Shown here: piece after piece, positions 1 through 64,000 of the stretch
How positions within the stretch are numbered: position 1 is the stretch's first letter
Layout: each line of letters starts with the position of its first letter
IMG/VR virus record: IMGVR_UViG_3300002053_000019
Coordinates: 18,958 to 82,957 of that record
Length of the DNA: 64,000 nucleotides
Source of the DNA: a virus
Strand: one strand, 5' to 3'
Translations under genes and position numbers: made by a program
The notes under the pieces: generated by a model
Database searches by the model: none
What the model was told of the DNA's origin: nothing
Seen by the model: the letters and a program-made list of their open reading frames with translations, nothing else

Positions 1-1
1 T

Positions 2-286
2 GGTACGGATTGGGTTTGCGTTAATAGTGATTTAACGGTTGGAAGCTATAAATTACTCCAGGCAACATTTAACGGGGCTTCATCTCTAACCAGGGTGAAC
101 GGAGGTTCACCTGTAACTGGAAATCCTGGGGTTGTGGGTTCAACAGACCTTTGGCTTGCAAGTATTGATGGGGCAAATCATGGAAATATTAGTTTTGTAG
201 AGATCGTTGCGTACAACTCAGCCATTGGTGACAGTGACCGAATAAATTTACAAAATTATTTCAACGGAAAATACATAATTTATTAA
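2..286 (+). CDS. LamG-like lectin-fold virion protein, 3' fragment
   Basis: The frame is open from base 2 to the TAA at 284-286, so the start lies outside the window. What remains is the last third of a concanavalin A/LamG-like beta-sandwich: it reads ATFNGASSLTRVNGG, then a stretch matching 'EIVAYNSAIGDSDRINLQNY', and it ends NGKYIIY. The next gene ends the same way (LNSRYAIY), so the two are probably paralogues. Proteins of this fold in phages usually sit on the virion surface or in tail fibres and bind carbohydrate. That role here is inferred from the fold and from the structural-gene context. Confidence 0.65.
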   Translation, partial: GTDWVCVNSDLTVGSYKLLQATFNGASSLTRVNGGSPVTGNPGVVGSTDLWLASIDGANHGNISFVEIVAYNSAIGDSDRINLQNYFNGKYIIY

Positions 287-310
287 AAGTAGGAGATATG
301 CAATATACTA

Positions 311-1033
311 ATGAGACTCCCACGAAGTAAGATTGAATCACCGTATATAGCTAAAGCAGTAAAAAGATACCGTCCTGGTGGCTTTATGCCCACGCAATTT
401 GATGGATGTATCCTTTGGCTGCGTGCTGATTTGGGGATAACAATTGATGTAGGAGTATCAGAATGGAAAAATCAAGCAGCAGATAATCTTCATCCTGTTC
501 AAGCAAATACAGATTATCAACCAACTGTACATAATAATGCGATTAATGGGCATGCTGCTATCCAATTTGATGGCACTGATGATTATCTTCAATGTACTGA
601 TACATTAGCACAGCCGTATATTTATTATATAGTATTAAACCATATAACTTATGAATTTTCAGATTATATATATGCGGGAGCAGGATTATCTAATGCAGGT
701 AATATAATTACCTGGACAAATTACTATTTACATTCAGGATCCTCCGTTGATACTGGTATAAATGCATCTAGTAAATCTGGTGTATGGGTTATACTTTCTG
801 TGTTATATAATGGAGCAAATTCTAAATTTCGATTAAATAATGGAGAATGGGTAACGAGTCTTGATCCTGGAACAGATGCTGGTGGAGGAGTTACTCTTGG
901 TGGGTATCCTCCTGCTAGTAACTGGGCTAATGTAGAATATGCAGAAGCCATTACTTATCTTGAAGATAAAACTATATTAGGAGAAGATTCTATAATTTTA
1001 AATTATCTTAATTCAAGATACGCAATATATTAA
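311..1033 (+). CDS. LamG-like (concanavalin A-like) virion surface protein
   Basis: This is a 240-residue protein. Residues about 30-95 carry the typical LamG/concanavalin A N-terminal pattern: LWLRAD, then W.NQA, then a QPT...NG.AAIQFDGTDDYL stretch. The C-terminal half is beta-rich with a GGVTLGG turn, and the protein ends in LNSRYAIY. It resembles the truncated gene just before it. AGGAGA at 291-296 lies 14 bases before the chosen ATG; an ATG at 298 is closer to it but opens only a ten-codon frame. The likely role is a carbohydrate-binding decoration or fibre protein, judged from the fold only. Confidence 0.7.
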   Translation: MRLPRSKIESPYIAKAVKRYRPGGFMPTQFDGCILWLRADLGITIDVGVSEWKNQAADNLHPVQANTDYQPTVHNNAINGHAAIQFDGTDDYLQCTDTLAQPYIYYIVLNHITYEFSDYIYAGAGLSNAGNIITWTNYYLHSGSSVDTGINASSKSGVWVILSVLYNGANSKFRLNNGEWVTSLDPGTDAGGGVTLGGYPPASNWANVEYAEAITYLEDKTILGEDSIILNYLNSRYAIY

Positions 1034-1048
1034 AAAGGAGTGATATTA

Positions 1049-1165
1049 ATGATAACAGCATTTTTGATTGGTGTAGGAATTGGTATTGGTGCAGGAGCAT
1101 TTGGGCTCTATTTAGCGATTAAGAGAAGGATTATATCTGTTAAGATAGATGAGCCTTCAAATTAA
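1049..1165 (+). CDS. small single-pass membrane protein
   Basis: This is a 38-residue protein preceded by AAGGAGTGAT. It has one hydrophobic, glycine-rich segment at residues 2-24 (FLIGVGIGIGAGAFGLYLAI), followed by a positive KRR stop-transfer and a short polar tail. The predicted topology is therefore N-out/C-in. It sits between the LamG-like gene and the gene at 1179. The function is unknown; a small membrane or lysis accessory role is possible but unsupported. Confidence 0.6.
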   Translation: MITAFLIGVGIGIGAGAFGLYLAIKRRIISVKIDEPSN

Positions 1166-1178
1166 GGAGTGAAAGTTA

Positions 1179-1760
1179 GTGGACTTACTCAATATATTAC
1201 AAGGAAGGCAATCTATATGGGCACCCCAAATGCCACAACCACTTCCTGAATGGCCTCAACTTCCTGGCCCAAGAAGTCCAGAACCGACAGAAGGAGCAGA
1301 AAGAGGAAGAGGAGGTTGGGCGGATTACTTTCAAGGACGAGTTTCAGATTGGGTACAAAGGCAACGGGAAAGAATGAATATGCTAAGAGGTATGCCAATA
1401 CCTCAGCCATTACAATTCAGTCCACAGATTCCGCCATTTGGTGGGACCCAACCGATACCATTGATGCAATTTGGTGGACGGCTCATGCCAGGACAAACTG
1501 GGATAGTCGGGGAAGCTGGAAGACCTGAAATGGTAACTGCTGGACAAGGAGGAGCAAGAGTTACTCCGATGATGCCTCAGCAAGGATTAGTTCCTCCCAC
1601 AGGACAAGGACCAAATTGGGCGGAGTTGTTACCATTTATTTTGATGGCCCTACAACAGCTACAGCAAGGTGGAATCGGAGGACTTGGACAGCCTAATTGG
1701 GGGATGCCGAGACAGATGACTGGCACGCCAAATATATCGCCTCCAACGCGATCTAGGTAA
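1179..1760 (+). CDS. Pro/Gln/Gly-rich hypothetical virion protein
   Basis: The 193-residue protein starts at GTG, 8 bases after AAGGAG. It is low-complexity, rich in P, Q, G and M, and was not recognised as a whole. Residues about 108-130 carry GQTGIVGEAGRPEMVTAGQGG. This resembles the GIVGEAGPELV-type motif often found near the C-terminus of phage tail tape-measure proteins. The protein is far too short to be a tape measure itself. It lies four bases before terL, a slot often held by small packaging or virion proteins. An overlapping frame at 1250-1528 is a shadow. Confidence 0.6.
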   Translation: MDLLNILQGRQSIWAPQMPQPLPEWPQLPGPRSPEPTEGAERGRGGWADYFQGRVSDWVQRQRERMNMLRGMPIPQPLQFSPQIPPFGGTQPIPLMQFGGRLMPGQTGIVGEAGRPEMVTAGQGGARVTPMMPQQGLVPPTGQGPNWAELLPFILMALQQLQQGGIGGLGQPNWGMPRQMTGTPNISPPTRSR

Positions 1761-1763
1761 TTT

Positions 1764-3173
1764 ATGGAATATGATGTCACGACCGAACAAAAGCTAAGAT
1801 CTTTTGAGAAGTTGTTTAATTACAGACCTAATAATTTGAAATTGGCAAATATGCATAAGAGCGATTCCAAGACTCGTTTGATTCTTGGAGGTAAAAGGTC
1901 TGGCAAAACAACTTTTGGAGTCGTAGAGTGTGCATGGGCTGGATTAGGAATACACCCGTATTTGAGTTATCCAGAGCCTCCACTGAACATCCGAATTTGT
2001 ACCACTTCATTGACATCAGGAATAAAGGGAATCATTCTTCCTATGTTATATGATTGGATTCCCAAACATGCCATAAAGAAATATTGGGCAGACGACCATA
2101 TCCTAGAATTAGTGAATGGTACTTTATTCGATCTCAAATCCTACGAAATGGATTTGGATAAGTTTGAAGGTGTCGCAAGGCACTTGGTATGGATGGATGA
2201 GGAGCCTCCCAAAGCTATCTATCAATCAAATCAATTGCGTACTATCGCAGCGGATTTAGGAATGGGCGAGATGGGAGGAAAGTTATTAATAACTTGTACT
2301 CCATTATACGGCATGACATGGTTATATTCTGACCTCTACGACAATACGGAGGCCAAGCCACCTATTGTCGAACACTGTCATGTTACAATATTTGAGAATC
2401 CGACATTGCCTTTAGCCGCCATAGAAGCTGTAAAGAAAGATCCTGCTATGAAGGATAATCTTGAGGCAGCCCTGTATGGGCGATTCTTCTCCAGATCTGG
2501 CCTTGTTTATCCAGAATTTGGGGATAGAAATTTAATGAAGCCAATAACAGAAATTCCTGATGATTGGCTAGTTGTAATGGGAATAGATCCTTCTGGAGGT
2601 AGACACCCACATGGTGTTGTATTCTGCGGACTTACGAAAAGCAATATATGGGTTGTTTTTGATGAGGTACTTCAGACAGGGACTATTGATGAGTTGGTTA
2701 AAGAGATACAGAAAAGGCTCGGAAAAAGATTCCCGCCAAACTTAGTGGTGATGGATACTTCTGGCAAAGCGAAGCAAACTATCTCTGGAAAGAGTATTAA
2801 GGATATATTAGAAGCCCCTCCATACCGTTTGTACATAGAAGATGCGAGTAAGGATATTGAGGCGGGGCGACTGACAATGACTCAGTTATTGGATCCTGGC
2901 AAAATGCCTGATGGTAAGTTAATGGAGCCGAAATTATATGTCACTGAGAATTGCCACAACTTGAAGCGAGAATTCAGAAACTATATATGGGATAACTGGA
3001 CTCCAAAGAAAGCGGATAAGTCGGACCCAAAGGAAAGACCGCTAAAGAAAGATGATCACTTGTTGGATGCTCTACGTTATGTCGTTATGCTTAACATTGT
3101 GTACCGACATCCAAAAATGACGTACAAACCAAAGCTTCCACAAGATGCTAGTAGGGTGACGGGATATTTCTAA
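1764..3173 (+). CDS. terL: terminase large subunit (packaging ATPase and nuclease)
   Basis: This 469-residue motor protein pumps phage DNA into the prohead and cuts it. The N-terminal ATPase has Walker A GGKRSGKTT at residues 42-50 and Walker B HLVWMDEE around 140-147. The C-terminal RNase H-like nuclease shows its acidic residues in VMGIDPSGG (about 271-279), VVMDTSG (about 327-333) and DDHLLDALRY (about 430-439). Length and motif order are normal for TerL. No small terminase subunit was recognised next to it. The gene overlaps the next by one base (TAATG). The portal lies about 4.5 kb downstream, separated by fibre-like genes, instead of next door. Confidence 0.95.
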   Translation: MEYDVTTEQKLRSFEKLFNYRPNNLKLANMHKSDSKTRLILGGKRSGKTTFGVVECAWAGLGIHPYLSYPEPPLNIRICTTSLTSGIKGIILPMLYDWIPKHAIKKYWADDHILELVNGTLFDLKSYEMDLDKFEGVARHLVWMDEEPPKAIYQSNQLRTIAADLGMGEMGGKLLITCTPLYGMTWLYSDLYDNTEAKPPIVEHCHVTIFENPTLPLAAIEAVKKDPAMKDNLEAALYGRFFSRSGLVYPEFGDRNLMKPITEIPDDWLVVMGIDPSGGRHPHGVVFCGLTKSNIWVVFDEVLQTGTIDELVKEIQKRLGKRFPPNLVVMDTSGKAKQTISGKSIKDILEAPPYRLYIEDASKDIEAGRLTMTQLLDPGKMPDGKLMEPKLYVTENCHNLKREFRNYIWDNWTPKKADKSDPKERPLKKDDHLLDALRYVVMLNIVYRHPKMTYKPKLPQDASRVTGYF

Positions 3174-3481
3174 TGCTTACAGGAAGAAATCCAGATACAG
3201 GAGAATTTCAGGAAGTATCAGTTACTAGTGGTGGAGAAGTCTTAATAACAGGAGACATTGAAGCCGCTGCTGGCCCTACTGATGTGTATAAAGCGTCGGA
3301 TATAGATGAGGGAACTACTAGCTATTTTGGTTTTATTGATGCGGATGGAAATTGGTATATTTTGAAACTAACTGATACTCAAGCACGATATGCCGTTGGT
3401 ACACCCCCAACATCCGCTTATACTGATGCCTGGACTGCTAGAGCTAGTCTAACTTATTATTATTTTTATGAGGTGTTTTAA
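3173..3481 (+). CDS. hypothetical virion protein
   Basis: This 102-residue acidic, beta-rich protein was not recognised. It opens with TGRNPDTGEFQEVSVTSGGE, a pattern seen at the start of some phage structural proteins, and ends in an aromatic YYYFYEVF. The ATG overlaps the terL stop, and the TTG of the next gene follows the TAA directly. It is therefore probably translationally coupled to both and expressed with the virion genes. Confidence 0.65.
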   Translation: MLTGRNPDTGEFQEVSVTSGGEVLITGDIEAAAGPTDVYKASDIDEGTTSYFGFIDADGNWYILKLTDTQARYAVGTPPTSAYTDAWTARASLTYYYFYEVF

Positions 3482-5041
3482 TTGGCAACACCAAGCTATA
3501 CGACAGGATTAACAGGATTACTTCTTGAAATGCCAAGTACTTCAGGGTGGACAGCCCTTGGTGGTGGAGCTGGTGCATTAAATGCTCCTGAGACCGATGT
3601 TTTTATCCAAGGAGCAAATTGCATTGATAAAGGTTATTGGTCATCTGCCATTAAAGGTATGATCTATAATATGGGATCTGACCAAGCTATTCCTGCTGAC
3701 AATGCCCTTTACATATGGTTCCAATATACCGCTCCTCCTTCATTAGATACAGAAGCTAATGGTGGAATCCGAGTAATAATTGGAAGTGGAACTGGTGATT
3801 ATAATTATTGGTATGTAAAAGGGAAAGATACTTATACTTACGGTGGCTGGTTTTGTGCTGTAGTAGATCCTACTATCACTCCTGATAGTGCAGTTGGTTC
3901 TCCAACAGGTGCTCATCAATATTTTGGTGGAGTAGCAAATCTCCCTGGAGATGGTCCTAGTAAAGGGTATCCTTGGTGTATAGATGCTTTTAGATACGGA
4001 AGAGACTTTTATATAGGGAATGGAGAAGATGGAGACGAAGCTACTTTTGCGGGAGCAGCGGCTACAAATGATTTATCTGGAAATAGGTATGGACAATTCC
4101 AGGCAATAGATGGTGGATATTTAATGCAGTGCCGCCTAGTTATTGGGACTGCGACTTCTGCTGTGTATTTTGAGGATGCAAATACTCAAGTAATTATAGC
4201 CAATACTAAAAGAGTTTGTGCTGATTTTAATAAACTCGAAGTTAATAATGCTTCAAGTTATGTATCTTGGACAGCAATTTCATTCTTAGCTCTTGGAACA
4301 GTTTCAAGAGGTGATTTTGAAGCGGTAGATGACGCTGATATAAATATAGATTCCTGTACTTTTACGGATATGGGAACCTTCCTATTTAAAAGCAATAGTG
4401 CAATCGATAACACTACCTTTAGACGATGCGGCCAGGTTACACAGAATTCAGCTGAATTTGGTGGATGTATATTTGCTAATTCTTATGCTGCAATAGCTTT
4501 GTGTGCCAATGATCCCTCAAAACTTACTGATTGCTCGTGGACTTCAACTGGAACTGGTCATGGTATTGAATTTACTACTACAGGTGAATACACATTCAAT
4601 GGAAATTCATTCAGTAATTATGGAGCAGATGAAACAACTGATGCGGCCATCTATAATAATTCAGGTGGGCTAATCACTCTAAACATTGGTGGTGGAGGGG
4701 ATGGTAGTCCGACAGTTCGAAATGGATCAGGAGCCTCTACAGTACTTTGTGCTGGATTAGTCACATTAACATTAACAAACGTGTTCTCTGGCAGTGACGT
4801 AAGGATTTTCGACCAAGCTGGACCACCTCCAAATATCTTAGCTTCGGCAGATCCTTTTACTGCAGCTGGATCAACAGGGAATTTCGAATATTCTTATACA
4901 TATTCTCCTGATACATATGTGGATGTTGTAATTCATAAAGAAGATAAACAATGGTATTTTATTAACGATTATTTATTGGGGAATGCAGATGCTAGCATCC
5001 CAATTTCCCAGTTAACTGATAGACAATACACAAACCCTTAA
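3482..5041 (+). CDS. predicted beta-helix tail or fibre protein
   Basis: The 519-residue protein begins at TTG, directly after the previous stop, with GAGGTG at 3470-3475. Residues about 270-420 contain short repeating units such as 'DSCTFTDMGTFLF', 'NTTFRRCG', 'FGGCIFANS', 'TDCSWTS' and 'FNGNSFSNYG'. These are typical of right-handed parallel beta-helices of the pectate-lyase type, common in tail spikes. No catalytic residues could be assigned. It is likely a virion surface or tail protein. Confidence 0.65.
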   Translation: MATPSYTTGLTGLLLEMPSTSGWTALGGGAGALNAPETDVFIQGANCIDKGYWSSAIKGMIYNMGSDQAIPADNALYIWFQYTAPPSLDTEANGGIRVIIGSGTGDYNYWYVKGKDTYTYGGWFCAVVDPTITPDSAVGSPTGAHQYFGGVANLPGDGPSKGYPWCIDAFRYGRDFYIGNGEDGDEATFAGAAATNDLSGNRYGQFQAIDGGYLMQCRLVIGTATSAVYFEDANTQVIIANTKRVCADFNKLEVNNASSYVSWTAISFLALGTVSRGDFEAVDDADINIDSCTFTDMGTFLFKSNSAIDNTTFRRCGQVTQNSAEFGGCIFANSYAAIALCANDPSKLTDCSWTSTGTGHGIEFTTTGEYTFNGNSFSNYGADETTDAAIYNNSGGLITLNIGGGGDGSPTVRNGSGASTVLCAGLVTLTLTNVFSGSDVRIFDQAGPPPNILASADPFTAAGSTGNFEYSYTYSPDTYVDVVIHKEDKQWYFINDYLLGNADASIPISQLTDRQYTNP

Positions 5042-5057
5042 GGAGGTTGAATAAACT

Positions 5058-6641
5058 ATGGCAATTATGGTTGATCCCGATTATTTAAATGACGGGACAG
5101 AAATTATTATTACTCCAGCTAGTAAGACTGTGCAGCTAGTAGAAACTGGCAATCTGACGAGTGATGGAGTAACTATCAAATGTGTTTATTCGAAATTGAA
5201 GGAACTATGGAAAACGAATAATACATACATAAAGTATGCATTTCCTATGACTCCAATTACGGACGAGCAGTTTGAAATGGTTAATGACTGGGATTGGGCA
5301 GATAGTACTACACGATACCTACTTAGAACTGGTGGGTGGGCTGTTAAGAATACTGGTGGAATTTCTACCGCAGAATGGTCTGGTATTGTAGGACTAGGTA
5401 GCCTTGAATCAGATGCTCAGGTATACTTTCAGCAAGGCTTAGCAGGAGCAGCAGGAAGTGCTGCATCTAATTTCCAATTAACAGGGCAAGTAAATCAGGC
5501 TATCCAAGTTTATGCATCTGGTGGGGATGATTTTAGATCATACTTAAAATTATTCTGTCGACATTGGGGATATTCGTTTGCTCAAGTTGAAATAGATGAT
5601 ATTGGTGTTTCAACTCTTACTTATCAGGCATATCGATTCCCATTGACTCATGTAGCAGATCCTAAAGTTACTCAACCAATGTCAGCGATGTCTGCATCTC
5701 CATATACCGATATTAGTGCTGCTTGGTATTCGGCCGCTCAGCAAAGAGATATTGGAGGAACAAATCGTGATTTCCACGTCATAATTGATGCTTCTGATGA
5801 AAACCTTGAAGATGCATATATGAGAATACAGTATTTATTGCTATCAGGTGGAAATATTAATACTGGCGGAACTTATGGAACAGTAGTTGGAGACACAGCA
5901 GATCACCTGTTACATTTTACTGGAGACACTCTATATACAGAATTCTATTCTATTGAACCTACTGGTGGAACATATATAGATAATTTCCAAACTGATGACA
6001 TCAATCGACTAATCTTTGTAGATGATACTGGAACAGAACGGCAATTCCCATATACTGCAGTCCTTACGCTTCAGTTTGGAGCTAATGTCTACGGCGATTC
6101 TAATTCTAAATATTGGGTATATTTTACGGATATTCCAAGTGGTAATTATGGAGATTCGGATGCTTATTTAGTTAATACAGATAATTATGTTGCTACTGTT
6201 GCTAGAGCACGTAATTCTAATACCGCATACTTAACTGCAGCCAATGCTCATGGATTGTCTGCTGAGGATGGTATCGAAGTAGTGGATGTTGGTGGAGCTG
6301 GATATAATGGTGTATGGATAGTTTTAGATACTCCAAGTAACACTGAACTATCTTATGCTTGTACAGCTGGAGATGAAAGTTATACTGCTGATACTGATGG
6401 AACAATCTATGAGCAAATGGCTGGTAAAGTATGGGGACAATCCTCTGTTCAGAAATCATTTGCCTATGATACTAATAGCCAGGGTGGAAGAACATCTGGT
6501 TCTAATGCAGACGTAACTGCGGTATCTATTGGCCTATCGTCTTCTCAGTTTGTTCTAGCAACTGGAACTATTCAGAGAAGTACTGCCAACTCGGTTTCAT
6601 TGGTTTCGGCCTTGGAAAGAAACTACCAGAATCCTGCATAA
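5058..6641 (+). CDS. large beta-rich virion protein
   Basis: This 527-residue protein has no recognised family. It follows AGGAGG with a normal gap. It is rich in G, T, S, Y and D and looks beta-structured throughout. The N-terminal part is globular, with YSKLKELWKTNNTYIKYAFP; the middle includes FCRHWGYSFAQVEIDD; and a later module (about 375-450) resembles an Ig-like or cell-adhesion repeat (ANAHGLSAEDGIEVVDVGGAGYNGVW as short pieces). Its position among fibre-like genes suggests a tail or head surface protein. Confidence 0.65.
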   Translation: MAIMVDPDYLNDGTEIIITPASKTVQLVETGNLTSDGVTIKCVYSKLKELWKTNNTYIKYAFPMTPITDEQFEMVNDWDWADSTTRYLLRTGGWAVKNTGGISTAEWSGIVGLGSLESDAQVYFQQGLAGAAGSAASNFQLTGQVNQAIQVYASGGDDFRSYLKLFCRHWGYSFAQVEIDDIGVSTLTYQAYRFPLTHVADPKVTQPMSAMSASPYTDISAAWYSAAQQRDIGGTNRDFHVIIDASDENLEDAYMRIQYLLLSGGNINTGGTYGTVVGDTADHLLHFTGDTLYTEFYSIEPTGGTYIDNFQTDDINRLIFVDDTGTERQFPYTAVLTLQFGANVYGDSNSKYWVYFTDIPSGNYGDSDAYLVNTDNYVATVARARNSNTAYLTAANAHGLSAEDGIEVVDVGGAGYNGVWIVLDTPSNTELSYACTAGDESYTADTDGTIYEQMAGKVWGQSSVQKSFAYDTNSQGGRTSGSNADVTAVSIGLSSSQFVLATGTIQRSTANSVSLVSALERNYQNPA

Positions 6642-6654
6642 CTAGGAGGATGGC

Positions 6655-7107
6655 ATGGCGTATACTTTCGATGGTACTAATAAAATTATCACGTACTCTA
6701 TTGGAACAACTGCAATAGATGTGAAAGATATCTATTCCAGATGGAAGAATTGGGTCCAAGATGAAGGAAGTATGTATCTAAAAGCTATAGATATTGTTGG
6801 TGGGGATCCAGTTGATGAAATTAATGGGATTTATATTTCTACGTATGTATTTCTTATAAATGGTTGGAGGATTCGGCCAGCAGAGGAGAATCATAAGGTA
6901 AAAGTACATAGTGGGATCCTACTGACTGATATTGGAGAAAGTCCCTTTATCTCAACTGTAGGAAGTTATAATGTACTTGTAGAGTATTCACAGCCAGTTA
7001 CTTCACAGACTGTAATGCTAGAAACGGGAATTAGTGGATTAACACAGGAAGAAAGTGAACAGTTATTTAAAGCATTAACTACTGCAAAATTCTTGGCTTT
7101 GAAATAG
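6655..7107 (+). CDS. predicted tail-associated protein
   Basis: This is a 150-residue protein with SD AGGAGG seven bases before the ATG. The YSRWKNWV motif at about residues 29-36, followed by 'STYVFLINGWRIRP' and a beta-rich stretch, resembles a module seen in phage minor tail or baseplate proteins. The tail end LTQEESEQLFKALTTAK is a short helix. The family was not identified with certainty. It belongs to the 3.2-7.7 kb fibre-like block. Confidence 0.6.
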   Translation: MAYTFDGTNKIITYSIGTTAIDVKDIYSRWKNWVQDEGSMYLKAIDIVGGDPVDEINGIYISTYVFLINGWRIRPAEENHKVKVHSGILLTDIGESPFISTVGSYNVLVEYSQPVTSQTVMLETGISGLTQEESEQLFKALTTAKFLALK

Positions 7108-7115
7108 GAGTACTG

Positions 7116-7475
7116 ATGAATTGGTTATATAATATATTATCTCCTAGAAATGAATTAGAATCGATAGAAGCGATGCTGGTCCACAGATTACCAGAATTCT
7201 TATACACGTCAGTTCCTGATATAGCGTTTCCTGAGCCGACGACCAGTGAATTGTTAAATAACTTGATTAGACATGATTTTATTATACATCCTTCGACAGG
7301 GAATGTTATGACCGCATGGGATGTTAATAAAGTAGTAAAAGATAATTTAAAAACTATCTCCCATAATATGGCTTTAGAGTCACAAGTTGTGGAGAAAATC
7401 AAACCTATTCTTACGCGAGGTCTTCTTCCGGAATACCAATCACCAGGATGGGCACGATTTCTAAGATATTTGTAG
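7116..7475 (+). CDS. hypothetical protein
   Basis: The 119-residue protein is mostly helical and was not recognised. It begins MNWLYNILSPRNELESIEAM and ends PEYQSPGWARFLRYL. It starts eight bases after the previous stop, with TAGGAGT just before the ATG. The SD of the next gene lies over its stop. Its place in front of the portal gene suggests a virion or assembly role, but nothing in the sequence fixes this. Confidence 0.6.
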   Translation: MNWLYNILSPRNELESIEAMLVHRLPEFLYTSVPDIAFPEPTTSELLNNLIRHDFIIHPSTGNVMTAWDVNKVVKDNLKTISHNMALESQVVEKIKPILTRGLLPEYQSPGWARFLRYL

Positions 7476-7486
7476 GAGGTTTAATA

Positions 7487-7696
7487 ATGCCGAAGAAGAG
7501 CGATAACGAAATGAATGGAGAACAATCATACATATCTAAGATTGAAAGTGCAGCTAGAAAAAAGATGTATGATTTTCTAGGGTGGAAGAAAGAACAAGGC
7601 CCAGAAGCTCCAAGGGCTTGGAGAGCAAGAAAAGAACAAGGTCCAGGATTCTGGGGAGCAGATATTGGAGTTTCAGAAGAGAAAAAGAAAAAGTAA
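7487..7696 (+). CDS. small charged protein upstream of portal
   Basis: The 69-residue protein is very lysine-rich. The start at 7487 follows GTAGGAGGT at 7472-7480; a longer in-frame start at 7448 would overlap the previous gene and has no such site. It contains two similar units, KKEQGPEAPRAW and RKEQGPGFWGA, and ends in KKKK. This suggests a basic, partly disordered protein that could bind DNA or another head component. The function is unknown. Confidence 0.65.
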   Translation: MPKKSDNEMNGEQSYISKIESAARKKMYDFLGWKKEQGPEAPRAWRARKEQGPGFWGADIGVSEEKKKK

Positions 7697-7706
7697 GGGG
7701 TAAATT

Positions 7707-9509
7707 ATGCCTATAATTGCTGCGCATCAAGGAATGATGTCCGACGTCCCATTGAAAGAGGATCCAGCTACACATATTGCTAACCTGTATCTATCTGGAA
7801 AACAGTGGCGTCAGGCAACGGAAGATAGGTGGAAGAGATTCTATAAACTCTACCGAAGTTATAGAGACGCAAGTTCCCATCCGTTTAAAAGTAACATCTT
7901 TGTTCCTTATATATTTTCTATTGTGGAAAGTTTAGTTCCAAAGATGTTGGGTACGGTATTTAATACTAGGCCGATCATATCAATCCAGCCTAGAAAGGGA
8001 AGAACAGTTGGCCTCTGTAAGTTATTGGAATCATTACTGGAATATCAACTAGACGAAGAGCAATTAGAGTTCTTCTCTAAGATTTTGGAGTTCTTCAAAG
8101 AGACTTGTATTTATGGAACTGCATTCATGAAAGTAATTCCAAGATTTAATGATGATGAGTTAGTTTCTTTCAACTATATAGATTTAGAACCAATTGACCT
8201 ATTTAATATATTTCCTGATTACCGTGCCAAATCGATACGGCGGATGAAATATATAATTCAGCTATCCTATATGGACTTGGATGAACTACAACATATGGAG
8301 AAACAAGGGTTCTACAAGAATGTAAAGGAAGTAGGAAATATATTAGAGGCTAATATGAATATTGATGAGGCTAAACGACAAAGGTTGGCTTCAGTCGGAA
8401 TCTTAGATGAGTATGGATTCGATGCACAGCGTAAAACAGTTGAAGTTTTAGAATATTGGGACAGAGATAAGATTTATGTAATCGGCGGAAGAAAAGTAAT
8501 TCTTAAGGAAGAGGATAACCCATTTAGCGGCTTGTTGCCCTATATAATGGCAAGATATGTACCAGTTCAACACGAACTATATGGAATTGGAATCCCAGAA
8601 GTCGCAGAATCTTTACAAGAAGAACTTAATACTGTACGTAATCAGAGAATGGACAATGTTAATTTAATCATTAATCGAATGTTTGTTGCTCATAAATACG
8701 CAGACATTGACTTTGACCAATTAGTATCATATCCAGGAAATGTAATCTTAACTAATAACATGGATGCCGTAAAGCCTTTAGATACAAGAGACATTACCAA
8801 ATCGGCCTACATGGAAGAAGAAATTATTAAGAGAGACATAGATAACGCTACTGGAGAATTTGCTTATTCGCGAGGAGAAGCACCAGAAAGACGAGAAACA
8901 GCAACAGGAATAGTTAGACTGCAGCAAGCCGCTAATATTAGATTTGACACAATAGTGAAATCATTAGAGTTTACTGTACTACGACATATCGCTAAGATGT
9001 TCTTATGGTTAGATTACCACTTCTTGTCACCAGAAGCGATGGCTAAAATTGTTGGGCAAGAAGAATTCATGAAGTATAATGGAATAGAGTTTTATAATCA
9101 GGATATAGAAGATGTTTTAAAGCAGTATAACTTCCAGCCTATGGGCTCCGCTACTACGGCTGTAAAAGAAGTACGAATCCAGCAAATGATGCAAGCCTAT
9201 AGATTGTTTAATATGGATCCAATGATCAATCAGTTAGCATTAAGGAGAATGGTCCTTAGTGCATTGGAAATCAAGAATGAAGACGAATTACTTCAGCCAC
9301 CTCCCATGATGGGACCAGGAGCAGGAATGCCTGGAATGATGGGGCCTGGACAAGCTGGTCCTGGCGGGGTACAAGCTCCAGCTCCTCCTCAAGCTCCGCA
9401 ACCTGGTCAGAAGGCTATCCCAGCAGAACGGCAAATGGCCGAAATGATGAGGGTAGCTGGTGGTGGCCTTATCAAAGGAGGCCCGACGTTTCCTCAAAAC
9501 GTGGGCTAA
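7707..9509 (+). CDS. portal protein
   Basis: This 600-residue protein is the predicted dodecameric ring at the head vertex through which DNA enters and leaves. The N-terminal part (QWRQATEDRWKRFYKLYRSYRD, read in pieces, then SNIFVPYIFSIVESLVPKML) is typical of podovirus-type portals. So are the central GIGIPEVAESLQEELNTVRN and the ATGIVRLQQAAN helix. The last 100 residues are rich in P, G, M and A, with PPMMGPGAGMPGMMGPG, and probably disordered. Scaffold and major capsid genes follow, which is the expected order. Confidence 0.85.
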   Translation: MPIIAAHQGMMSDVPLKEDPATHIANLYLSGKQWRQATEDRWKRFYKLYRSYRDASSHPFKSNIFVPYIFSIVESLVPKMLGTVFNTRPIISIQPRKGRTVGLCKLLESLLEYQLDEEQLEFFSKILEFFKETCIYGTAFMKVIPRFNDDELVSFNYIDLEPIDLFNIFPDYRAKSIRRMKYIIQLSYMDLDELQHMEKQGFYKNVKEVGNILEANMNIDEAKRQRLASVGILDEYGFDAQRKTVEVLEYWDRDKIYVIGGRKVILKEEDNPFSGLLPYIMARYVPVQHELYGIGIPEVAESLQEELNTVRNQRMDNVNLIINRMFVAHKYADIDFDQLVSYPGNVILTNNMDAVKPLDTRDITKSAYMEEEIIKRDIDNATGEFAYSRGEAPERRETATGIVRLQQAANIRFDTIVKSLEFTVLRHIAKMFLWLDYHFLSPEAMAKIVGQEEFMKYNGIEFYNQDIEDVLKQYNFQPMGSATTAVKEVRIQQMMQAYRLFNMDPMINQLALRRMVLSALEIKNEDELLQPPPMMGPGAGMPGMMGPGQAGPGGVQAPAPPQAPQPGQKAIPAERQMAEMMRVAGGGLIKGGPTFPQNVG

Positions 9510-9523
9510 TATAGGAGACTAAT

Positions 9524-9841
9524 ATGCCAAAAAGCAGATTAGAAATGGTAATGGCTGATGAAGCTACTAAAGTAGATGACTCAGCTAAACTACGGCAGCA
9601 AGCCGATGAATTTTATGCCTTGAAAGTCACGCTCGATAGTCGTGGCTGGAAAGAGATTATTGGTAAGTATCTAGCAAACCGCCTAGATCTTAACAGATTT
9701 CTCCAAACTAAAACAACTCAAGAAAGGCACGAAATGTATGGTGCTCTTAACGAGGTGCAAGAATTTATAAGTTTCTTAGAACAGAAACTCAAAGATGGAG
9801 AAAAGGCAGTTATGGTACTTAACCGAAGGGAGGAAAAATGA
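9524..9841 (+). CDS. small helical head-assembly protein
   Basis: The 105-residue helical protein lies between portal and scaffold. Its reading frame ends with ATGA overlapping the scaffold start. It contains LRQQADEFYALKVTLDSRGW and a coiled-coil-like QEFISFLEQKLKDGEKAV. Small proteins in this slot are common in podophages with this gene order, but the family was not recognised. Coupling to the scaffold gene suggests a role in prohead assembly. Confidence 0.65.
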   Translation: MPKSRLEMVMADEATKVDDSAKLRQQADEFYALKVTLDSRGWKEIIGKYLANRLDLNRFLQTKTTQERHEMYGALNEVQEFISFLEQKLKDGEKAVMVLNRREEK

Positions 9842-10938
9842 GTAAAACAATGGACGACTTACAAAGTCAAGTTAACGACATGCAGATGGGTCTAACTTCG
9901 GACGACGATCTGCAAGCCCTGTTCGATGGTCTACCAGAAGTGGGAACGACTGAACCCGTACAGGCTGCTTCGGCGGGAGATAATCCGCCAACACCTCCGG
10001 CCCCTGAGCCAACCCCTGCTCCTGCGCCAGCTCCGGCCCCACAGCCGACGCCTGCGCCGAAGCCAGAACCTACTCCGGCACCAACGCCGGATCCGACCCA
10101 GGGAAAACCGCCCGTTTCTGATGTGCCTGACAAATTCAGAGACGTGGATGTGCAAGCTTCATTGAATAAAGCCGTAAAATCGTATGAGGAATTAGAAGCT
10201 CGGCACGCAGCTCAAGAAAAAGAGCTAGCAAATTTGAGGAAACTAGTTGGTCAATTGACTACTGGTACTACTCCTCAGCCGACTCCTAGCGTACCTACAC
10301 AGGTTCCGGTAGCGACACCGACAGTAGTGGACGAGGAAATTCCCGATTCGGATTACTTCGAAAAACCCAATGAAGCTGTAGGCAAAAAGGTCCTTCAGGA
10401 TCTTAATAAATATGCTCCTGAATTGATCGCTAAGAAGATCATGGAGTATCACGATTGGAATACCCGCCAGATGATACTTCGAGATTTTCGAAGGGAACAT
10501 CCAGATTTCGATAATTATGTTCAGGATATTCTACAAATCGCTCAGGCTCGGCCTGATATAGATAGATTACCTCCTGATCAATCATTGCCTATGTTATATG
10601 ATTTAGCTAAAGAAAGAGCTAGATTAAAACTTGAGACAATGAAGAGAGATCTAGGTATTCCTGAGATAACGCCTGCGCCTCAACCTGCACCAGCCCCCGC
10701 ACCTTCAACAGAAGAGATAGCGAAGATGGTTCAGGCTAGGTTGATCGAAGAAATCAATCGACGAAGACGCGCTTCAGGCATCACTGGAGCAGAAGGAACG
10801 CCCCCTGTGAATCCACAGGATAGAGCAACTCCGGCTCCGAAACCACAAGAGAAAACCTACGGTGAAGAGGTTTTCGATAGAATGATGGCTACTAAACCAA
10901 AGCATCCTGATGATATATTGGGAACTGCGAGGTTATAA
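9838..10938 (+). CDS. predicted capsid scaffolding protein
   Basis: This is a 366-residue acidic protein placed directly before the major capsid gene, as scaffolds usually are. Residues about 45-95 are a Pro/Ala tract (repeated PAPAPQPTPAP-type units). They are followed by a coiled coil (KSYEELEARHAAQEKELANL), a second PT-rich linker, a helical domain containing REHPDFDNYVQDILQIAQ, and a charged, disordered C-terminus. The composition and predicted helices fit a scaffold that is removed during maturation. The family assignment rests on position and composition. Confidence 0.75.
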   Translation: MSKTMDDLQSQVNDMQMGLTSDDDLQALFDGLPEVGTTEPVQAASAGDNPPTPPAPEPTPAPAPAPAPQPTPAPKPEPTPAPTPDPTQGKPPVSDVPDKFRDVDVQASLNKAVKSYEELEARHAAQEKELANLRKLVGQLTTGTTPQPTPSVPTQVPVATPTVVDEEIPDSDYFEKPNEAVGKKVLQDLNKYAPELIAKKIMEYHDWNTRQMILRDFRREHPDFDNYVQDILQIAQARPDIDRLPPDQSLPMLYDLAKERARLKLETMKRDLGIPEITPAPQPAPAPAPSTEEIAKMVQARLIEEINRRRRASGITGAEGTPPVNPQDRATPAPKPQEKTYGEEVFDRMMATKPKHPDDILGTARL

Positions 10939-10982
10939 GCTATCACTTGCACATTTTATAAAGAGGAGGTGCTTCATAGACT

Positions 10983-12170
10983 ATGGCAGTGACCGTTATT
11001 TCTGGTGCAACCGGAAGTTTAGGAACTAATGCTATTTTAGCAGCTCAGAAAGTTGTTGACATTAGCGATAAGATCTACTTACTGGAACCCAACGCGGCTC
11101 CTTTATATGTTCTTGTTTCTAAGTTAGGGAAAGACGTTACTATCAATCCAGCTTTTAGTTGGTTGGAAGACGAGCTTCAGCCCTCTTGGACAACTCTTGC
11201 AGTTTCAGCAGCAGCAGGCGATGGCACTCTGACGGCGTCTAACGGATACGTTAATAAATTTGATCTGTTGAAAGTCCCTTCTACGGGCGAGGTTATGCTT
11301 GCTCATACAGTGTCTTCGACAGCAGTTCAGGTTTATCGTGCGTACGGTACGACAATCGCAGCGTGCGCTGATGCTGGTGTTGATATCCTAATTCTTGGTC
11401 CAGCTTTTGCAGAAGGTTCTCTTGGAACAGACCTTGCAACCGTAACAACCCAGACAAATGAGGTATGGAATTATACTCAGTTGTTTAGAAAGTCCTGCGA
11501 AGTAACTCGTACATTGGCTAATACCGAGCTCTATGGTGGGCCCGAAAGGAACAACCAGAGGAGAAAGAAAGGTATCGAGCTTATGCGAGATTTCGAAAGG
11601 ATGTTCTTGTTCGGCGAAGGACTCCAAGATACTGGTGCTGGTAAAGACACTAACCTAACCCATGCGCGTAGGACAATGAGAGGAGTAGATTCTTTTATTG
11701 CTTCTAATGCGACTGCGGCAGGCGGAGTTCTTACCGAATCAGAATTTGAGGCTTTCTTGCGAACCGTATTTCGGTACGGCGGATCATCCAGGTATTTGTT
11801 CTGCGCTCCCCTGATCCTTTCAGTGATCAGCCAGTGGGCACAGGGTAAACTCCAGATGTTCCCTAAGGACAAGAGTTATGGTGTTGCTATTACTCAGTAT
11901 CTGTCTCCTCAGGGCTCAGTGAATTTGATTCGTGAGTTCATGTTGGAGAATGCTGGTGGAGTTTCTAGTGTTTCCTACTATGGCGGATATGCCTTTGCAC
12001 TCGCTCTAGAAGAGATCAGGTATCGTTACCTGCAGAACAGAGATGTTCAGCTTGAAACTGATATCCAGGCTCCTGGGGACGATTCGTTCAAAGATCAGTA
12101 TATCTGCGAAGTTAGTATGGAATTTCGTCAGCAGAGAATGCACGGAAAACTTACTGGCGTGACTGGTTAA
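10983..12170 (+). CDS. major capsid protein, SU10-like
   Basis: This 395-residue HK97-fold capsid subunit resembles the SU10-like major capsid family. Diagnostic stretches are NPAFSWLEDELQPSW (about 51-65) and NYTQLFRKSCEVTRTL (about 161-176), followed by an E-loop/spine region with ERMFLFGE. AGGAGGTG sits just before the start, which suits a highly expressed gene. No N-terminal prodomain or protease site was evident. The scaffold precedes it and a hairpin lies about 50 bases after its stop. Confidence 0.9.
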   Translation: MAVTVISGATGSLGTNAILAAQKVVDISDKIYLLEPNAAPLYVLVSKLGKDVTINPAFSWLEDELQPSWTTLAVSAAAGDGTLTASNGYVNKFDLLKVPSTGEVMLAHTVSSTAVQVYRAYGTTIAACADAGVDILILGPAFAEGSLGTDLATVTTQTNEVWNYTQLFRKSCEVTRTLANTELYGGPERNNQRRKKGIELMRDFERMFLFGEGLQDTGAGKDTNLTHARRTMRGVDSFIASNATAAGGVLTESEFEAFLRTVFRYGGSSRYLFCAPLILSVISQWAQGKLQMFPKDKSYGVAITQYLSPQGSVNLIREFMLENAGGVSSVSYYGGYAFALALEEIRYRYLQNRDVQLETDIQAPGDDSFKDQYICEVSMEFRQQRMHGKLTGVTG

Positions 12171-12219
12171 TTCTAGTTATTCCAAGTTTTCTTTAGCATA
12201 GATACTATAGATTTATTGC

Positions 12220-12246
12220 TCCATTAGCGAAAGGGCGTCTAATGGA
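12220..12246 (+). other. hairpin downstream of the capsid gene
   Basis: TCCATTAG (12220-12227) and CTAATGGA (12239-12246) form a perfect eight-pair stem with an 11-base loop, in the gap after the major capsid gene. No T-run follows, so it is not a standard terminator. It could protect the 3' end of the capsid mRNA or slow readthrough into the next gene. Confidence 0.4.
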
Positions 12247-12270
12247 TGAATATAGATGGAGGTGGAGCTG

Positions 12271-12687
12271 ATGTCAAAACCCACGGAAGTTCATGACCCT
12301 TTACTTATTTATATTGCTGCTGCATTAGACATTGCTGGTAGCATAAGAATTGAAGTACCTAGGAAAACTGGAGAAGACAAAGGAGCATCCCTTTTAGTAT
12401 GGATTCAATCAAAGAAATTCAAATTGATGGAATTATTACAAAGGAGAGGAGCTTTTGTTACTCCTGTATCTGATGGACAATTTAGAGGAAAATGGAAGGA
12501 TAAGAAAGCAGCAAGACTGCTTAGGCAATTATTGCCTTATCTCCATTTAAGAAGAGAACAAGCAAAGATTGGGGTAGAGTTCATGGATGAAAGAGAACTG
12601 AACCCGACCGAACATACCGATGCGATATACCGTCTCAGGCTTAAGCTACAAAAGAAAGCGGATGAAGAGGACGGAAAGGAGAGATAA
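12271..12687 (+). CDS. LAGLIDADG-like protein lacking the catalytic acid
   Basis: The 138-residue protein starts at 12271, three bases after GGAGGTGGAG. Residues 14-24 (YIAAALDIAGS) align with the LAGLIDADG helix of homing endonucleases, often YLAGLIDADGS. The acid at position 8 of that motif, which binds the catalytic metal, is Ala22 here. The rest keeps the fold's pattern: a beta strand SIRIEV, WIQSKKFKLMELLQRRG, GKWKDKKAARLLRQLLPYL and RREQAKIGVEF. It is therefore probably a single-motif, DNA-binding but non-cutting relative, domesticated by the phage. The homology is inferred by eye. Confidence 0.6.
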   Translation: MSKPTEVHDPLLIYIAAALDIAGSIRIEVPRKTGEDKGASLLVWIQSKKFKLMELLQRRGAFVTPVSDGQFRGKWKDKKAARLLRQLLPYLHLRREQAKIGVEFMDERELNPTEHTDAIYRLRLKLQKKADEEDGKER

Positions 12688-12689
12688 AT

Positions 12690-13211
12690 ATGGCTATATT
12701 TGCAAGTAGAATGAGAAGTCTAGTAGTGATTTTAGTTCCAACTGAAACTGTCCTAGACGAGCTTAGACGACCCATGACTATTAAAGGTAAGAAAGCTACC
12801 TTTGCTAATGGTCGATATAAAACTGATGACCCGAAAGAAATTGAGATGTTAAGAAATCATGCACAGTTTAATATTGAATTTTTTGAGGTCACAGATGAAG
12901 CAAAAAGGATTAAAGAATTCCATGAAACTAAAGTTATTCATGGTGCATTAGGTGCTGGCCCAAAAGTGGAGGGAGATATAGCTCCTCCAGCGATTCCGAG
13001 TTTAAAAGAAGAAATTTTGGCAGCAGTTGATGTTAAAATAACCAACGTAATGGGACAGATTTTGTCAGCCATTGAAGGGATGCCAAAGCCCGCAGCTGAT
13101 GAGCCTGTAAAACCCAAGAAAATATTTACGTGCCCTATCTGCAAAGAGCCTTTCCCAAGTGGTATTGCAGTTGGGAAGCACAAGAAAGAGGCACATCCTG
13201 AGGTGAGTTAA
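12690..13211 (+). CDS. head-associated protein with C-terminal C2H2 zinc finger
   Basis: This is a 173-residue protein. Residues 1-75 form a domain with 'FANGRYKTDDPKEIEMLRNH', a pattern found in small proteins next to capsid genes that read as head-completion or decoration proteins. A helical linker follows (SLKEEILAAVDVKITNVMGQ). The last 28 residues are a zinc finger, FTCPICKEPFPSG...GKHKKEAH, with spacing C-x2-C-x12-H-x4-H. The finger may bind packaged DNA or a virion protein. Whether the protein is in the particle is inferred from context only. Confidence 0.65.
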   Translation: MAIFASRMRSLVVILVPTETVLDELRRPMTIKGKKATFANGRYKTDDPKEIEMLRNHAQFNIEFFEVTDEAKRIKEFHETKVIHGALGAGPKVEGDIAPPAIPSLKEEILAAVDVKITNVMGQILSAIEGMPKPAADEPVKPKKIFTCPICKEPFPSGIAVGKHKKEAHPEVS

Positions 13212-13214
13212 ACT

Positions 13215-13937
13215 TTGAATTTTAGTACTCTAAAAGAACGAGTTACGGAGTATCTTGAAGATCGTACAGATACTGATTTTCAGATTAAAGTTGGTAACTG
13301 GATTAATGATACTCGGAAGGACTTGGCCCTAGAGTATGAATTTGATTACCTGTATGTGGAGGCAACCTATTCCACGAGCGCGGGCTCGGCGGAGTACGCG
13401 TTGCCTTCTAGTTTTATAGGTCTAGAAGACGTATGGGTAGGGACCAAGAAATTAGAGAGATTATATCTTCCTGAGAGAGATGTGCTTTCTCCAACTGATG
13501 TTGATAGCCCTTCTGGAGAGACTTTCTTACTACCAATAGAACAGGGATTAAGTGGAGACAGCAACCAGTCGATTCCAGATTATTATATAATTAGAGGCTT
13601 TGCACTTGAGCTATGGCCCGTCCCTGATGCTGCATATACTCTGAAGATTAAGTATTATGCACAGCCTACAGATTTTACTTTAGATGCAGACTACGATCAT
13701 ATTTCAAATTTCCATTTTGATGCCGTGATTTGGGGAGCTGCATTGCGTGGAGCCATATACTTAGATGATAATGATAAGATTCAAAAATACGAAGGGTATT
13801 ATCAGAAGGCCATAGAGAAGATGATAATGAAAGAGAAAAAGAGAGTGGCTAAAGATCAGCGCCCAAGAATGAAGACTTTCAAAGATTTCTATCTGCCTAC
13901 ATTTAAACGTATGACGAAGATGATACCAATAGAATAA
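13215..13937 (+). CDS. head-to-tail adaptor protein
   Basis: The 240-residue protein starts at TTG, 14 bases after AGGTGAG and three bases after the previous stop. The helical N-terminus (LKERVTEYLEDRTDTDFQIK, WINDTRKDLALEYEFDYL) is followed by a beta domain (AEYALPSSFIGLEDVWV, ELWPVPDAAYTLKIKYY). It ends in a helical region with AVIWGAALRGAIYLDDNDKIQKYEGYYQKAI. This layout is typical of podovirus head-tail adaptors of the P22 gp4/T7 gp11 type, which dock under the portal. The basic C-terminus (KEKKRVAKDQRPR) could contact DNA. Confidence 0.75.
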   Translation: MNFSTLKERVTEYLEDRTDTDFQIKVGNWINDTRKDLALEYEFDYLYVEATYSTSAGSAEYALPSSFIGLEDVWVGTKKLERLYLPERDVLSPTDVDSPSGETFLLPIEQGLSGDSNQSIPDYYIIRGFALELWPVPDAAYTLKIKYYAQPTDFTLDADYDHISNFHFDAVIWGAALRGAIYLDDNDKIQKYEGYYQKAIEKMIMKEKKRVAKDQRPRMKTFKDFYLPTFKRMTKMIPIE

Positions 13938-13947
13938 GGGATCTGTA

Positions 13948-15072
13948 ATGGGATTTAAAGAAGATTTTGAAAACCTTAAACAGGAAATTTCAGGATTACA
14001 AGAAAAAGTAGAGAAATTTCGTAAGCTATCTTATACATATGCTAACATGGATAGCATACAAGAATTATATAATAAGATATTAGTCGCTCCGATAATAACT
14101 GATTTCTCTTACGCTAAACATTCGTCTATTCATGGTAGTGGTGGGATTGACCCATTAGATCATGGTACTTTAGATGGGTTAACTGATGATGATCATCCAC
14201 AATACTCATTAGTGGATGCAACTAGAGCCTTCACTGGAGCCTTAACTGGTACTAGCGGTTATTTCGCTACATCAGTTAGTGCTGATGCTTTTGATGGCGG
14301 AGTAATGGCTACGCGTGTGAATAGTGGATCAGATACGGCGCGTAGACCTAGATTCAACTTTATAGAAGGGGATTATATCTCCATTGTAGCTACAGACAAT
14401 CCTGCTGGTGATGAGACTAATATAACTATTGGAGCAGATGCTCAAGGTTTTGATCCCACAAGCTATGCAGAATTTTATGATGATTTCATGTCCATTAATG
14501 GTGTTGCATCCCCAGTTATCTCTGATAAACCTTGGATTTTTATAGGAGTATATGGATGGTCTGAAGACAATAATGGGGTTATACTTATTCGATCAGATGC
14601 AACAAATAGAGGACATTTTAGTCAATCTGATGGTAGTGGTACTTTCGCAAAAACTTGGATATATTCTCTTAATCCAACTTTTATTTCTCGCATTGCTCAA
14701 CTTGGAGCTAGTGCGAGCACTCGAAGACTAGGACTCGTTGATGCTACTCTAAATACGGCGGCTGAACCAGATAATGGGATTTATTTCAGATTTACAGTAG
14801 ATGGGAATTACATAGCTGTTTGCAGATCAGGTGGATCTGAAGATACTATTGATACAAACGTAGCCGCTGCTGACGGAACTTTCAATATATTGAAATTCGT
14901 TGTATCTGGAGATGGAACATCGGTTGAATTTTTCGTAGATGGAGTTTCCAAAGGAAGCATAACTAATTACATCCCAACAGTTATATTAGGAATTAGTTTT
15001 GGAAGTAATACCACAGGAACAGGTAGAGGAGTATATATAGATTTTGTTCATGTTAGACAGGATAGATCATGA
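13948..15072 (+). CDS. tail fibre-like protein with lectin-like C-terminus
   Basis: This is a 374-residue protein. Residues 5-30 form a coiled coil (FENLKQEISGLQEKVEKF). At about 68-95 there is the common fibre motif DHGTLDGLTDDDHPQYSLVD. The remainder, about 180-374, looks like a concanavalin A-like beta-sandwich (FYDDFMS, IYFRFTVDGNYIAV, GVYIDFVHVR). Its gene is the first of a run of receptor-binding candidates. The stop overlaps the start of the next small gene by ATGA. Confidence 0.7.
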   Translation: MGFKEDFENLKQEISGLQEKVEKFRKLSYTYANMDSIQELYNKILVAPIITDFSYAKHSSIHGSGGIDPLDHGTLDGLTDDDHPQYSLVDATRAFTGALTGTSGYFATSVSADAFDGGVMATRVNSGSDTARRPRFNFIEGDYISIVATDNPAGDETNITIGADAQGFDPTSYAEFYDDFMSINGVASPVISDKPWIFIGVYGWSEDNNGVILIRSDATNRGHFSQSDGSGTFAKTWIYSLNPTFISRIAQLGASASTRRLGLVDATLNTAAEPDNGIYFRFTVDGNYIAVCRSGGSEDTIDTNVAAADGTFNILKFVVSGDGTSVEFFVDGVSKGSITNYIPTVILGISFGSNTTGTGRGVYIDFVHVRQDRS

Positions 15073-15194
15073 CAATCATTCCAACAAAACTGTGTTTGCT
15101 ACGACGAGGAGAAATATGCACTAATTGTGGTGCCTGCGAGTCGTGGTGGAATGATACATGGTGTGATGTTTCGTATAAGGAGAAAAAGAAATAA
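15069..15194 (+). CDS. 41-residue cysteine-rich protein
   Basis: This small protein starts in ATGA overlap with the fibre gene and ends in TAATG overlap with the next. It is 41 residues long with five cysteines, including CTNCGAC at residues 17-23 and a later WC. The CxxCxxC spacing could bind a metal ion or form disulfides. The very tight coupling on both sides argues that it is translated. No family or function is recognised. Confidence 0.55.
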   Translation: MTIIPTKLCLLRRGEICTNCGACESWWNDTWCDVSYKEKKK

Positions 15195-15910
15195 TGGCAT
15201 GGTTAGCATACTGGCCAACAGAAAGCGTAGAAGTAAGTGGTAGTACAACCCAAATAAGAGCTAATTGGGCCGCGATGCAAGCATGGTGGGAAGTGGAACA
15301 TGTTAGTATAGCCAGTGCTTCTTCAGGAGCAGGGCAACATTTAGCTGGGACTGTTGGATTTGTAATTTGGGGAGACTTCTCTGCCCTTCCAAGTACCGCT
15401 GCAACGGGAGCCCTCGCTTATACTGATATTGGATTCTTTATATACACCCCCAACGATGCATGGGACTCGATAACAGAGACTTATTGGTCCAGAATTAGAC
15501 AAAGTAATTTAGATTATCTTAATACATCTTATAATGATTTAGTAATACCAGCAAGTACTTGGACTAAAATGGCGATGAGTGCAACTAGCTCTCATCTTAT
15601 ATATGATTCAATGTCCGAGTATTCAACAGCGGCCAATAGGTGGACAGCGAAAGAAGAAGGATTTTATATGGTTATAGGAAATATCGTATTTCCTGATGCG
15701 GAGACTAATTATCAAAAGGCCGCAGCTATTTCACAAAATGGTGCTGCAGTTGCGGTTGGAAGAAAATATGGATCTCCAGTAAAGTCGGTACTAGTAAAAG
15801 ATGTCCTGTATATTGATACTGGAGATTATTTAGAATTATATGGATGGCATAATCATACAGCAGCAGTAACTGCTGATGCCGCTACATTAATGATACAAAG
15901 GGTGAGCTAA
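15194..15910 (+). CDS. fibre-like protein, paralogue 1, C1q-like C-terminus
   Basis: This is a 238-residue protein. Residues 1-50 share a pattern with the next two proteins: RANWAAMQAWWEVEHVSI...SGAGQHLAG. The C-terminal part (RWTAKEEGFYMVIGNIVF through DYLELYGWHNHTAAV) looks like a C1q/TNF-like jelly roll, a frequent trimeric tip of phage fibres. The likely role is a receptor-binding or accessory fibre attached through its shared N-terminus. That is inferred from fold pattern and context. Confidence 0.65.
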   Translation: MAWLAYWPTESVEVSGSTTQIRANWAAMQAWWEVEHVSIASASSGAGQHLAGTVGFVIWGDFSALPSTAATGALAYTDIGFFIYTPNDAWDSITETYWSRIRQSNLDYLNTSYNDLVIPASTWTKMAMSATSSHLIYDSMSEYSTAANRWTAKEEGFYMVIGNIVFPDAETNYQKAAAISQNGAAVAVGRKYGSPVKSVLVKDVLYIDTGDYLELYGWHNHTAAVTADAATLMIQRVS

Positions 15911-17565
15911 TGGCGTACGCAGAATGGAATACCTCCGTTCCTACAACTGGGACTAAAATAGTTAATATACCTAGTGTTCATTCGAAAAACTGGTACGCTT
16001 TCCAATATACTTTAGAAGAGGAACACTATGGATTTAGTAGTCCACTTTCTGGAAGACATATGCTTGGAAGGACTACTATGGTTAGTGCCGCTCCTTCGGC
16101 AACCATTTTAGGAATAGCTGCCCCATTTACAGGAGCAATGGGTTGGGATACTGATTCTGGACAGGGTTGGCTCTATGATGGGGATGCCTGGGTTGTCTGG
16201 TCAGAATTGCCAAATAGTAGAGTATTTGCATATATAGGAACAAATCAAACAATACCTGAAACTTTAGATAATTGTGATTCTATAACAGGCTGGCAAACCA
16301 CTAATACATGCGCGTGCACTATCTCTTCAGATACTTCTCAAAAATGGGAGGGATCTGCATCTATAAAAGTAATACTTGCACCAGCAGAAACAAGTGAGTT
16401 TATGGCCTTCGAAACATATACTACTTGTGCAGTAGCGGGTCAGGCATATCCAACATGGTTTGCTCAACAGTTTGAGACCCCTGAAGCTGCCGAAGTGAAC
16501 TTTAATAAAGCTTCAATATATATAGCACGCAATACCTTTACGGAAATTCCTATGGCATTTTATTATATTTATACTGATAATGGCGCCACAGGTGGGGATG
16601 CCGGACCTGAAACCATGATAGCTTCCGGTACTAAAACTATGTCTTGGTCCTCCTCATATACATATGAATGGAAGGAATGCACTTTTACTACAGTTTCTAC
16701 TGGATCAAGTGGTACTAAATATTGGTTAGTAATAAATGACCCGAATCTCGTACTGGAAGAGCATTATATAGCAATAGATGGAGATGAAGGATATACAGAT
16801 GGTATATATAAGTTGGGGACTACATTTGCAAACATGGCCACTGCGGCAGCAGATATGGCGTTTAGAATAGAGGCCTCTACTGGTAGAGATGATTTTTATG
16901 TCTATAAAGATTTAGTTCCTTATAAAGATTTTACAGGACTAGGTAATTATAATTCCTATGTAAAATCGGATACTAATACTGGTTCCTCAGTAATAGCACA
17001 TGCTTTTGGGAAATACTCAATAGATGAAAATACTCGTAGCTTAACAATAACTCAAACTGCTAATTGGGAAGAATTTCGATCAACTATTGGAGAGATCCCT
17101 TATTACTCTATAGCTCATATAGGATATCATATTACTGCCACTAATTCTGGGAATATATGGTTCGACTTTATTACTGTTGGGGATTTCAGTGGTAGCAAAG
17201 CTACAGTTGAATTTGATACGGAGAGTTTAGATTCTTTGGGAGAATGGGACGCCTCAACATATACTTTTACCGCATGTGCAGATGGATACTATGAGTTATT
17301 GTCCTCCTTAACCCTAAGTGGATATGGCGGAACTGAAGTATCAACTTACTTTGTGGTATCTAATATTGGGAGCGAGCCAGTTACAGCTGGAAAAAGCGAA
17401 ATGATAGCGTTATCTGATGATTCTTTTACAATAACATCGAACACTATAGCGAAAGTAGTAAGTGGTGGAACAGTTAATTTACAAATAGCTCAAGATTGTC
17501 CAATAATCTTTACGATACTTAGTGGAGAGGACAAATCATTTTTGAAAATTCATAAACTTTCTTAG
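15910..17565 (+). CDS. fibre-like protein, paralogue 2
   Basis: The 551-residue protein is coupled to the previous gene (TAATG). Its N-terminus repeats the shared module: SVHSKNWYAFQYTLEEEHYG...LSGRHMLG (about 23-53). A linker with GAMGWDTDSGQGWLYDGDAW follows, as often seen in fibre hinge regions. The middle (about 115-310) is a beta-sandwich, perhaps carbohydrate-binding. The last 120 residues (EWDASTYTFTACADGYYELL) look like a C1q/TNF-type tip. It is probably a virion receptor-binding protein. Confidence 0.65.
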   Translation: MAYAEWNTSVPTTGTKIVNIPSVHSKNWYAFQYTLEEEHYGFSSPLSGRHMLGRTTMVSAAPSATILGIAAPFTGAMGWDTDSGQGWLYDGDAWVVWSELPNSRVFAYIGTNQTIPETLDNCDSITGWQTTNTCACTISSDTSQKWEGSASIKVILAPAETSEFMAFETYTTCAVAGQAYPTWFAQQFETPEAAEVNFNKASIYIARNTFTEIPMAFYYIYTDNGATGGDAGPETMIASGTKTMSWSSSYTYEWKECTFTTVSTGSSGTKYWLVINDPNLVLEEHYIAIDGDEGYTDGIYKLGTTFANMATAAADMAFRIEASTGRDDFYVYKDLVPYKDFTGLGNYNSYVKSDTNTGSSVIAHAFGKYSIDENTRSLTITQTANWEEFRSTIGEIPYYSIAHIGYHITATNSGNIWFDFITVGDFSGSKATVEFDTESLDSLGEWDASTYTFTACADGYYELLSSLTLSGYGGTEVSTYFVVSNIGSEPVTAGKSEMIALSDDSFTITSNTIAKVVSGGTVNLQIAQDCPIIFTILSGEDKSFLKIHKLS

Positions 17566-17572
17566 GAGATAT

Positions 17573-19321
17573 ATGTCGACGTGGAGACCAACTAGACCAA
17601 ATTCATCTGATGATATCGCTGATATCCCTAGTTTGACTCAGGATAATTTTAGTGCTATAGAGGCCGTATTAGGAGTAGAACATTATACTATTACCCATGC
17701 TCTTAGTGGTCTACATAAAGGTGGAATAGCAGGAGGAATGTTTGTAGGTACTACCGCTCAAATCGCGGCTTTATCAAATCCTCCTACTGGAGCGATGGCA
17801 CAAGATACAGATCTTGGTGTTGTAGTAGAGTATAGAGGGGGTGCCCTTGGTTGGGATAAGATCGGGCAAAGTGAATGGTCTAGATCGGCTGCCTATCCAA
17901 CTACCGCAGTCGCCGTTACCGCAGATGAGCCTCCTTATACTATAATATGGGATACAGAGATATATAATACTCTTAGTGAAATGAATACAGCAGATGGAGT
18001 TTTTACAGCGAAAGCTAGTGCTGGGTCCTATACTATTGTTGTATCACTAGGATTGGTAGCCTCTGGTACTCAAGTGGTAGAGGGGTACGCACTTCCTGTA
18101 GGAGATTACGCGGTTACTTGGAGTAGGGTGACTACTGGAGCAACCTACAATTATGAAACAGTAGATGATTACCCAGGAGCGGATGACGCAGATTATAATG
18201 CTGCATGGACAGAGGGACGAGAGGACGAATTCTATGTGGGAAGTTTAGAAGATTCTTGGACTACTGGAGAAGATAGTTATTATAGCCTTAAATTAAATGC
18301 CGCTAATCATGCTGGTGCTCAGGGATTTATGCTTAGTGCTAATTCTGTAATTAATCATGTAGAGTTATCTTTAGATAAGCAGAGTCCTGGAGCTGCACAA
18401 AATACTAAGGTAGTCTGGGCAGAAATATGGTATGGAGATCCTAGTACTGACGTCCCATCGGGGGATTCAACTAATTATATTGCTAGAAGTAGCAGTGCTA
18501 CATTTCAAACTATCCCTACTGCTGGTCCAACTTGGATTAACTTCTATTTTAATCCTCCTGTAATTCTATCTGCTGATACAGAATATCATATAGTAGCACA
18601 AGCAGATTATGGTAGTTCTCTTACTGAATATATAAGATGGGCGAAGGATACTAGTATAGCGGAATCTGGGAATGGCGGTGGATCAATAGCTAATGATAGT
18701 TGGGTATGGACATGTGAAGCAGATGATACGAATACATTATTTAAAATCTATACGCAACCTTATATACCTGCCGGGTCTACAGGGATTAAAGTTATGACTC
18801 ATTATAGGGCACGTGCTCAAGGAACCACGGAAGCGACTATAGATTCCTTTATAGTTACACCGAATGGCAAAAGTTATGGAATAACTGAGGAACTAACAAC
18901 TGGACCATTTGTAGATTATGAATGGGAATGGGATTATGATCCGGAAACAAATGAATTATGGACTCCCTCAGGAGCTATGCAAATATTAAGATATGGGTAT
19001 GATTTATGTAATGAATCCCCAACAAGTGCTTCTTCCGCAAATATTTCCCAGATGTATTTAGAATGGACATGGAATCCTCCCAGACCAATAGTTACTATAG
19101 GACTATATAAAGATGATGTACTATTTGAAGCCTCGAAAACTCCCCTTTTTGAAGCTGGGGAAGCTTCTTACCAGACTGCACAGTTATTCTCTACAGCTAG
19201 ATTAACGGCTGGACAGGATTTACGAGTAAAAGTGGATAAGACATTAGTGGATGATGAGATAGTCGTAGATTCTAAATATACATGGATTTCAATTCATAGA
19301 GTTAGTGGAGCGGTATTATAA
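17573..19321 (+). CDS. fibre-like protein, paralogue 3
   Basis: The 582-residue protein starts seven bases after the previous stop, with AGGAG before the ATG. Its N-terminus carries the same module (SLTQDNFSAIEAVLGVEHYT...ALSGLHKGG), followed by the hinge-like ALSNPPTGAMAQDTDLG. The middle (about 200-390) includes a jelly-roll-like segment, VWAEIWYGDPSTDVPSG and LSADTEYHIVAQADYG. The C-terminus (KASAGSYTIVVSL-like and SKYTWISIHRVSG) again looks C1q-like. It completes the paralogous triplet. Confidence 0.65.
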   Translation: MSTWRPTRPNSSDDIADIPSLTQDNFSAIEAVLGVEHYTITHALSGLHKGGIAGGMFVGTTAQIAALSNPPTGAMAQDTDLGVVVEYRGGALGWDKIGQSEWSRSAAYPTTAVAVTADEPPYTIIWDTEIYNTLSEMNTADGVFTAKASAGSYTIVVSLGLVASGTQVVEGYALPVGDYAVTWSRVTTGATYNYETVDDYPGADDADYNAAWTEGREDEFYVGSLEDSWTTGEDSYYSLKLNAANHAGAQGFMLSANSVINHVELSLDKQSPGAAQNTKVVWAEIWYGDPSTDVPSGDSTNYIARSSSATFQTIPTAGPTWINFYFNPPVILSADTEYHIVAQADYGSSLTEYIRWAKDTSIAESGNGGGSIANDSWVWTCEADDTNTLFKIYTQPYIPAGSTGIKVMTHYRARAQGTTEATIDSFIVTPNGKSYGITEELTTGPFVDYEWEWDYDPETNELWTPSGAMQILRYGYDLCNESPTSASSANISQMYLEWTWNPPRPIVTIGLYKDDVLFEASKTPLFEAGEASYQTAQLFSTARLTAGQDLRVKVDKTLVDDEIVVDSKYTWISIHRVSGAVL

Positions 19322-20922
19322 TGCCTTATGAAAAGTACGTTATAGAGAAATTTCAAGTTGGACTGATAGATGAGAATGAATTATCTAAATTGAGTCATCC
19401 TCCTGGAGCATCTATAGATTGTCAAAATGTTATTTGGATGCCTAGTGGGGCGCTGACTAAGCGAAAAGGCCTTAGAAAGCTAAATGCTGTGGGCCCATTA
19501 GTAGACTCTGCTATAGTCCATATGCAGCAGATGAAGGACAAAAATGGGTCTGATTATGTTGTAGCCTTTTCCTGTGCTTCAGGGAGTACCTCCGCTAGTA
19601 TTGGTAGATTTGATGATTCTAGTGGGATTGGAACGTTCCATCCTATATATGTGGATGGATGGCTAGTAGGAGATGGGCATCCAGTTTCAACTACAACTTT
19701 CATGGGATCTGGAGCTTGGACTTCTTGGAGTAATGTAGGTCCAATATATGGATGGGATGCCGCTGCAGCAACCCCATCAGCAGCTGTCCCAATAACAGAT
19801 ACTCCTAGTGGAGCAAAAGTTGTAGTTGCTTTTGGTAATTTCTTATTTCTTTGTAATATGTTGGGGGATACTGGTGCGGAAGCTGGCGTGCAGCAAAGAT
19901 CCAGAATTAGATGGTCTGCTGCTAGAGATTGGACAGATTGGCCTGTCACATATTATATGGATTTGGACACGGATGATGGAGACGAGATAAAAGCAGCCAC
20001 TATGTTCCGTAACTCCCTAATAATATTCAAGGAATTTAAGATGTACGCTATACGTTGGGTTGGTGGCACGGAGTTATTTAGGGCAGAGCGTATAGATGAT
20101 AGTGTAGGGTGTGTCGGCCCAAATGCATGGGTAGAGTCTGGCGGAGATTTATACTTCCTAGGCTGCCAGGTGCCTTATAAGTACACAGGACAAGGAGTAC
20201 CAGAAAGTATAGGCGACGCGGTACAGAGTACATTTGATGAGATGGATCTTACTATTAGTCAAATGAATGATGTAGATAGTGATGAAGAATTCTATGAAGT
20301 TATGTTTAACATGGCTACAAGTGATTCTGAAGCTGCCAGGAAAGATACACAACTTGTATATGATACACGATTTGGTAGTTGGACTAGATTTGATATGACA
20401 GCCTCTTGTATACGTGGGATAGATTATGGCACTAATGCTATGTATATTACTTTAACACAGCCATATTCCGCGTATGCTGGTACACAAATTAGAGATTGGG
20501 CAGGGGCTAAAGAAGGAATGTTGGCAGTAGGCTCATACTCTGGAGATATCAGAGAGTATGGACTATCAAATAATGATGATGGAGTGGCCATCGAAGGATA
20601 TTGGAAAAGTAGATGGATAGATTTTGGAGATCCTACAGTTAATAAACGTCTATATAGAGTGACATTCTTTGTAGAGAAAGAATTGGGAGATTATGATTTT
20701 ACGTTTGAACTCTATACAGATTGGGATCAGGATAATCCAGTTCTTACAAAATTAGTATCTTTAACAGGTGCCACAGAGGAAACGGTATTGGAGCAGAAGA
20801 TAGACTTTACAAAGCCTTGTAGATCTGCACAATTTAAATTTTATACAAATGAACTCATAAGCCCTTTTACTATTCATAAGGTCATAATTGAATACTTAGT
20901 AAGAGGCAGAACAAAAACATAA
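19321..20922 (+). CDS. tail nozzle/stabilisation protein, P22 gp10-like
   Basis: This 533-residue protein is predicted to form the beta-propeller nozzle that closes the tail tube in podophages. Typical features are the N-terminal GLIDENELSKL...DCQNVIWMPSGALTKRKGL, the centre RIRWSAARDWTDWP followed by NSLIIFKEFKMYAI, and C-terminal WKSRWIDFGDPTVNKRLYRV. The family (P22 gp10-like and T7 gp12-like) has this size. It follows the fibre genes and precedes the internal virion proteins, the usual order. Confidence 0.75.
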   Translation: MPYEKYVIEKFQVGLIDENELSKLSHPPGASIDCQNVIWMPSGALTKRKGLRKLNAVGPLVDSAIVHMQQMKDKNGSDYVVAFSCASGSTSASIGRFDDSSGIGTFHPIYVDGWLVGDGHPVSTTTFMGSGAWTSWSNVGPIYGWDAAAATPSAAVPITDTPSGAKVVVAFGNFLFLCNMLGDTGAEAGVQQRSRIRWSAARDWTDWPVTYYMDLDTDDGDEIKAATMFRNSLIIFKEFKMYAIRWVGGTELFRAERIDDSVGCVGPNAWVESGGDLYFLGCQVPYKYTGQGVPESIGDAVQSTFDEMDLTISQMNDVDSDEEFYEVMFNMATSDSEAARKDTQLVYDTRFGSWTRFDMTASCIRGIDYGTNAMYITLTQPYSAYAGTQIRDWAGAKEGMLAVGSYSGDIREYGLSNNDDGVAIEGYWKSRWIDFGDPTVNKRLYRVTFFVEKELGDYDFTFELYTDWDQDNPVLTKLVSLTGATEETVLEQKIDFTKPCRSAQFKFYTNELISPFTIHKVIIEYLVRGRTKT

Positions 20923-20935
20923 GGGGTGTAATAAA

Positions 20936-21880
20936 ATGGGTAATGGATGGGAAGTAACAAGTTTTCCGGAGGATCCAGCAGGATATTTAAATATGCCAGC
21001 TTCTTATTATGGAACGCCTGTATCATATGATTATACAAATTCCTGGTATTCAGATCCGAACCTATGGAAAATACTAGGAGGATTTGGAGCTACTCTTGGA
21101 TCTTCTCTACTCGGTGGTGGGGGAGGCGGAGGTGCTGGTAAAGCAGGAACTACAGCCACAGCTGGTAAAATTCCTAAGCCAATCAAACAAACAGCAAAAA
21201 TGGTTCAGGAACAATGGCCACAAGCTGCTACAACTCCAGAACAAGAAGCATATTATTATGGTTCAGTTGTGCCAGCTCTATTAAGTGGAGAGGTAGACCC
21301 ATTCTCTGCTAACATCCTCAGACTTATAGCAGGTGGAGGCCCTGGAATGTATATGCCAGACGTGGCCGCTATGAGGGCCCCTTATGAGACGATGCTTAGA
21401 TTAGGTGGAGAACAAGCTGCACGTTTATATGACCAGCTCCTTGGAATAGGTGCAGGTGGTATTTCTGGCCTTGGTGCTGGACAGCCAGAGGCCGCTGCTG
21501 CTTATGGTAGAGAAATGGCGATGTTGCCTATCATGCAACAGATTGCACAGCAAGAACAGGCCATTGCCCAGATGCAGCAGCAAGCAATGGGCATGTATCC
21601 TCAATATGGAATGGAGGCATTAAGACTTCTGCCCGCAACTGAAGTTCAAAACCTACAAAATATGGCTACTAGAATGGCCATGATGGGATTTCCTTATGAG
21701 GCTATACTTAGGAATATACAAGAATATGCAAAAACATTGACTGGTTTATACGCCCCATTTACAGGGCAATTACCACAAGTAACGACTATGGAACCTTCGC
21801 AGGGTAGTCTTTGGGCCCAAGTTCTAGGACAAGGACTCGGAGCTCTGGGTAGTTATTTACTACAACCAACAAAAACATAA
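20936..21880 (+). CDS. predicted internal virion or ejection protein
   Basis: This is a 314-residue protein with a hydrophobic glycine tract at about residues 45-68 (GGFGATLGSSLLGGGGGGG). The rest is helical, Gln/Met/Ala-rich (MQQIAQQEQAIAQMQQQAMG). Such composition is common in podophage proteins ejected into the host envelope with the DNA. There is no catalytic motif. The family was not identified; the role is inferred from its position between the nozzle and the larger internal proteins. Confidence 0.6.
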   Translation: MGNGWEVTSFPEDPAGYLNMPASYYGTPVSYDYTNSWYSDPNLWKILGGFGATLGSSLLGGGGGGGAGKAGTTATAGKIPKPIKQTAKMVQEQWPQAATTPEQEAYYYGSVVPALLSGEVDPFSANILRLIAGGGPGMYMPDVAAMRAPYETMLRLGGEQAARLYDQLLGIGAGGISGLGAGQPEAAAAYGREMAMLPIMQQIAQQEQAIAQMQQQAMGMYPQYGMEALRLLPATEVQNLQNMATRMAMMGFPYEAILRNIQEYAKTLTGLYAPFTGQLPQVTTMEPSQGSLWAQVLGQGLGALGSYLLQPTKT

Positions 21881-21898
21881 TTAGGAGAGAGAAAATAT

Positions 21899-23839
21899 AT
21901 GGCAACATTATGGGGACATTTACCAGAAAGTCCGCCAGCAGAAATTATAGAACCAGCGCTTAGACAGATAGCCGCACAGGCTATAGCTGGAGCTGGTGGA
22001 GTTGCGCCTGATGTATTTACAGGCAGTCCAGCATGGGAGGCACAAAGACGAGTTCCTCAAACTTGGGGAGATCTACTTCGTTTATTGCTCGGTGGAGGAA
22101 TGACAGGATATATTCCTCCTGAAAGGTTGGAACAGCTTAGGACCCCAACTGGACCTTCAATGATAGGAAGAAGTCCTGAGGAACAGGCTGCGATTGCTGC
22201 AGCTAGTGTTCCGGCAGTCCCTTCTAGAGCCATGTTTGGAGTGGAAGAAGGAATGGCAGGATTACCAACGCCAACTCCTACTGTACCGACTCCTGTGACC
22301 CCTCCTACAGCAGCTCCTAAACCGAAGACAGGGGAACGACCATTATATGGCGTTGTTCCGCCTAAGGCGAAGGAAGGTGCAGCATACGAGGCACTTACCG
22401 GAGAGGCCGTGCCCCCTGCGGAACCAGAAGAAGAGGAAATGCCTTTTGCACTTCCTCCTTTTCCAGAAGGAGTGGACTTTGAAAGTGAAATGAGAAGGAT
22501 AGCTGCGACAGCTCCTAGGACTCCAGAAGAGATCGCTGGACCTAGGCCAACTATTCCTAGAGCACCACTTCCTTTAGAATTACTTAGACAATTCTCTTAT
22601 GGGATGCTCTACGGTGGAGCTAGAGGAGCAGAAGAGCACGAACGTAGAATACAAGCGGTATTAGATAAACAATATGATGACAAATTACAGATGGCTGTTG
22701 CTGCTGCTAGTGAAGAGAGAAAGGCAGAGTATGCTATATTAAGTAATAAAGTAGAACAGCAAAAGATTGCTGAGGAAGGTTATGGCAAGTATTTAGAGCA
22801 CATTGGAAGAGTTTATCCTGAGTCATTTACTACGCGTCCAGAAGTTTTAGGAGCAGCTATGCGACTTTGGCACATGGATGAGAAGGCTATAAATGAATTT
22901 TTAGCTTCTCGTAAACGTCCTGATGGTACTTATGATCTGGGGAAATCAGAAGTAGATAGAAAAGTGCATGCGTATAAGACACAGGCTAGAGCAATGAAGA
23001 TAATGTATCCCGCTCTTTCGGAAGAGGAAATTGCAGAGATCGTCGTAACTGGTGGATTTATAGATCATACTAAACGATTTGAGAATAGAATGATGAGTGA
23101 TCTAGCTGCTGCTCAACAGAAAGGGGACATGAAAGAATATAATAAACTATTGGATCAATTTACTGCATATAAAAGTGCTATGCAGAAAAGTGCATTACGT
23201 GAATCCATGGACAAAATGACAGTTTTATACCAAATGAAAGATGTAATCGTGAAGAATCAAGGACAGGATTTCTTCAACTGGTTATCACAAAGTGCATATG
23301 CCAGCCTATTTGGAGCCAGAGTTCCTCATCCCTCTGAGATAGAGAAGGTTACAAAAGAAAAGGAAATGACTCCAACAGAGAAAGCTAAGATGCAAGAGAT
23401 GAGATTGAAATATACAGGTCTTCCTGGAATTCTCGTTCTAATGTACCCAGAACAGGCCACAAAGGAAGGCGGCATTCTATTTGAACAAGAGAATGCTAGA
23501 AAGGTAATTGACAAATATAATATGGTAAAAGCCGAAGTTCAGGATATGATTCAGAAAGGACAAACTCCTGAGAAGGCCATGAAACATATTAATAAACAGG
23601 TGTCTAAAGAAGAACAAGCTCTATTATGGAAAATGGCAGATACGACTAGAATATACATGACTTCCGTGGACCCGTTAACTGGGAAATTAAGAACAGATCC
23701 CACTGGGCGTCCACGATCAGAGATTCTTAGACACGTTATGATAACTCCTGATAACTTTTTACAAATTATAGAATTAATAGATATGGGGGAAACTAATATA
23801 AATATTATTAGATATTTCCGAACTCCTCCTACCAAATAA
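21899..23839 (+). CDS. predicted internal virion protein, helical
   Basis: The 646-residue protein has a Pro/Ala/Thr-rich N-terminal third (PTPTVPTPVTPPTAAPKPK at about 124-142). Charged helices follow (RRIAATAPRTPEEIAG, then a long helical body from about 220 on). Ribosome binding is by AGGAGAGA. No enzyme motif was found. It precedes the giant 2332-residue gene and resembles the middle member of a podophage ejection-protein set in size and composition only. Confidence 0.6.
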   Translation: MATLWGHLPESPPAEIIEPALRQIAAQAIAGAGGVAPDVFTGSPAWEAQRRVPQTWGDLLRLLLGGGMTGYIPPERLEQLRTPTGPSMIGRSPEEQAAIAAASVPAVPSRAMFGVEEGMAGLPTPTPTVPTPVTPPTAAPKPKTGERPLYGVVPPKAKEGAAYEALTGEAVPPAEPEEEEMPFALPPFPEGVDFESEMRRIAATAPRTPEEIAGPRPTIPRAPLPLELLRQFSYGMLYGGARGAEEHERRIQAVLDKQYDDKLQMAVAAASEERKAEYAILSNKVEQQKIAEEGYGKYLEHIGRVYPESFTTRPEVLGAAMRLWHMDEKAINEFLASRKRPDGTYDLGKSEVDRKVHAYKTQARAMKIMYPALSEEEIAEIVVTGGFIDHTKRFENRMMSDLAAAQQKGDMKEYNKLLDQFTAYKSAMQKSALRESMDKMTVLYQMKDVIVKNQGQDFFNWLSQSAYASLFGARVPHPSEIEKVTKEKEMTPTEKAKMQEMRLKYTGLPGILVLMYPEQATKEGGILFEQENARKVIDKYNMVKAEVQDMIQKGQTPEKAMKHINKQVSKEEQALLWKMADTTRIYMTSVDPLTGKLRTDPTGRPRSEILRHVMITPDNFLQIIELIDMGETNINIIRYFRTPPTK

Positions 23840-23852
23840 TAAGGGGTAATTT

Positions 23853-26800
23853 ATGCCTTTAGAGGAACAAGTACAACAGTTAATAGATTTAATTAAAGAA
23901 AAAGAAGAACCTACTGTAGCTCCCACACCCACTCCAAAGCCAACGGCTCCGGAAGAGCCCGCAGCGCCAACAGGAGAAGGAGTCGCCGATGTGTTGGCAA
24001 TGCAGAGGGAACAGACAGCTCCCTTTATGATAACACAAAGAGATATAGGGGCTTTAGGGCATCTATTAACTGGTTTTAAACTAGGATTGTATGGTGAATT
24101 AGACTTTTTAGATAAAGCATCTGAATGGGTATCTAATCTTACAGGATTAGAGAAAGGCGGGGTCTTTGGTGAATTAAGAGACAAAGTTGCGCCGGAAGAT
24201 TACGAATTATCTGACACTGGTCTAACCGCTACCATCCTAAGAGCTGTAGGCATGCTTCCTGTCCAATTGGGAGCAGCTATGATGGCTGGAGGAATTGGTG
24301 GTGGTATCCTTAAAATAGCTAGATTACCACAAGCAGTAATCCTTGGTCGTGGCGGTATATCATTAGCCAGAGGTGCAGCAATGCCACTGAAGGGTGCTAG
24401 AATGTTTGGCCTAGGAATGCCTACTGGATTTGGTTTAATGGGAGCAGCAAGAGCAGGAGTCCAACCAGAACCTTCTGCTGCAGAAATGATTAAACATGGT
24501 TTGACAGGCGCTGGAATGGGCTTTGGACTAGAGGCTTTGGCTCCTATGAGAGCTATAGCTCGTATCCCAGGTACAGCTGGTATATTTGGTGGATTAACCG
24601 CACTAGAGGGTGCACCTGCTGAGGAGACGATTGCTCAGACTTTAGTTGGAGGTCTTTTGGGACTTCTTGGTAGACGTCCTAAATATCCTGAAGCTCCACT
24701 TCCTACTGCTGAAGTGCCTGCTGCTGCTGGAGTACCTCCAAGAGCACCAGAACAGATGGGCCTTCCGTTAAGAGTACGTAGACCTATGGCTCCTATAGAA
24801 GAAGGAGTAGAGCAACTTCCTCTTCCATTAAGAGTTACTGAACCAATGGAAAGAGAAGCTCCTCCTAAAGTAGCCGCTCCAGTAGTGGAGAAACCTACTA
24901 CGGTGGAGGCACAACCAAAGCCTGATTCATTATATATTTCTAGAAATGAGATTATAGATGGTTTAGTTGTTAAGAAAGATTTTAGACGAGGAGTACTTGA
25001 GCAGCTTTCTGATCCAGTTCTTGCGTGGTTGAATACCTCAAAAACCATAAAGGGATCACAAGTAACATTTGATCCTACGACTAAAGCGGTAATAAAGAAG
25101 GTTGGTCGCAAGAGAGTCGTAGGTAAAATGACCGATAAAGAACTTGTGGACGAGTCAAATACTACGATGTCCATGACTCGCTATAATCAAGTCATGACTG
25201 AACTGAAATCCAGACAACTTAGAGACATCGCTCTTGGTAAGGAACGGGTCGATTTAGCGGAAGAAGTTTCGGTCAGGGAACCAGTACGCAAACCAACAGT
25301 AGCTGAAGGAATGGAAGGGGCTACTCCTGTGGAGCGTATTCCTTATAGGAATGCATTAGTACAGGCTGCATATGGAGAAATTACTGAAGGTTTTCCAGAG
25401 AAGCGCTTAACTATAGATGAATTCTTAGAGACTGCTAAAGGTGTATATAAATTAACTCCAGAAGAACGTATAGAATTAACCAGACTTCTTAATGGAGAAG
25501 GATGGAGAATTATTGGCGAAGGGGAAACCCTAGATAAATTGGTTGGACGTAGAATAGAAGAACAGATGAAGGAACCTCCTAGAGTACCTGAGGAACTGAC
25601 AGCCGAAGAAATTAAAGCTATAGCTAAACAAGATTGGGAAAAGACACATGATGAATATTTGAAAAAGGCAAGAGAAGATAAACTTATTCCCAGTGAAGAA
25701 GAATATAATAAACTTTCCCTATCTGAGAAAGAAGAAATCACTGATTTTTTGGATGATGTGTATGAGCTTTATGGTGAGATAGAAGCTTTAAAGGCCCAGA
25801 AAAAGTTCGATAAAAAGACAGCGAATACTTATTCAAGGAAAGTAGGGATTGTAAAAGGCAATATAAATAGGATCTTCAGTGCGGCCATGCGTGAGAGAGC
25901 AGGACGAGTAAAGGTCCCTGAAGAGATGGTGAGGAAATATGGGCTTCCTGAAGAGAAGCCTGAAAAAGTCGAAGTACCGAAGAAAGTTCCTGAAAAGGTG
26001 AGAGAGATCACAGGAGCAAAGGCACTTTATATAGATAAAGCTGTTGAGTTATGGGGAGAGAAAGCCAGGATGAATTTGGCCAGCCTCTCCGTCACAGACT
26101 TGATGAGAATTGTAGAAGGCAAGCTTACTCCAGAAGAGTATTCAATTACTCCTAGTGGAAGATTAGTAAAGATTCCTTCAAAAGTAGCAAAACCTGTTGA
26201 AATTAAAGGACTTAAAGTAAGATTCAAAGAACATCCAGAAGATCCAAATATCATGACAGCTATCGCTGGTGTGCCAGGAGCTGAGGCTATAGGTTTATGG
26301 TCAATTCGATTGCCTGTAGAAAGAAAACCTGGGGAGAAAGTTGGATGGTATAGCATAGAAGCGGATGTTACCCCTGAATTTACACGAAAGGGAATAGGCA
26401 CTGCTATGTTTGATGCTATTGAAAAACAATATGGTGAACATTTAGGTAGAGTAGGAGAACTTACTGGAGCTGGAGCCAAATTTGTTGAGGGCCTAAAAAG
26501 AAAAGGAAGAAAATATAAGGATATTGATGTTGAAGAGGTAGGAATAGAACCAGAAGCTCCTCCTAAAGTAGAAGCTCCAATCAAAGCTCCAAAATTGAGT
26601 AAAAAGGAAGAAGCTGGGATTAAACTTGAGCTTACTACTATTCGAGAGAAGTATACTGGTAGACCAGATTTAGAGAAAATTGTTGCTTCATACGAAAAGC
26701 ATAGACGAAGTGGCTTGAATATTAAAGCTGCTGTAGAGGCCATGCGGCAGGAAATAGGTCTTCCTGAGAAAAAGGAAGCCGTTACTAAACCAGAAGCTTT

Positions 26801-29800
26801 AACAGAAGGAGAAAAGATTATCACTGGCCTCAGAGAAGAATTAAAGGCTGAAGGCAAGAAGACTCCTGAAGAAGTTCTTCGAGAAAAAGCCAAAGAACCT
26901 ACAGAGGCTGAGACTTGGGCTGTGCCTGAAGAGCCAAAGAAAGCTCCAGAAGGCGACATTGCGATGGAAGTCACGATGATTAGAACACGGTATAAAGATC
27001 GTGCCAATGTAGATAAGATGGCTGAATTATATGAACGATACAGGAAAGAGGGTCTTGATGTGCAGGAAGCAGCACAACGTGCTGGCAAGGAAGTTGGATG
27101 GGAGGTTAAAGCTCCTGCTCCAAAAGCTGCACCTACTAGAGGAAAGCCCTCTGCTGAGAAGGCTACGGCTAAATTAGAAAAAGAAATAGATAAGGAACTT
27201 AGAGACCTATATAGTTTAGCACTTAATAGAGCCTTAGGGGAAGGATTATCTGAAACTGAAGCTATTACAAAAGCAGACGCTGCTCTTTCTAAACCAGAGG
27301 TTAAAACCTATGTAGAAAATCGTAGGAAAGGAATGAGTAGGGACGAAGCAACTCAGAAAGTTAGGGATAAGACTACTACTAGAGTTATTCTTCGAAAATC
27401 AGATGGAACAGAGCATGTAGTTACTAAGAAAGTTGCTAAGGATGTTGCAGATGCTGCGGTCGAACAAGTAGATAAGACTGTTGAAACTGCTGTCAAAATG
27501 GGAGCAGATCCTGAAATTGCTAAACAGGTTGCAGATTATAGACCCGAAGTAAAATCAGATACTTTGATACGGCCAGAAGGGATGGAGCATTATCCAAATC
27601 CCAACGAGATCTTTATAAGCGCAATACTATCTCCGACGAAACTGGCGGAGGGATTGCCAAAGATAAAGAATGAAGTTAAACTCCTTACAGATCAATTAAA
27701 TCGTATGCTTTCGTCAGCAGAGGGTATAAGAAAGGAGCTTGACAAGCCTGGCTTAAATTTGGACAAGAGAATGGATTTAGAAGCCAAGATTAGGGCTCAA
27801 GCCAATCTTAAGAACCAAATAGTTAGAGAACTAAGTGAGTATACTGCGGCTGCCAGATATCTAGAAGAGAATATGAAAGCGGCCCCACAAGCACTTAAAG
27901 TTGAAAAACGCTTCCAAGATGCTCAAGGTGGAGTTACAATTATCTCTGAAAAGATTCCTGGTGGAGACAAGTTCTACATGTTGCAGGATGAGATGGGGCA
28001 TGCTCCTCATATAGATTCTAGAGTTAAATATGCTGGAGCTGCTGAACTTGCGGAATCAAAAGATGAAGTTAAAGTTAAGATCTTAAATATAGATAAGAAT
28101 ATTGATCCTAGATTCGGTCGTATGCTTCTAGATTCAATACAAGAGAAGTATATGATGGGAGAGAAAGGAAAGAAAGTAACACGAGAGCCAGGAGCAGGAG
28201 GCTCTATATGGGATGCCGCAGGGGATAAAGATGCGGATAGAATTGTAGAAGAAGTCGGATATGATAAAACGAGTAAAGAAGCTGTTGGTAAAGAAGGAGC
28301 GTATCAAGAGCAGGGATTACTAGAGAAGTTTTGGTATTCTTGGAGAGGCTATCCAGGAGAGCGAGAACAATTTAGAACAGCCATGAGAGCTGCTCATGAT
28401 ATTCGTGGTAATATAGATCCTTGGTTGACTGGTGTGGAATCTCGACGAGTTCCTACTAAAGAAGATATGGTTTCTGTGCTTGATTTAGGATCAGATCCTG
28501 TATCAAGTAAAAATCCTATAATTGCATGGGCTGCTGGATTAGCCAAACAGCAAGAAGAAAGAATGAGCATATATATTAAGAGAGCCACAAAATATTTAGA
28601 TGAGCATATGGGGTGGTTAAGACAGGATAAAGCAAAGAATAAAGAATTCGTATACCATATGCATGGCATAAGGAAGTCTAATGATCCTCGTATATTAGAG
28701 ACTGAGAAAGCCGTTAGAAGGGTTGAAGATGATGTTGCCCAGATGTTCGATTTGGAGAAACGAGGTCTATATAGGAAAGGGCACTTTGGTTTGATTATAG
28801 ATCGACAAAAAGCTTGGGATTACTTTAGTCAGCCACTAGCTCTGGCAAGCGAATTTAGAGAATTACCAGTAAAGATTCAAGCAATGTTGACGGAGAATAA
28901 TTGGGTAAGAGCTAAGTACTTAGTTGACAAGTTTAAAGTTTGGGATAAGATTCCTAGGGAAGAGAAGGCATGGATTGAAGATCATATTTTTCCTTGGGGA
29001 GGCATATTCACTGATTGGATGAAATCTCCTGGATTCTTACAGAGGATGTTGCCTAAGGAATATCATGTGAAATACTTCCAGGAAAGAAAATCTAATATGG
29101 AATTCTTGGCAAAAGAAGACGCCTGGAATACTATGCAGATATATCTACATAGTGCTGTTAGAGGCGGGATGTGGAATGATTATTTGCAGACAGTACGTCC
29201 AGTAATAAATCAATTGAATTTTGCCAATAAACCAGGGAGCGTTAGACATTACTTAGAAACCTATGTTAAGAACCTAGTGTATCCTGATACTGGATATCTG
29301 GATACTAAGTGGAATTCTTTAGTGATGGAAGTCGGTAGAATTCTTGGACGGGATTTTGGTGGAGCGGCTTACTTTATGCCAAGAAAACTAGCTGCCATGT
29401 ATGGCAGAGCATTATATAGAGGAGCTTTAGGACCAGATACTGCAGTACGAAATTTAACACAAACTCTACATACTTGGGCAAACTCTGGGGAGCTCTCTAC
29501 TTTAACTGGTTTGAGAGACTACCTGCATGGTATCACTACTCAGAAACTAGAGAAGGTTGGAGTGAAAGTAAAAGTTCCTAAGAAATTCAAAGATTTCAAA
29601 GAATATTATGACATAGTTGACGAGTTTTTAGGGCATGATTTTGAGAAATTGTATAAGAATGATAAGACCACTATGGATAATATAAGGAAGGCATCTACTT
29701 GGATTACAAGGATGGCCCTATTCCCTATGCATCTTACTGAAAATATTAATAAAGGTATTGCATACATGGCAGGATTGCATGAAGGAATAGAAAAAGGATT

Positions 29801-30851
29801 AGATTATAGAACTTCACACTTAATAGGAGTAAGTAAAGCTTCTAAATTCCAAAACTTCGATTTAAGAATGACAGAAGCACAATGGTATGCGGTAAATAAG
29901 ATGACGGAGTCACAATATGGGTACACTACAGTCCATACATCTCCTTATCTATATGGTACTGGAAAGAAGTTCTTTACTCCATTTTGGTCATTCCCTTTGA
30001 AAACTTTCCAATTCTTAGGAAATGGCATTAAAGAAAGTTTTATATCTGAAGATGCAGCCAGGTTAACTAGATTCTTAGCCCTAACAGGATTCTTCGCATC
30101 TGCTCCAGTTATACTAGCTGAGATGCTAGGAGTTGATACATTCGCTCTTTGGGGCAAAGGAGCACTCCCCTTTAATATCTACCCAGCCTGGATGAAGGGA
30201 ATGGGAGATATCTATACTGCCCTTGGTGGGAATGATCCAAGTTACTTAGACCAAGAGCGGGCACAAAGAGCTGGTATGAGTTTTGTTGGATTATTGGCTG
30301 TTCCACAATGGAGAGCAGGGAAAAAGCTTATAAAGAATATCGAAGATCTACAAAAAGGATATGAGACTTGGGGTCCTGGAGAGCATCCATTTAACTCGAT
30401 TAATATAGCTTCAGTAATTCTAAAGATGTGTGGATTCCCTCCGATAGAGTCTAAAGAAGCTAGAGACCTATTGAAGGAACTTCGTAGAGAAGAAATGAGT
30501 GTCTACAAGAAGCATGATTATGTAAAGAAAATTGCAGATATATATGAGAAAGGTGGCATGAAAGCCATTGACAGTGTTAGAAAGATAATTGGTAAGGCTA
30601 GAGAGGAGGGTATAAATATTAGGCCACAGGATATATCTAGTTATCGTAGATTAAGAGAACTAGACATCTACACTATGAAGCTACTCCGTGGTAAGAAAGA
30701 GCTTAGAAGAGGAATCTGGGGAGAAAGGCTACGAGAGGCTAGAGAAGAATATCTTGGAAAGAAGAAGTATGGTACACGACCTATCTGGTCATTACCAAGA
30801 CAAATAGAACCTAGGGAAGAGGAGAGCTTCCAGGGTATAGGAGAAGAATAA
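23853..30851 (+). CDS. giant polyvalent internal virion protein with GNAT-like module
   Basis: This is a 2332-residue multidomain protein. Residues 20-290 combine a PT linker and glycine-rich hydrophobic helices that could insert in a membrane. Residues about 780-890 resemble a GNAT acetyltransferase: WYSIEADVTPEFTRKGIGTA contains the RKGIGTA acetyl-CoA loop. Two similar units, 'TTIREKYTGRPDLEKI' (about 926) and 'TMIRTRYKDRANVDKM' (about 1038), are a tandem duplication separated by a charged linker. The last 850 residues form a large helical domain with 'FLALTGFFASAPVILAEMLG' near residue 2070, as in phage polyvalent proteins. It is probably ejected with the DNA. Confidence 0.75.
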   Translation: MPLEEQVQQLIDLIKEKEEPTVAPTPTPKPTAPEEPAAPTGEGVADVLAMQREQTAPFMITQRDIGALGHLLTGFKLGLYGELDFLDKASEWVSNLTGLEKGGVFGELRDKVAPEDYELSDTGLTATILRAVGMLPVQLGAAMMAGGIGGGILKIARLPQAVILGRGGISLARGAAMPLKGARMFGLGMPTGFGLMGAARAGVQPEPSAAEMIKHGLTGAGMGFGLEALAPMRAIARIPGTAGIFGGLTALEGAPAEETIAQTLVGGLLGLLGRRPKYPEAPLPTAEVPAAAGVPPRAPEQMGLPLRVRRPMAPIEEGVEQLPLPLRVTEPMEREAPPKVAAPVVEKPTTVEAQPKPDSLYISRNEIIDGLVVKKDFRRGVLEQLSDPVLAWLNTSKTIKGSQVTFDPTTKAVIKKVGRKRVVGKMTDKELVDESNTTMSMTRYNQVMTELKSRQLRDIALGKERVDLAEEVSVREPVRKPTVAEGMEGATPVERIPYRNALVQAAYGEITEGFPEKRLTIDEFLETAKGVYKLTPEERIELTRLLNGEGWRIIGEGETLDKLVGRRIEEQMKEPPRVPEELTAEEIKAIAKQDWEKTHDEYLKKAREDKLIPSEEEYNKLSLSEKEEITDFLDDVYELYGEIEALKAQKKFDKKTANTYSRKVGIVKGNINRIFSAAMRERAGRVKVPEEMVRKYGLPEEKPEKVEVPKKVPEKVREITGAKALYIDKAVELWGEKARMNLASLSVTDLMRIVEGKLTPEEYSITPSGRLVKIPSKVAKPVEIKGLKVRFKEHPEDPNIMTAIAGVPGAEAIGLWSIRLPVERKPGEKVGWYSIEADVTPEFTRKGIGTAMFDAIEKQYGEHLGRVGELTGAGAKFVEGLKRKGRKYKDIDVEEVGIEPEAPPKVEAPIKAPKLSKKEEAGIKLELTTIREKYTGRPDLEKIVASYEKHRRSGLNIKAAVEAMRQEIGLPEKKEAVTKPEALTEGEKIITGLREELKAEGKKTPEEVLREKAKEPTEAETWAVPEEPKKAPEGDIAMEVTMIRTRYKDRANVDKMAELYERYRKEGLDVQEAAQRAGKEVGWEVKAPAPKAAPTRGKPSAEKATAKLEKEIDKELRDLYSLALNRALGEGLSETEAITKADAALSKPEVKTYVENRRKGMSRDEATQKVRDKTTTRVILRKSDGTEHVVTKKVAKDVADAAVEQVDKTVETAVKMGADPEIAKQVADYRPEVKSDTLIRPEGMEHYPNPNEIFISAILSPTKLAEGLPKIKNEVKLLTDQLNRMLSSAEGIRKELDKPGLNLDKRMDLEAKIRAQANLKNQIVRELSEYTAAARYLEENMKAAPQALKVEKRFQDAQGGVTIISEKIPGGDKFYMLQDEMGHAPHIDSRVKYAGAAELAESKDEVKVKILNIDKNIDPRFGRMLLDSIQEKYMMGEKGKKVTREPGAGGSIWDAAGDKDADRIVEEVGYDKTSKEAVGKEGAYQEQGLLEKFWYSWRGYPGEREQFRTAMRAAHDIRGNIDPWLTGVESRRVPTKEDMVSVLDLGSDPVSSKNPIIAWAAGLAKQQEERMSIYIKRATKYLDEHMGWLRQDKAKNKEFVYHMHGIRKSNDPRILETEKAVRRVEDDVAQMFDLEKRGLYRKGHFGLIIDRQKAWDYFSQPLALASEFRELPVKIQAMLTENNWVRAKYLVDKFKVWDKIPREEKAWIEDHIFPWGGIFTDWMKSPGFLQRMLPKEYHVKYFQERKSNMEFLAKEDAWNTMQIYLHSAVRGGMWNDYLQTVRPVINQLNFANKPGSVRHYLETYVKNLVYPDTGYLDTKWNSLVMEVGRILGRDFGGAAYFMPRKLAAMYGRALYRGALGPDTAVRNLTQTLHTWANSGELSTLTGLRDYLHGITTQKLEKVGVKVKVPKKFKDFKEYYDIVDEFLGHDFEKLYKNDKTTMDNIRKASTWITRMALFPMHLTENINKGIAYMAGLHEGIEKGLDYRTSHLIGVSKASKFQNFDLRMTEAQWYAVNKMTESQYGYTTVHTSPYLYGTGKKFFTPFWSFPLKTFQFLGNGIKESFISEDAARLTRFLALTGFFASAPVILAEMLGVDTFALWGKGALPFNIYPAWMKGMGDIYTALGGNDPSYLDQERAQRAGMSFVGLLAVPQWRAGKKLIKNIEDLQKGYETWGPGEHPFNSINIASVILKMCGFPPIESKEARDLLKELRREEMSVYKKHDYVKKIADIYEKGGMKAIDSVRKIIGKAREEGINIRPQDISSYRRLRELDIYTMKLLRGKKELRRGIWGERLREAREEYLGKKKYGTRPIWSLPRQIEPREEESFQGIGEE

Positions 30852-31882
30852 TGAATATATTTATGATAAGTAACTTTGGAGAAAGCGTAGCTTTGGCACA
30901 GGCTTTGGAAAAAGAGAAACATGAACTCTCCTTCTTTATTAAGAAACGTCCATATAAGAAAATAGGAGATGGACTAGTAAACAAAGTGTCGGATCCTGGT
31001 TCTTTATTTACTAAATCGGATTTGATAATTGTGGATGACATTGGATCAGGAGCTTTTGTAGATAAGGCCAAAAAGATGGGACACTCAGTCATTGGACCAG
31101 GAACGGCTATAGAGAATCTGGCAACTGATTTTAGTCTTATGATAGATGTTCTCTCCGCTCTTAAAGTCAAAATAGCTACTGATAAAACTGAAGGTCAAAT
31201 GGCTGTTGTTGGGGCATGGTTTGATGGAGAGAAATTTATTAAGCCTATACTAGTTGGAACTAAATATGTGAGATTTGCGGCTGGAGATCTAGGTCCCGTA
31301 ACACGAGGTACTGGAATCTGTGCTATGTCTTCCATTAGATCTAAGTTATTTCATGAGACATTATCTAATTTACAAGCATTCTTGGCATCGGTAAACTTTG
31401 TAGGATTTATCAGTCTAGATTGCTTAATAAATAATGATACTGTACATGTGAAATCTATACATCCTTCTTTAGGATTTCCAAATGGAATAATTATGAGTGA
31501 GATGTTTTTAAACTCAGCGGGAGATTTCTTGAAGAAATTATACAATAAAGAAGTATCTAATGCCCCTGTAAGGATAGACCGTATTCATGTGGGAATTCCT
31601 ATATTCGTGCCAAATTGGCCTATATTACTTTCAGATTCTTTAGTAGAAATAAATACTCCAGCTTTTATCCCAATAGGAGTATCTAAAGAAGAAGATTATA
31701 TACAGATGAGGATAGATGGCCTAGCTGGAATGGCAGTAGGGCATGGTTCCTCTGTCGTGGAAGCACGAAATATAGCCTATAAGGCAGCAAATAAAATTAA
31801 ACATCCTAATGTATTATATAGGAATGATATTGAATTAGATAATCAATTCAATAGATTAAGAGAAAAGGGTTGGTGGAAGTAA
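30851..31882 (+). CDS. PurD-like (GARS, ATP-grasp) protein with degenerate active site
   Basis: This is a 343-residue protein. The N-terminal 90 residues look like the Rossmann-type domain of phosphoribosylamine-glycine ligase (SDLIIVDDIGSGAFVDKAKK). MAVVGAWFDGEKF and GDLGPVTRGTGICAM (about 144-158) match the PurD GDxGPNTGGMG loop. The roughly 90 residues that normally bind ATP between these parts are missing. The PurD motif EFNxRFGDPE reads KSIHPSLGFPNG, without the metal-binding Glu and Asn. It is thus probably not an active ligase. It is coupled (TAATG) between internal virion genes, so a structural role is possible. Confidence 0.6.
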   Translation: MNIFMISNFGESVALAQALEKEKHELSFFIKKRPYKKIGDGLVNKVSDPGSLFTKSDLIIVDDIGSGAFVDKAKKMGHSVIGPGTAIENLATDFSLMIDVLSALKVKIATDKTEGQMAVVGAWFDGEKFIKPILVGTKYVRFAAGDLGPVTRGTGICAMSSIRSKLFHETLSNLQAFLASVNFVGFISLDCLINNDTVHVKSIHPSLGFPNGIIMSEMFLNSAGDFLKKLYNKEVSNAPVRIDRIHVGIPIFVPNWPILLSDSLVEINTPAFIPIGVSKEEDYIQMRIDGLAGMAVGHGSSVVEARNIAYKAANKIKHPNVLYRNDIELDNQFNRLREKGWWK

Positions 31883-33207
31883 TGCCCTTAGCGGATGACC
31901 TGTCTAAGGTTAAATATGGCCCATCTAGTAGTCCATATGGTGGATCACCGTACGCAGGAGCAGCAGGCTCACTCGCAGGTGGAGCTGCTAGTACTTTACT
32001 AGGTAGCCTATTAGATTATTCAAATCCTTATCAAAGATCTCTTGGCAAACTTGGTGGACAGCTAGCTGGAGGCCTCACTAGTGCGATGCTACAACCAGGG
32101 CCTTTTGATTTAGGACAATGGGCAACTTATGGAGGATTACCTGCATTAGGTGGGACTGTAGGAGGACTTCTAGGAGGAATGGTCGATGAACAATGGGGAG
32201 CTCCTGTTGGTTCATATCTTGGAAGTTTAGGGGTGAACGCATTACTAGGAGCGCCAGCGTTAGCATCTGGTTTAATGGGACTTCCTAATTTAGCATTGGG
32301 TATCGGTACTCAATTCATAGACGATCCACAACTTAGACAAGCTCTTAATGTAGGACTTTCACCAATGTTAAGTACTGTAACTCCTTGGATTGGAGAAGCT
32401 CTTGGTTTAATATCCGCACCCCTTGCAACTAGTATGATGTGGGCAGGCCCAATTGGTGCGGCGCTTGGGATGGGATTGGCCGCATGGCAAGGACATAAAG
32501 AACATAAAGCAAAACAGCATATGAGTGAGAAACAACATTATGCTTATTATACTGGATTAAAAGAGGCGGAACCAGCATTATCTCAAATAACAGAAGATAT
32601 ATTTGATATAGGGCGACAAAGAATACTTGAAATAGAAGCTAGGGGAGAAAACCCAGCGGATTATGGATTAGATAGATTTGGATTTACACAAGACGAATGG
32701 AACTATGTATCAGGTCAAATGAGACAGGGAGCAGCTAGTACGCAACTTGGTCAAACGGACATAAGAGTACCAGGAACAGGATTTGAGAGAGGAACTTTTG
32801 TACCGGCAACCCCAGCAGAGGCAGCATTTACTCCGTCATGGGCCATAAGATCGTCTTACGCACATCATCCGGCACCAATGAGGGATGTACAGCAGTATGA
32901 ACAATGGTTATACAATATGGCTGGTGGGATGGCCCCATTCTTAGAGCCAGGACAAAGATCTGGAAGTCCAAAAGATATAGATAATTATATTGCCTATCTA
33001 AATTATGAAACTGCTAAAATGTTAGGAGAGGAATATGATCCAACATTATATTCAGGATCGTATGAACCAGTTTCAAAGACAATAACAAGATATCAGAAAG
33101 AGAGAGCTGCAGCAGAGCGATACGAAGCCTATCAACAGAAATTAGAAGAAGAACAACGGGCACAGGCAGCATTAATGGAACAATATGGAGATATGGGAGG
33201 CTATTAA
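31882..33207 (+). CDS. predicted membrane-active internal virion protein
   Basis: The 441-residue protein starts at the ATG in TAATG overlap with the previous stop; TTG and GTG codons just upstream are less likely. Residues 20-215 are glycine/alanine/leucine-rich hydrophobic segments (AGAAGSLAGGAASTLLGSLL, GGTVGGLLGGMVDEQWG) with glycine-zipper character. The C-terminal half is polar and helical, ending in ERYEAYQQKLEEEQRAQAAL. The composition suits a pore or channel protein delivered from the virion. It has no recognised family. Confidence 0.6.
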   Translation: MPLADDLSKVKYGPSSSPYGGSPYAGAAGSLAGGAASTLLGSLLDYSNPYQRSLGKLGGQLAGGLTSAMLQPGPFDLGQWATYGGLPALGGTVGGLLGGMVDEQWGAPVGSYLGSLGVNALLGAPALASGLMGLPNLALGIGTQFIDDPQLRQALNVGLSPMLSTVTPWIGEALGLISAPLATSMMWAGPIGAALGMGLAAWQGHKEHKAKQHMSEKQHYAYYTGLKEAEPALSQITEDIFDIGRQRILEIEARGENPADYGLDRFGFTQDEWNYVSGQMRQGAASTQLGQTDIRVPGTGFERGTFVPATPAEAAFTPSWAIRSSYAHHPAPMRDVQQYEQWLYNMAGGMAPFLEPGQRSGSPKDIDNYIAYLNYETAKMLGEEYDPTLYSGSYEPVSKTITRYQKERAAAERYEAYQQKLEEEQRAQAALMEQYGDMGGY

Positions 33208-34121
33208 TGCCATATCCTGATATAACAACAACAGAATTAATAAAGGCAGGAGCTACTCCAGAAGAAGCTCAAATGATAGCAGAATGGGAAGAAAATGCTA
33301 GAACACAAGCATTATCCTGGATTGCACAGGAATACCCTTGGATGTACAGTCAGGTAAAGAATATGAATATTGGTGTTCCAACTCCCTCTAGATTGAAAAC
33401 CTTCTTTGGAGAACCAAAAGCCCCTGTTGAAGGAATGACTAAAACGTATCCTATAAATATAGGATGGGGGGATGTATTAGCAGATAGACTTCCTTCAAGA
33501 ATGTACGGAGTTGGAGTTCAAGAAACTCCAAATGTATTATTTAGTTTGGCCGCGACAGATCTTCCAGGTGTAATTGGACATGAATTATTCCATAAAGTAC
33601 AAAAATACCCCGAAGCTTCTGATATTATAAAAGAATATATGAAAACATTTTGGGGATCACAACGAGGAGCAACATATTGGGAAGGATATTCTCCAGAAAT
33701 AGATCCTTATGGTGCAGTTGCAGAGATAATGGCTAGACAAATTTTCAATCCAGGCATGCAATGGAATTTTGAAAGGATGCGGGGACCTCTATTACAATTT
33801 ACTCCAAAAGAAGAAAGTCTTATTCAAGATATGAGAAGATGGTTGAGAACGGGCTCGACAGGATTTCAAGTAAATCCAGAATATCACGGAGTAGAAGTCC
33901 CAGGCCCTGGCGGAACTGTATCTAGTGAGAGAACTATTACTATAGAGATGGATGGTATGTACTATAATATACCTACATTAGTTGGGGGAGAACAATTAAC
34001 TACAGATGAGGCTGTAAGACAATTTAAAGAGGGCAAGATCCCTGCCGTTGGAGTAGCTGATACTAGAGAAGCAGCGGTAAAGGGAGCCCAAGAACGCAGC
34101 GGGATGCTAGGAGGACAGTAA
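33207..34121 (+). CDS. virion-associated protein with HExxH zinc-peptidase motif
   Basis: This 304-residue protein is coupled to its neighbours (TAATG). GVIGHELFHKVQ places HELFH at residues 125-129; a Glu at about 173 in AVAEIMAR could be the third zinc ligand, as in gluzincins. The C-terminal segment (YYNIPTLVGGEQLTTDEAVR, then DTREAAVKGAQERSG) matches a short module often found at the ends of phage virion proteins. A peptidase acting in maturation or during entry is plausible. Activity is not proven by the motif alone. Confidence 0.6.
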   Translation: MPYPDITTTELIKAGATPEEAQMIAEWEENARTQALSWIAQEYPWMYSQVKNMNIGVPTPSRLKTFFGEPKAPVEGMTKTYPINIGWGDVLADRLPSRMYGVGVQETPNVLFSLAATDLPGVIGHELFHKVQKYPEASDIIKEYMKTFWGSQRGATYWEGYSPEIDPYGAVAEIMARQIFNPGMQWNFERMRGPLLQFTPKEESLIQDMRRWLRTGSTGFQVNPEYHGVEVPGPGGTVSSERTITIEMDGMYYNIPTLVGGEQLTTDEAVRQFKEGKIPAVGVADTREAAVKGAQERSGMLGGQ

Positions 34122-34122
34122 G

Positions 34123-34392
34123 ATGTTAGATGCACAATTGATAGATTTCATGACTGAAACAGCGAAATCTTTAGGTGAGATAAAAGCTACTCAAAGAGCG
34201 ATGAAAGAGGATATCACAGAGATGAAGGAACAATGTAAAGAAATTCCTACTATGAAGCAGAGTCTCACTAATCATTTGTCTACTCATGATAAATTAAAAA
34301 ACCGCCTCCTATATCCTATTTTTGTAGGAATATGTATTACTATAGCTGGTATAGCTGGTGGAATCTCTAAATATGTACTTCATTTATTTTAA
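34123..34392 (+). CDS. XhlA-like coiled-coil membrane protein
   Basis: This is an 89-residue protein. Residues 1-55 form a charged coiled coil (KSLGEIKATQRAMKEDITEM). A transmembrane helix lies at about 65-84 (LYPIFVGICITIAGIAGGIS). This layout is that of XhlA-type proteins that assist holins and lysis. It sits among virion genes, 12 kb away from the holin and endolysin, so a virion or membrane-anchor role is equally possible. The call rests on architecture only. Confidence 0.55.
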   Translation: MLDAQLIDFMTETAKSLGEIKATQRAMKEDITEMKEQCKEIPTMKQSLTNHLSTHDKLKNRLLYPIFVGICITIAGIAGGISKYVLHLF

Positions 34393-34401
34393 GGTGATAC
34401 A

Positions 34402-35826
34402 ATGGTAGAACGCTATATAGATCCTGAAAGACTAAGAGAAATGGAAGAAGCTAAGCAGTTCCCTACTGGTCCATTAGAACTAGGAGGAGTAACAGAACAG
34501 CCATTCACTTGGCACGATCTCCTAACTCTATTTGAACCTAGGGCTACTGAGGCTGGAAGAGAAGATATCGAAAAACGATTAAAAGAAGGTACTAAAGAAT
34601 TTAAGGAATATGTTAAAGAACCAGCAGGAGAAGAAGGCGAAGCAATGAAATGGCTAGGCCACATGACTTCTCCTGGAGGATTCCTCTCCATACCAGGAGT
34701 AGCAGACATCGGCAGTGCCATTTGGGATATAATTGATCTTCCAGGGCTAGATATTAAAGATATTCCTAGATTAGCAGGCAAAGCTCTTGGGCCAGAAGCC
34801 TTAACGGCCTGGTTGAAATTCATGGTTAGACCAGAAGCTAGACATCTATGGGGGCCTAGGGCCATAAAATATTGGGACGAGCTTGTACAAGAAGCCAAAC
34901 ATCTATCTCCTCGTACTGCTAGATATACTGAAAGAGCTGGAGAAGGTAGATTTGGAGTACCACTGTGGGGAGGCAGAAGAGCTACCACAGGAGAAATAGC
35001 AGAGCAAGGTGGTAGGGAACTTGGACTATCAGCACAGATATTCTATAAGCCAGAATTTGATTATAGAGATTGGTGGGCGTGGTCAAAAGGATATAAGACT
35101 GGTAAGACTAGACTTGCCAATTTAGCAACTGTTATACATGAGGAAGTTCATGCTGCATTTCGCAAAGGAGATCCAGCATTAGACGCATTAGCGCAGCAAG
35201 TGCATAGAATAATTGGAGAAAAGGATCTTAAGAGAGCATTTAGTCATGTACCAAAATATACTAAAGATACTTCCCAAGAACTCGCTGAAGAAGTGGTAGC
35301 TAGAGCATATGCAAGTGCTTTAACTGGTTCTAGGTCAACTGTACATATAAGTAGAATAATGGATGATCCTACTTTTACTGCAGCTTTACAATATGCTGCA
35401 AAGAATCCAGATGCTGGTGTATGGGAACTTCAAAGGAAATTTCCAAAATTGTTTCCTGCGGATTATAAATATATGCCAACTAAAACAGCAAGAAGAACTA
35501 TAGTAGATCAAAGAACTGAATTATCTAAAGCCTATACAGAAGAAGAAATAAGAAGGATGCGTAGAGAAGAAGTTCGGAAAACGACGGCGAAGCCTGCTGG
35601 GGGAGCCAAGAAGATAACTAGTCAAGAGAAAGGCACACGAGTCATGGAAGCCCCCACTGAACTTACTCCCGCCCAAAGAGAGACTGGAACATGGATTAGA
35701 GTGGGCGATAAGTATGTGAATTTTATGGACGATCCACGAATGTGGCCAGCTAGTGTTGAGCCAGACGCTAGAGATACCCTTCTGAGATTGAGGGCTCAGG
35801 AGCTTTATAGGCGAAAGACTAAATAA
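34402..35826 (+). CDS. second HExxH zinc-peptidase-like virion protein
   Basis: This is a 474-residue protein. LATVIHEEVHAAF puts HEEVH at residues 246-250; Glu in SQELAEEVVARAY (about 296-297) fits the third ligand. The N-terminal 150 residues have a hydrophobic stretch, and the C-terminus is basic and proline-rich (EEEIRRMRREEVRKTTAKPA). It is unrelated in sequence to the HELFH protein upstream except for the motif. Both may be virion peptidases used in capsid maturation or host entry. Confidence 0.6.
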   Translation: MVERYIDPERLREMEEAKQFPTGPLELGGVTEQPFTWHDLLTLFEPRATEAGREDIEKRLKEGTKEFKEYVKEPAGEEGEAMKWLGHMTSPGGFLSIPGVADIGSAIWDIIDLPGLDIKDIPRLAGKALGPEALTAWLKFMVRPEARHLWGPRAIKYWDELVQEAKHLSPRTARYTERAGEGRFGVPLWGGRRATTGEIAEQGGRELGLSAQIFYKPEFDYRDWWAWSKGYKTGKTRLANLATVIHEEVHAAFRKGDPALDALAQQVHRIIGEKDLKRAFSHVPKYTKDTSQELAEEVVARAYASALTGSRSTVHISRIMDDPTFTAALQYAAKNPDAGVWELQRKFPKLFPADYKYMPTKTARRTIVDQRTELSKAYTEEEIRRMRREEVRKTTAKPAGGAKKITSQEKGTRVMEAPTELTPAQRETGTWIRVGDKYVNFMDDPRMWPASVEPDARDTLLRLRAQELYRRKTK

Positions 35827-35839
35827 ATAGGCAACTTAC

Positions 35840-35849
35840 CGGAAATTAC
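35840..35849 (+). promoter_or_regulatory. CGGAAATTAC motif shared with the minus-strand gap
   Basis: CGGAAATTAC lies in the gap between the virion block and the exported-protein gene. The same ten bases occur on the minus strand in the gap at 56303-56312, followed in both places by a similar T-rich stretch (about 22 bases alike with gaps). It may be a shared regulatory site. Two copies are weak evidence. Confidence 0.25.
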
Positions 35850-35894
35850 GACACTTTTTAGGAGGTGGCCATATATATAGTATATGGAGACATA

Positions 35895-36290
35895 GTGAAA
35901 AAACTTCTATGTGTAGTAATCACAATTTCCCTCCTTTTAATTCCCACCTATATTCCAGCTAAAGAAATTTCCTATATAGATCAGCAAGTTAGACAATTTA
36001 AATCAATTCTTGCTGGAAAACCTGAATGGGAAGTTACATTAGATGGACATAAGTATATGATTGAGTACAAAGAAAAGTCTAAAGTCCTAACGTTTTCAGA
36101 GAGTTGCGAAGGTCTCTGGCTTAAAGTATATTATTTTGAGAAAACAGGACAGTTTAGTTGGGAGGGCTACGTAGAAGATCGAATGCTCCCCTTTCAATCA
36201 ATATCAAAGCAGAGAGGCTCTGCTTTGATGGATATGTTTTTAGATAGATTAGAAGAAAAAGGCTTAGCAGCTCCATTAATGGAGATCTAA
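35895..36290 (+). CDS. exported protein with signal peptide
   Basis: The chosen start is the GTG at 35895, preceded by GGAGACATA; the resulting 131-residue protein begins KKLLCVVITISLLLIPTYIPA, a classical signal peptide. A longer start at 35865 would place the codon inside a GGAGGTGG site. The mature part is about 105 residues, with no recognised fold and three notable aromatics in LWLKVYYFEKTGQFSWEGY. It may act in the periplasm or at the cell surface during infection. Confidence 0.6.
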   Translation: MKKLLCVVITISLLLIPTYIPAKEISYIDQQVRQFKSILAGKPEWEVTLDGHKYMIEYKEKSKVLTFSESCEGLWLKVYYFEKTGQFSWEGYVEDRMLPFQSISKQRGSALMDMFLDRLEEKGLAAPLMEI

Positions 36291-36308
36291 GAAGGAGGTG
36301 TATTGACG

Positions 36309-36680
36309 ATGGCAGGAACCGTAACATTGGAAATGACGGCAGGCGGACGAAGGCCCATGAGGTTGATTGGAGATAAAGATCTAGTCGTAGTTGTGGGAAG
36401 ATTTACTTTCGACAGTGAGTACGTTACTGGTGGGGAGGATCTTACTGCAGCAGATTTAGATTTACAAGAGATTATAACTCTTATCCCTTCTCCACTTTTC
36501 TCGGGTGGATCTACTAACAGAGGAGGCGGAATCCCTGTAGTGTATGATCATGATAACTCTAAGATTATTGCTATAGGACCAAGCGCAGTCCCTGGTGGAT
36601 CTGATCTCTCTTTTGAGGTTCAGAATGGCACCGACCTCTCTGCTTTTTCATGCCGCTTCATCGCAATAGGATATCAATAA
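36309..36680 (+). CDS. small beta-rich virion or decoration protein
   Basis: This 123-residue protein follows AAGGAGGTG (36292-36300). The ATG at 36309 has better spacing than the TTG at 36303. It is beta-rich, without cysteine except one, and ends DLSAFSCRFIAIGYQ, similar to the ends of small decoration or coat proteins. It is the last gene before the glycan cassette. It may be a virion surface protein, and possibly a target of glycosylation, but that is speculation. Confidence 0.55.
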   Translation: MAGTVTLEMTAGGRRPMRLIGDKDLVVVVGRFTFDSEYVTGGEDLTAADLDLQEIITLIPSPLFSGGSTNRGGGIPVVYDHDNSKIIAIGPSAVPGGSDLSFEVQNGTDLSAFSCRFIAIGYQ

Positions 36681-36710
36681 TCCTACCGTTTGACAATCCC
36701 AAAATAGGCA

Positions 36711-36730
36711 GGGGCCAGACCCCTGGCCCC
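36711..36730 (+). other. strong GC hairpin before the glycan cassette
   Basis: GGGGCCAG (36711-36718) pairs perfectly with CTGGCCCC (36723-36730) across an ACCC loop. It lies in the gap between the decoration-like gene and the first glycosyltransferase. No T-run follows, so it is not a classical terminator. It could tune readthrough or mRNA processing between the two blocks. Confidence 0.45.
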
Positions 36731-36753
36731 AAAGCCTAGCAAAGGAGACTTAC

Positions 36754-37848
36754 ATGTTAGAAACACAAATCGAAGCTATTCATTATAAGAATAGATTGGA
36801 AGATATTGACTTTACAAAGAAACTTAAAGTAGCAATCGTGGCTGGAGATCGTTCTGGCCCATTTTACCACGACTATGGAGTCCCCATCCCTTTCTTTCAA
36901 AGCGTGACAGGATTAGAATTTACATGCTTTGATGCTTTAAACCCCCTCGTACAGAAAGGCCATGATATTATCCAGTTCCAAAGACAGTACTCTCCTGAAT
37001 CCTGTATGATACTTAGAAAACTGCGGGAAGAAGGGGTAGTTACTATGGCTTTGGTGGATGATAATGTCTGGGAACTTCCAGATACTAATCCTGCTAAAGC
37101 GACCTATCAAGGAGATATACTGGAGCGTTATCAATTAATCTTATCCGAGACGCATTCCATATGTACATCTACGCCCTACCTAAAACAGCTTATCAAACCA
37201 TTTAATCCGAATGTCTACATATGGAGAAATCTTGTAGACCCCTCCATCGCACAATTCCGCTATTTCGACAGAGATAATCCAGAAGAAATAAGGATTGGCT
37301 GGACTCTCACTATCCATCACGCTGGGGATGCTGGAATTGCTATGCCTGCTCTAGTGGACATTTGCAGAAAGTATCCTCAAGTAAAGCTTATATTCATGGG
37401 ATGGATGCCGCCTTACATAGTGCAGAATGTACCAAAAGAAAGATATGAGTATTATGACTTTGTGCCAGTAGATGCCTTTTATGCTTGCTTTGGTTCATTG
37501 GATTTTGATATAGGCATTGCTCCATTAGAGGATAACGGATTCAATTGGGGCAAAACAGCTAGGAAGATGCAGGAATACGCTATTTTGAAGATTCCTGCTA
37601 TTGTATCCCCTGTTAGGCCATATGACGAATGGAGTGATGGAGATACTTGCTTGAAACCAAAAGATAATACACATGCGAATTGGGTTAAGGCATTAAGTAG
37701 AATGATTGAGGAAAAAGAACTTAGAGAGAAATTAGTAGAGAATGCATACATCCAAGTAATGGAAAATCATGATATAAATAAATACATTTTTGAGAGGGCA
37801 ATCCCCTACTATGAAACATATGAGAAAGTTCAAAAAGGAGAATTATAA
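36754..37848 (+). CDS. GT-B glycosyltransferase
   Basis: The 364-residue protein has the two-lobed pattern of GT4-like enzymes: an N-terminal domain (KVAIVAGDRSGPFYHDYG), then RIGWTLTIHHAGDAG, KLIFMGWMPP and the C-terminal sugar-nucleotide region (DIGIAPLEDNGFNWGKTARKM) with a catalytic-type acidic residue. The preceding AAAGGAGA gives a good start. It opens the cassette and is coupled to the next gene. The donor and acceptor are unknown. Confidence 0.75.
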   Translation: MLETQIEAIHYKNRLEDIDFTKKLKVAIVAGDRSGPFYHDYGVPIPFFQSVTGLEFTCFDALNPLVQKGHDIIQFQRQYSPESCMILRKLREEGVVTMALVDDNVWELPDTNPAKATYQGDILERYQLILSETHSICTSTPYLKQLIKPFNPNVYIWRNLVDPSIAQFRYFDRDNPEEIRIGWTLTIHHAGDAGIAMPALVDICRKYPQVKLIFMGWMPPYIVQNVPKERYEYYDFVPVDAFYACFGSLDFDIGIAPLEDNGFNWGKTARKMQEYAILKIPAIVSPVRPYDEWSDGDTCLKPKDNTHANWVKALSRMIEEKELREKLVENAYIQVMENHDINKYIFERAIPYYETYEKVQKGEL

Positions 37849-39995
37849 TGGGAGATGCAAAACGTAGAGAACAAGCAGGACAGATGCCTTGGCAGCGCCC
37901 TCAAGAAGGCCCTCGCCATCTGCCGCCAAATATAACTCCAGGGCAAATAGTACCTTCTGGGCATAAAGTAATAGCATTTTTAGCCCCAGCTTTAGATTGT
38001 TGTACGGAGAAAATTATAGGAGAAATGGCTCCTTACTGGCAGAAAGATAAATATTTTACTGTAGTGGTAAATGAAAAGAAGTGCAAAGAAGTGTTAAAAT
38101 TTATGCCGCATATAGTGGTACTATTTCGCGTGGCCACGAAACAGATCCAAATTCCAGAGGTTCAAGAAATTGGTGGGTTTGTAAAACACATGCAAGGATT
38201 AGGGGTTAAAGTATTTTATTATATAGATGACTTACTCATTAATGCAAATAAGGGAGCCCCCATGTTCCTAGCATCTTTATGTGACGAAATAATCGTAGCC
38301 ACAGATCGGCTCAAACAAATATTTAGAACTAATATAGGGCTCAAGCCTATTAATATAATTAAAACACATATAGATTTACCAGCTATAGATTCTTTTCCAA
38401 GATCTCCATTAGTTCCATTTAGTGGATATAATATTTTAATGTCAAGCTCTGGTAGAATTGGAACGCTTATGATGATGCGTATTATGGATTATATGAACCA
38501 ACACCCAGAGAAATATAAAGATGTGAATATGTTATTCATAGCTGGTGGGGTATCACAAATTCGAAGTGTTGTGAATAAATTTAGGAATATCAAAAAGCAT
38601 TATTTCGAATTTATGCCGTCACGAGATTTCTATAGTGTATGTAAAAGTGTGGACTTAATTCTATCTCCAGGAGAAATAGGAGACCTAGATTATATGATTC
38701 CAAGAGAGCAGCAACAGGCGTGGTTGGATTCAAAAAGCTGTTTGAAATATACACTAGCAGGAGCCGCCGGAATTCCTTGTATTGCAAGTAGAAAACAAGC
38801 AGAATACGCATCTGCTATTAAGCACGGAGAGACAGGGTTCTTAGCCGATTCTCTAGAAGAATGGATGAGATATATTGATTTATGTCATGAAGATAAAGAA
38901 GCGGCTACGAAGATCGGAGAAGCTGCTAGGAAGGATATGGAGGATAATTGGAATATTACGAAAAGAGCTAATGATTTCTTAGATGTCCTTACTGGAAGAC
39001 AAAGGCCTGGAATTAATACTAATAAGATATGGCTTCCATTGTATGGAGGCGGAGGACCAGGAACTTTCTCCAGTGTAATGCATAAGTACGTCCCACAAAT
39101 AGATTCTAAATGGGAAACTGTAGAATTTCTTTCCGATCCAGTACAGGCTGCAATTGTTGTTGCATATATAGGTGCACCTGCGGCCATAAAGAAGAAGGAA
39201 GAAAATTCATCTATAAAATTAATATCTAGAGTAGATGGACTGCCTTATAATCTGGATACTGGAGAATTGCAGATGGAACACTTGAATATTATGCAAGAAG
39301 TAATGCACAAAGCAGATATAATAGTATATCAAAGCGAATTTTGCAAAAGAGCATGGGCTCCTTATACTAAAGGGATTGCGACTCCGTCTACTATAATTCC
39401 TAATGGAGTAGATAGAGAGATATTTTCTCCAGAAGGAGAAAAGTTCCCTATGGATAAAACAAAGTTCAATATACTACACGTGAACTATTCCACCTTTCAG
39501 CATAAGAGAAAGGATCTGTTAGAGGATATTATTAAATATGCCGGAGAGAATTTGCCCAATGTCCACTTTACTTTAGTGGGACAGTATATAGATACTACGA
39601 TCATCAAAGACATGCAGAAATGGGCAGCTTATGATAATGTCACCTATATTGGAACAATCACTGGACAGTATGAAGCAGCACGTAGAAAGTTAGCTAGTCT
39701 ATACCGTGCAGCTGACGCCCTACTTTTTACCTCCAAGATGGAGGGAAGTCCAAATACCGCATTAGAAGCTTTTGGATGTGGACTACCAATCATATATAAC
39801 ACAGAGGCTGATATAATCCCAGAGTTACAGGGAGAGACTGGATTTGGATTTCACGATGCAGAATCTTTTGAGCAGATTGTTAGAAATTGGGATACTAAAT
39901 TGATTGAATTTATTAAGAAAGAGAAATTACCTAAACTGGCAGTGAAATACTCTGCGGAGAATATGGTGAAAGCTTATCTGGAGATCCTTAAATGA
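37848..39995 (+). CDS. two-domain GT-B glycosyltransferase
   Basis: This 715-residue protein holds two glycosyltransferase modules. The N-terminal one (about 40-390) has 'YYIDDLLINANKG', 'LILSPGEIGD' and 'LAGAAGIPCIASRKQAEYAS'. The C-terminal one (about 450-715) has a GT4 core: IIPNGVDREIFSP, HVNYSTFQHKRKD, then EGSPNTALE with the E-x7-E pair at about 632 and 640. Such double enzymes often add two sugars in sequence. ATGA overlap links it to the methyltransferase after it. Confidence 0.75.
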   Translation: MGDAKRREQAGQMPWQRPQEGPRHLPPNITPGQIVPSGHKVIAFLAPALDCCTEKIIGEMAPYWQKDKYFTVVVNEKKCKEVLKFMPHIVVLFRVATKQIQIPEVQEIGGFVKHMQGLGVKVFYYIDDLLINANKGAPMFLASLCDEIIVATDRLKQIFRTNIGLKPINIIKTHIDLPAIDSFPRSPLVPFSGYNILMSSSGRIGTLMMMRIMDYMNQHPEKYKDVNMLFIAGGVSQIRSVVNKFRNIKKHYFEFMPSRDFYSVCKSVDLILSPGEIGDLDYMIPREQQQAWLDSKSCLKYTLAGAAGIPCIASRKQAEYASAIKHGETGFLADSLEEWMRYIDLCHEDKEAATKIGEAARKDMEDNWNITKRANDFLDVLTGRQRPGINTNKIWLPLYGGGGPGTFSSVMHKYVPQIDSKWETVEFLSDPVQAAIVVAYIGAPAAIKKKEENSSIKLISRVDGLPYNLDTGELQMEHLNIMQEVMHKADIIVYQSEFCKRAWAPYTKGIATPSTIIPNGVDREIFSPEGEKFPMDKTKFNILHVNYSTFQHKRKDLLEDIIKYAGENLPNVHFTLVGQYIDTTIIKDMQKWAAYDNVTYIGTITGQYEAARRKLASLYRAADALLFTSKMEGSPNTALEAFGCGLPIIYNTEADIIPELQGETGFGFHDAESFEQIVRNWDTKLIEFIKKEKLPKLAVKYSAENMVKAYLEILK

Positions 39996-40528
39996 AGATA
40001 GATCTAGGCGGCGGGCTGCGCTCTAGAAGAGGTTATGTTAATTTTGATATTATAGAGGCACCCACCGTAGATGTAAGATGTGATCTTAGAAATGGAATTC
40101 CATGTAAAGATGAATCTGTGGAAGGTATAATTACACTGGAATTTCTAGAACATCTTACTAAATCAGAAGCAGAATTGTTATTGAAAGAATGCTATAGAGT
40201 ACTTAAGAAGGGAGGAGAACTAATAATAAGTTGTCCAGATTTCTTAGGCACCATAAGAGCTTTTAGTATCGCATATGACAACCGCCAAATCCGATATCTT
40301 TATACACAGATATATGGAGGGCAAACTACTCCATATGATTTTCATAAAAGTGGTTGGATATTACCAGAATTAGCCATACTCCTTTCCAACATTGGATTTA
40401 CAGATATAGAAGATTGTAAACTAGAATTTCTCAGACAATGCAAAAGAGATCCTGAATTTCCAGGAGGACGCCCATTTACTGCTGAAGAATTTGCTGATAT
40501 CAAGCTTAATATAAAGGCTATAAAATGA
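39992..40528 (+). CDS. SAM-dependent methyltransferase 1
   Basis: The 178-residue class I methyltransferase starts KIDLGGGLRSRRGYVNFDI, the SAM-binding motif I region. Next are DVRCDL, LEFLEHL and YRVLKKGGELIISCPD, typical of the family. It overlaps both neighbours by ATGA. In this context it probably methylates a sugar or a sugar acid in the glycan built by the cassette. The substrate is not shown by the sequence. Confidence 0.75.
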   Translation: MKIDLGGGLRSRRGYVNFDIIEAPTVDVRCDLRNGIPCKDESVEGIITLEFLEHLTKSEAELLLKECYRVLKKGGELIISCPDFLGTIRAFSIAYDNRQIRYLYTQIYGGQTTPYDFHKSGWILPELAILLSNIGFTDIEDCKLEFLRQCKRDPEFPGGRPFTAEEFADIKLNIKAIK

Positions 40529-41364
40529 AACCATTAATCATTATTCAGATACTTGGACGCGGAGAAACCGCTAGTAAATGCTTTAATCTATTAAATCGAA
40601 ATACGAAGCGGGAAGAATATGAATTATGTATTGTAGATCAGGATGCTACTGAAAAGGCGAAGAAAGCAATACAGGAAGTTAGTCCAGATTATAAAATAAC
40701 TAGGGAATTTAATTCTGGGATTGTATTTGGTATTAATGAGGCCGCTGCTAAGTTTAGAAAACCTGGACAATCTATCATTAAGATAGATGACGACGTACAT
40801 ATTCTATCTGATACTTGGTTAGAATTATTTAATAAAGTATTAGCTACACCTAAAATAGGATCTTGTCTGGGGAGACGTCCTACATTCTTTATAGATGCTC
40901 CAGAAAGATTCCCATTATATATAAAGATGCCCAAATATGAAATAGATGGAATATGGGTCGAAGAACCCATAAATGGATTAGTCGGTTGCTGGTGGGCTAT
41001 AGGAGGTGATGTCCTGGATAAGTTAGGATATTTAAATGAGGCAACACAGAATGATGATATGGATTATTTTATTAGGATGAAGGCATTGGGCTGGAAATCG
41101 GTATATATTCCAGATGCTATTTGTTACCAGCCATTTGATGAGCCAATAGATCATCCTACTTATGGAATCGTTAGAAAGCTTGTTAGCCAACAATCTACAC
41201 TCGCCCAAAATTACTATTCAATTTATAACTCTGGACAATTATTATATCTTCCTAGTATATTCGATAACAATGGAGATAATCTATTTTATCTTAAAGAAGC
41301 TCAAAAGATGTATAAGGAGTATGAAAATGAGACTAAGCGATGCCGTACAAAAGGCATTGAATGA
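40525..41364 (+). CDS. GT-A (GT2-like) glycosyltransferase
   Basis: This is a 279-residue protein. The IKIDDDVHILSDTWLELF stretch (about 90-107) carries the DxD-type acidic motif of GT-A enzymes. ELCIVDQDATEKAKKAI and a later WWAIGGDVLDKLGYL...DMDYFIRMKALGW match the GT2 fold's acceptor region. It overlaps the methyltransferase genes on both sides. It is probably the sugar transferase for one residue of the cassette glycan. Confidence 0.75.
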   Translation: MKPLIIIQILGRGETASKCFNLLNRNTKREEYELCIVDQDATEKAKKAIQEVSPDYKITREFNSGIVFGINEAAAKFRKPGQSIIKIDDDVHILSDTWLELFNKVLATPKIGSCLGRRPTFFIDAPERFPLYIKMPKYEIDGIWVEEPINGLVGCWWAIGGDVLDKLGYLNEATQNDDMDYFIRMKALGWKSVYIPDAICYQPFDEPIDHPTYGIVRKLVSQQSTLAQNYYSIYNSGQLLYLPSIFDNNGDNLFYLKEAQKMYKEYENETKRCRTKGIE

Positions 41365-41860
41365 AAATAGAAAAATAAATATTGATATTGGCTGTGGCCC
41401 AAAACCTGTACAAGGGTTTTTTGGGATTGACATGCAGGAGGATCTACATCCAGATATAGTTTGTAACCTTGAGAAAGAGAAGCTTCCTCTACCAGATAAT
41501 TCTGTTGGAGCAGTTTATTCCTGCTATTTTCTGGAACATATAAATAATGTGTTGGATATTATGGATGAGATTTGGAGAGTCACAGTTCCAGGAGCGTTAA
41601 CAATTATTATAGTTCCACATTGGGCATGGGACGGACAGCATAAGGATCCCACACACAAAACGACATTTAGTGAAGACAGTTATAAATATTGGGATTCTAG
41701 AGATGTGTCAGTTCCACACTATGGGCATGTGTCTAAATTTGATTTAGTCGATTTGAAGTTTAGGTTTGCTCCTTGGGCAACGGATGAGCATAAGGCTACA
41801 TCTAAAATGTATAGAAATGTAATAGAAAATATGACTTTTATATTAAGGACAGTAAAATGA
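41327..41860 (+). CDS. SAM-dependent methyltransferase 2
   Basis: The start at 41327 lies seven bases after AAGGAG inside the previous gene, giving 177 residues; earlier in-frame starts would overlap it more deeply. Motif I is INIDIGCGPKPVQGFFGIDM, followed by DIVCNLEKEKLPLPD, YFLEHINNVLDIMDEIWRV and PGALTIIIVPH. The conserved core is similar to that of methyltransferase 1, but the C-terminal part differs. It probably modifies a sugar or lipid-linked intermediate. Confidence 0.75.
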   Translation: MRLSDAVQKALNENRKINIDIGCGPKPVQGFFGIDMQEDLHPDIVCNLEKEKLPLPDNSVGAVYSCYFLEHINNVLDIMDEIWRVTVPGALTIIIVPHWAWDGQHKDPTHKTTFSEDSYKYWDSRDVSVPHYGHVSKFDLVDLKFRFAPWATDEHKATSKMYRNVIENMTFILRTVK

Positions 41861-44130
41861 AAATATTATGGTTCCCAATTGGGGATATCAATACGGCTAG
41901 TACTAGAATTATGTGTTATCTACCATCCGCTTGGTTAAACAAGAATGGAATACAATCAGATGTATTCTCTGGAATAGAAGATGCCAAAGAATATGATATA
42001 TTGATTTTCCAGAAAGTATATGATAACTCATTCCAGGATTTAGCAAAAGAGATGAAAAGTTTAGGAAAGAAGATCATATATATTATTGATGATTTATACG
42101 AAGAAGGCTTTCCGATGGCCAAGATGGCCGATATCGTAGTTTGTGGATCTGATTATATAAAAGAGTGGATTCGCCCATTTACTAAGGCTGAACTCCATGT
42201 AATGGATGATGCATATGAAACTCCTAAAGATCTGTGTAAGAAGTCATACGATCCGAAAGATAGATTAAAGGTGACTTGGTTCGGAACGTTGTTACACTTT
42301 CCACAGGCGGAAGAGATGCGTCCAATCATCGAACAATTAGGATTCAAATATGAGACCATTACAGCACATGCGCAAGCGACAAAGCGATGGAGTTTGGACA
42401 CTATTTGGGATGACCTATTAAATACTGATGTTATAATCATTCCATTCTTAGGTGAGCTGCCTCCATATGAATTAGCTAAAGGGAATAATCGACTCACCCA
42501 ATCAATGGTTTTAGGCCTACCAGTGGTAACTTCCCCTATTCCGGCGTATCTGCCAATTATTAAACAGGGGAAAAACGGATTTATTTGTTATAATAATACT
42601 AAAGAAGATTTTGTCAACTATTTGACATTATTGAAAGATCACACCTTACGTTCAAAAATAGGAGCACGAGCTAGGTTAGACGTAATAGAAGAATATTCCA
42701 TTGATTCCATTGGGAAAAGATGGTTAAAGATTCTGAACAATGTAAAGCATATACCAACTAAGAAGAGTAAAGGTTCAGTACTTTTGTATTACCCTGAAGT
42801 ATCATATATAAAAACTCCAGGGCTACACAGAGCACCATATTCTACACTAAGTATAGCACAGCCATTAATAGATGAGGGGTATGAAGTAGATCTATTTGAT
42901 GCAAGAGTGGACGATGTGCGCCTGTTAAATAATTATCTATCGAAAAAGCCCATCTTTATAGGAGTTAGCAGTCTAATTGGACAACAGCTAAGAGATGCTG
43001 GAAATTTTGCTAGGTACATAAAATCATTGAACTTACCTACTCCAATAGTTTGGGGAGGCTGGGCAGCGTCCTTGATTCCAGAGGATTTGATAAAAGAGTC
43101 ATTTGTAGATATTGTGGCTAAAGGGCAGTTTGAGCATCGGATAAATAACCTAATAGAGGATATCCAATCTGGAGAAAAGTCTTGTCCTGGCGCACTGTGG
43201 AAGGCTGCAGATGGTAATTTGACGGATACTGGAGCCCCCTCTTTACCAGACAAGCTTAGCAAGGCTCCCGTAGAATTGCTAGATTTAGATAAGTATGGCC
43301 CTTATTGGGGGTTTTTGACTAGCCTAGGTTGCTATATGCGATGTAAATTCTGTAGTGGGGCATCTATCTGGAACAGGAAATACAGATGTAAGGACATAGA
43401 TGATGTCATCCAAGAGTTAATATACGTCATTAAGACTAAAAAGCATGTGATACATTTAAATCTAGATGATGATGAATTCTTTTGGAATAAGAAGAGGGTC
43501 ATAGAATTCTGTGAGAAATGGATAAATACTAAATTAAATCGTTTTCCTATATCTACGTTAGTTCACGTCCGAGCCGCTTTGACATATCCTAATGATTTGT
43601 ACCATTTAATGCATAGAGCCGGAATTAGAGAGGTACTAATAGGGGCGGAAAGCGGAAGCCAGACAATCCTAGATAGGCTAGATAAACGACAAACTAAAGA
43701 TCATGTTTTACAGTTCGTTGAAAAGATCACTCAATTTGGGATGATTCCTGATTTATCTACTATGACTGGATTTCCTGATTCTGATGAGATAGGAGATTTT
43801 AAAGAAACTATCTTAATGTTGCAAGAAGCTTATCGGATTAATCCACATATGAAGTTCAAGTTGTTTTGGGTAAGGCCCTATCCAGGTGCCGGATTATTTG
43901 AAGACTTTAAGGCACAGGGTTATAGGATGCCACAAACATTTAAGGAATGGACTGAGTATACCTTACGCTACACCCCATCTTGGGTGAGTAGAGAATTATC
44001 GGATATGGTAAATTTCTTTTTAGCTAAATACTTACCAGAACATGGATGGGTATTTACATGGGATAACTTTATTAATGAGTTTTGGAGATGTAGGGAACTA
44101 GATCAAATACCAATACAGAGAGGAATGTAA
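41857..44130 (+). CDS. fusion: glycosyltransferase + B12-binding + radical SAM
   Basis: This is a 757-residue protein. Residues 1-295 are a GT4-like glycosyltransferase ('FSGIEDAKEYDILIFQKVYD', 'IIIPFLGELPPYELAKGNNR', QSMVLGLPVVTS). Residues about 307-450 look like a cobalamin-binding domain ('GVSSLIGQQLRDAGNFARY'). The radical SAM core starts with C492-x3-C496-x2-C499 (GCYMRCKFC), and GAESGSQTILDRLD is typical of B12-dependent radical SAM enzymes. No frame break was seen, so the fusion is real in this sequence. It may methylate or rearrange the sugar it transfers. Confidence 0.75.
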   Translation: MKILWFPIGDINTASTRIMCYLPSAWLNKNGIQSDVFSGIEDAKEYDILIFQKVYDNSFQDLAKEMKSLGKKIIYIIDDLYEEGFPMAKMADIVVCGSDYIKEWIRPFTKAELHVMDDAYETPKDLCKKSYDPKDRLKVTWFGTLLHFPQAEEMRPIIEQLGFKYETITAHAQATKRWSLDTIWDDLLNTDVIIIPFLGELPPYELAKGNNRLTQSMVLGLPVVTSPIPAYLPIIKQGKNGFICYNNTKEDFVNYLTLLKDHTLRSKIGARARLDVIEEYSIDSIGKRWLKILNNVKHIPTKKSKGSVLLYYPEVSYIKTPGLHRAPYSTLSIAQPLIDEGYEVDLFDARVDDVRLLNNYLSKKPIFIGVSSLIGQQLRDAGNFARYIKSLNLPTPIVWGGWAASLIPEDLIKESFVDIVAKGQFEHRINNLIEDIQSGEKSCPGALWKAADGNLTDTGAPSLPDKLSKAPVELLDLDKYGPYWGFLTSLGCYMRCKFCSGASIWNRKYRCKDIDDVIQELIYVIKTKKHVIHLNLDDDEFFWNKKRVIEFCEKWINTKLNRFPISTLVHVRAALTYPNDLYHLMHRAGIREVLIGAESGSQTILDRLDKRQTKDHVLQFVEKITQFGMIPDLSTMTGFPDSDEIGDFKETILMLQEAYRINPHMKFKLFWVRPYPGAGLFEDFKAQGYRMPQTFKEWTEYTLRYTPSWVSRELSDMVNFFLAKYLPEHGWVFTWDNFINEFWRCRELDQIPIQRGM

Positions 44131-44143
44131 GGAGGTGTTTTAA

Positions 44144-44662
44144 ATGGTAGTAAAAACTAATAGATTAAATATGCGCCCCCTCAAAGATGAGGACGTAGAA
44201 CTGATCCGGCAATGGAGAAATAATCATAGAGATTCTTTCTTTGATGCATCTGAGATTACTAAAGAGATGCAAAGAGCATGGTATCAAAGATATAAAGAAA
44301 CCGATGGGAAAGATCAGATGTTTATTATGTGCCTGAAAGATGGTACTGCTATCGGACAGGTCGCTATCTACAATATCAATGTAGCGGATAGAAATGCTGA
44401 TTTTGGAAGATTCCTTTTACTTGAAGAATATAGAGGGCATGGTTATGCTGAAGAATGTGTGAAAGGAATGATGGAATATTGTTTTGAAACCCTTCGGCTT
44501 TATAAGGTTAAGATCCAGGTACACTTGGATAATATAGACGCTATTGCTATATATGCAAGATCTGGATTCAAAACTACTACAAGACCAATCCTTTATATGG
44601 AGAGGGTCAATCCTAATTATGATTGGAAGAAGCCTATAACAATCGCAGGAGAGAAAGAATGA
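44144..44662 (+). CDS. GNAT N-acetyltransferase
   Basis: The 172-residue protein resembles RimJ/RimL and sugar-modifying GNAT enzymes. It has RPLKDEDVELIRQWRNNHRD at the start, GQVAIYNINVADRNADFGRF, then EEYRGHGYAEECVKGMMEY with the acetyl-CoA loop. It ends IYARSGFKTTTR. AGGAGGTG precedes it. Next to the aminotransferase, it most likely acetylates an amino sugar, as PseH-type enzymes do in surface glycan synthesis. Confidence 0.75.
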   Translation: MVVKTNRLNMRPLKDEDVELIRQWRNNHRDSFFDASEITKEMQRAWYQRYKETDGKDQMFIMCLKDGTAIGQVAIYNINVADRNADFGRFLLLEEYRGHGYAEECVKGMMEYCFETLRLYKVKIQVHLDNIDAIAIYARSGFKTTTRPILYMERVNPNYDWKKPITIAGEKE

Positions 44663-45774
44663 GACAAGTTACTTTATTCAAAAGCCTTATTTGTCCAGAA
44701 GCACATGAACGAGTTAAGAAAGTATTAGAAAGTGGGTGGATAGGACAAGGGCCTGTTGTTAAGGAATTTGAGGAGGCTTTCGCAGGATATATTGGGACCA
44801 AATACGCAGTAGCCACAAATTCTGGCACGGAAGCTCTGAGAATAGCTGTACTTTCTATGGGCCTGAAGCCTGGAACTAAGGTATTAACCACTCCGAATAC
44901 CTTCGTATCTACTAACCATGTCTTGTTGCAGAGTGGCCTAGAGCCTATATTCTGTGATATAGATCCTAGTAATGGTAATATTGATGTGGAATCTGTATAC
45001 TATATGCTTAGAAATACTCCTGATATAAAAGGAATTATGATAGTCCATTATTCAGGAATACCAGTGGATCTAGAACAAGTCTATGACTTAGCAAAAGAGT
45101 ATGGAGCAAAGGTAATTGAAGATTGTGCACATGCCGCTGGTGCCGAATACCATAAAAGGAAGATAGGTACGAATGCCACGTTTGCCTGTTTCTCTTTCGC
45201 GGCTGTAAAGAACTTGACAACTGGTGATGGTGGCATGTTTCTAACTAATGATGAGAAAATCTATGAGAAGGCAAGGATGATTAGTTGGATGGGAATTGAT
45301 AAATCCACCGCTTCTAGAACTACAGATAAGGTCTATCAATGGGGATATAATGTTCCGTATTTAGGGACGAAATCCAATATGACTGATATTACTGCCGCAA
45401 TTGGGGTAGAGCAGTTGAAGCATTTAGATGAATGGAATAATCATCGGACAAAGATCAGAAACTGGTACGTAGAACATTCTCCAAAGGGATTACGGTTCTC
45501 ACCAGAATACCAGGATCGTAAATCTGCTAATCATTTCGTATTTTTACGGACTCTATATAAGACTAATCTGGTTAAATATTTGAGAGATAATGGAGTCCAG
45601 ACAGGATTCCATTATAGGTCTAATCTGGATTATCCTATGTATGAGAAATGCAAACACGATACTCAAACTGGCATGGCAGAATGGACTAGTACTGCGATTA
45701 GTATGCCTACACATCTTTATATGACAGAAGAAGATGTTGTATATATAACAGATAAAATAAAGGAGTTTATGTAA
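44659..45774 (+). CDS. DegT/DnrJ/EryC1-type sugar aminotransferase
   Basis: This 371-residue PLP enzyme is predicted to place an amino group on a keto-sugar nucleotide. NSGTEALRIAVLSMGLKPG, EDCAHAAGAEY and FSFAAVKNLTTGDGG are family motifs; the PLP lysine is at about residue 184. The ATG at 44659 lies after GGAGAG, in ATGA overlap with the GNAT gene. The pair GNAT/DegT suggests synthesis of an N-acetylated aminodeoxy sugar. No dehydratase is visible, so the keto sugar must come from the host or from genes outside the window. Confidence 0.85.
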   Translation: MRQVTLFKSLICPEAHERVKKVLESGWIGQGPVVKEFEEAFAGYIGTKYAVATNSGTEALRIAVLSMGLKPGTKVLTTPNTFVSTNHVLLQSGLEPIFCDIDPSNGNIDVESVYYMLRNTPDIKGIMIVHYSGIPVDLEQVYDLAKEYGAKVIEDCAHAAGAEYHKRKIGTNATFACFSFAAVKNLTTGDGGMFLTNDEKIYEKARMISWMGIDKSTASRTTDKVYQWGYNVPYLGTKSNMTDITAAIGVEQLKHLDEWNNHRTKIRNWYVEHSPKGLRFSPEYQDRKSANHFVFLRTLYKTNLVKYLRDNGVQTGFHYRSNLDYPMYEKCKHDTQTGMAEWTSTAISMPTHLYMTEEDVVYITDKIKEFM

Positions 45775-46136
45775 TGGAATGGGACTTTTTTCCAGAAGAG
45801 GAATTAAAATGTAAATGTGGTTGTGGCGAGTGTGATATGGATGAGGACTTCATGAAAAGACTCATCGAGGCCAGAAAAATAGCGGATATCCCTTTCGTCA
45901 TTACGTCTGGATATAGGTGCGCCCACCATGATTCTATGGTAAGCGGAGCGGGTAATCACTCGCAGGGCAAGGCCGTAGACATAAAGTGTATACGTAATTA
46001 TAACGATAAAAGATTCAAGATTATTGATGCGTTGTTGAAGGCGGGGTTTGTACGAATAGGAATCGCCCAAGATTTTATTCATGTCGACTCTTGTACAGAT
46101 AAAACGCAGAAATTGATGTGGCTATATTCAGAATAG
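45774..46136 (+). CDS. M15-type peptidoglycan peptidase (endolysin)
   Basis: The 120-residue protein has the zinc-peptidase pattern of M15 family D-Ala-D-Ala/L-Ala-D-Glu enzymes: SGYRCAHHDSMV, NHSQGKAVDI with His62 and Asp69, and FIHVD with His103. The KCKCGCG start is also typical. It has no signal peptide and no binding domain, so it probably needs a holin for access to the wall. It overlaps the aminotransferase stop (TAATG) and is followed by the holin gene. Confidence 0.85.
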   Translation: MEWDFFPEEELKCKCGCGECDMDEDFMKRLIEARKIADIPFVITSGYRCAHHDSMVSGAGNHSQGKAVDIKCIRNYNDKRFKIIDALLKAGFVRIGIAQDFIHVDSCTDKTQKLMWLYSE

Positions 46137-46147
46137 GAGGTGAGATT

Positions 46148-46558
46148 ATGAGTATTTTATCAGCTATACCAATTATTGGAGATCTATTTAGAAGTGTTGA
46201 GAATGTAATATCTCAAGTTGTAGTGGATAAGGATAAAGCCAATGAACTGACTGTAAAGCTAGTCGAGATATTCAAAGATACTATGGAGAAATACTATGAC
46301 TTCATAATAAAGACAGAGGGTGCGTTATCTGATTTAGCACAGTTTGGTATATTTGGCAAGCTTCTTGCCTTCTTAAGGGTAGGGTGGAGGCCTATATTAC
46401 AGTGGGGTCTCGTGATTGATATTATCAATCAAAGATTATCGATTGGTACTCCTTTCTTAGAAATGAAAGAGGAAATTATGTTTGTGACTGGATTAGCGGT
46501 ATTGAGAGGAGTAGAAAAGGGCTTACCTTTTGTACGGAGAAATGGAAATGGCAAATAG
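46148..46558 (+). CDS. holin, 3TM (GTA-holin-like) type
   Basis: The 136-residue protein starts after AGGAGGTGAG; the longer in-frame start at 46118 lies in the previous gene. The pattern IPIIGDLFRSVENVISQVVVDKDKANEL, read in pieces, and the later FLRVGWRPILQWGLVIDII match holins of the three-TM, gene-transfer-agent release type. It probably permeabilises the membrane for the M15 enzyme. It overlaps the next gene by 11 bases. Confidence 0.75.
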   Translation: MSILSAIPIIGDLFRSVENVISQVVVDKDKANELTVKLVEIFKDTMEKYYDFIIKTEGALSDLAQFGIFGKLLAFLRVGWRPILQWGLVIDIINQRLSIGTPFLEMKEEIMFVTGLAVLRGVEKGLPFVRRNGNGK

Positions 46559-46877
46559 ATGGAAAGTACCTAAAAAAGTAAATATTCTAGGATTGGATTA
46601 TAGGATTAAAGAGCTTAAAAAACCAATTCCTATAGGTAAACATTTTGAAAAGAGTGCTTATATAGATTATAATAAATTGGAAATAGCTATTTCTAAGAAA
46701 CAAAGATTGCAAGAAATGCAATTAGATATGTTACATGAAATAGTTCATGGAATTCTTTGGTCTATTGAGGCTACTTTAAATATAAAAGAGAGACTTCATC
46801 GAAATGAAGAACTTGTAGATTTATTGTCTAAGGCTTTATTCGCTTCTTTAAAAGAAGCAAAAATTATACAATCTTAG
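46548..46877 (+). CDS. small HEIVH zinc-peptidase-like protein
   Basis: This is a 109-residue protein with HEIVH at residues 63-67 and NEELVDLLSKAL as a possible third-ligand helix. The pattern resembles small ImmA/IrrE-like or phage metallopeptidases of unknown target. The ATG at 46548 is seven bases after GGAGA. It is the last plus-strand gene; its end overlaps the end of the convergent sbcC-like gene by 14 bases. Its function is unknown. Confidence 0.65.
   Translation: MANRWKVPKKVNILGLDYRIKELKKPIPIGKHFEKSAYIDYNKLEIAISKKQRLQEMQLDMLHEIVHGILWSIEATLNIKERLHRNEELVDLLSKALFASLKEAKIIQS
46842..46858 (+). other. inverted repeat near the convergent gene ends
   Basis: GCTTCTTT (46842-46849) and AAAGAAGC (46851-46858) are perfect inverted repeats, inside the end of the HEIVH gene and just past the minus-strand sbcC stop. 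The T-run lies on the wrong side for a terminator in either direction. It may still act as a weak bidirectional stop or be coincidental. Confidence 0.25.
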
Positions 46878-48693
46878 AGATACCATCCTGTCCTCTATTA
46901 ACTGTAATTTGTCGTCCAAAAGATCCAGCTATTTCTTCTTTATGGCTTATGACAAAGACATGGAACACGTCTTGTATAATCATATAAAGAAGCCTAATTA
47001 CGTCTTCTTGACCTTTAAGATCTAAAGATAAATCAAGTACTTCGTCTAATAATAGAAAGTCGAAGGATGTCTTACTATAATCTCTGCATAGCAGAAATAT
47101 ACTTAATAATGTAGCAAGATTGAGGCGTTGCCGCTGACCATCACTTAGGCCAGCATACGGTATACGCCTTTCATCTTTTCTAACCACAATATCAATCTCT
47201 TCCTTTAAGGCCTTGGATTTCAATTCTCTCTGAGGCCTTATTTCTATTTGGAATCTTTCAGAAGAGATCGCCCCTAAGAAACGATTTACAAGAAGCTCAA
47301 GCCTTCCGAATGCTCTTTCTATAATATAAGAGGAGACTCCTTCTCTAGATAGAACCCATTTTAAGAAGCCATGAATATCTATCTTTTGAGAGACATCCTC
47401 TAATGATTTTGTTAGGCCTTCCACTTCTCCTTCACTTCTCTTAATGGAATCCTGTAGATTCTTAAGGAGAGGGAGGAAAGGATTAGGACGCTCTCGTAAT
47501 TCTTTTAAGTCAGTCTGTAGTTTCTTTGTCCATTCTTCATCGGCTTGTTTTTGACTATTATGAGAGGCCATCTGTAGTTCGGTCTGGTGTATTACATGCT
47601 CTAGTCTATCTACATCTTGTTTTATAGAATTGAGTTCTGTTAGCTTCTTTTCAAAAGACATTAATTTTGCATAGTTAATATGCAAACACTTCGCATTCTC
47701 TGCGAGAGCTTCTTGTAATTCTTTCTTATGATTATCAGCAGCAATTGCTGTTATTAAAGATCCACAATGTCTACAAGTAAAACCTTCTTTCTTATAAAGA
47801 AGTTCTTCTAATGCTTCTTGGTCATCCGCCATTTCAGCGGAACTAACAGCGTTTTCGTCCTGGAGAGTCCTAATAAGATTATGAATACGATCCTCTTCCT
47901 TCTCTGCTGCACTTGCTCTATCAATGGTGTCTTTTAATTCAATTCGTAACTTTTTAAAATCTTCGGAATAATCTGTATATTTTCTATCCTTTATAATACC
48001 TAATTGATACTGAAGATCTTTTTCATTCCGCTCCATATCTTGACGATAGCTATTGGACTTTTCTTGAACCATTTCAAATTTATGTTGACAATCCTCTAGA
48101 ACTCTCTTCTCAAGATCTATTCTAGCATTGCAAGTATCATAATCTTTCTGGAGTTTATCATATGCCATCTTTACTCGTTCGGCGACGACATCTAACTCTT
48201 CTAATCCTAATATCATTTTGAAGAGTTGCTTTTTGTCAGCATCCCCCATGCTGGCTAGGAATTCTCCTGAATATTGGGTGAAGAGGTTGACTCTGGTGAA
48301 GAGGGAATAACTGGTTCTGAAAGTGGAGTTGATAATTTCTTGGATATCTCGCTTATGGCCTTTGATAGCGTTTCCTCCACTTGTGAAAGCAACTTCACCG
48401 TCTCGTCGAGTGATCTCATACATAGTCCCACTTGAACTACTAAATCTACCTTTAACTTGTACAGGTTCTTTAGAGTCCCATCTACGTACTCCCTCATGTG
48501 TGAGACCTGTTGGAGTTTTTCCGAAAAGACAGTAACACACTCCCGCAAAGATGCTTGACTTTCCGCATCCATTAGAGCCTCCTCCTATCTCATTATATCC
48601 TTTAATTAGATATAGTCCTGGCTTACTAAAATCGATTTCAGCATGCTTGAAAGACATAAAGTTATCTAATGTCAGATATTCTAATTTAAACAT
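46864..48693 (-). CDS. sbcC: SbcC/Rad50-like recombination ATPase (gp46-like)
   Basis: The 609-residue SMC-type ATPase works with the SbcD-like nuclease in DNA end processing. Walker A is GGSNGCGKSS at about residues 38-47. The coiled coils carry a zinc hook (CRHC at about 304). The ABC signature is LSDGQRQRLNLATLL (about 514) and Walker B is FLLLDEVLDL (about 546). The length suits T4 gp46-like proteins. The LysM/SLT gene and a small frame lie between it and sbcD, although the two usually adjoin. Confidence 0.9.
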   Translation of the reverse strand: MFKLEYLTLDNFMSFKHAEIDFSKPGLYLIKGYNEIGGGSNGCGKSSIFAGVCYCLFGKTPTGLTHEGVRRWDSKEPVQVKGRFSSSSGTMYEITRRDGEVAFTSGGNAIKGHKRDIQEIINSTFRTSYSLFTRVNLFTQYSGEFLASMGDADKKQLFKMILGLEELDVVAERVKMAYDKLQKDYDTCNARIDLEKRVLEDCQHKFEMVQEKSNSYRQDMERNEKDLQYQLGIIKDRKYTDYSEDFKKLRIELKDTIDRASAAEKEEDRIHNLIRTLQDENAVSSAEMADDQEALEELLYKKEGFTCRHCGSLITAIAADNHKKELQEALAENAKCLHINYAKLMSFEKKLTELNSIKQDVDRLEHVIHQTELQMASHNSQKQADEEWTKKLQTDLKELRERPNPFLPLLKNLQDSIKRSEGEVEGLTKSLEDVSQKIDIHGFLKWVLSREGVSSYIIERAFGRLELLVNRFLGAISSERFQIEIRPQRELKSKALKEEIDIVVRKDERRIPYAGLSDGQRQRLNLATLLSIFLLCRDYSKTSFDFLLLDEVLDLSLDLKGQEDVIRLLYMIIQDVFHVFVISHKEEIAGSFGRQITVNRGQDGISKIV

Positions 48694-49618
48694 TCTTTAA
48701 CCATTCCTTGTAAGCATTATTCCAATAATTCTTAAAAGAGTGAGTTTTACCGCTTACCCAATAAGTATAATCTGGATTACTATTCCAATATGGATAATGC
48801 CATTTATATTCGGTCATCATTTCCAATGCTAAAGCAGTAGCTATCCACGGATCATTCTCTAGTTCGTGTAATTTAAATTCTAAATCTGCTCCCTTTATAT
48901 TGAACCTACCAGCAATAGTAGATGGTAAAAATTGGAAGCAACTTACTTCCCTCTTCTTGCCTCTTTTATTTACAAAATGAGATTCCTGCCAAGCCAATCC
49001 AACTAATTTATATAGAGTTTCCTCATTTGGAGCAAGTTTTAACATCGCTTCTGCGTACTGCCAGATCTCATACTTTCGTGTGTCTCCATATAGTACATCC
49101 ATAATCTTCCGCTGGTACTGCATTTCAGTAAATCCTAGATGACTCATCTTAGCATGCCGTTGGAATATATCAGTTTCTATCTCCGACTTATTCGTATATT
49201 TAATACCAGCCTTTTTGAACATGAATTTAGTTAGTATCTCTAATTTCACTTCATTAGGCATTGGAGGCGGAGGTGGCAAAGGTTTAATCTCACCTTTCTG
49301 AATGATGAGCTTCTGACCTGGAAATATAATATTTGGATCGGCTATTATATTTCTATTAAGATTATATATGTCAGGCCATTTGTCGTGCTTCCCATAAAGA
49401 TTATAGGCTATCCCACTAAGTGTATCATTTGGTTGTACAATATAGATCTTAGCGGGCTGCTGCTGTACCGCCTTCTGCTGCGTATACCCTTGTCCTTGGT
49501 TCTTGTGCCCTTCCTGGCCGCACTTCCCAATGAGGCTCAGGGAATACATTGTCAGGAGCAGGAGCGAGGCCGCCACCACGTACCGCCCTATATTCCCTTT
49601 CTTGTTCCATATCTTCAT
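48686..49618 (-). CDS. membrane-anchored LysM/lytic transglycosylase protein
   Basis: The ATG at 49618 follows AAGGAGGA and gives 310 residues; a TTG at 49633 would overlap that site. Residues 11-31 are a membrane anchor (RYVVAASLLLLTMYSLSLIG); the next cysteine lies in IGKC, a poor lipobox. A LysM domain is at 58-107, then a PPPPPP linker. The C-terminal SLT domain has catalytic-type Glu212 in LAWQESHF and SCFQFLPST. The protein may remodel host peptidoglycan. It lies among replication genes, away from the late lysis genes. Confidence 0.75.
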   Translation of the reverse strand: MKIWNKKGNIGRYVVAASLLLLTMYSLSLIGKCGQEGHKNQGQGYTQQKAVQQQPAKIYIVQPNDTLSGIAYNLYGKHDKWPDIYNLNRNIIADPNIIFPGQKLIIQKGEIKPLPPPPPMPNEVKLEILTKFMFKKAGIKYTNKSEIETDIFQRHAKMSHLGFTEMQYQRKIMDVLYGDTRKYEIWQYAEAMLKLAPNEETLYKLVGLAWQESHFVNKRGKKREVSCFQFLPSTIAGRFNIKGADLEFKLHELENDPWIATALALEMMTEYKWHYPYWNSNPDYTYWVSGKTHSFKNYWNNAYKEWLKNV

Positions 49619-49748
49619 TAAGTCCTCCTTCAAGATTTATTATAATCCTTCCATAGGCTAAAGAATCCATCAGAATTTGTACTTTATCAATATTCCAATC
49701 ATCATCGACTCTGGCATTGACAAATTCTTTTAAATGACGTCCTTTCAT
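49449..49748 (-). CDS. 99-residue protein overlapping the LysM gene
   Basis: This frame starts in ATGA overlap with the sbcD stop and runs 170 bases into the LysM/SLT gene in another frame. Residues 1-45 (HLKEFVNARVDDDWNIDKVQ, MDSLAYGRIIINLEGG) look like ordinary protein and fill an otherwise empty gap. The remainder is proline/arginine/alanine-rich (EVRPGRAQEPRTRVYAAEGG) and shares GC-rich DNA with the LysM gene. It is either a true overlapping gene or a shorter gene that has lost its stop. The function is unknown. Confidence 0.5.
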   Translation of the reverse strand: MKGRHLKEFVNARVDDDWNIDKVQILMDSLAYGRIIINLEGGLNEDMEQEREYRAVRGGGLAPAPDNVFPEPHWEVRPGRAQEPRTRVYAAEGGTAAAR

Positions 49749-50725
49749 TGTCTAACCTCCCTTAGAACTTTGATTGCCTTTTGCTTATCAATAGCGGTCG
49801 TAGTCCCCTCGATAAATCTTTCTACTGTATCCCACAAATCCTCGTTCTCTTTCTCTTCTAATCTAGCCTCACGAGTAGGGGCAAATTCGTAGGAGACTTG
49901 AACCCTATGATTCAAAGCTGGCACTTTCACTTCTGGTGAAGTAACTTTCAATCTATAATAATCAGTATTCTTCTCAAAGAATTCTAATAGTGTTTCCAAT
50001 TCTTCTTGAGTAGATACTGTTGCTTCTTTGAATTTTGGTGATTGTATTTGTATAAATCTGGATTTACCATCTTCGAAAATTGTGACTCCCCTATCCAATA
50101 TATCCTCTCCAAATTGATTAGCCATCACAGATCCTATATACATTGCTTCTGTAGCTCCATATATTTTTACCAATTGTCTAGTATGGAAGTGCCCTAGATA
50201 AATATACTTATAGCCGAAAAGACTTTCTGGGGGAGTTCCATCTACATGAGTCCTAGTAAAATCCGCATTTACATACGCACCATTTAATCCGATATGGCCT
50301 AGCAGGATATCATTCTTCACTTTTGGAATCGGACAATCCCAGGGCACCATATCAATCCCATTATCTAATTGTGTAGTATTTTCATATAGATATACATTCT
50401 TAATATCATCAAAGTTAGCCAGTATAGTTAACTTTCTAAACTGGTCATGATTACCAACTAACATATGTACTGGACATGCTTCTGCTAAATTATTAACTAC
50501 CAAGTATGCCGCGTTATAAATTATCTTAGGAATACTTTCAGTTAGCCCATGCAATAAATCCCCTAGAAAATATATAGCTTCTACTTTTTCCTTCCTAGCA
50601 ACTTCAGCTACTTTATTTATTACCATGAGTTGTTCTAGAAGTCTAGTATTCATTCCATTCTCATTAACAGTAGAGAACTGGGTATATGTGGATAAATGGA
50701 GATCTGTAAATAATAGTATTTTCAT
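49745..50725 (-). CDS. sbcD: SbcD/Mre11-like nuclease (gp47-like)
   Basis: The 326-residue calcineurin-like phosphoesterase shows the metal-binding motifs DLHL (residues 8-11), GDLLH (55-59), GNHD (91-94), GHIGLNG and LGHFHTR. Together with the SbcC-like protein it would process DNA ends for recombination-dependent replication. It overlaps the small MKILKH-tagged gene upstream by ATGA. A short frame (49449-49748) separates it from the LysM gene. Confidence 0.9.
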   Translation of the reverse strand: MKILLFTDLHLSTYTQFSTVNENGMNTRLLEQLMVINKVAEVARKEKVEAIYFLGDLLHGLTESIPKIIYNAAYLVVNNLAEACPVHMLVGNHDQFRKLTILANFDDIKNVYLYENTTQLDNGIDMVPWDCPIPKVKNDILLGHIGLNGAYVNADFTRTHVDGTPPESLFGYKYIYLGHFHTRQLVKIYGATEAMYIGSVMANQFGEDILDRGVTIFEDGKSRFIQIQSPKFKEATVSTQEELETLLEFFEKNTDYYRLKVTSPEVKVPALNHRVQVSYEFAPTREARLEEKENEDLWDTVERFIEGTTTAIDKQKAIKVLREVRQ

Positions 50726-50901
50726 GTCGTCTCTGGTACAAACTCTGCTAAAATATCATTTGGATTATCTACCGGAATTACTTCCCCAGGCAAAACCTCT
50801 ATAATTTTAAATAGAAATTCTCCTTCATGTTCTCTTTCATGATCCCTAACTAGTATTTTTCTGGAAATTCCAGATGGATAATCATGTTTGAGGATTTTCA
50901 T
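50722..50901 (-). CDS. small MKILKH-tagged protein A
   Basis: The 59-residue protein begins MKILKHDYPSGISRKILV at 50901; a start at 50985 is also possible but would overlap the neighbour. The body ends IPVDNPNDILAEFVPETT. The first six residues match those of the next upstream gene and of the 63141-63326 gene, so a shared N-terminal tag or start context is suspected. It overlaps sbcD by four bases. Confidence 0.55.
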   Translation of the reverse strand: MKILKHDYPSGISRKILVRDHEREHEGEFLFKIIEVLPGEVIPVDNPNDILAEFVPETT

Positions 50902-51082
50902 GATATGTTGCCACCAATCTATATGGCCTCCAATTTGTTCCGTCTGTAGGATATATGGTCCATCCACCATTATTAATGCCACCATAATAATAAGTCACGG
51001 TACCTGTTGAATTGTTTATCATTTCCAGGATATTTACTTTCTTATTTTCTTCTTCCTCATGTTTATGTTTCAATATTTTCAT
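50882..51082 (-). CDS. small MKILKH-tagged protein B
   Basis: This 66-residue protein begins MKILKHKHEEEENKKVNILE at 51082, five bases past the RecA-like gene's stop. No strong ribosome binding site precedes it, so it may be coupled to that gene. The second half is Gly/Tyr/Asn-rich (VTYYYGGINNGGWTIYPTDG). It is one of four small proteins here starting MKILK. The function is unknown. Confidence 0.55.
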   Translation of the reverse strand: MKILKHKHEEEENKKVNILEMINNSTGTVTYYYGGINNGGWTIYPTDGTNWRPYRLVATYHENPQT

Positions 51083-51086
51083 ATTT

Positions 51087-52094
51087 TCACATATAGAAAT
51101 ATGGTTTGGAAAACCTCTCATCCTCCAGGATTTCTGGATGTTCTGCTAGAATCTTATAAAAATCTTTAGCGTAAAAAGAGATATCCCCATATTTATTCCA
51201 GGCTCCAGACGTAGTTATGATTCCCAAATCGATAGCTATATCTAATAATCCACTATAGGGATCTAGGCCACGTGACCAAGTCAATTCCATTTCACACTCT
51301 CCAAATGGAGGAGCACAGGAATTCTTAGCTACTCGTACTCTAAGGGTAACTCCTATTGGCCTGTTCTTTTTCTCCAATAGGATAGGAGTAGTTTTCAACA
51401 ACTCTAGCCTCACTGTGGAATGGAACTTAGAGCCTCGTCCTCCTGGAGTATCTGGCTTAAATCCACCTGGGCTATCAATAATATGGTTTGCCAACATCAT
51501 TATTGATTGTGTATCAGCAACAAGTCCAGGTAGAATACGCATAGCCTGTTTAATCTTCTGAGCCCTACGTCCTTGATCCGCTTTCATGTCTCCCTCTTCT
51601 ACATCGCCAATTTCTTTAATGGTAGAAGCGGCGGCGATGCTATCAAGAGCAATTAAAAGTTTTCTTTTCTTCCCAATGTCATTTAGAAGTTCATAGGAAG
51701 CAACAGTAAAATCCTCTACTGTGGGGGGATGGAATAGAATTAGATTATCATTGTTCACTCCATGTATGGCTCCGAAAGTCTTATCGTATCTCCGCTCTAC
51801 ATCTGCTAGAGCGAAGATTCCACCCATCTTCTGCATTTCAGCTCCAGCCTTGAGAATTAGTAAGGTTTTTCCAGTAGATGGATCCCCAAATAATTCGCAG
51901 ATTTGTCCGCTAGGATAACCACCTGTACCATCTACTCTCATGCTCATAACATAATCCAAAGCTAAATTACCACTATGCAGAAACCATTGGTTTGGAGGGG
52001 CCAGTATCCCCATAGTTTCTCGAAAATTCTGTACTATCGCCTCTACAGATTCTTCTGTAATTGGTTCACTCGTCGTTTTCTTCTGGCGCGCCAT
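51087..52094 (-). CDS. RecA-like recombinase
   Basis: The 335-residue protein has Walker A GDPSTGKT at residues 70-77, then ALADVERRYDKTFG, the acidic Walker B LLIALDSIAAAS and the L2-type loop region (ANHIIDSPGGFKPDTPGGRG). It is shorter than cellular RecA but like phage RecA/UvsX proteins. It would drive strand exchange in recombination and repair. Its start overlaps the preceding Cys-rich gene. The SSB, mediator candidate and SbcC/D genes are in the same block. Confidence 0.85.
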   Translation of the reverse strand: MARQKKTTSEPITEESVEAIVQNFRETMGILAPPNQWFLHSGNLALDYVMSMRVDGTGGYPSGQICELFGDPSTGKTLLILKAGAEMQKMGGIFALADVERRYDKTFGAIHGVNNDNLILFHPPTVEDFTVASYELLNDIGKKRKLLIALDSIAAASTIKEIGDVEEGDMKADQGRRAQKIKQAMRILPGLVADTQSIMMLANHIIDSPGGFKPDTPGGRGSKFHSTVRLELLKTTPILLEKKNRPIGVTLRVRVAKNSCAPPFGECEMELTWSRGLDPYSGLLDIAIDLGIITTSGAWNKYGDISFYAKDFYKILAEHPEILEDERFSKPYFYM

Positions 52095-52455
52095 ATACTA
52101 TCAATCTCCTTTTAGCGTCAAAAAGTATATCCTTCATGATTCTATTCACTATCATGTTCGGATTATTTGTCTCTACAGCTCTAAGACTGCAATATTTTAC
52201 CCATCTATTTTCACAATCTTGTGCTGAAGCAACTATGATTTCTGCCGCACATTTACCTCTATGTTTACAATTTATGCAAATACAAGCATGACTTGCCTCT
52301 TGTTGCGACGGACAAGGAAAAAGGCAAGCTGGTTGGCTTGCCTTAGTTTTGTCTAATAAATCTAGTGCTTCATGCAAAGCTTTCAATCTAACTTCTTCCC
52401 TATCTTTCTTTCTCTTCCAAAAAGCAAGTAAAGAAAATAGTTTTGAAAGGCTCAT
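52066..52455 (-). CDS. cysteine-rich hypothetical protein
   Basis: This is a 129-residue protein starting at 52455 after AGGA; a start at 52464 is less well spaced. Residues about 50-75 hold many cysteines: ACLFPCPSQQEASHACICIN followed by CKHRGKC. These suggest a zinc or iron-sulfur site. The N-terminus (SLSKLFSLLAFWKRKK) is amphipathic. It overlaps the RecA-like gene by 29 bases. The function is unknown. Confidence 0.55.
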   Translation of the reverse strand: MSLSKLFSLLAFWKRKKDREEVRLKALHEALDLLDKTKASQPACLFPCPSQQEASHACICINCKHRGKCAAEIIVASAQDCENRWVKYCSLRAVETNNPNMIVNRIMKDILFDAKRRLIVYGAPEENDE

Positions 52456-52457
52456 AA

Positions 52458-53000
52458 TTACCATCCTCGCGGATCAGCTCTATAATTGGCCGCATGGTCA
52501 ATGTCTATCATCTGTTTCAGAATCATACCAGCAATTTCCTCTGCATCACACCTGTTATAAATATACATTCCCATCAGAGGAAACATTCCAAAAAACGGGA
52601 TAGCCAGAAAGACCTGATAATACCCAATCTCTCTTTCAAAGTTATAACCAAATTCTATCATAACTCCGCCCATGCCGTCTGAACTGAAAAATCCATTACT
52701 AACAATCATAACTTGATCCTGCGGCATATAGATAGAACTTAGATATTTAGTCTTGTCAGAAGTTATAGCTGAGTAGGTGTAGAAATTATATTCTGATAAA
52801 TAATTACTTTTAGGGTAAGATAAGACGGCATTAAGATTTCCTTCTTTCTCACAATAGTATCCCTCCTCAACCATCCATTGTGGCACTGGACTTCCATACT
52901 TATCCTTGACTGTTGGATGGAATCCCCCAGCCAATACTGGAGCGGCGAGAAGCCCAAGTGTTAATACTGCAATTGCTAAAATCTTCAACAACTTCTTCAT
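52458..53000 (-). CDS. exported protein with signal peptide
   Basis: The 180-residue protein has a clear signal peptide (KKLLKILAIAVLTLGLLAAP) with cleavage expected after VLA at about 24. The mature part is about 155 residues, with 'GGVMIEFGYNFEREIGYYQV' and a hydrophobic FLAIPFFGMFPLMGMYIY segment that may insert in a membrane. No family is recognised. Exported early proteins can alter the host envelope or block superinfection; this is only a possibility here. Confidence 0.6.
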   Translation of the reverse strand: MKKLLKILAIAVLTLGLLAAPVLAGGFHPTVKDKYGSPVPQWMVEEGYYCEKEGNLNAVLSYPKSNYLSEYNFYTYSAITSDKTKYLSSIYMPQDQVMIVSNGFFSSDGMGGVMIEFGYNFEREIGYYQVFLAIPFFGMFPLMGMYIYNRCDAEEIAGMILKQMIDIDHAANYRADPRGW

Positions 53001-53329
53001 ATTAAGTTCTCCTTTTCTAATAGATTTGACAAAAATTCAAACTGTTTTGGTCTATTTTTCTTAAGCCATAAGGTAAATACAAACCCATTATAATGAGCTT
53101 TACGCTTATGGCACTTGAAGGGACAAAGAGAAATCCCATTGTTTACTTCAAACATGAATTGTGGATAGATATCCTTTGGAAGGATATGGTGTGCATTGAG
53201 TCGTGGATTTGCCTCTCCACAGAATGCACATACCCATTCATCTCGTTCTCTAACTGCCAAAGACCATGCTTTTAGAAGCTTATTCCTTCGGCTTTTTTCT
53301 GGATTTCGTTTGCGCCTCTTTCGTTTCAT
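52997..53329 (-). CDS. HNH endonuclease
   Basis: The 110-residue protein begins with a very basic KRKRRKRNPEKSRRNK. It contains CAFCG (C34, C37), NAHHILPKD with the HNH His at 47-48, Asn at 63-64 and CPFKCHKRKAH at 69-79. This matches small free-standing HNH nucleases with a zinc site. It lies among replication genes, overlapping the next gene by 50 bases. It may be a mobile homing enzyme or a resident nuclease. Confidence 0.8.
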   Translation of the reverse strand: MKRKRRKRNPEKSRRNKLLKAWSLAVRERDEWVCAFCGEANPRLNAHHILPKDIYPQFMFEVNNGISLCPFKCHKRKAHYNGFVFTLWLKKNRPKQFEFLSNLLEKENLI

Positions 53330-53615
53330 ACGATTTCATTTTCTTTAGAATACTTATTCCATAAATAGAGGATACTGGACATGATAATACATTTCCAACC
53401 ATATTACCAATGTCACTCTTTTCTTGAGCAAAGAAGAAATGTCCTCTATGTACTTTTAATGCATATCCTGCTGATCTTTGACTATTAGCAAAATCGACAT
53501 CCACATCATATTTTATATCATTTTCATGAATCCAGCCATTAAATTGTCTACAAGAATCTGTCCACAATACTTCAATAAGATCATGATGATTAATCGTCTT
53601 GTCCAATATCTTCAT
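53280..53615 (-). CDS. hypothetical protein, MKIL start
   Basis: The chosen ATG at 53615 follows GGAGAAG by a good spacing and gives 111 residues; a longer start at 53696 would overlap the previous gene. The start MKILDKTINHHD resembles, loosely, the MKILK group. The central part (DVDFANSQRSAGYALKVHRG) is followed by FFFAQEKSDIGNMV, and the C-terminus is lysine-rich. No family is recognised. Confidence 0.55.
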   Translation of the reverse strand: MKILDKTINHHDLIEVLWTDSCRQFNGWIHENDIKYDVDVDFANSQRSAGYALKVHRGHFFFAQEKSDIGNMVGNVLSCPVSSIYGISILKKMKSYETKEAQTKSRKKPKE

Positions 53616-53772
53616 CAGACTTCTCCTTCTTTCGTTTCTGATATTCTCGATACGCCTTTCTATTTTCTTTGACAAGATCTTTTTCAGCTTTTTCAAGATC
53701 TTTGAGTCGTCTTTTCCATTTCTTTACTGCATCATCAGAGTAAAAAGAATGACCCTTATCCAAATCTTTCAT
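53590..53772 (-). CDS. small charged coiled-coil protein
   Basis: The 60-residue protein is almost entirely charged: KKWKRRLKDLEKAEKDLVKE and KAYREYQKRKKEKSDEDI, suggesting a helix or coiled coil. It starts in ATGA overlap with the exonuclease stop and overlaps the next gene by 26 bases. Expression is supported by this coupling. The function is unknown. Confidence 0.5.
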   Translation of the reverse strand: MKDLDKGHSFYSDDAVKKWKRRLKDLEKAEKDLVKENRKAYREYQKRKKEKSDEDIGQDD

Positions 53773-54434
53773 ATAGAATTATCAGTTTTTCTAGTAAAAC
53801 CCATAAGAGCATTGTATACTCTTTCTAGTTCTATAACATCTCTTCGACAATGATCACTCAAATATTCTAATGATTCTTTATCGCCCATAAGAGCTTTTAT
53901 CCAATACTTAGGTTCAATCCTAGTTTTTTCTGTAGCACCAAACAATGTCCTACATACATTATCTAATCTTTTAGAACTCATACATAGACGACCACGAGCG
54001 GCAAAATAAACATCATTATGAAGTAATTCTCCGAATCCTGGAAATGGAACTCCCAATGATATAGCTCGTGTTCTTAGAAATGGAATATCAAATCGACTTC
54101 CGTAATAAGTAATAACTCTATCAAAATTCTTTAAATCTTTTACACACTGTTCAATCACTCGCTTATCTAAGCAAGTACGGAGATCACGTGGAGTAATTGT
54201 GCGTTCATAAATTTTATCTTCATCTTTTATTTTAATGCAATATGTCAAAACGATGCCAAAATCAGCATCCAAATTTGAACATTCAATATCTAGAAAGCCA
54301 ATTCTTTCAGTATCTGGATGTTCCCTAAGCCAACACTGATAATGACTTAATCCAGTTTCTCCATGTTTACATCTCCAATTATTCATCTTAATAAGCTCTG
54401 ATTTCTTAATCCTAGCTATATTTGGTCTAGCCAT
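53769..54434 (-). CDS. DnaQ-fold 3'-5' exonuclease-like protein
   Basis: This is a 221-residue protein with DIEC (Asp49, Glu51), then GSRFDIPFLRTRAIS and a C-terminal HCRRDVIELERVYN. These form a DEDD-type acidic set on an RNase H-like fold (YprB/RNase_H_2-like). It could proofread or trim DNA ends during replication and recombination. It is next to the SSB gene and coupled to the small coiled-coil gene. The polymerase already has its own exonuclease domain, so a repair role is likelier. Confidence 0.75.
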   Translation of the reverse strand: MARPNIARIKKSELIKMNNWRCKHGETGLSHYQCWLREHPDTERIGFLDIECSNLDADFGIVLTYCIKIKDEDKIYERTITPRDLRTCLDKRVIEQCVKDLKNFDRVITYYGSRFDIPFLRTRAISLGVPFPGFGELLHNDVYFAARGRLCMSSKRLDNVCRTLFGATEKTRIEPKYWIKALMGDKESLEYLSDHCRRDVIELERVYNALMGFTRKTDNSI

Positions 54435-54447
54435 TAGACATTCCTCC

Positions 54448-55449
54448 TTATTTGCTTAGCCTTCTTGCAGCGGCTCGTTTCTCTTTATCTGCCTTAGCGC
54501 CAGACATCATTCTACATGGGCCTGCCCATCCATCTTCAATACATTGTCCAGTACATCGTTCTGCTTGCGATCCATAACTACCAAAACAATCTGGATATGC
54601 ACTAGTACCAGTAAAATCTCCAGTACCAAACTTATCTACTTTCTTTGGTTCTTTCTTAGGAGCAGGTGGAACTTCCTCTTCATATTCTTCTGGAATTAAA
54701 TTAGACCACGCAGTTATAGTATCCATGTCACCATCAGAAGCAGTGGGATGCATAACTGGTGATTCTTTAACTGTAGCAAATGGATTCATATCGCCAGCTT
54801 GGATAGCATTAAATTCCTCTTCTGTCACGCCATAGTGGTAGTTAACAGGAAAGAAAAACATATTTGATTTTGGTCCCAGCCACGAAGGCAAGACTCTAAC
54901 TTCTGTTCTTCCTGCTTCTAATTTTGCCTGTGCCGAAACCTTAACTTCTCCGCTTTTCATTAAAGCGAGGATATTATCCAGTGGTACTAAATGTTTAAGT
55001 ACACCAAGATCAGGGAGAGTAGAAGCTGACATAGAAGGCTCCACATCATAATCAGCCCTATCTCGTGAAGCACCAGGAGTCTTCTTTACAAAAAGATTTC
55101 GTCCTTTCATTGGATCCATAAAGACTTTTAATTCCGCCTGTCCTGTAGGATCCATATGAAATCCAGCTAGTTTTTTGAAGATCTTATCTCCATATTCAAA
55201 TACTACAACTTGTGACGGATTGATGGCAGGGAATATAATATTTGAATAGTATTTGTGTTTCTGGTTAAGGTTCTGAGCTTTCTCATAAAGCTTTGTCCCT
55301 TTCAATGAACGGTCTTTCAAAATCTCGAAAGCAAGTTCGCATAGCTTACAAGGCTTATCAAAAGTAGTAGGGCATATAACTGGAGGGATTCCTCCGCCTT
55401 GCTTCAATACTCTTTTATAAGTATCCATTAATTTCTTATCGTAATCCAT
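54448..55449 (-). CDS. gp32-like ssDNA-binding protein with permuted order
   Basis: This is a 333-residue protein. Residues 22-38 (PPVICPTTFDKPCKLCE; Cys26, 34, 37) and YYSNIIFPAINPSQVVVFEYGDKIFKKLAG, read in pieces, match the gp32-type zinc and OB-fold region. In T4 gp32 the RFLPxx strand and zinc His come before these. Here EVRVLPSWLGP...FPVNYHYG (185-207, His205) comes after them. The order is thus circularly permuted, with all ligand types kept. The acidic PEEYEEEVPP tail is followed by a second Cys cluster (DCFG, CTGQC). Confidence 0.7.
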   Translation of the reverse strand: MDYDKKLMDTYKRVLKQGGGIPPVICPTTFDKPCKLCELAFEILKDRSLKGTKLYEKAQNLNQKHKYYSNIIFPAINPSQVVVFEYGDKIFKKLAGFHMDPTGQAELKVFMDPMKGRNLFVKKTPGASRDRADYDVEPSMSASTLPDLGVLKHLVPLDNILALMKSGEVKVSAQAKLEAGRTEVRVLPSWLGPKSNMFFFPVNYHYGVTEEEFNAIQAGDMNPFATVKESPVMHPTASDGDMDTITAWSNLIPEEYEEEVPPAPKKEPKKVDKFGTGDFTGTSAYPDCFGSYGSQAERCTGQCIEDGWAGPCRMMSGAKADKEKRAAARRLSK

Positions 55450-55450
55450 A

Positions 55451-55987
55451 TTATTCCTCCTTTTCGGCCTCTTGCTCTTCAGCAGGTGCCTCTACTTCAC
55501 GCTTAGTTCTTCGTTTTCTTGTCTTTTCTCTTTCTTTAATTTCGTCTTTGAACGCTTTTACTGTAGTGAATTCGTTTACTTGTACATCGCTCTGATTTCG
55601 GTATAGTTCCAATAGTACGTTGAATTTTTCTTTGAATGCGTCTTTAGCCACATTAAGCATATCTTCCATGTACTCAGCCTTAATAAGCTCTTTCTGAGCC
55701 TCGTGATATGCTGGATGCTCCGCAAGATAATCATTAATCATCTTCTCAGTTACTCGTAATCCAGGATTCTCTGCGGCCATTTCCATTCGGAATCCCTTAG
55801 TTAGCTCCGCCTCAATCTGGCGAGTGGCTAATTTTTGCATCCTTCTTTTTCTAGCGGATAAAGCCCAAGCCATACTCCAATAAAAGAATAAAGACGGTTG
55901 CCTAAGCAATTCGTCTTCTAGCTTGGTTTCATCAATTTGCAGGGCATCGCTAATCTGCCCCTCTGACGTTCTCTTTTCGTCGGTCAT
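55451..55987 (-). CDS. predicted recombination mediator, UvsY-like position
   Basis: The 178-residue helical protein has a conserved-looking core, LLRQPSLFFYWSMAWALSAR, then HPAYHEAQKELIKAEYMEDM, and a charged C-terminus rich in E and K. It lies directly upstream of the SSB gene, a usual place for a mediator that loads recombinase onto SSB-covered DNA. Sequence similarity to UvsY could not be confirmed by eye. The role is an inference from size, helicity and neighbours. AGGAGG-like sites precede the start. Confidence 0.55.
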   Translation of the reverse strand: MTDEKRTSEGQISDALQIDETKLEDELLRQPSLFFYWSMAWALSARKRRMQKLATRQIEAELTKGFRMEMAAENPGLRVTEKMINDYLAEHPAYHEAQKELIKAEYMEDMLNVAKDAFKEKFNVLLELYRNQSDVQVNEFTTVKAFKDEIKEREKTRKRRTKREVEAPAEEQEAEKEE

Positions 55988-56005
55988 AGCTTCCTCGACC
56001 TCCTT

Positions 56006-56254
56006 TTAATCTATTCGTTTGGGTGCTCCGTTATACTCCATACAAGCTACCGCTAAGGCGGCAATTTTACGGACAGAATCCAGAGCTTCTACGTCGTATC
56101 CAATTCGTCCTTTGGCTTCCTCAACATATCTCTCCATGAAGATTAGCCAATCTCCAATCGACCACTCGGAATCATTAAATTGTGATCCCCATTTCTTATC
56201 TTGGTAGTCTCTTTCACCATCAATAGCTTCGTAAACTTCTAATCTATTTATCAT
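56006..56254 (-). CDS. possible nucleotide pyrophosphohydrolase-like protein
   Basis: This is an 82-residue protein. INRLEVYEAIDGERDYQDKK, then KWGSQF, RYVEEAKG and SVRKIAALAVACMEYNGAP form a pattern seen in small phage proteins related to MazG-like or dNTP-hydrolysing families. The EEA and ER..D acidic residues could bind metal. AGGAGG lies just before the ATG. The family is not certain. Its neighbours point to nucleotide or DNA metabolism. Confidence 0.55.
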   Translation of the reverse strand: MINRLEVYEAIDGERDYQDKKWGSQFNDSEWSIGDWLIFMERYVEEAKGRIGYDVEALDSVRKIAALAVACMEYNGAPKRID

Positions 56255-56302
56255 CCTTTTATCCTCCTATTATATATATAACATTACGAGCTGAAAAATG
56301 CT

Positions 56303-56312
56303 GTAATTTCCG
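56303..56312 (-). promoter_or_regulatory. minus-strand copy of CGGAAATTAC
   Basis: The minus strand reads CGGAAATTACAGCATTTTTC here, in the gap before the gene at 56006-56254. The plus-strand copy at 35840-35849 reads CGGAAATTACGACACTTTTT. Both lie in gaps ahead of a gene. They may be shared promoter or activator sites. Confidence 0.25.
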
Positions 56313-56318
56313 ACATGA

Positions 56319-56480
56319 TTATTGTTTTTCTTCTTGTGATTCCCATTTACTATTATTAGTTACAGTGTTGACAATAAGTACATCCTCTCGTGGCATATAA
56401 CAACTTATATCCTCTGTAGGAGTCCTGAATATTCCCCATGTCCACGCTATGCACTTGACTTTCTTTATAGGTTCCTGCAT
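56319..56480 (-). CDS. 53-residue hypothetical protein
   Basis: This small frame starts at 56480, five bases after a clear AAGGAGT site. It encodes a protein beginning MQEPIKKVKCIAWTWGIFRT and ending TNNSKWESQEEKQ, with two cysteines. It fills most of the gap between the zinc-ribbon gene and the gene at 56006. Coding is supported mainly by the ribosome binding site and the lack of another use for the gap. Confidence 0.55.
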   Translation of the reverse strand: MQEPIKKVKCIAWTWGIFRTPTEDISCYMPREDVLIVNTVTNNSKWESQEEKQ

Positions 56481-56489
56481 ACTAACTCC

Positions 56490-56855
56490 TTATGTGAAAT
56501 ACATTGTCTTTTTGTCACTTTCATCTTTAGGAATCCACTCATCCGCAGTAGCCCCAGGCATCCCTGGTACTGGTACATCTTTTCTTCTCACATAATCCTT
56601 TAATTCTGAAGACATATGTGGTTTATCTGCCAATGCTCCAGGCCTACAATCTCTTAGCTCTTCTAACGGAGGTGTAGGATCTGGAAGAGATTTAAGAATA
56701 TCATCAGAGTTCATGCGGAAATTCGAGACAGATATGATCTTCTGGATCTCTGTAGATTCACACACCTTACATTCAGTACATTCCTCATCGGACCTAATCT
56801 TTAGAAACTCGAACTTACTCCCACAAGTTTTGCATTCGTATTCATAAATAGGCAT
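56490..56855 (-). CDS. FmdB-type zinc-ribbon protein
   Basis: The 121-residue protein opens with MPIYEYECKTCGSKFEF and has CTECKVCE at about residues 31-38. This CxxC...CxxC ribbon is the FmdB/putative regulatory-protein pattern. The rest (residues 45-121) is polar, with PDPTPPLEELRD and ELKDYVRRKDVPVPG. It may bind nucleic acid or a protein partner. Such proteins are common in bacteria and phages; the exact role is unknown. Confidence 0.7.
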   Translation of the reverse strand: MPIYEYECKTCGSKFEFLKIRSDEECTECKVCESTEIQKIISVSNFRMNSDDILKSLPDPTPPLEELRDCRPGALADKPHMSSELKDYVRRKDVPVPGMPGATADEWIPKDESDKKTMYFT

Positions 56856-56865
56856 GATATTCTCC

Positions 56866-57240
56866 TTACTTATAGTCGATTACATGATTTTTAAGTATAT
56901 CTCCATTGAGAAATACAATTTCTATTTCTATTACCACATCTTTTATTGTGGAATTACGAATATATATTTTCTCAATCGGAGATGGTATTGGATAGGACAC
57001 TGCCCACACAGAGCCAAATATATCTATCCATCTAAATTGTAAATTGTATGGATAATGCGCTGAAGGAAAGATGTGTTTAATATCTCCCCTTTCTACTGTA
57101 GTTCTATGATAGTCATTCATATAAACTTTTACTTGGTATAGGGACGTATTATCTATACTCATTGATGTATAAGAGCCATTGCATCCATTAAGAAATAGAC
57201 TGCCCACAAATATGGTTAAAGCTATTAGAAATTTCTTCAT
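56866..57240 (-). CDS. predicted lipoprotein
   Basis: The start at 57240 gives 124 residues: MKKFLIALTIFVGSLFLNGC is a lipoprotein signal with lipobox LNGC. A longer frame from 57351 would bury this signal and is unlikely. The mature part is beta-rich (NLQFRWIDIFGSVWAVSYPI). It is probably attached to the membrane on the outside of the cytoplasm. Early phage lipoproteins often block further infection, but no specific family is recognised. Confidence 0.65.
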   Translation of the reverse strand: MKKFLIALTIFVGSLFLNGCNGSYTSMSIDNTSLYQVKVYMNDYHRTTVERGDIKHIFPSAHYPYNLQFRWIDIFGSVWAVSYPIPSPIEKIYIRNSTIKDVVIEIEIVFLNGDILKNHVIDYK

Positions 57241-57241
57241 A

Positions 57242-57379
57242 TTAATCACCAAATCCTTTTCCATCGTCCTGTCGAAACATGCAACCAAAACAAGCTGGCT
57301 TATCGTTAATAGTTCCGACGATATAGGAATCCTCATCTCCACAACATTCACACTTGCCCATATAAGTTTTCTTTTCCAT
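57242..57379 (-). CDS. 45-residue zinc-binding protein
   Basis: The small protein starts at 57379 after a strong AAGGAGGAGG. It carries CECCGDED (C10, C12, C13) and CFGCMF (C30, C33), a likely four-cysteine zinc site with a fifth Cys. It ends QDDGKGFGD. It fits neatly between the lipoprotein and GP88-like genes. The function is unknown; small zinc ribbons often mediate protein contacts. Confidence 0.6.
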   Translation of the reverse strand: MEKKTYMGKCECCGDEDSYIVGTINDKPACFGCMFRQDDGKGFGD

Positions 57380-57391
57380 AAATCCTCCTCC

Positions 57392-57979
57392 TTAATGAAA
57401 ATGTCCTACTACATGAGCTTTTGGATTGTTCATGCATACCGTACATTTCTCACCACATCCTTGATCGCCCGCACTGGATGGACATAAATATTCATCATGA
57501 AATGGAAACTCATCCCCTGTTATAGCACGATTGGTAGCCCTATTCCAATCAATTCTGTAGTCCCATTTACTGCCGAAGCTCTGGAGAATATTGAAATTAT
57601 CGGGCTTCTTACTCCAAAGATCCAAATGAAATGATTTAGTAAATGCAAAGAACTTCTTCTTAGGAAGTTTCCTAGCTATCTCATACCACTTATTCAGGTA
57701 CCTCTGGTTGTAGAAGTCTCCACTCTCATGGACTCTGATATATGGCTCCTTTCTTTTAGAGAGGTAGTCTACAACCCTGTCTACAAAGTCAGCTTGTTTG
57801 GTCAGCTCAAGATTCTTTTCTCTGAATGGCACGGTCTGTTTGTACATGCGTTCTATCTTAATTTCATAACACCACTTCCTGCATGCTCCTGCACCTGGAC
57901 AAGTAGTTAATCTAGGTAAGTTCCATATGAGAATTTTAGGGGATAGCTTTCTATTCCCTTTTGAAAATCTGTCATTCAT
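57392..57979 (-). CDS. mycobacteriophage GP88-like protein
   Basis: The 195-residue protein has the family pattern KGNRKLSPKILIWNLPRLTT, then CPGAGACRKWCYEIK (three cysteines), RVHESGDFYNQRYLNKWYEI and FFAFTKSFH. It ends with a second cysteine set, CPSSAGDQGC and CTVC. The GP88 family is widespread in phages and its function is not established. The cysteines suggest a metal or iron-sulfur site. Confidence 0.7.
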   Translation of the reverse strand: MNDRFSKGNRKLSPKILIWNLPRLTTCPGAGACRKWCYEIKIERMYKQTVPFREKNLELTKQADFVDRVVDYLSKRKEPYIRVHESGDFYNQRYLNKWYEIARKLPKKKFFAFTKSFHLDLWSKKPDNFNILQSFGSKWDYRIDWNRATNRAITGDEFPFHDEYLCPSSAGDQGCGEKCTVCMNNPKAHVVGHFH

Positions 57980-57982
57980 TTC

Positions 57983-58315
57983 TTATCTCCTATCATCATA
58001 CTCTTTATACCTCTCATAGTTTAATGCATAATGTAATAATGCTAGGGCATTCCAAGCGACATGTGCTAGATGATGGCATCCAAAATCTTCTTCGTTGATA
58101 TCTCTTTTGTGCCACCACCATTTCATCAGATGGGACATTAGTGCACGGAAAACCCTATGGAATTTGATTCCCTTTGCCCAATTCCAATCATCATATTTTT
58201 GTGCACCGCTTGTATAGACTTTAACAGTCTCCTCTAAAGCATCGAATGGGATAAGATCCCACCGTAGTTTGCCCTCATCATATTTCGTTCCTTCTTTCAA
58301 TTTCTCATCTGTCAT
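57983..58315 (-). CDS. dATP/dGTP diphosphohydrolase-like protein
   Basis: The 110-residue protein reads KYDEGKLRWDLIPFDALEET, VYTSGAQKYDDWNWAKGIKF, RALMSHLMKWWWHKRDINEE and HHLAHVAWNALALLHYAL. This is the pattern of a common phage family annotated as dATP/dGTP diphosphohydrolase. It would alter the dNTP pool. The family name is given from memory and should be confirmed. The gene sits close to two deoxyribosyltransferase-like genes. Confidence 0.7.
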   Translation of the reverse strand: MTDEKLKEGTKYDEGKLRWDLIPFDALEETVKVYTSGAQKYDDWNWAKGIKFHRVFRALMSHLMKWWWHKRDINEEDFGCHHLAHVAWNALALLHYALNYERYKEYDDRR

Positions 58316-58324
58316 ACTGCCTCC

Positions 58325-58579
58325 TTACCATAATGGATATCCGTTTTTCCATACCCATATATAAAATCCATAAATATTAACTAGTGAAAATACTACCCAT
58401 ATAGTAATCTGCCCATACATTCTTTTATCCTTATTAAAGAGAATCAAAGCTGTCCAACAAGCATTCCCAAATGTCCAGATAAAAAAGCATGATGCGAGAT
58501 TGTATATATTTAATATGCATCCAACAGTAGAGATAGCGGATATCAACCAAGGTGCATATTTAATTAAAAAGTTCTTCAT
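58325..58579 (-). CDS. small integral membrane protein, PnuC-like in part
   Basis: The 84-residue protein has three hydrophobic segments: LIKYAPWLISAISTVGCILN, CFFIWTFGNACWTALIL and ITIWVVFSLVNIYGFYIWVW. The order and aromatic ends (NIYGFYIW) recall a fragment of the PnuC nicotinamide riboside transporter, but it is much shorter. Related three-helix proteins occur in phages. The role could be transport or membrane alteration. Confidence 0.55.
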   Translation of the reverse strand: MKNFLIKYAPWLISAISTVGCILNIYNLASCFFIWTFGNACWTALILFNKDKRMYGQITIWVVFSLVNIYGFYIWVWKNGYPLW

Positions 58580-58731
58580 TTCTTTCTCCTTTTATCTCTC
58601 CAATCAAATTGGCTTTTCATCTTACTCGTCATCACTACCCATACAGCTATAATAGCAATCCCCATAAATATTAATGAACCCAACGGTACTCCAACAATTT
58701 CTTGTCGAAGCCATAAAAGAATGTTTAACAT
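58576..58731 (-). CDS. small single-pass membrane protein
   Basis: The start at 58731 overlaps the stop of the upstream gene (TAATG), giving 51 residues; the longer upstream start is a shadow over that gene. It has one transmembrane helix (PLGSLIFMGIAIIAVWVVMT) and a basic end (KRRKK). It is coupled with the next membrane protein. The function is unknown. Confidence 0.55.
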   Translation of the reverse strand: MLNILLWLRQEIVGVPLGSLIFMGIAIIAVWVVMTSKMKSQFDWRDKRRKK

Positions 58732-59108
58732 TATTTTATATCTCCATTCTCTTTTCGTTTCTTTAATTCGTATGGCATAACGTAAAGATTGAAGAAGACT
58801 TGCCAAGCCAACTTATAGGCCATACGATCCTGCTCTTTCATATGATATAGTACTTTTGGCTGGCGCGGTCCAAATTGGCAAAGATACCTATTCTCTACAA
58901 CTGGTTCGGTATCTCTCTCCATTGTAGTGTATATTTCATGAGCTGTCGTCCATCTTGGATTTTCCTTCCAGATGTCTACCATTTGTTTATAGTAAAAGTA
59001 GCATCTATCTCCTGGTTGAATTCCATTAAAAGTAGATAGCATAGTATCTAATACCTGTAATCCTAACTTATCAATTGCTTTGCGTCTGTCTTCTTTTATG
59101 AATGGCAT
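58731..59108 (-). CDS. conserved phage hypothetical protein
   Basis: This is a 125-residue soluble protein. The start MPFIKEDRRKAIDKLGLQVL is of a kind seen at the beginning of a common phage protein family. The body has CYFYYKQMVDIWKENPRWTT and ends ELKKRKENGDIK. No motif tells its function. It overlaps the zinc-finger gene by 13 bases and the membrane gene by one. Confidence 0.6.
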   Translation of the reverse strand: MPFIKEDRRKAIDKLGLQVLDTMLSTFNGIQPGDRCYFYYKQMVDIWKENPRWTTAHEIYTTMERDTEPVVENRYLCQFGPRQPKVLYHMKEQDRMAYKLAWQVFFNLYVMPYELKKRKENGDIK

Positions 59109-59275
59109 TTTCTCTCCTCCTCATATGCAAGACAACATTCTTTTGAACAGAAATAGGTATTCCCCTTTTTATAAATAAGGGCCTCTGTCACATCGTAATT
59201 TACTCCGCAATGATTGCATACACATTTTATAGGTACATGAAATTCCGACCATTCAATGGCTTTAACTTCTAACAT
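59096..59275 (-). CDS. small zinc-finger protein
   Basis: The start at 59275 follows GGAG and gives 59 residues; a longer start at 59377 lies inside the neighbour. CVCNHCG and FCSKECCLAYEEE form a CxxC...CxxxC treble-clef or TRASH-like zinc site. It probably acts as a small adaptor or nucleic-acid-binding protein. Confidence 0.6.
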   Translation of the reverse strand: MLEVKAIEWSEFHVPIKCVCNHCGVNYDVTEALIYKKGNTYFCSKECCLAYEEERKCHS

Positions 59276-59706
59276 TTTATTACTCCTTTCAAGAATTCTG
59301 TAAACTCGTCCCATGATCCAAACATCATACCACCAGATGCTTCTACAATAAATCTTATCCAAGGATGCATCTGACAATCGGAAGAAACTATATATACTGG
59401 TTTATGTGCTTGCATGGCACAGAACCAAATTTCACAGATAGTTCCTATTTGATGAGTCTGTTTAGTAACCAATGCGACAACTCCATCTGCGTACATAATT
59501 TGACCGATATCTTTACCAACTATAGTGGCAGGATCAATATCAGCAGAGTTCCTAGTCTTTTCTCCTCTATCTATAGCTTCGATATCATCTCTTCCTGTAT
59601 CATAGAATGGATTGATGAGTTCTACTCCAGTAGTCTCTTCTATAGATTTTTCGATACTACGAATCTCATGTCGCATTTCCAATGGATGTGCTAAATATAA
59701 CTTCAT
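59269..59706 (-). CDS. nucleoside 2-deoxyribosyltransferase-like protein 1
   Basis: The 145-residue protein starts MKLYLAHPLEMRHEIRSIEK and has INPFYDTGRDDIEA, then QIMYADGVVALVTKQTHQIG and TICEIWFCAMQAHKPVYI. The pattern fits the Rossmann-like fold of nucleoside 2-deoxyribosyltransferases. This family moves or removes bases on deoxyribonucleosides. In phages it may scavenge nucleotides or alter pools. AAGGAGG precedes the ATG. Confidence 0.65.
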   Translation of the reverse strand: MKLYLAHPLEMRHEIRSIEKSIEETTGVELINPFYDTGRDDIEAIDRGEKTRNSADIDPATIVGKDIGQIMYADGVVALVTKQTHQIGTICEIWFCAMQAHKPVYIVSSDCQMHPWIRFIVEASGGMMFGSWDEFTEFLKGVIKC

Positions 59707-59715
59707 TTTGCCTCC

Positions 59716-60090
59716 TTATAGGCTAGTGTCTAAATACCTCATTAGCTTTGTAAAGCTTTTTCCTTTCATATCATCAGGGAAACTTTCTTTATTTACAAAG
59801 ATGAATCTTTTCTCGTTAGGCCGTAACTGTTGTAACATAAAGAACATGCCTAAATCAAATATGCTTCCTAATGAAGTTCGACTAAACCAGATATGAATTT
59901 CATCGGCACTTCTCATAGCTCTAGCATTTGATGCGCAGATGCCAATGCCTATTGGATCAGTTTGATCTGTATCTCTAATAGGCCAATAGACTACGTTTCC
60001 TTCTTTCTCCATTTTAGTGACATACTCTTTTACATTATCCATGTCTTCCTCCGTTATGTCTCTAACAGGTGAGATTAAAAATATATTCAT
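59716..60090 (-). CDS. nucleoside 2-deoxyribosyltransferase-like protein 2
   Basis: The ATG at 60090 has ideal distance from GGAGGA and gives 124 residues. NIFLISPVRDITEEDMDNVK, then VVYWPIRDTDQTD, CASNARAMRSADEIHIWFSR and SLGSIFDLGMFFML match a Rossmann-like fold related to deoxyribosyltransferases. It is not a close copy of the neighbour. Acidic residues in DTDQTD and the SADE motif may form the active site. Confidence 0.6.
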   Translation of the reverse strand: MNIFLISPVRDITEEDMDNVKEYVTKMEKEGNVVYWPIRDTDQTDPIGIGICASNARAMRSADEIHIWFSRTSLGSIFDLGMFFMLQQLRPNEKRFIFVNKESFPDDMKGKSFTKLMRYLDTSL

Positions 60091-62507
60091 TTCCATTCCT
60101 CCATATTTCCTAGACTTGTGCCGTATTTGGCATCAACTAGAATAGGTATTGAAACTTTGAGAAATTTCTGAAAATAAGAAGTCATAATCTTTATTATTAT
60201 TGGAACAATCCATATCTCAGTCTGGTGAACTGATAGAATGACGGAGTCGTGAATCTCCAATAACAATTTAGATCTGAGTTTAAACTTTTCAAGAAACTCT
60301 TTAATCCCAATGAGAGATACCAATAGGAAATCTGAAGCTAGACTTTGTATTGGAGCATTAATCGCTTCACGAATCATCGCCTGAACTGTTTCACTGTTGG
60401 GATCAGTATACTTCCATACAGGCAATCTCCTATATCTACCAAGTGGAGAACGAACCCATCCTTGTGTAAGAATTAGATTCTTCGTATTCTCCATATATTC
60501 CGCCAACTTAGGATAAGTCTCAAAGAATTTAGCTAAATATTCATCGGCCTCCTCCTCAGTACAATTTATCTTCTTCATCAGGCCCCATTTGGTCTGCCCA
60601 TAAATCGTACCGAAATTAACTGTCTTACCTATAATTCGTCTTTGATCATCTGTAACTTGATCTTCTAGAATTCCTAGAATACCAGCAGTAGTTTTACGAT
60701 GAACATCCCCTTTCAATGCCTCTTTAAGAATCTCATCTTCAGCTATCTCCGCCGCAAGTCGAAGCTCTATCTGATTAAAATCAAATTCGACGAGGAAATG
60801 TTCTGGGTCTGCGATAACTGCATTACGTATCTTAATTAAATCTTTCTTACCCTTTGGCAGATTCTGAAGATTCGGCTTACGGCTTGAGGTTCTCCCTGTT
60901 GCTGTCTCCGTCAACCAATATGTAGTATGAATTCTACCATCATCAGCCACAGCCTCAGTGAATTCTTTCAATGTTTTAGAGCGCATGGTCTGCCATTGAG
61001 AATATTTGATAAGTAGTTCACAAAGAGGACTCTTATCTTTTAATTTATCTAAAACATCTAAATCAGTAGATGGTTCTCTAGAAGTAGGAGTCCGTTTTAG
61101 GATTGGCAGACTTTCATATTTAAATAGAACTTCACGAAGTTGGACATGGGAATTAGGATTGAATTCTATATCATTATCAGTCTCATATTGCCTAACTGAA
61201 GGATAACTTCGGATTTCTTCTTCAAGTTCTTCTAGTATCCCAATTGTCTCATCCGTTCCATCTATTTTGTCGATGGCTTCCTGTACTAAATCCTGGTCTA
61301 TAAGGATTCCCCTTTCTTCCATTTCGGACAAGACTATAGATACAGGGAGTAGAACTCCAGAAAAGAGAGCATATAGCTGCTGATCAGCAGCAAGTTTTTG
61401 ATACTGTGCTTTATAAATTCTATACGTAATATCAGAATCTACCGCATTGTACTCATATAATTCATCCCCTTCTACTTTATCTACTTTATCTTTAAGTTGT
61501 GTTTCGTACCCTCCACACTTTGTATATTTCCATGCTAAATCTTTCAACCCATTAGATTCGTTCTCATTTAGTAAAAACTGAGCGATTTTAGTATCCCAAT
61601 AAAGTCCAATGGTTTGTATACCTAATATATGCCTAACCCATAGGATATCGAACTTAGCATTCTGAGCTATCTTTTTGATATCAGGGGCTTCGAATATGAT
61701 ACGCAGGTCATCTAGAATTCCATTCCATTCGTCTTCTTTCCAAGGATTGAATTCTCCATAATCTGTTGGAAGCACAGCAGCTTTTTTGTGTGCCCATGAG
61801 AATCCTATACATTTTACTTGTGAATCATATTGGAATGGCGATAATCCTGTAGTCTCTACATCGAAAGCGAATTCTTTAGTATTTATTATATTAGCAAGAA
61901 TATTAGTCCAAGTATCTATATCTCTTATAACCGTGTACTCACCAAGGTCAGATGGGTCTGTAAGATTACCAGTGAGAGCATTTGGAATTCTTGCCATGTG
62001 TTCAAAGAAAGTTCCTTGCTCGTCTTGGTGACGTAAGATATAGGCTGGATGGAGGATGGGTAGAACTAGTCTCCCATCTATTTCCATAGTCTTGCCAGAA
62101 TACTTTACTATCCCACTCTTTATGCCTGTTACGGCATGGAGTGGAACATTGCCCAATAATACTATCAGTTTAAGATTGGGCATATTAGTTATTTCTTCTT
62201 CTAAGAATGGACGGCATGTTTTGATCTCTTTTGTAGTAGGAGTCCGATTCTTAGGAGGACGACATTTTACTGCGTTAGTAATTGCATAATTCTCAATATG
62301 AGTATTATAAATAGCTTCTCTTAATAAAATACCAGCGTCCCCAATAAAAGGACGTCCTTCGTCGTCTTCATCAACTCCAGGGGCTTCTCCTACAAAAAGG
62401 ATCTCTGCATTTAAATCACCCTCCATCCCCATATGTGCGGTTTTGCATCCCTTACATAAGATGCAATCTACTCCGCACTCCAATTGTTTTGTCAGTTTAG
62501 GTGTCAT
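60087..62507 (-). CDS. uracil-DNA glycosylase fused to DNA polymerase A
   Basis: This is an 806-residue fusion. Residues 1-170 form a family 4-like uracil-DNA glycosylase: GEAPGVDEDDEGRPFIGDAG, HPAYILR (His153) and Fe-S-type cysteines (C11, C15, C18, C21, C82, C98). A 3'-5' exonuclease follows with DVETTGL near 217. The polymerase has motif A DFNQIELR, motif B RRIIGKTVNFGTIYG (Lys and Phe kept) and motif C EIHDSVIL near 752. Motif C has Ser in place of the usual Glu. It is the main replicative polymerase candidate. Confidence 0.9.
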   Translation of the reverse strand: MTPKLTKQLECGVDCILCKGCKTAHMGMEGDLNAEILFVGEAPGVDEDDEGRPFIGDAGILLREAIYNTHIENYAITNAVKCRPPKNRTPTTKEIKTCRPFLEEEITNMPNLKLIVLLGNVPLHAVTGIKSGIVKYSGKTMEIDGRLVLPILHPAYILRHQDEQGTFFEHMARIPNALTGNLTDPSDLGEYTVIRDIDTWTNILANIINTKEFAFDVETTGLSPFQYDSQVKCIGFSWAHKKAAVLPTDYGEFNPWKEDEWNGILDDLRIIFEAPDIKKIAQNAKFDILWVRHILGIQTIGLYWDTKIAQFLLNENESNGLKDLAWKYTKCGGYETQLKDKVDKVEGDELYEYNAVDSDITYRIYKAQYQKLAADQQLYALFSGVLLPVSIVLSEMEERGILIDQDLVQEAIDKIDGTDETIGILEELEEEIRSYPSVRQYETDNDIEFNPNSHVQLREVLFKYESLPILKRTPTSREPSTDLDVLDKLKDKSPLCELLIKYSQWQTMRSKTLKEFTEAVADDGRIHTTYWLTETATGRTSSRKPNLQNLPKGKKDLIKIRNAVIADPEHFLVEFDFNQIELRLAAEIAEDEILKEALKGDVHRKTTAGILGILEDQVTDDQRRIIGKTVNFGTIYGQTKWGLMKKINCTEEEADEYLAKFFETYPKLAEYMENTKNLILTQGWVRSPLGRYRRLPVWKYTDPNSETVQAMIREAINAPIQSLASDFLLVSLIGIKEFLEKFKLRSKLLLEIHDSVILSVHQTEIWIVPIIIKIMTSYFQKFLKVSIPILVDAKYGTSLGNMEEWK

Positions 62508-62517
62508 AATGAGATCC

Positions 62518-62967
62518 TTATTTCTTTAAAATTCTACGTCTTATCTCCCTCCATTTATTGGAATCGAGTCCTAATAAATCTTTGATATTTGCTATAGATT
62601 CTCCTTTCTTCAGCATCTGAATAATATGAGCATCAGAGCCGAACTTGGTTTTAGCCGTAGTTTCTAATTCCAAGTCATCAAGAACAATCTCTTCCATCTC
62701 ATAGGCTGCTATATCCTCTGGAAGTTCTTCGATAGAAGTCTCTTTGCGCCTAATAAGTCTAAGCTTCCTCTCCATATTAGAATAGAACCAGTTTATAGAT
62801 TTCAAAACTTGAAGCAATTCTGCATCTGGGAAATCTATTTTAAATTCAAAAACATGGAGATAGCCATCATTCACTAAATCATTATACGGAATACTATAAC
62901 GTCGATTTAATAATTTCGCTCTAGAATTAATGGCCTTTTCTATTTCTTTATGCATTATTTGTTTCAT
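62518..62967 (-). CDS. sigma-like or HTH regulatory protein
   Basis: This is a 149-residue helical protein. YNDLVNDGYLHVFEFKIDFP and LKSINWFYSNMERKLRLIRR resemble sigma region 2. The end, IIQMLKKGESIANIKDLLGL followed by SNKWREIRRRILKK, resembles a helix-turn-helix of region 4. Spacing and conservation are weak, so this may instead be another small DNA-binding protein. If real, it could switch host RNA polymerase to phage promoters. Confidence 0.45.
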   Translation of the reverse strand: MKQIMHKEIEKAINSRAKLLNRRYSIPYNDLVNDGYLHVFEFKIDFPDAELLQVLKSINWFYSNMERKLRLIRRKETSIEELPEDIAAYEMEEIVLDDLELETTAKTKFGSDAHIIQMLKKGESIANIKDLLGLDSNKWREIRRRILKK

Positions 62968-63163
62968 CTAAATACCTTTTTATAACATCTCTAACCATTT
63001 CACGTTCAAATTCCGCCCAAAATCCTCTACGGACCTCTGTCCCAAATTGTCGTCGTACCAGTTCCGTAGCAGTTATACGTCCTGTCGTAGTACCCCAATC
63101 AGCACCTAGTTTAGTAGATTCAATATCAATGAAGTTATCTTCATCTTGTTTCAGTATTTTCAT
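62948..63163 (-). CDS. small MKILKQ-tagged protein C
   Basis: The 71-residue protein begins MKILKQDEDNFIDIES at 63163 and has a basic second half (ATELVRRQFGTEVRRGFWAE). It ends VRDVIKRYLDETNNA. The first five residues match those of the protein 160 bases upstream. It overlaps the sigma-like gene by 20 bases. It may be a small regulator or anti-host protein. Confidence 0.55.
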   Translation of the reverse strand: MKILKQDEDNFIDIESTKLGADWGTTTGRITATELVRRQFGTEVRRGFWAEFEREMVRDVIKRYLDETNNA

Positions 63164-63326
63164 CTCTCCACCAATTATGTCTCCGTTGCATTTCTAGACG
63201 CCATCGCTGTTCTAATATTCTTTCTAATGTATCTTGTCCTGCTATCTTTTCATATATAAGATCTGCAAAATCTTTTTGTGGACTAAGCTCTGGTTTTTCT
63301 TCCTCTTTGTGTTTTAGAATTTTCAT
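63141..63326 (-). CDS. small MKILKH-tagged protein D
   Basis: The ATG at 63326 overlaps the helicase stop (TAATG) after AGGAAG, giving 61 residues; a longer frame from 63374 lies inside the helicase. It begins MKILKHKEEEKPELSPQKD. The helical body ends RLEMQRRHNWWRDENTETR. It shares the MKILKH start with two proteins near 51 kb. The function is unknown. Confidence 0.55.
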   Translation of the reverse strand: MKILKHKEEEKPELSPQKDFADLIYEKIAGQDTLERILEQRWRLEMQRRHNWWRDENTETR

Positions 63327-64000
63327 TAATCTTCCTCGAATCTGCACTGTGCATCTTTGGCTACTAAGAAACAATCTCCACCTTTATCCCATCTAGCCTT
63401 GTCAATTCTGACAAGAGTTCGTGGCATAAAGATTCCTTCAGTTGTCCTATTATCCTTTTCCACATCTTTCACTTTCTCTCTATGGAGAAGGATAATGAAA
63501 TCTGAATCACCTTCTATATCTGCACTCCAAGCCAAGTCTTCAGAGTCAATGACGGCATTCTTTCCCATCTTCCTAGGACGAGCAATGGCTAGAATTGTTA
63601 TTGCCAGTTCTTCTGCTAATAGCTTAAGATTATTAATCATTAATGAAACTTCTCTAGTTGGGTCATCTCCTCTTGATAAAAAGTGTATATTATCAAATAC
63701 GATAAAACGTAGGCCATAGCGTTTAGCACACATTCGGATTGTGTCTTCCACTATTTGCCAATTCAGTTTGCGATACTTGTAAGCAAAATATAGTGGATAA
63801 TCCTTTATTCGCTGATAAGCGGCGGCTAAGTCCTTCATATTGTTGACTAGCTTCGAGTCTTTATTTAAAATGTGACCTATTAATCTAGGGACTAAACGCT
63901 CTGGCCTCATTTCTAATTCAAATATTAAAGATGGATACCCCTTACTAGCATAATAATATAGGAAGTTTAAAGCCATCATGGTCTTCCCAACTCCTGGTTT
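63326..64000 (-). CDS. dnaB: DnaB-like replicative helicase, 5' end outside window
   Basis: The frame is open from 64000 downwards, and the first residues in the window, KPGVGKT, are the Walker A motif just upstream of MMALNFLYYYASKG. Other helicase motifs are FELEMRPERLVPRLIGHI (H1a-type), RFIVFDNIHFLSRG (Walker B) and the C-terminal EGDSDFIILLHREK. The missing part should hold the N-terminal domain. It unwinds DNA at the fork and is expected to work with the polymerase encoded downstream. Confidence 0.85.
   Translation of the reverse strand, partial: KPGVGKTMMALNFLYYYASKGYPSLIFELEMRPERLVPRLIGHILNKDSKLVNNMKDLAAAYQRIKDYPLYFAYKYRKLNWQIVEDTIRMCAKRYGLRFIVFDNIHFLSRGDDPTREVSLMINNLKLLAEELAITILAIARPRKMGKNAVIDSEDLAWSADIEGDSDFIILLHREKVKDVEKDNRTTEGIFMPRTLVRIDKARWDKGGDCFLVAKDAQCRFEED

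Follow-up and report, generated by a model that had tools for sequence, protein, structure and literature searches.

A probable naturally circularly permuted gp32-type single-stranded DNA-binding protein in a metagenomic virus

gp32-type SSBs of described phages and the gene in the window

The single-stranded DNA (ssDNA)-binding protein gp32 of phage T4 (PF08804) has the zinc ligands His64, Cys77, Cys87, and Cys90 (PMC3012046), and the LAST motif KRKST in its N-domain contacts the neighbouring subunit, which results in cooperative binding (PMC12893549). The ssDNA-binding proteins (SSBs) of the phrog_1192 type are colinear with T4 gp32 (hhalign probability, 98.3; E, 1.7e-14; 272 columns), and the Pfam gp32 profile covers the proteins of phages phiK7B1, Goe26, and T4, as well as those of the collected loci L042 and L043, from its first positions. 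The order of T4 gp32, in which, as stated in a sequence-only reading of the locus described here, the strand region comes before the cysteines and the OB-fold, is thus that of this normal-order family, and the RVLP...H block of the family therefore corresponds to the gp32 N-terminal strand and the His64 region.

The SSB of Pseudomonas phage phiK7B1 (QOC57919.1, phrog_1192) reads GTHTYRVLPSWRGG...H...C..KTFGKPCEVC and has an acidic C-terminal tip. The same two blocks, in the same normal order and also with an acidic C-terminal tip, are found in the SSB of Bacillus phage Goe26 (WCS68067.1, phrog_1192). We identified both the strand block and the zinc/OB core of gp32-type SSBs in a protein encoded in the window (the whole 64,000-nucleotide stretch of viral DNA analysed), and their order is reversed. 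In this protein, the RVLPSW sequence is identical to that of phiK7B1. The zinc cysteines and the four-cysteine tail of the window SSB are absent from the Goe26 SSB. The zinc/OB core of T4 gp32 is homologous to the first block of the window SSB, and all four T4 zinc ligands have counterparts there, whereas the LAST motif and the acidic C-domain of T4 gp32 are absent or displaced.

The gene (54448..55449, minus strand) encodes 333 amino acids and was assigned on the basis of its open reading frame (ORF), a Shine-Dalgarno sequence, and matches to Pfam gp32 and phrog_1192. It begins with an ATG at 55449 and its stop codon ends at 54448; the sequence-only reading had given these coordinates correctly, but the gene lies on the minus strand. 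The residue numbers of that reading (C26, C34, C37, R185-V-L-P-S-W190, and H205) are exact in the translation. The Shine-Dalgarno sequence GGAGG (55456..55460, minus strand) is located 6 bases before the ATG and adjoins the stop codon of the upstream gene (55453-55451). Upstream of the ATG, the frame is open for only 14 more codons (347 in total), so the protein has no long hidden N-terminus.

Reversed order of the strand block and the zinc/OB core

The window SSB starts with a new N-terminal extension (residues 1 to 23; 55381..55449, minus strand), which lies outside all family matches and includes a predicted helix at residues 3 to 17. Block A (residues 24 to 162; 54964..55380, minus strand) follows; it contains the C26/C34/C37 cluster and the OB core, corresponds to phrog_1192 positions 75 to 198 and to positions 76 to 200 of a normal-order profile, and is the counterpart of the second part of normal-order SSBs. 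The counterpart of their N-terminus is block B (residues 163 to 212; 54814..54963, minus strand; phrog_1192 positions 31 to 67), which scores 22.9 bits with a profile of the family N-terminus. It contains the RVLPSW strand (residues 185 to 190; 54880-54897, minus strand) and the H205 codon (54835-54837, minus strand), and the RVLPSW...NYHYG sequence as a whole spans residues 185 to 207.

Pfam gp32 (PF08804) matches residues 26 to 142 at profile positions 45 to 170, above the cutoff (E, 4e-07), and phrog_1192, a phage SSB family, matches the window SSB in two stretches (E, 2.6e-13). When the protein was split, residues 1 to 149 matched phrog_1192 positions 75 to 198, and residues 150 to 235 matched positions 31 to 67 (E for the latter fragment, 0.037 across 38,880 PHROG families); the same crossed pair was obtained when the virus record was searched. 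Normal-order relatives were then gathered starting from the phiK7B1 SSB, and a profile built from 13 of them aligned residues 28 to 161 with its positions 76 to 200 and residues 163 to 212 with its positions 9 to 64. With a tandem-doubled profile, residues 28 to 212 formed one unbroken domain with a score of 38.3 bits, compared with at most 18.2 bits per piece for the single copy; the doubled version of a 55-sequence profile gave 31.9 bits. The two crossed blocks were also recovered by hhalign (92.6% and 88.7%).

Each block by itself is a remote match (16 to 27 bits), well above the shuffled controls. With the normal-order profiles, the later block reached 26.5 bits and the first one 18.4 bits, whereas 5,000 shuffles per block gave no more than 8.0 and 6.7 bits, respectively; the runner-up among the 240 ORFs of the window reached 9.4 bits. 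The corresponding scores with the 55-sequence profile were 19.6 and 19.5 bits versus at most 6.0 and 7.9 bits in 10,000 shuffles. The order noticed by eye, with the cysteine cluster and the OB-like part first and RVLPSW...H205 later, is thus confirmed at levels above chance, and the homology of both blocks to gp32-type SSBs is borne out by the profile searches. The relatives nearest to the window SSB among those found are SSBs of the Nickievirus and Herelleviridae type and not T4 gp32 itself. Because the strand block lies after the Cys/OB block, the window SSB is classed as a permuted variant and not as an ordinary family member. No second RVLP-like strand precedes the cysteine cluster, the sole other match of the N-terminal profile scoring -1.5 bits at residues 115 to 131; duplication instead of permutation was rejected on this ground.

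At the junction (residues 157 to 176; 54922..54981, minus strand; alignments A5 and D5), the old end of the core is fused to its old start. The two are joined around LDNILALMKSGE, with the old core end VPLDNIL running directly into the old core start ILALMKSGEVKVSA; in the alignment, the SAKKxRxxT sequence of the relatives is shortened to SA-QA and the basic stretch is gone. The new start of the protein maps to the loop that links the zinc histidine to the first of the zinc cysteines.

The tail (residues 213 to 333; 54448..54813, minus strand), as read in the sequence, is unpermuted and consists of an acidic linker, a four-cysteine cluster, and a basic tip. Since the acidic linker and the four-cysteine tail are still C-terminal, only the core is permuted. 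The protein ends in ADKEKRAAARRLSK; an acidic tip is absent, and the acidic stretch is internal (residues 254 to 259). The tail gave no Pfam or PHROG match, and its cluster (C288, C299, C303, and C312; 54505-54597, minus strand) is possibly a second zinc site. A similar four-cysteine, basic-ended C-terminal tail was found in a metagenomic phage SSB (L056:1947-3029, minus strand), the core of which can be aligned with residues 25 to 163 of the window SSB. However, the cysteine cluster of the L056 protein begins at about residue 98, with ~97 residues ahead of it, as in normal-order proteins; its strand block was not recognised by the N-terminal profile.

Proposed zinc site, fold, and origin of the permuted protein

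The proposal that the expected zinc ligands have all been kept agrees with the alignment, in which C26, C34, C37, and H205 fall in the ligand columns of the family and are thus candidate ligands. The histidine column is invariant in all 55 relatives, whereas all three cysteines are kept in only 33 and none in 9. The invariance of the histidine even though nine relatives lack the zinc cysteines suggests that this residue has a role beyond zinc. The proteins without any of the three cysteines include L044:2492-3565 and L152:4581-5582, in which the other family features are kept. In the homologue of gp32 from Campylobacter phage CP81 (L026:1258-2175), other residues stand at two of the three zinc-cysteine positions, and the sequence reads SPSTIGLPCPIQ in place of CPST..PCPVC.

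By analogy with its relatives, the RVLPSW strand of the window SSB would complete the OB-fold, and H205 would form a zinc site together with C26, C34, and C37. AlphaFold models of the protein were of low confidence (pLDDT, 57 and 50; pTM, 0.45 and 0.42); their input consisted of shallow compromise alignments (A13 and A23) that were unable to pair the two blocks, MAFFT having placed normal-order fragments unreliably on the permuted chain. Both models have a helix at the N-terminus (pLDDT of about 70 for residues 1 to 10), and a Foldseek search with the first, low-confidence model returned no usable PDB match.

Judging from the sequence comparisons, we consider it very probable that the gene product is a true gp32-type SSB that has been circularly permuted in nature, with predicted ssDNA-binding activity; a search of open-licence papers yielded none that describes a permuted SSB of the gp32 type. 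Such a protein could have arisen if the SSB core had been duplicated in tandem and in frame and the outer halves had then been lost, which would leave the strand after the OB part. The usual OB-fold would then be restored in cis with the relocated RVLPSW strand, and the zinc site would be made up of C26, C34, C37, and H205. The little spare sequence where the old core end meets the old core start, and the profile alignment, which runs through this point without a long insert, favour such closure in cis. They also count against an arrangement in which the RVLPSW-His block of each subunit completes the truncated OB core of the next, giving a strand-exchanged filament in place of a closed monomer. 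This arrangement is unlikely in our estimation, although the order of the sequence is the same for action in cis and in trans, and neighbouring subunits of gp32-type SSBs contact one another in the filaments that they form on binding (PMC12893549); if it were true, the permutation would have created a mode of cooperativity different from that of gp32.

Less likely still is a chance resemblance of an RVLP block unrelated to gp32, in which case the OB-fold would be complete, or degenerate, without the block. The modest score of the block alone against all PHROGs (E, 0.037) and the tblastn results for the block in phages, which had E values of about 2 and above and were mostly unrelated, would fit such a resemblance. 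However, the match falls on the very family to which block A belongs, at the positions missing from block A; none of the 10,000 shuffles exceeded 6.0 bits, in comparison with the 19.6 bits of the real sequence; and block B retains every one of the seven residues (L, K, G, R, P, F, and H) whose columns are invariant in alignment A5. The question raised beforehand, whether the RVLP region is unrelated to the gp32 N-terminal strand, thus received the opposite answer, with residues ~163 to 212 matching the N-terminus of phrog_1192-type SSBs. The explanation to which we give the least weight is an assembly artefact or chimera, the rearrangement of a normal-order SSB gene having taken place only in silico. 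All copies are indeed identical and come from metagenomes only, but the gene and its flanks agree among three virus records whose ends differ; two of these records have different IMG dataset numbers (3300028823 and 3300002052). Moreover, the frame is open across the junction, the start has its own Shine-Dalgarno sequence, no repeats are present at the junctions, and the trimming of the junction relative to the relatives suits natural evolution and not the joining of intact pieces.

In the permuted protein, the old N-terminal end lies inside the chain and the new end is at the zinc subdomain. No KRKST-like (LAST) motif was seen on reading the new N-terminus. With the N-terminal arm of the family now internal and both a LAST-like motif and the basic stretch absent, any T4-like cooperative contact would be expected to have been lost or to be made differently, having perhaps been taken over by the new extension (residues 1 to 23). 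The family assignment and the gene context suggest that the permuted SSB would coat ssDNA in phage replication and in UvsX/UvsY-type recombination. It could serve as a natural experiment on which gp32 features are needed (strand order, a free N-terminal arm, and an acidic tip) and on possible ways of rewiring the formation of filaments and the exchange with UvsY and UvsX. Ordinary profile annotation may detect only half of such a permuted protein.

Distribution and genomic neighbourhood

Among the collected loci, 59 distinct ORFs match the family profile: 55 are of normal order, 1 is permuted, and 3 match with the second half only, the last group including, at the cutoff used, T4 gp32 and the L056 protein. 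The normal order thus holds for every one of the 55 distinct relatives in which both halves were scored. The suggested search for permuted homologues in other phages yielded none in 50,697 phage records or 72,556 plasmids, and direct tblastn of the window SSB in phages and plasmids gave no match. IMG/VR and GTDB genomes were scanned, with limited sensitivity for remote relatives, for a DNA pattern of a start codon shortly before the cysteine cluster. In IMG/VR, the window's own virus was the sole source of a permuted SSB, the normal-order L056 gene having matched through an internal ATG; none of the four GTDB matches was an SSB. The permuted form was found in only the three metagenomic virus records, which are 100% identical over the compared stretches and constitute one viral genotype.

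The neighbouring mediator and RecA-like genes, named as such from the sequence alone, kept their identities in the profile searches. Directly upstream of the SSB gene is a gene for a UvsY-like recombination mediator (55451..55987, minus strand; phrog_1069, E 3.2e-18; UvsY-like phrog_231, E 0.0012). Directly downstream is that of an RNase H-like 3'-5' exonuclease (53769..54434, minus strand; PF13482, E 5.4e-13; phrog_403, E 7.2e-17), and further downstream lies that of a UvsX/RecA-like recombinase (51087..52094, minus strand; PF00154, E 5.4e-35; phrog_97, E 4.3e-49). The UvsY-like and UvsX-like neighbours fit an SSB of replication and recombination. The order UvsY-like gene, SSB gene, and RecA gene recurs in Goe26, where the SSB, also of 333 amino acids, matches phrog_1192 over nearly its full length in normal order; the permuted gene therefore sits in a syntenic SSB slot. 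No other SSB, of normal order or otherwise, was found in the same virus record, which is possibly incomplete. The permuted SSB is presumably indispensable to the phage. Searches for RNA families, tRNAs, and repeats near the gene gave nothing relevant.

The match of the UvsY-like protein to phrog_1069 is confined to the C-terminal third of that family (positions 277 to 413 of 425), and in other phages this mediator may therefore follow, in one fused chain, a domain of 250 residues whose function is unknown. Elsewhere in the window, a single polypeptide (60087-62507, minus strand) comprises a family A DNA polymerase with a 3'-5' exonuclease and, at its N-terminus, a uracil-DNA glycosylase domain. 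The gene that lies between an SbcC-like gene (46864-48693) and an SbcD-like gene (49745-50725) encodes what reads as a LysM-plus-lytic-transglycosylase-like protein (48686-49633, minus strand).
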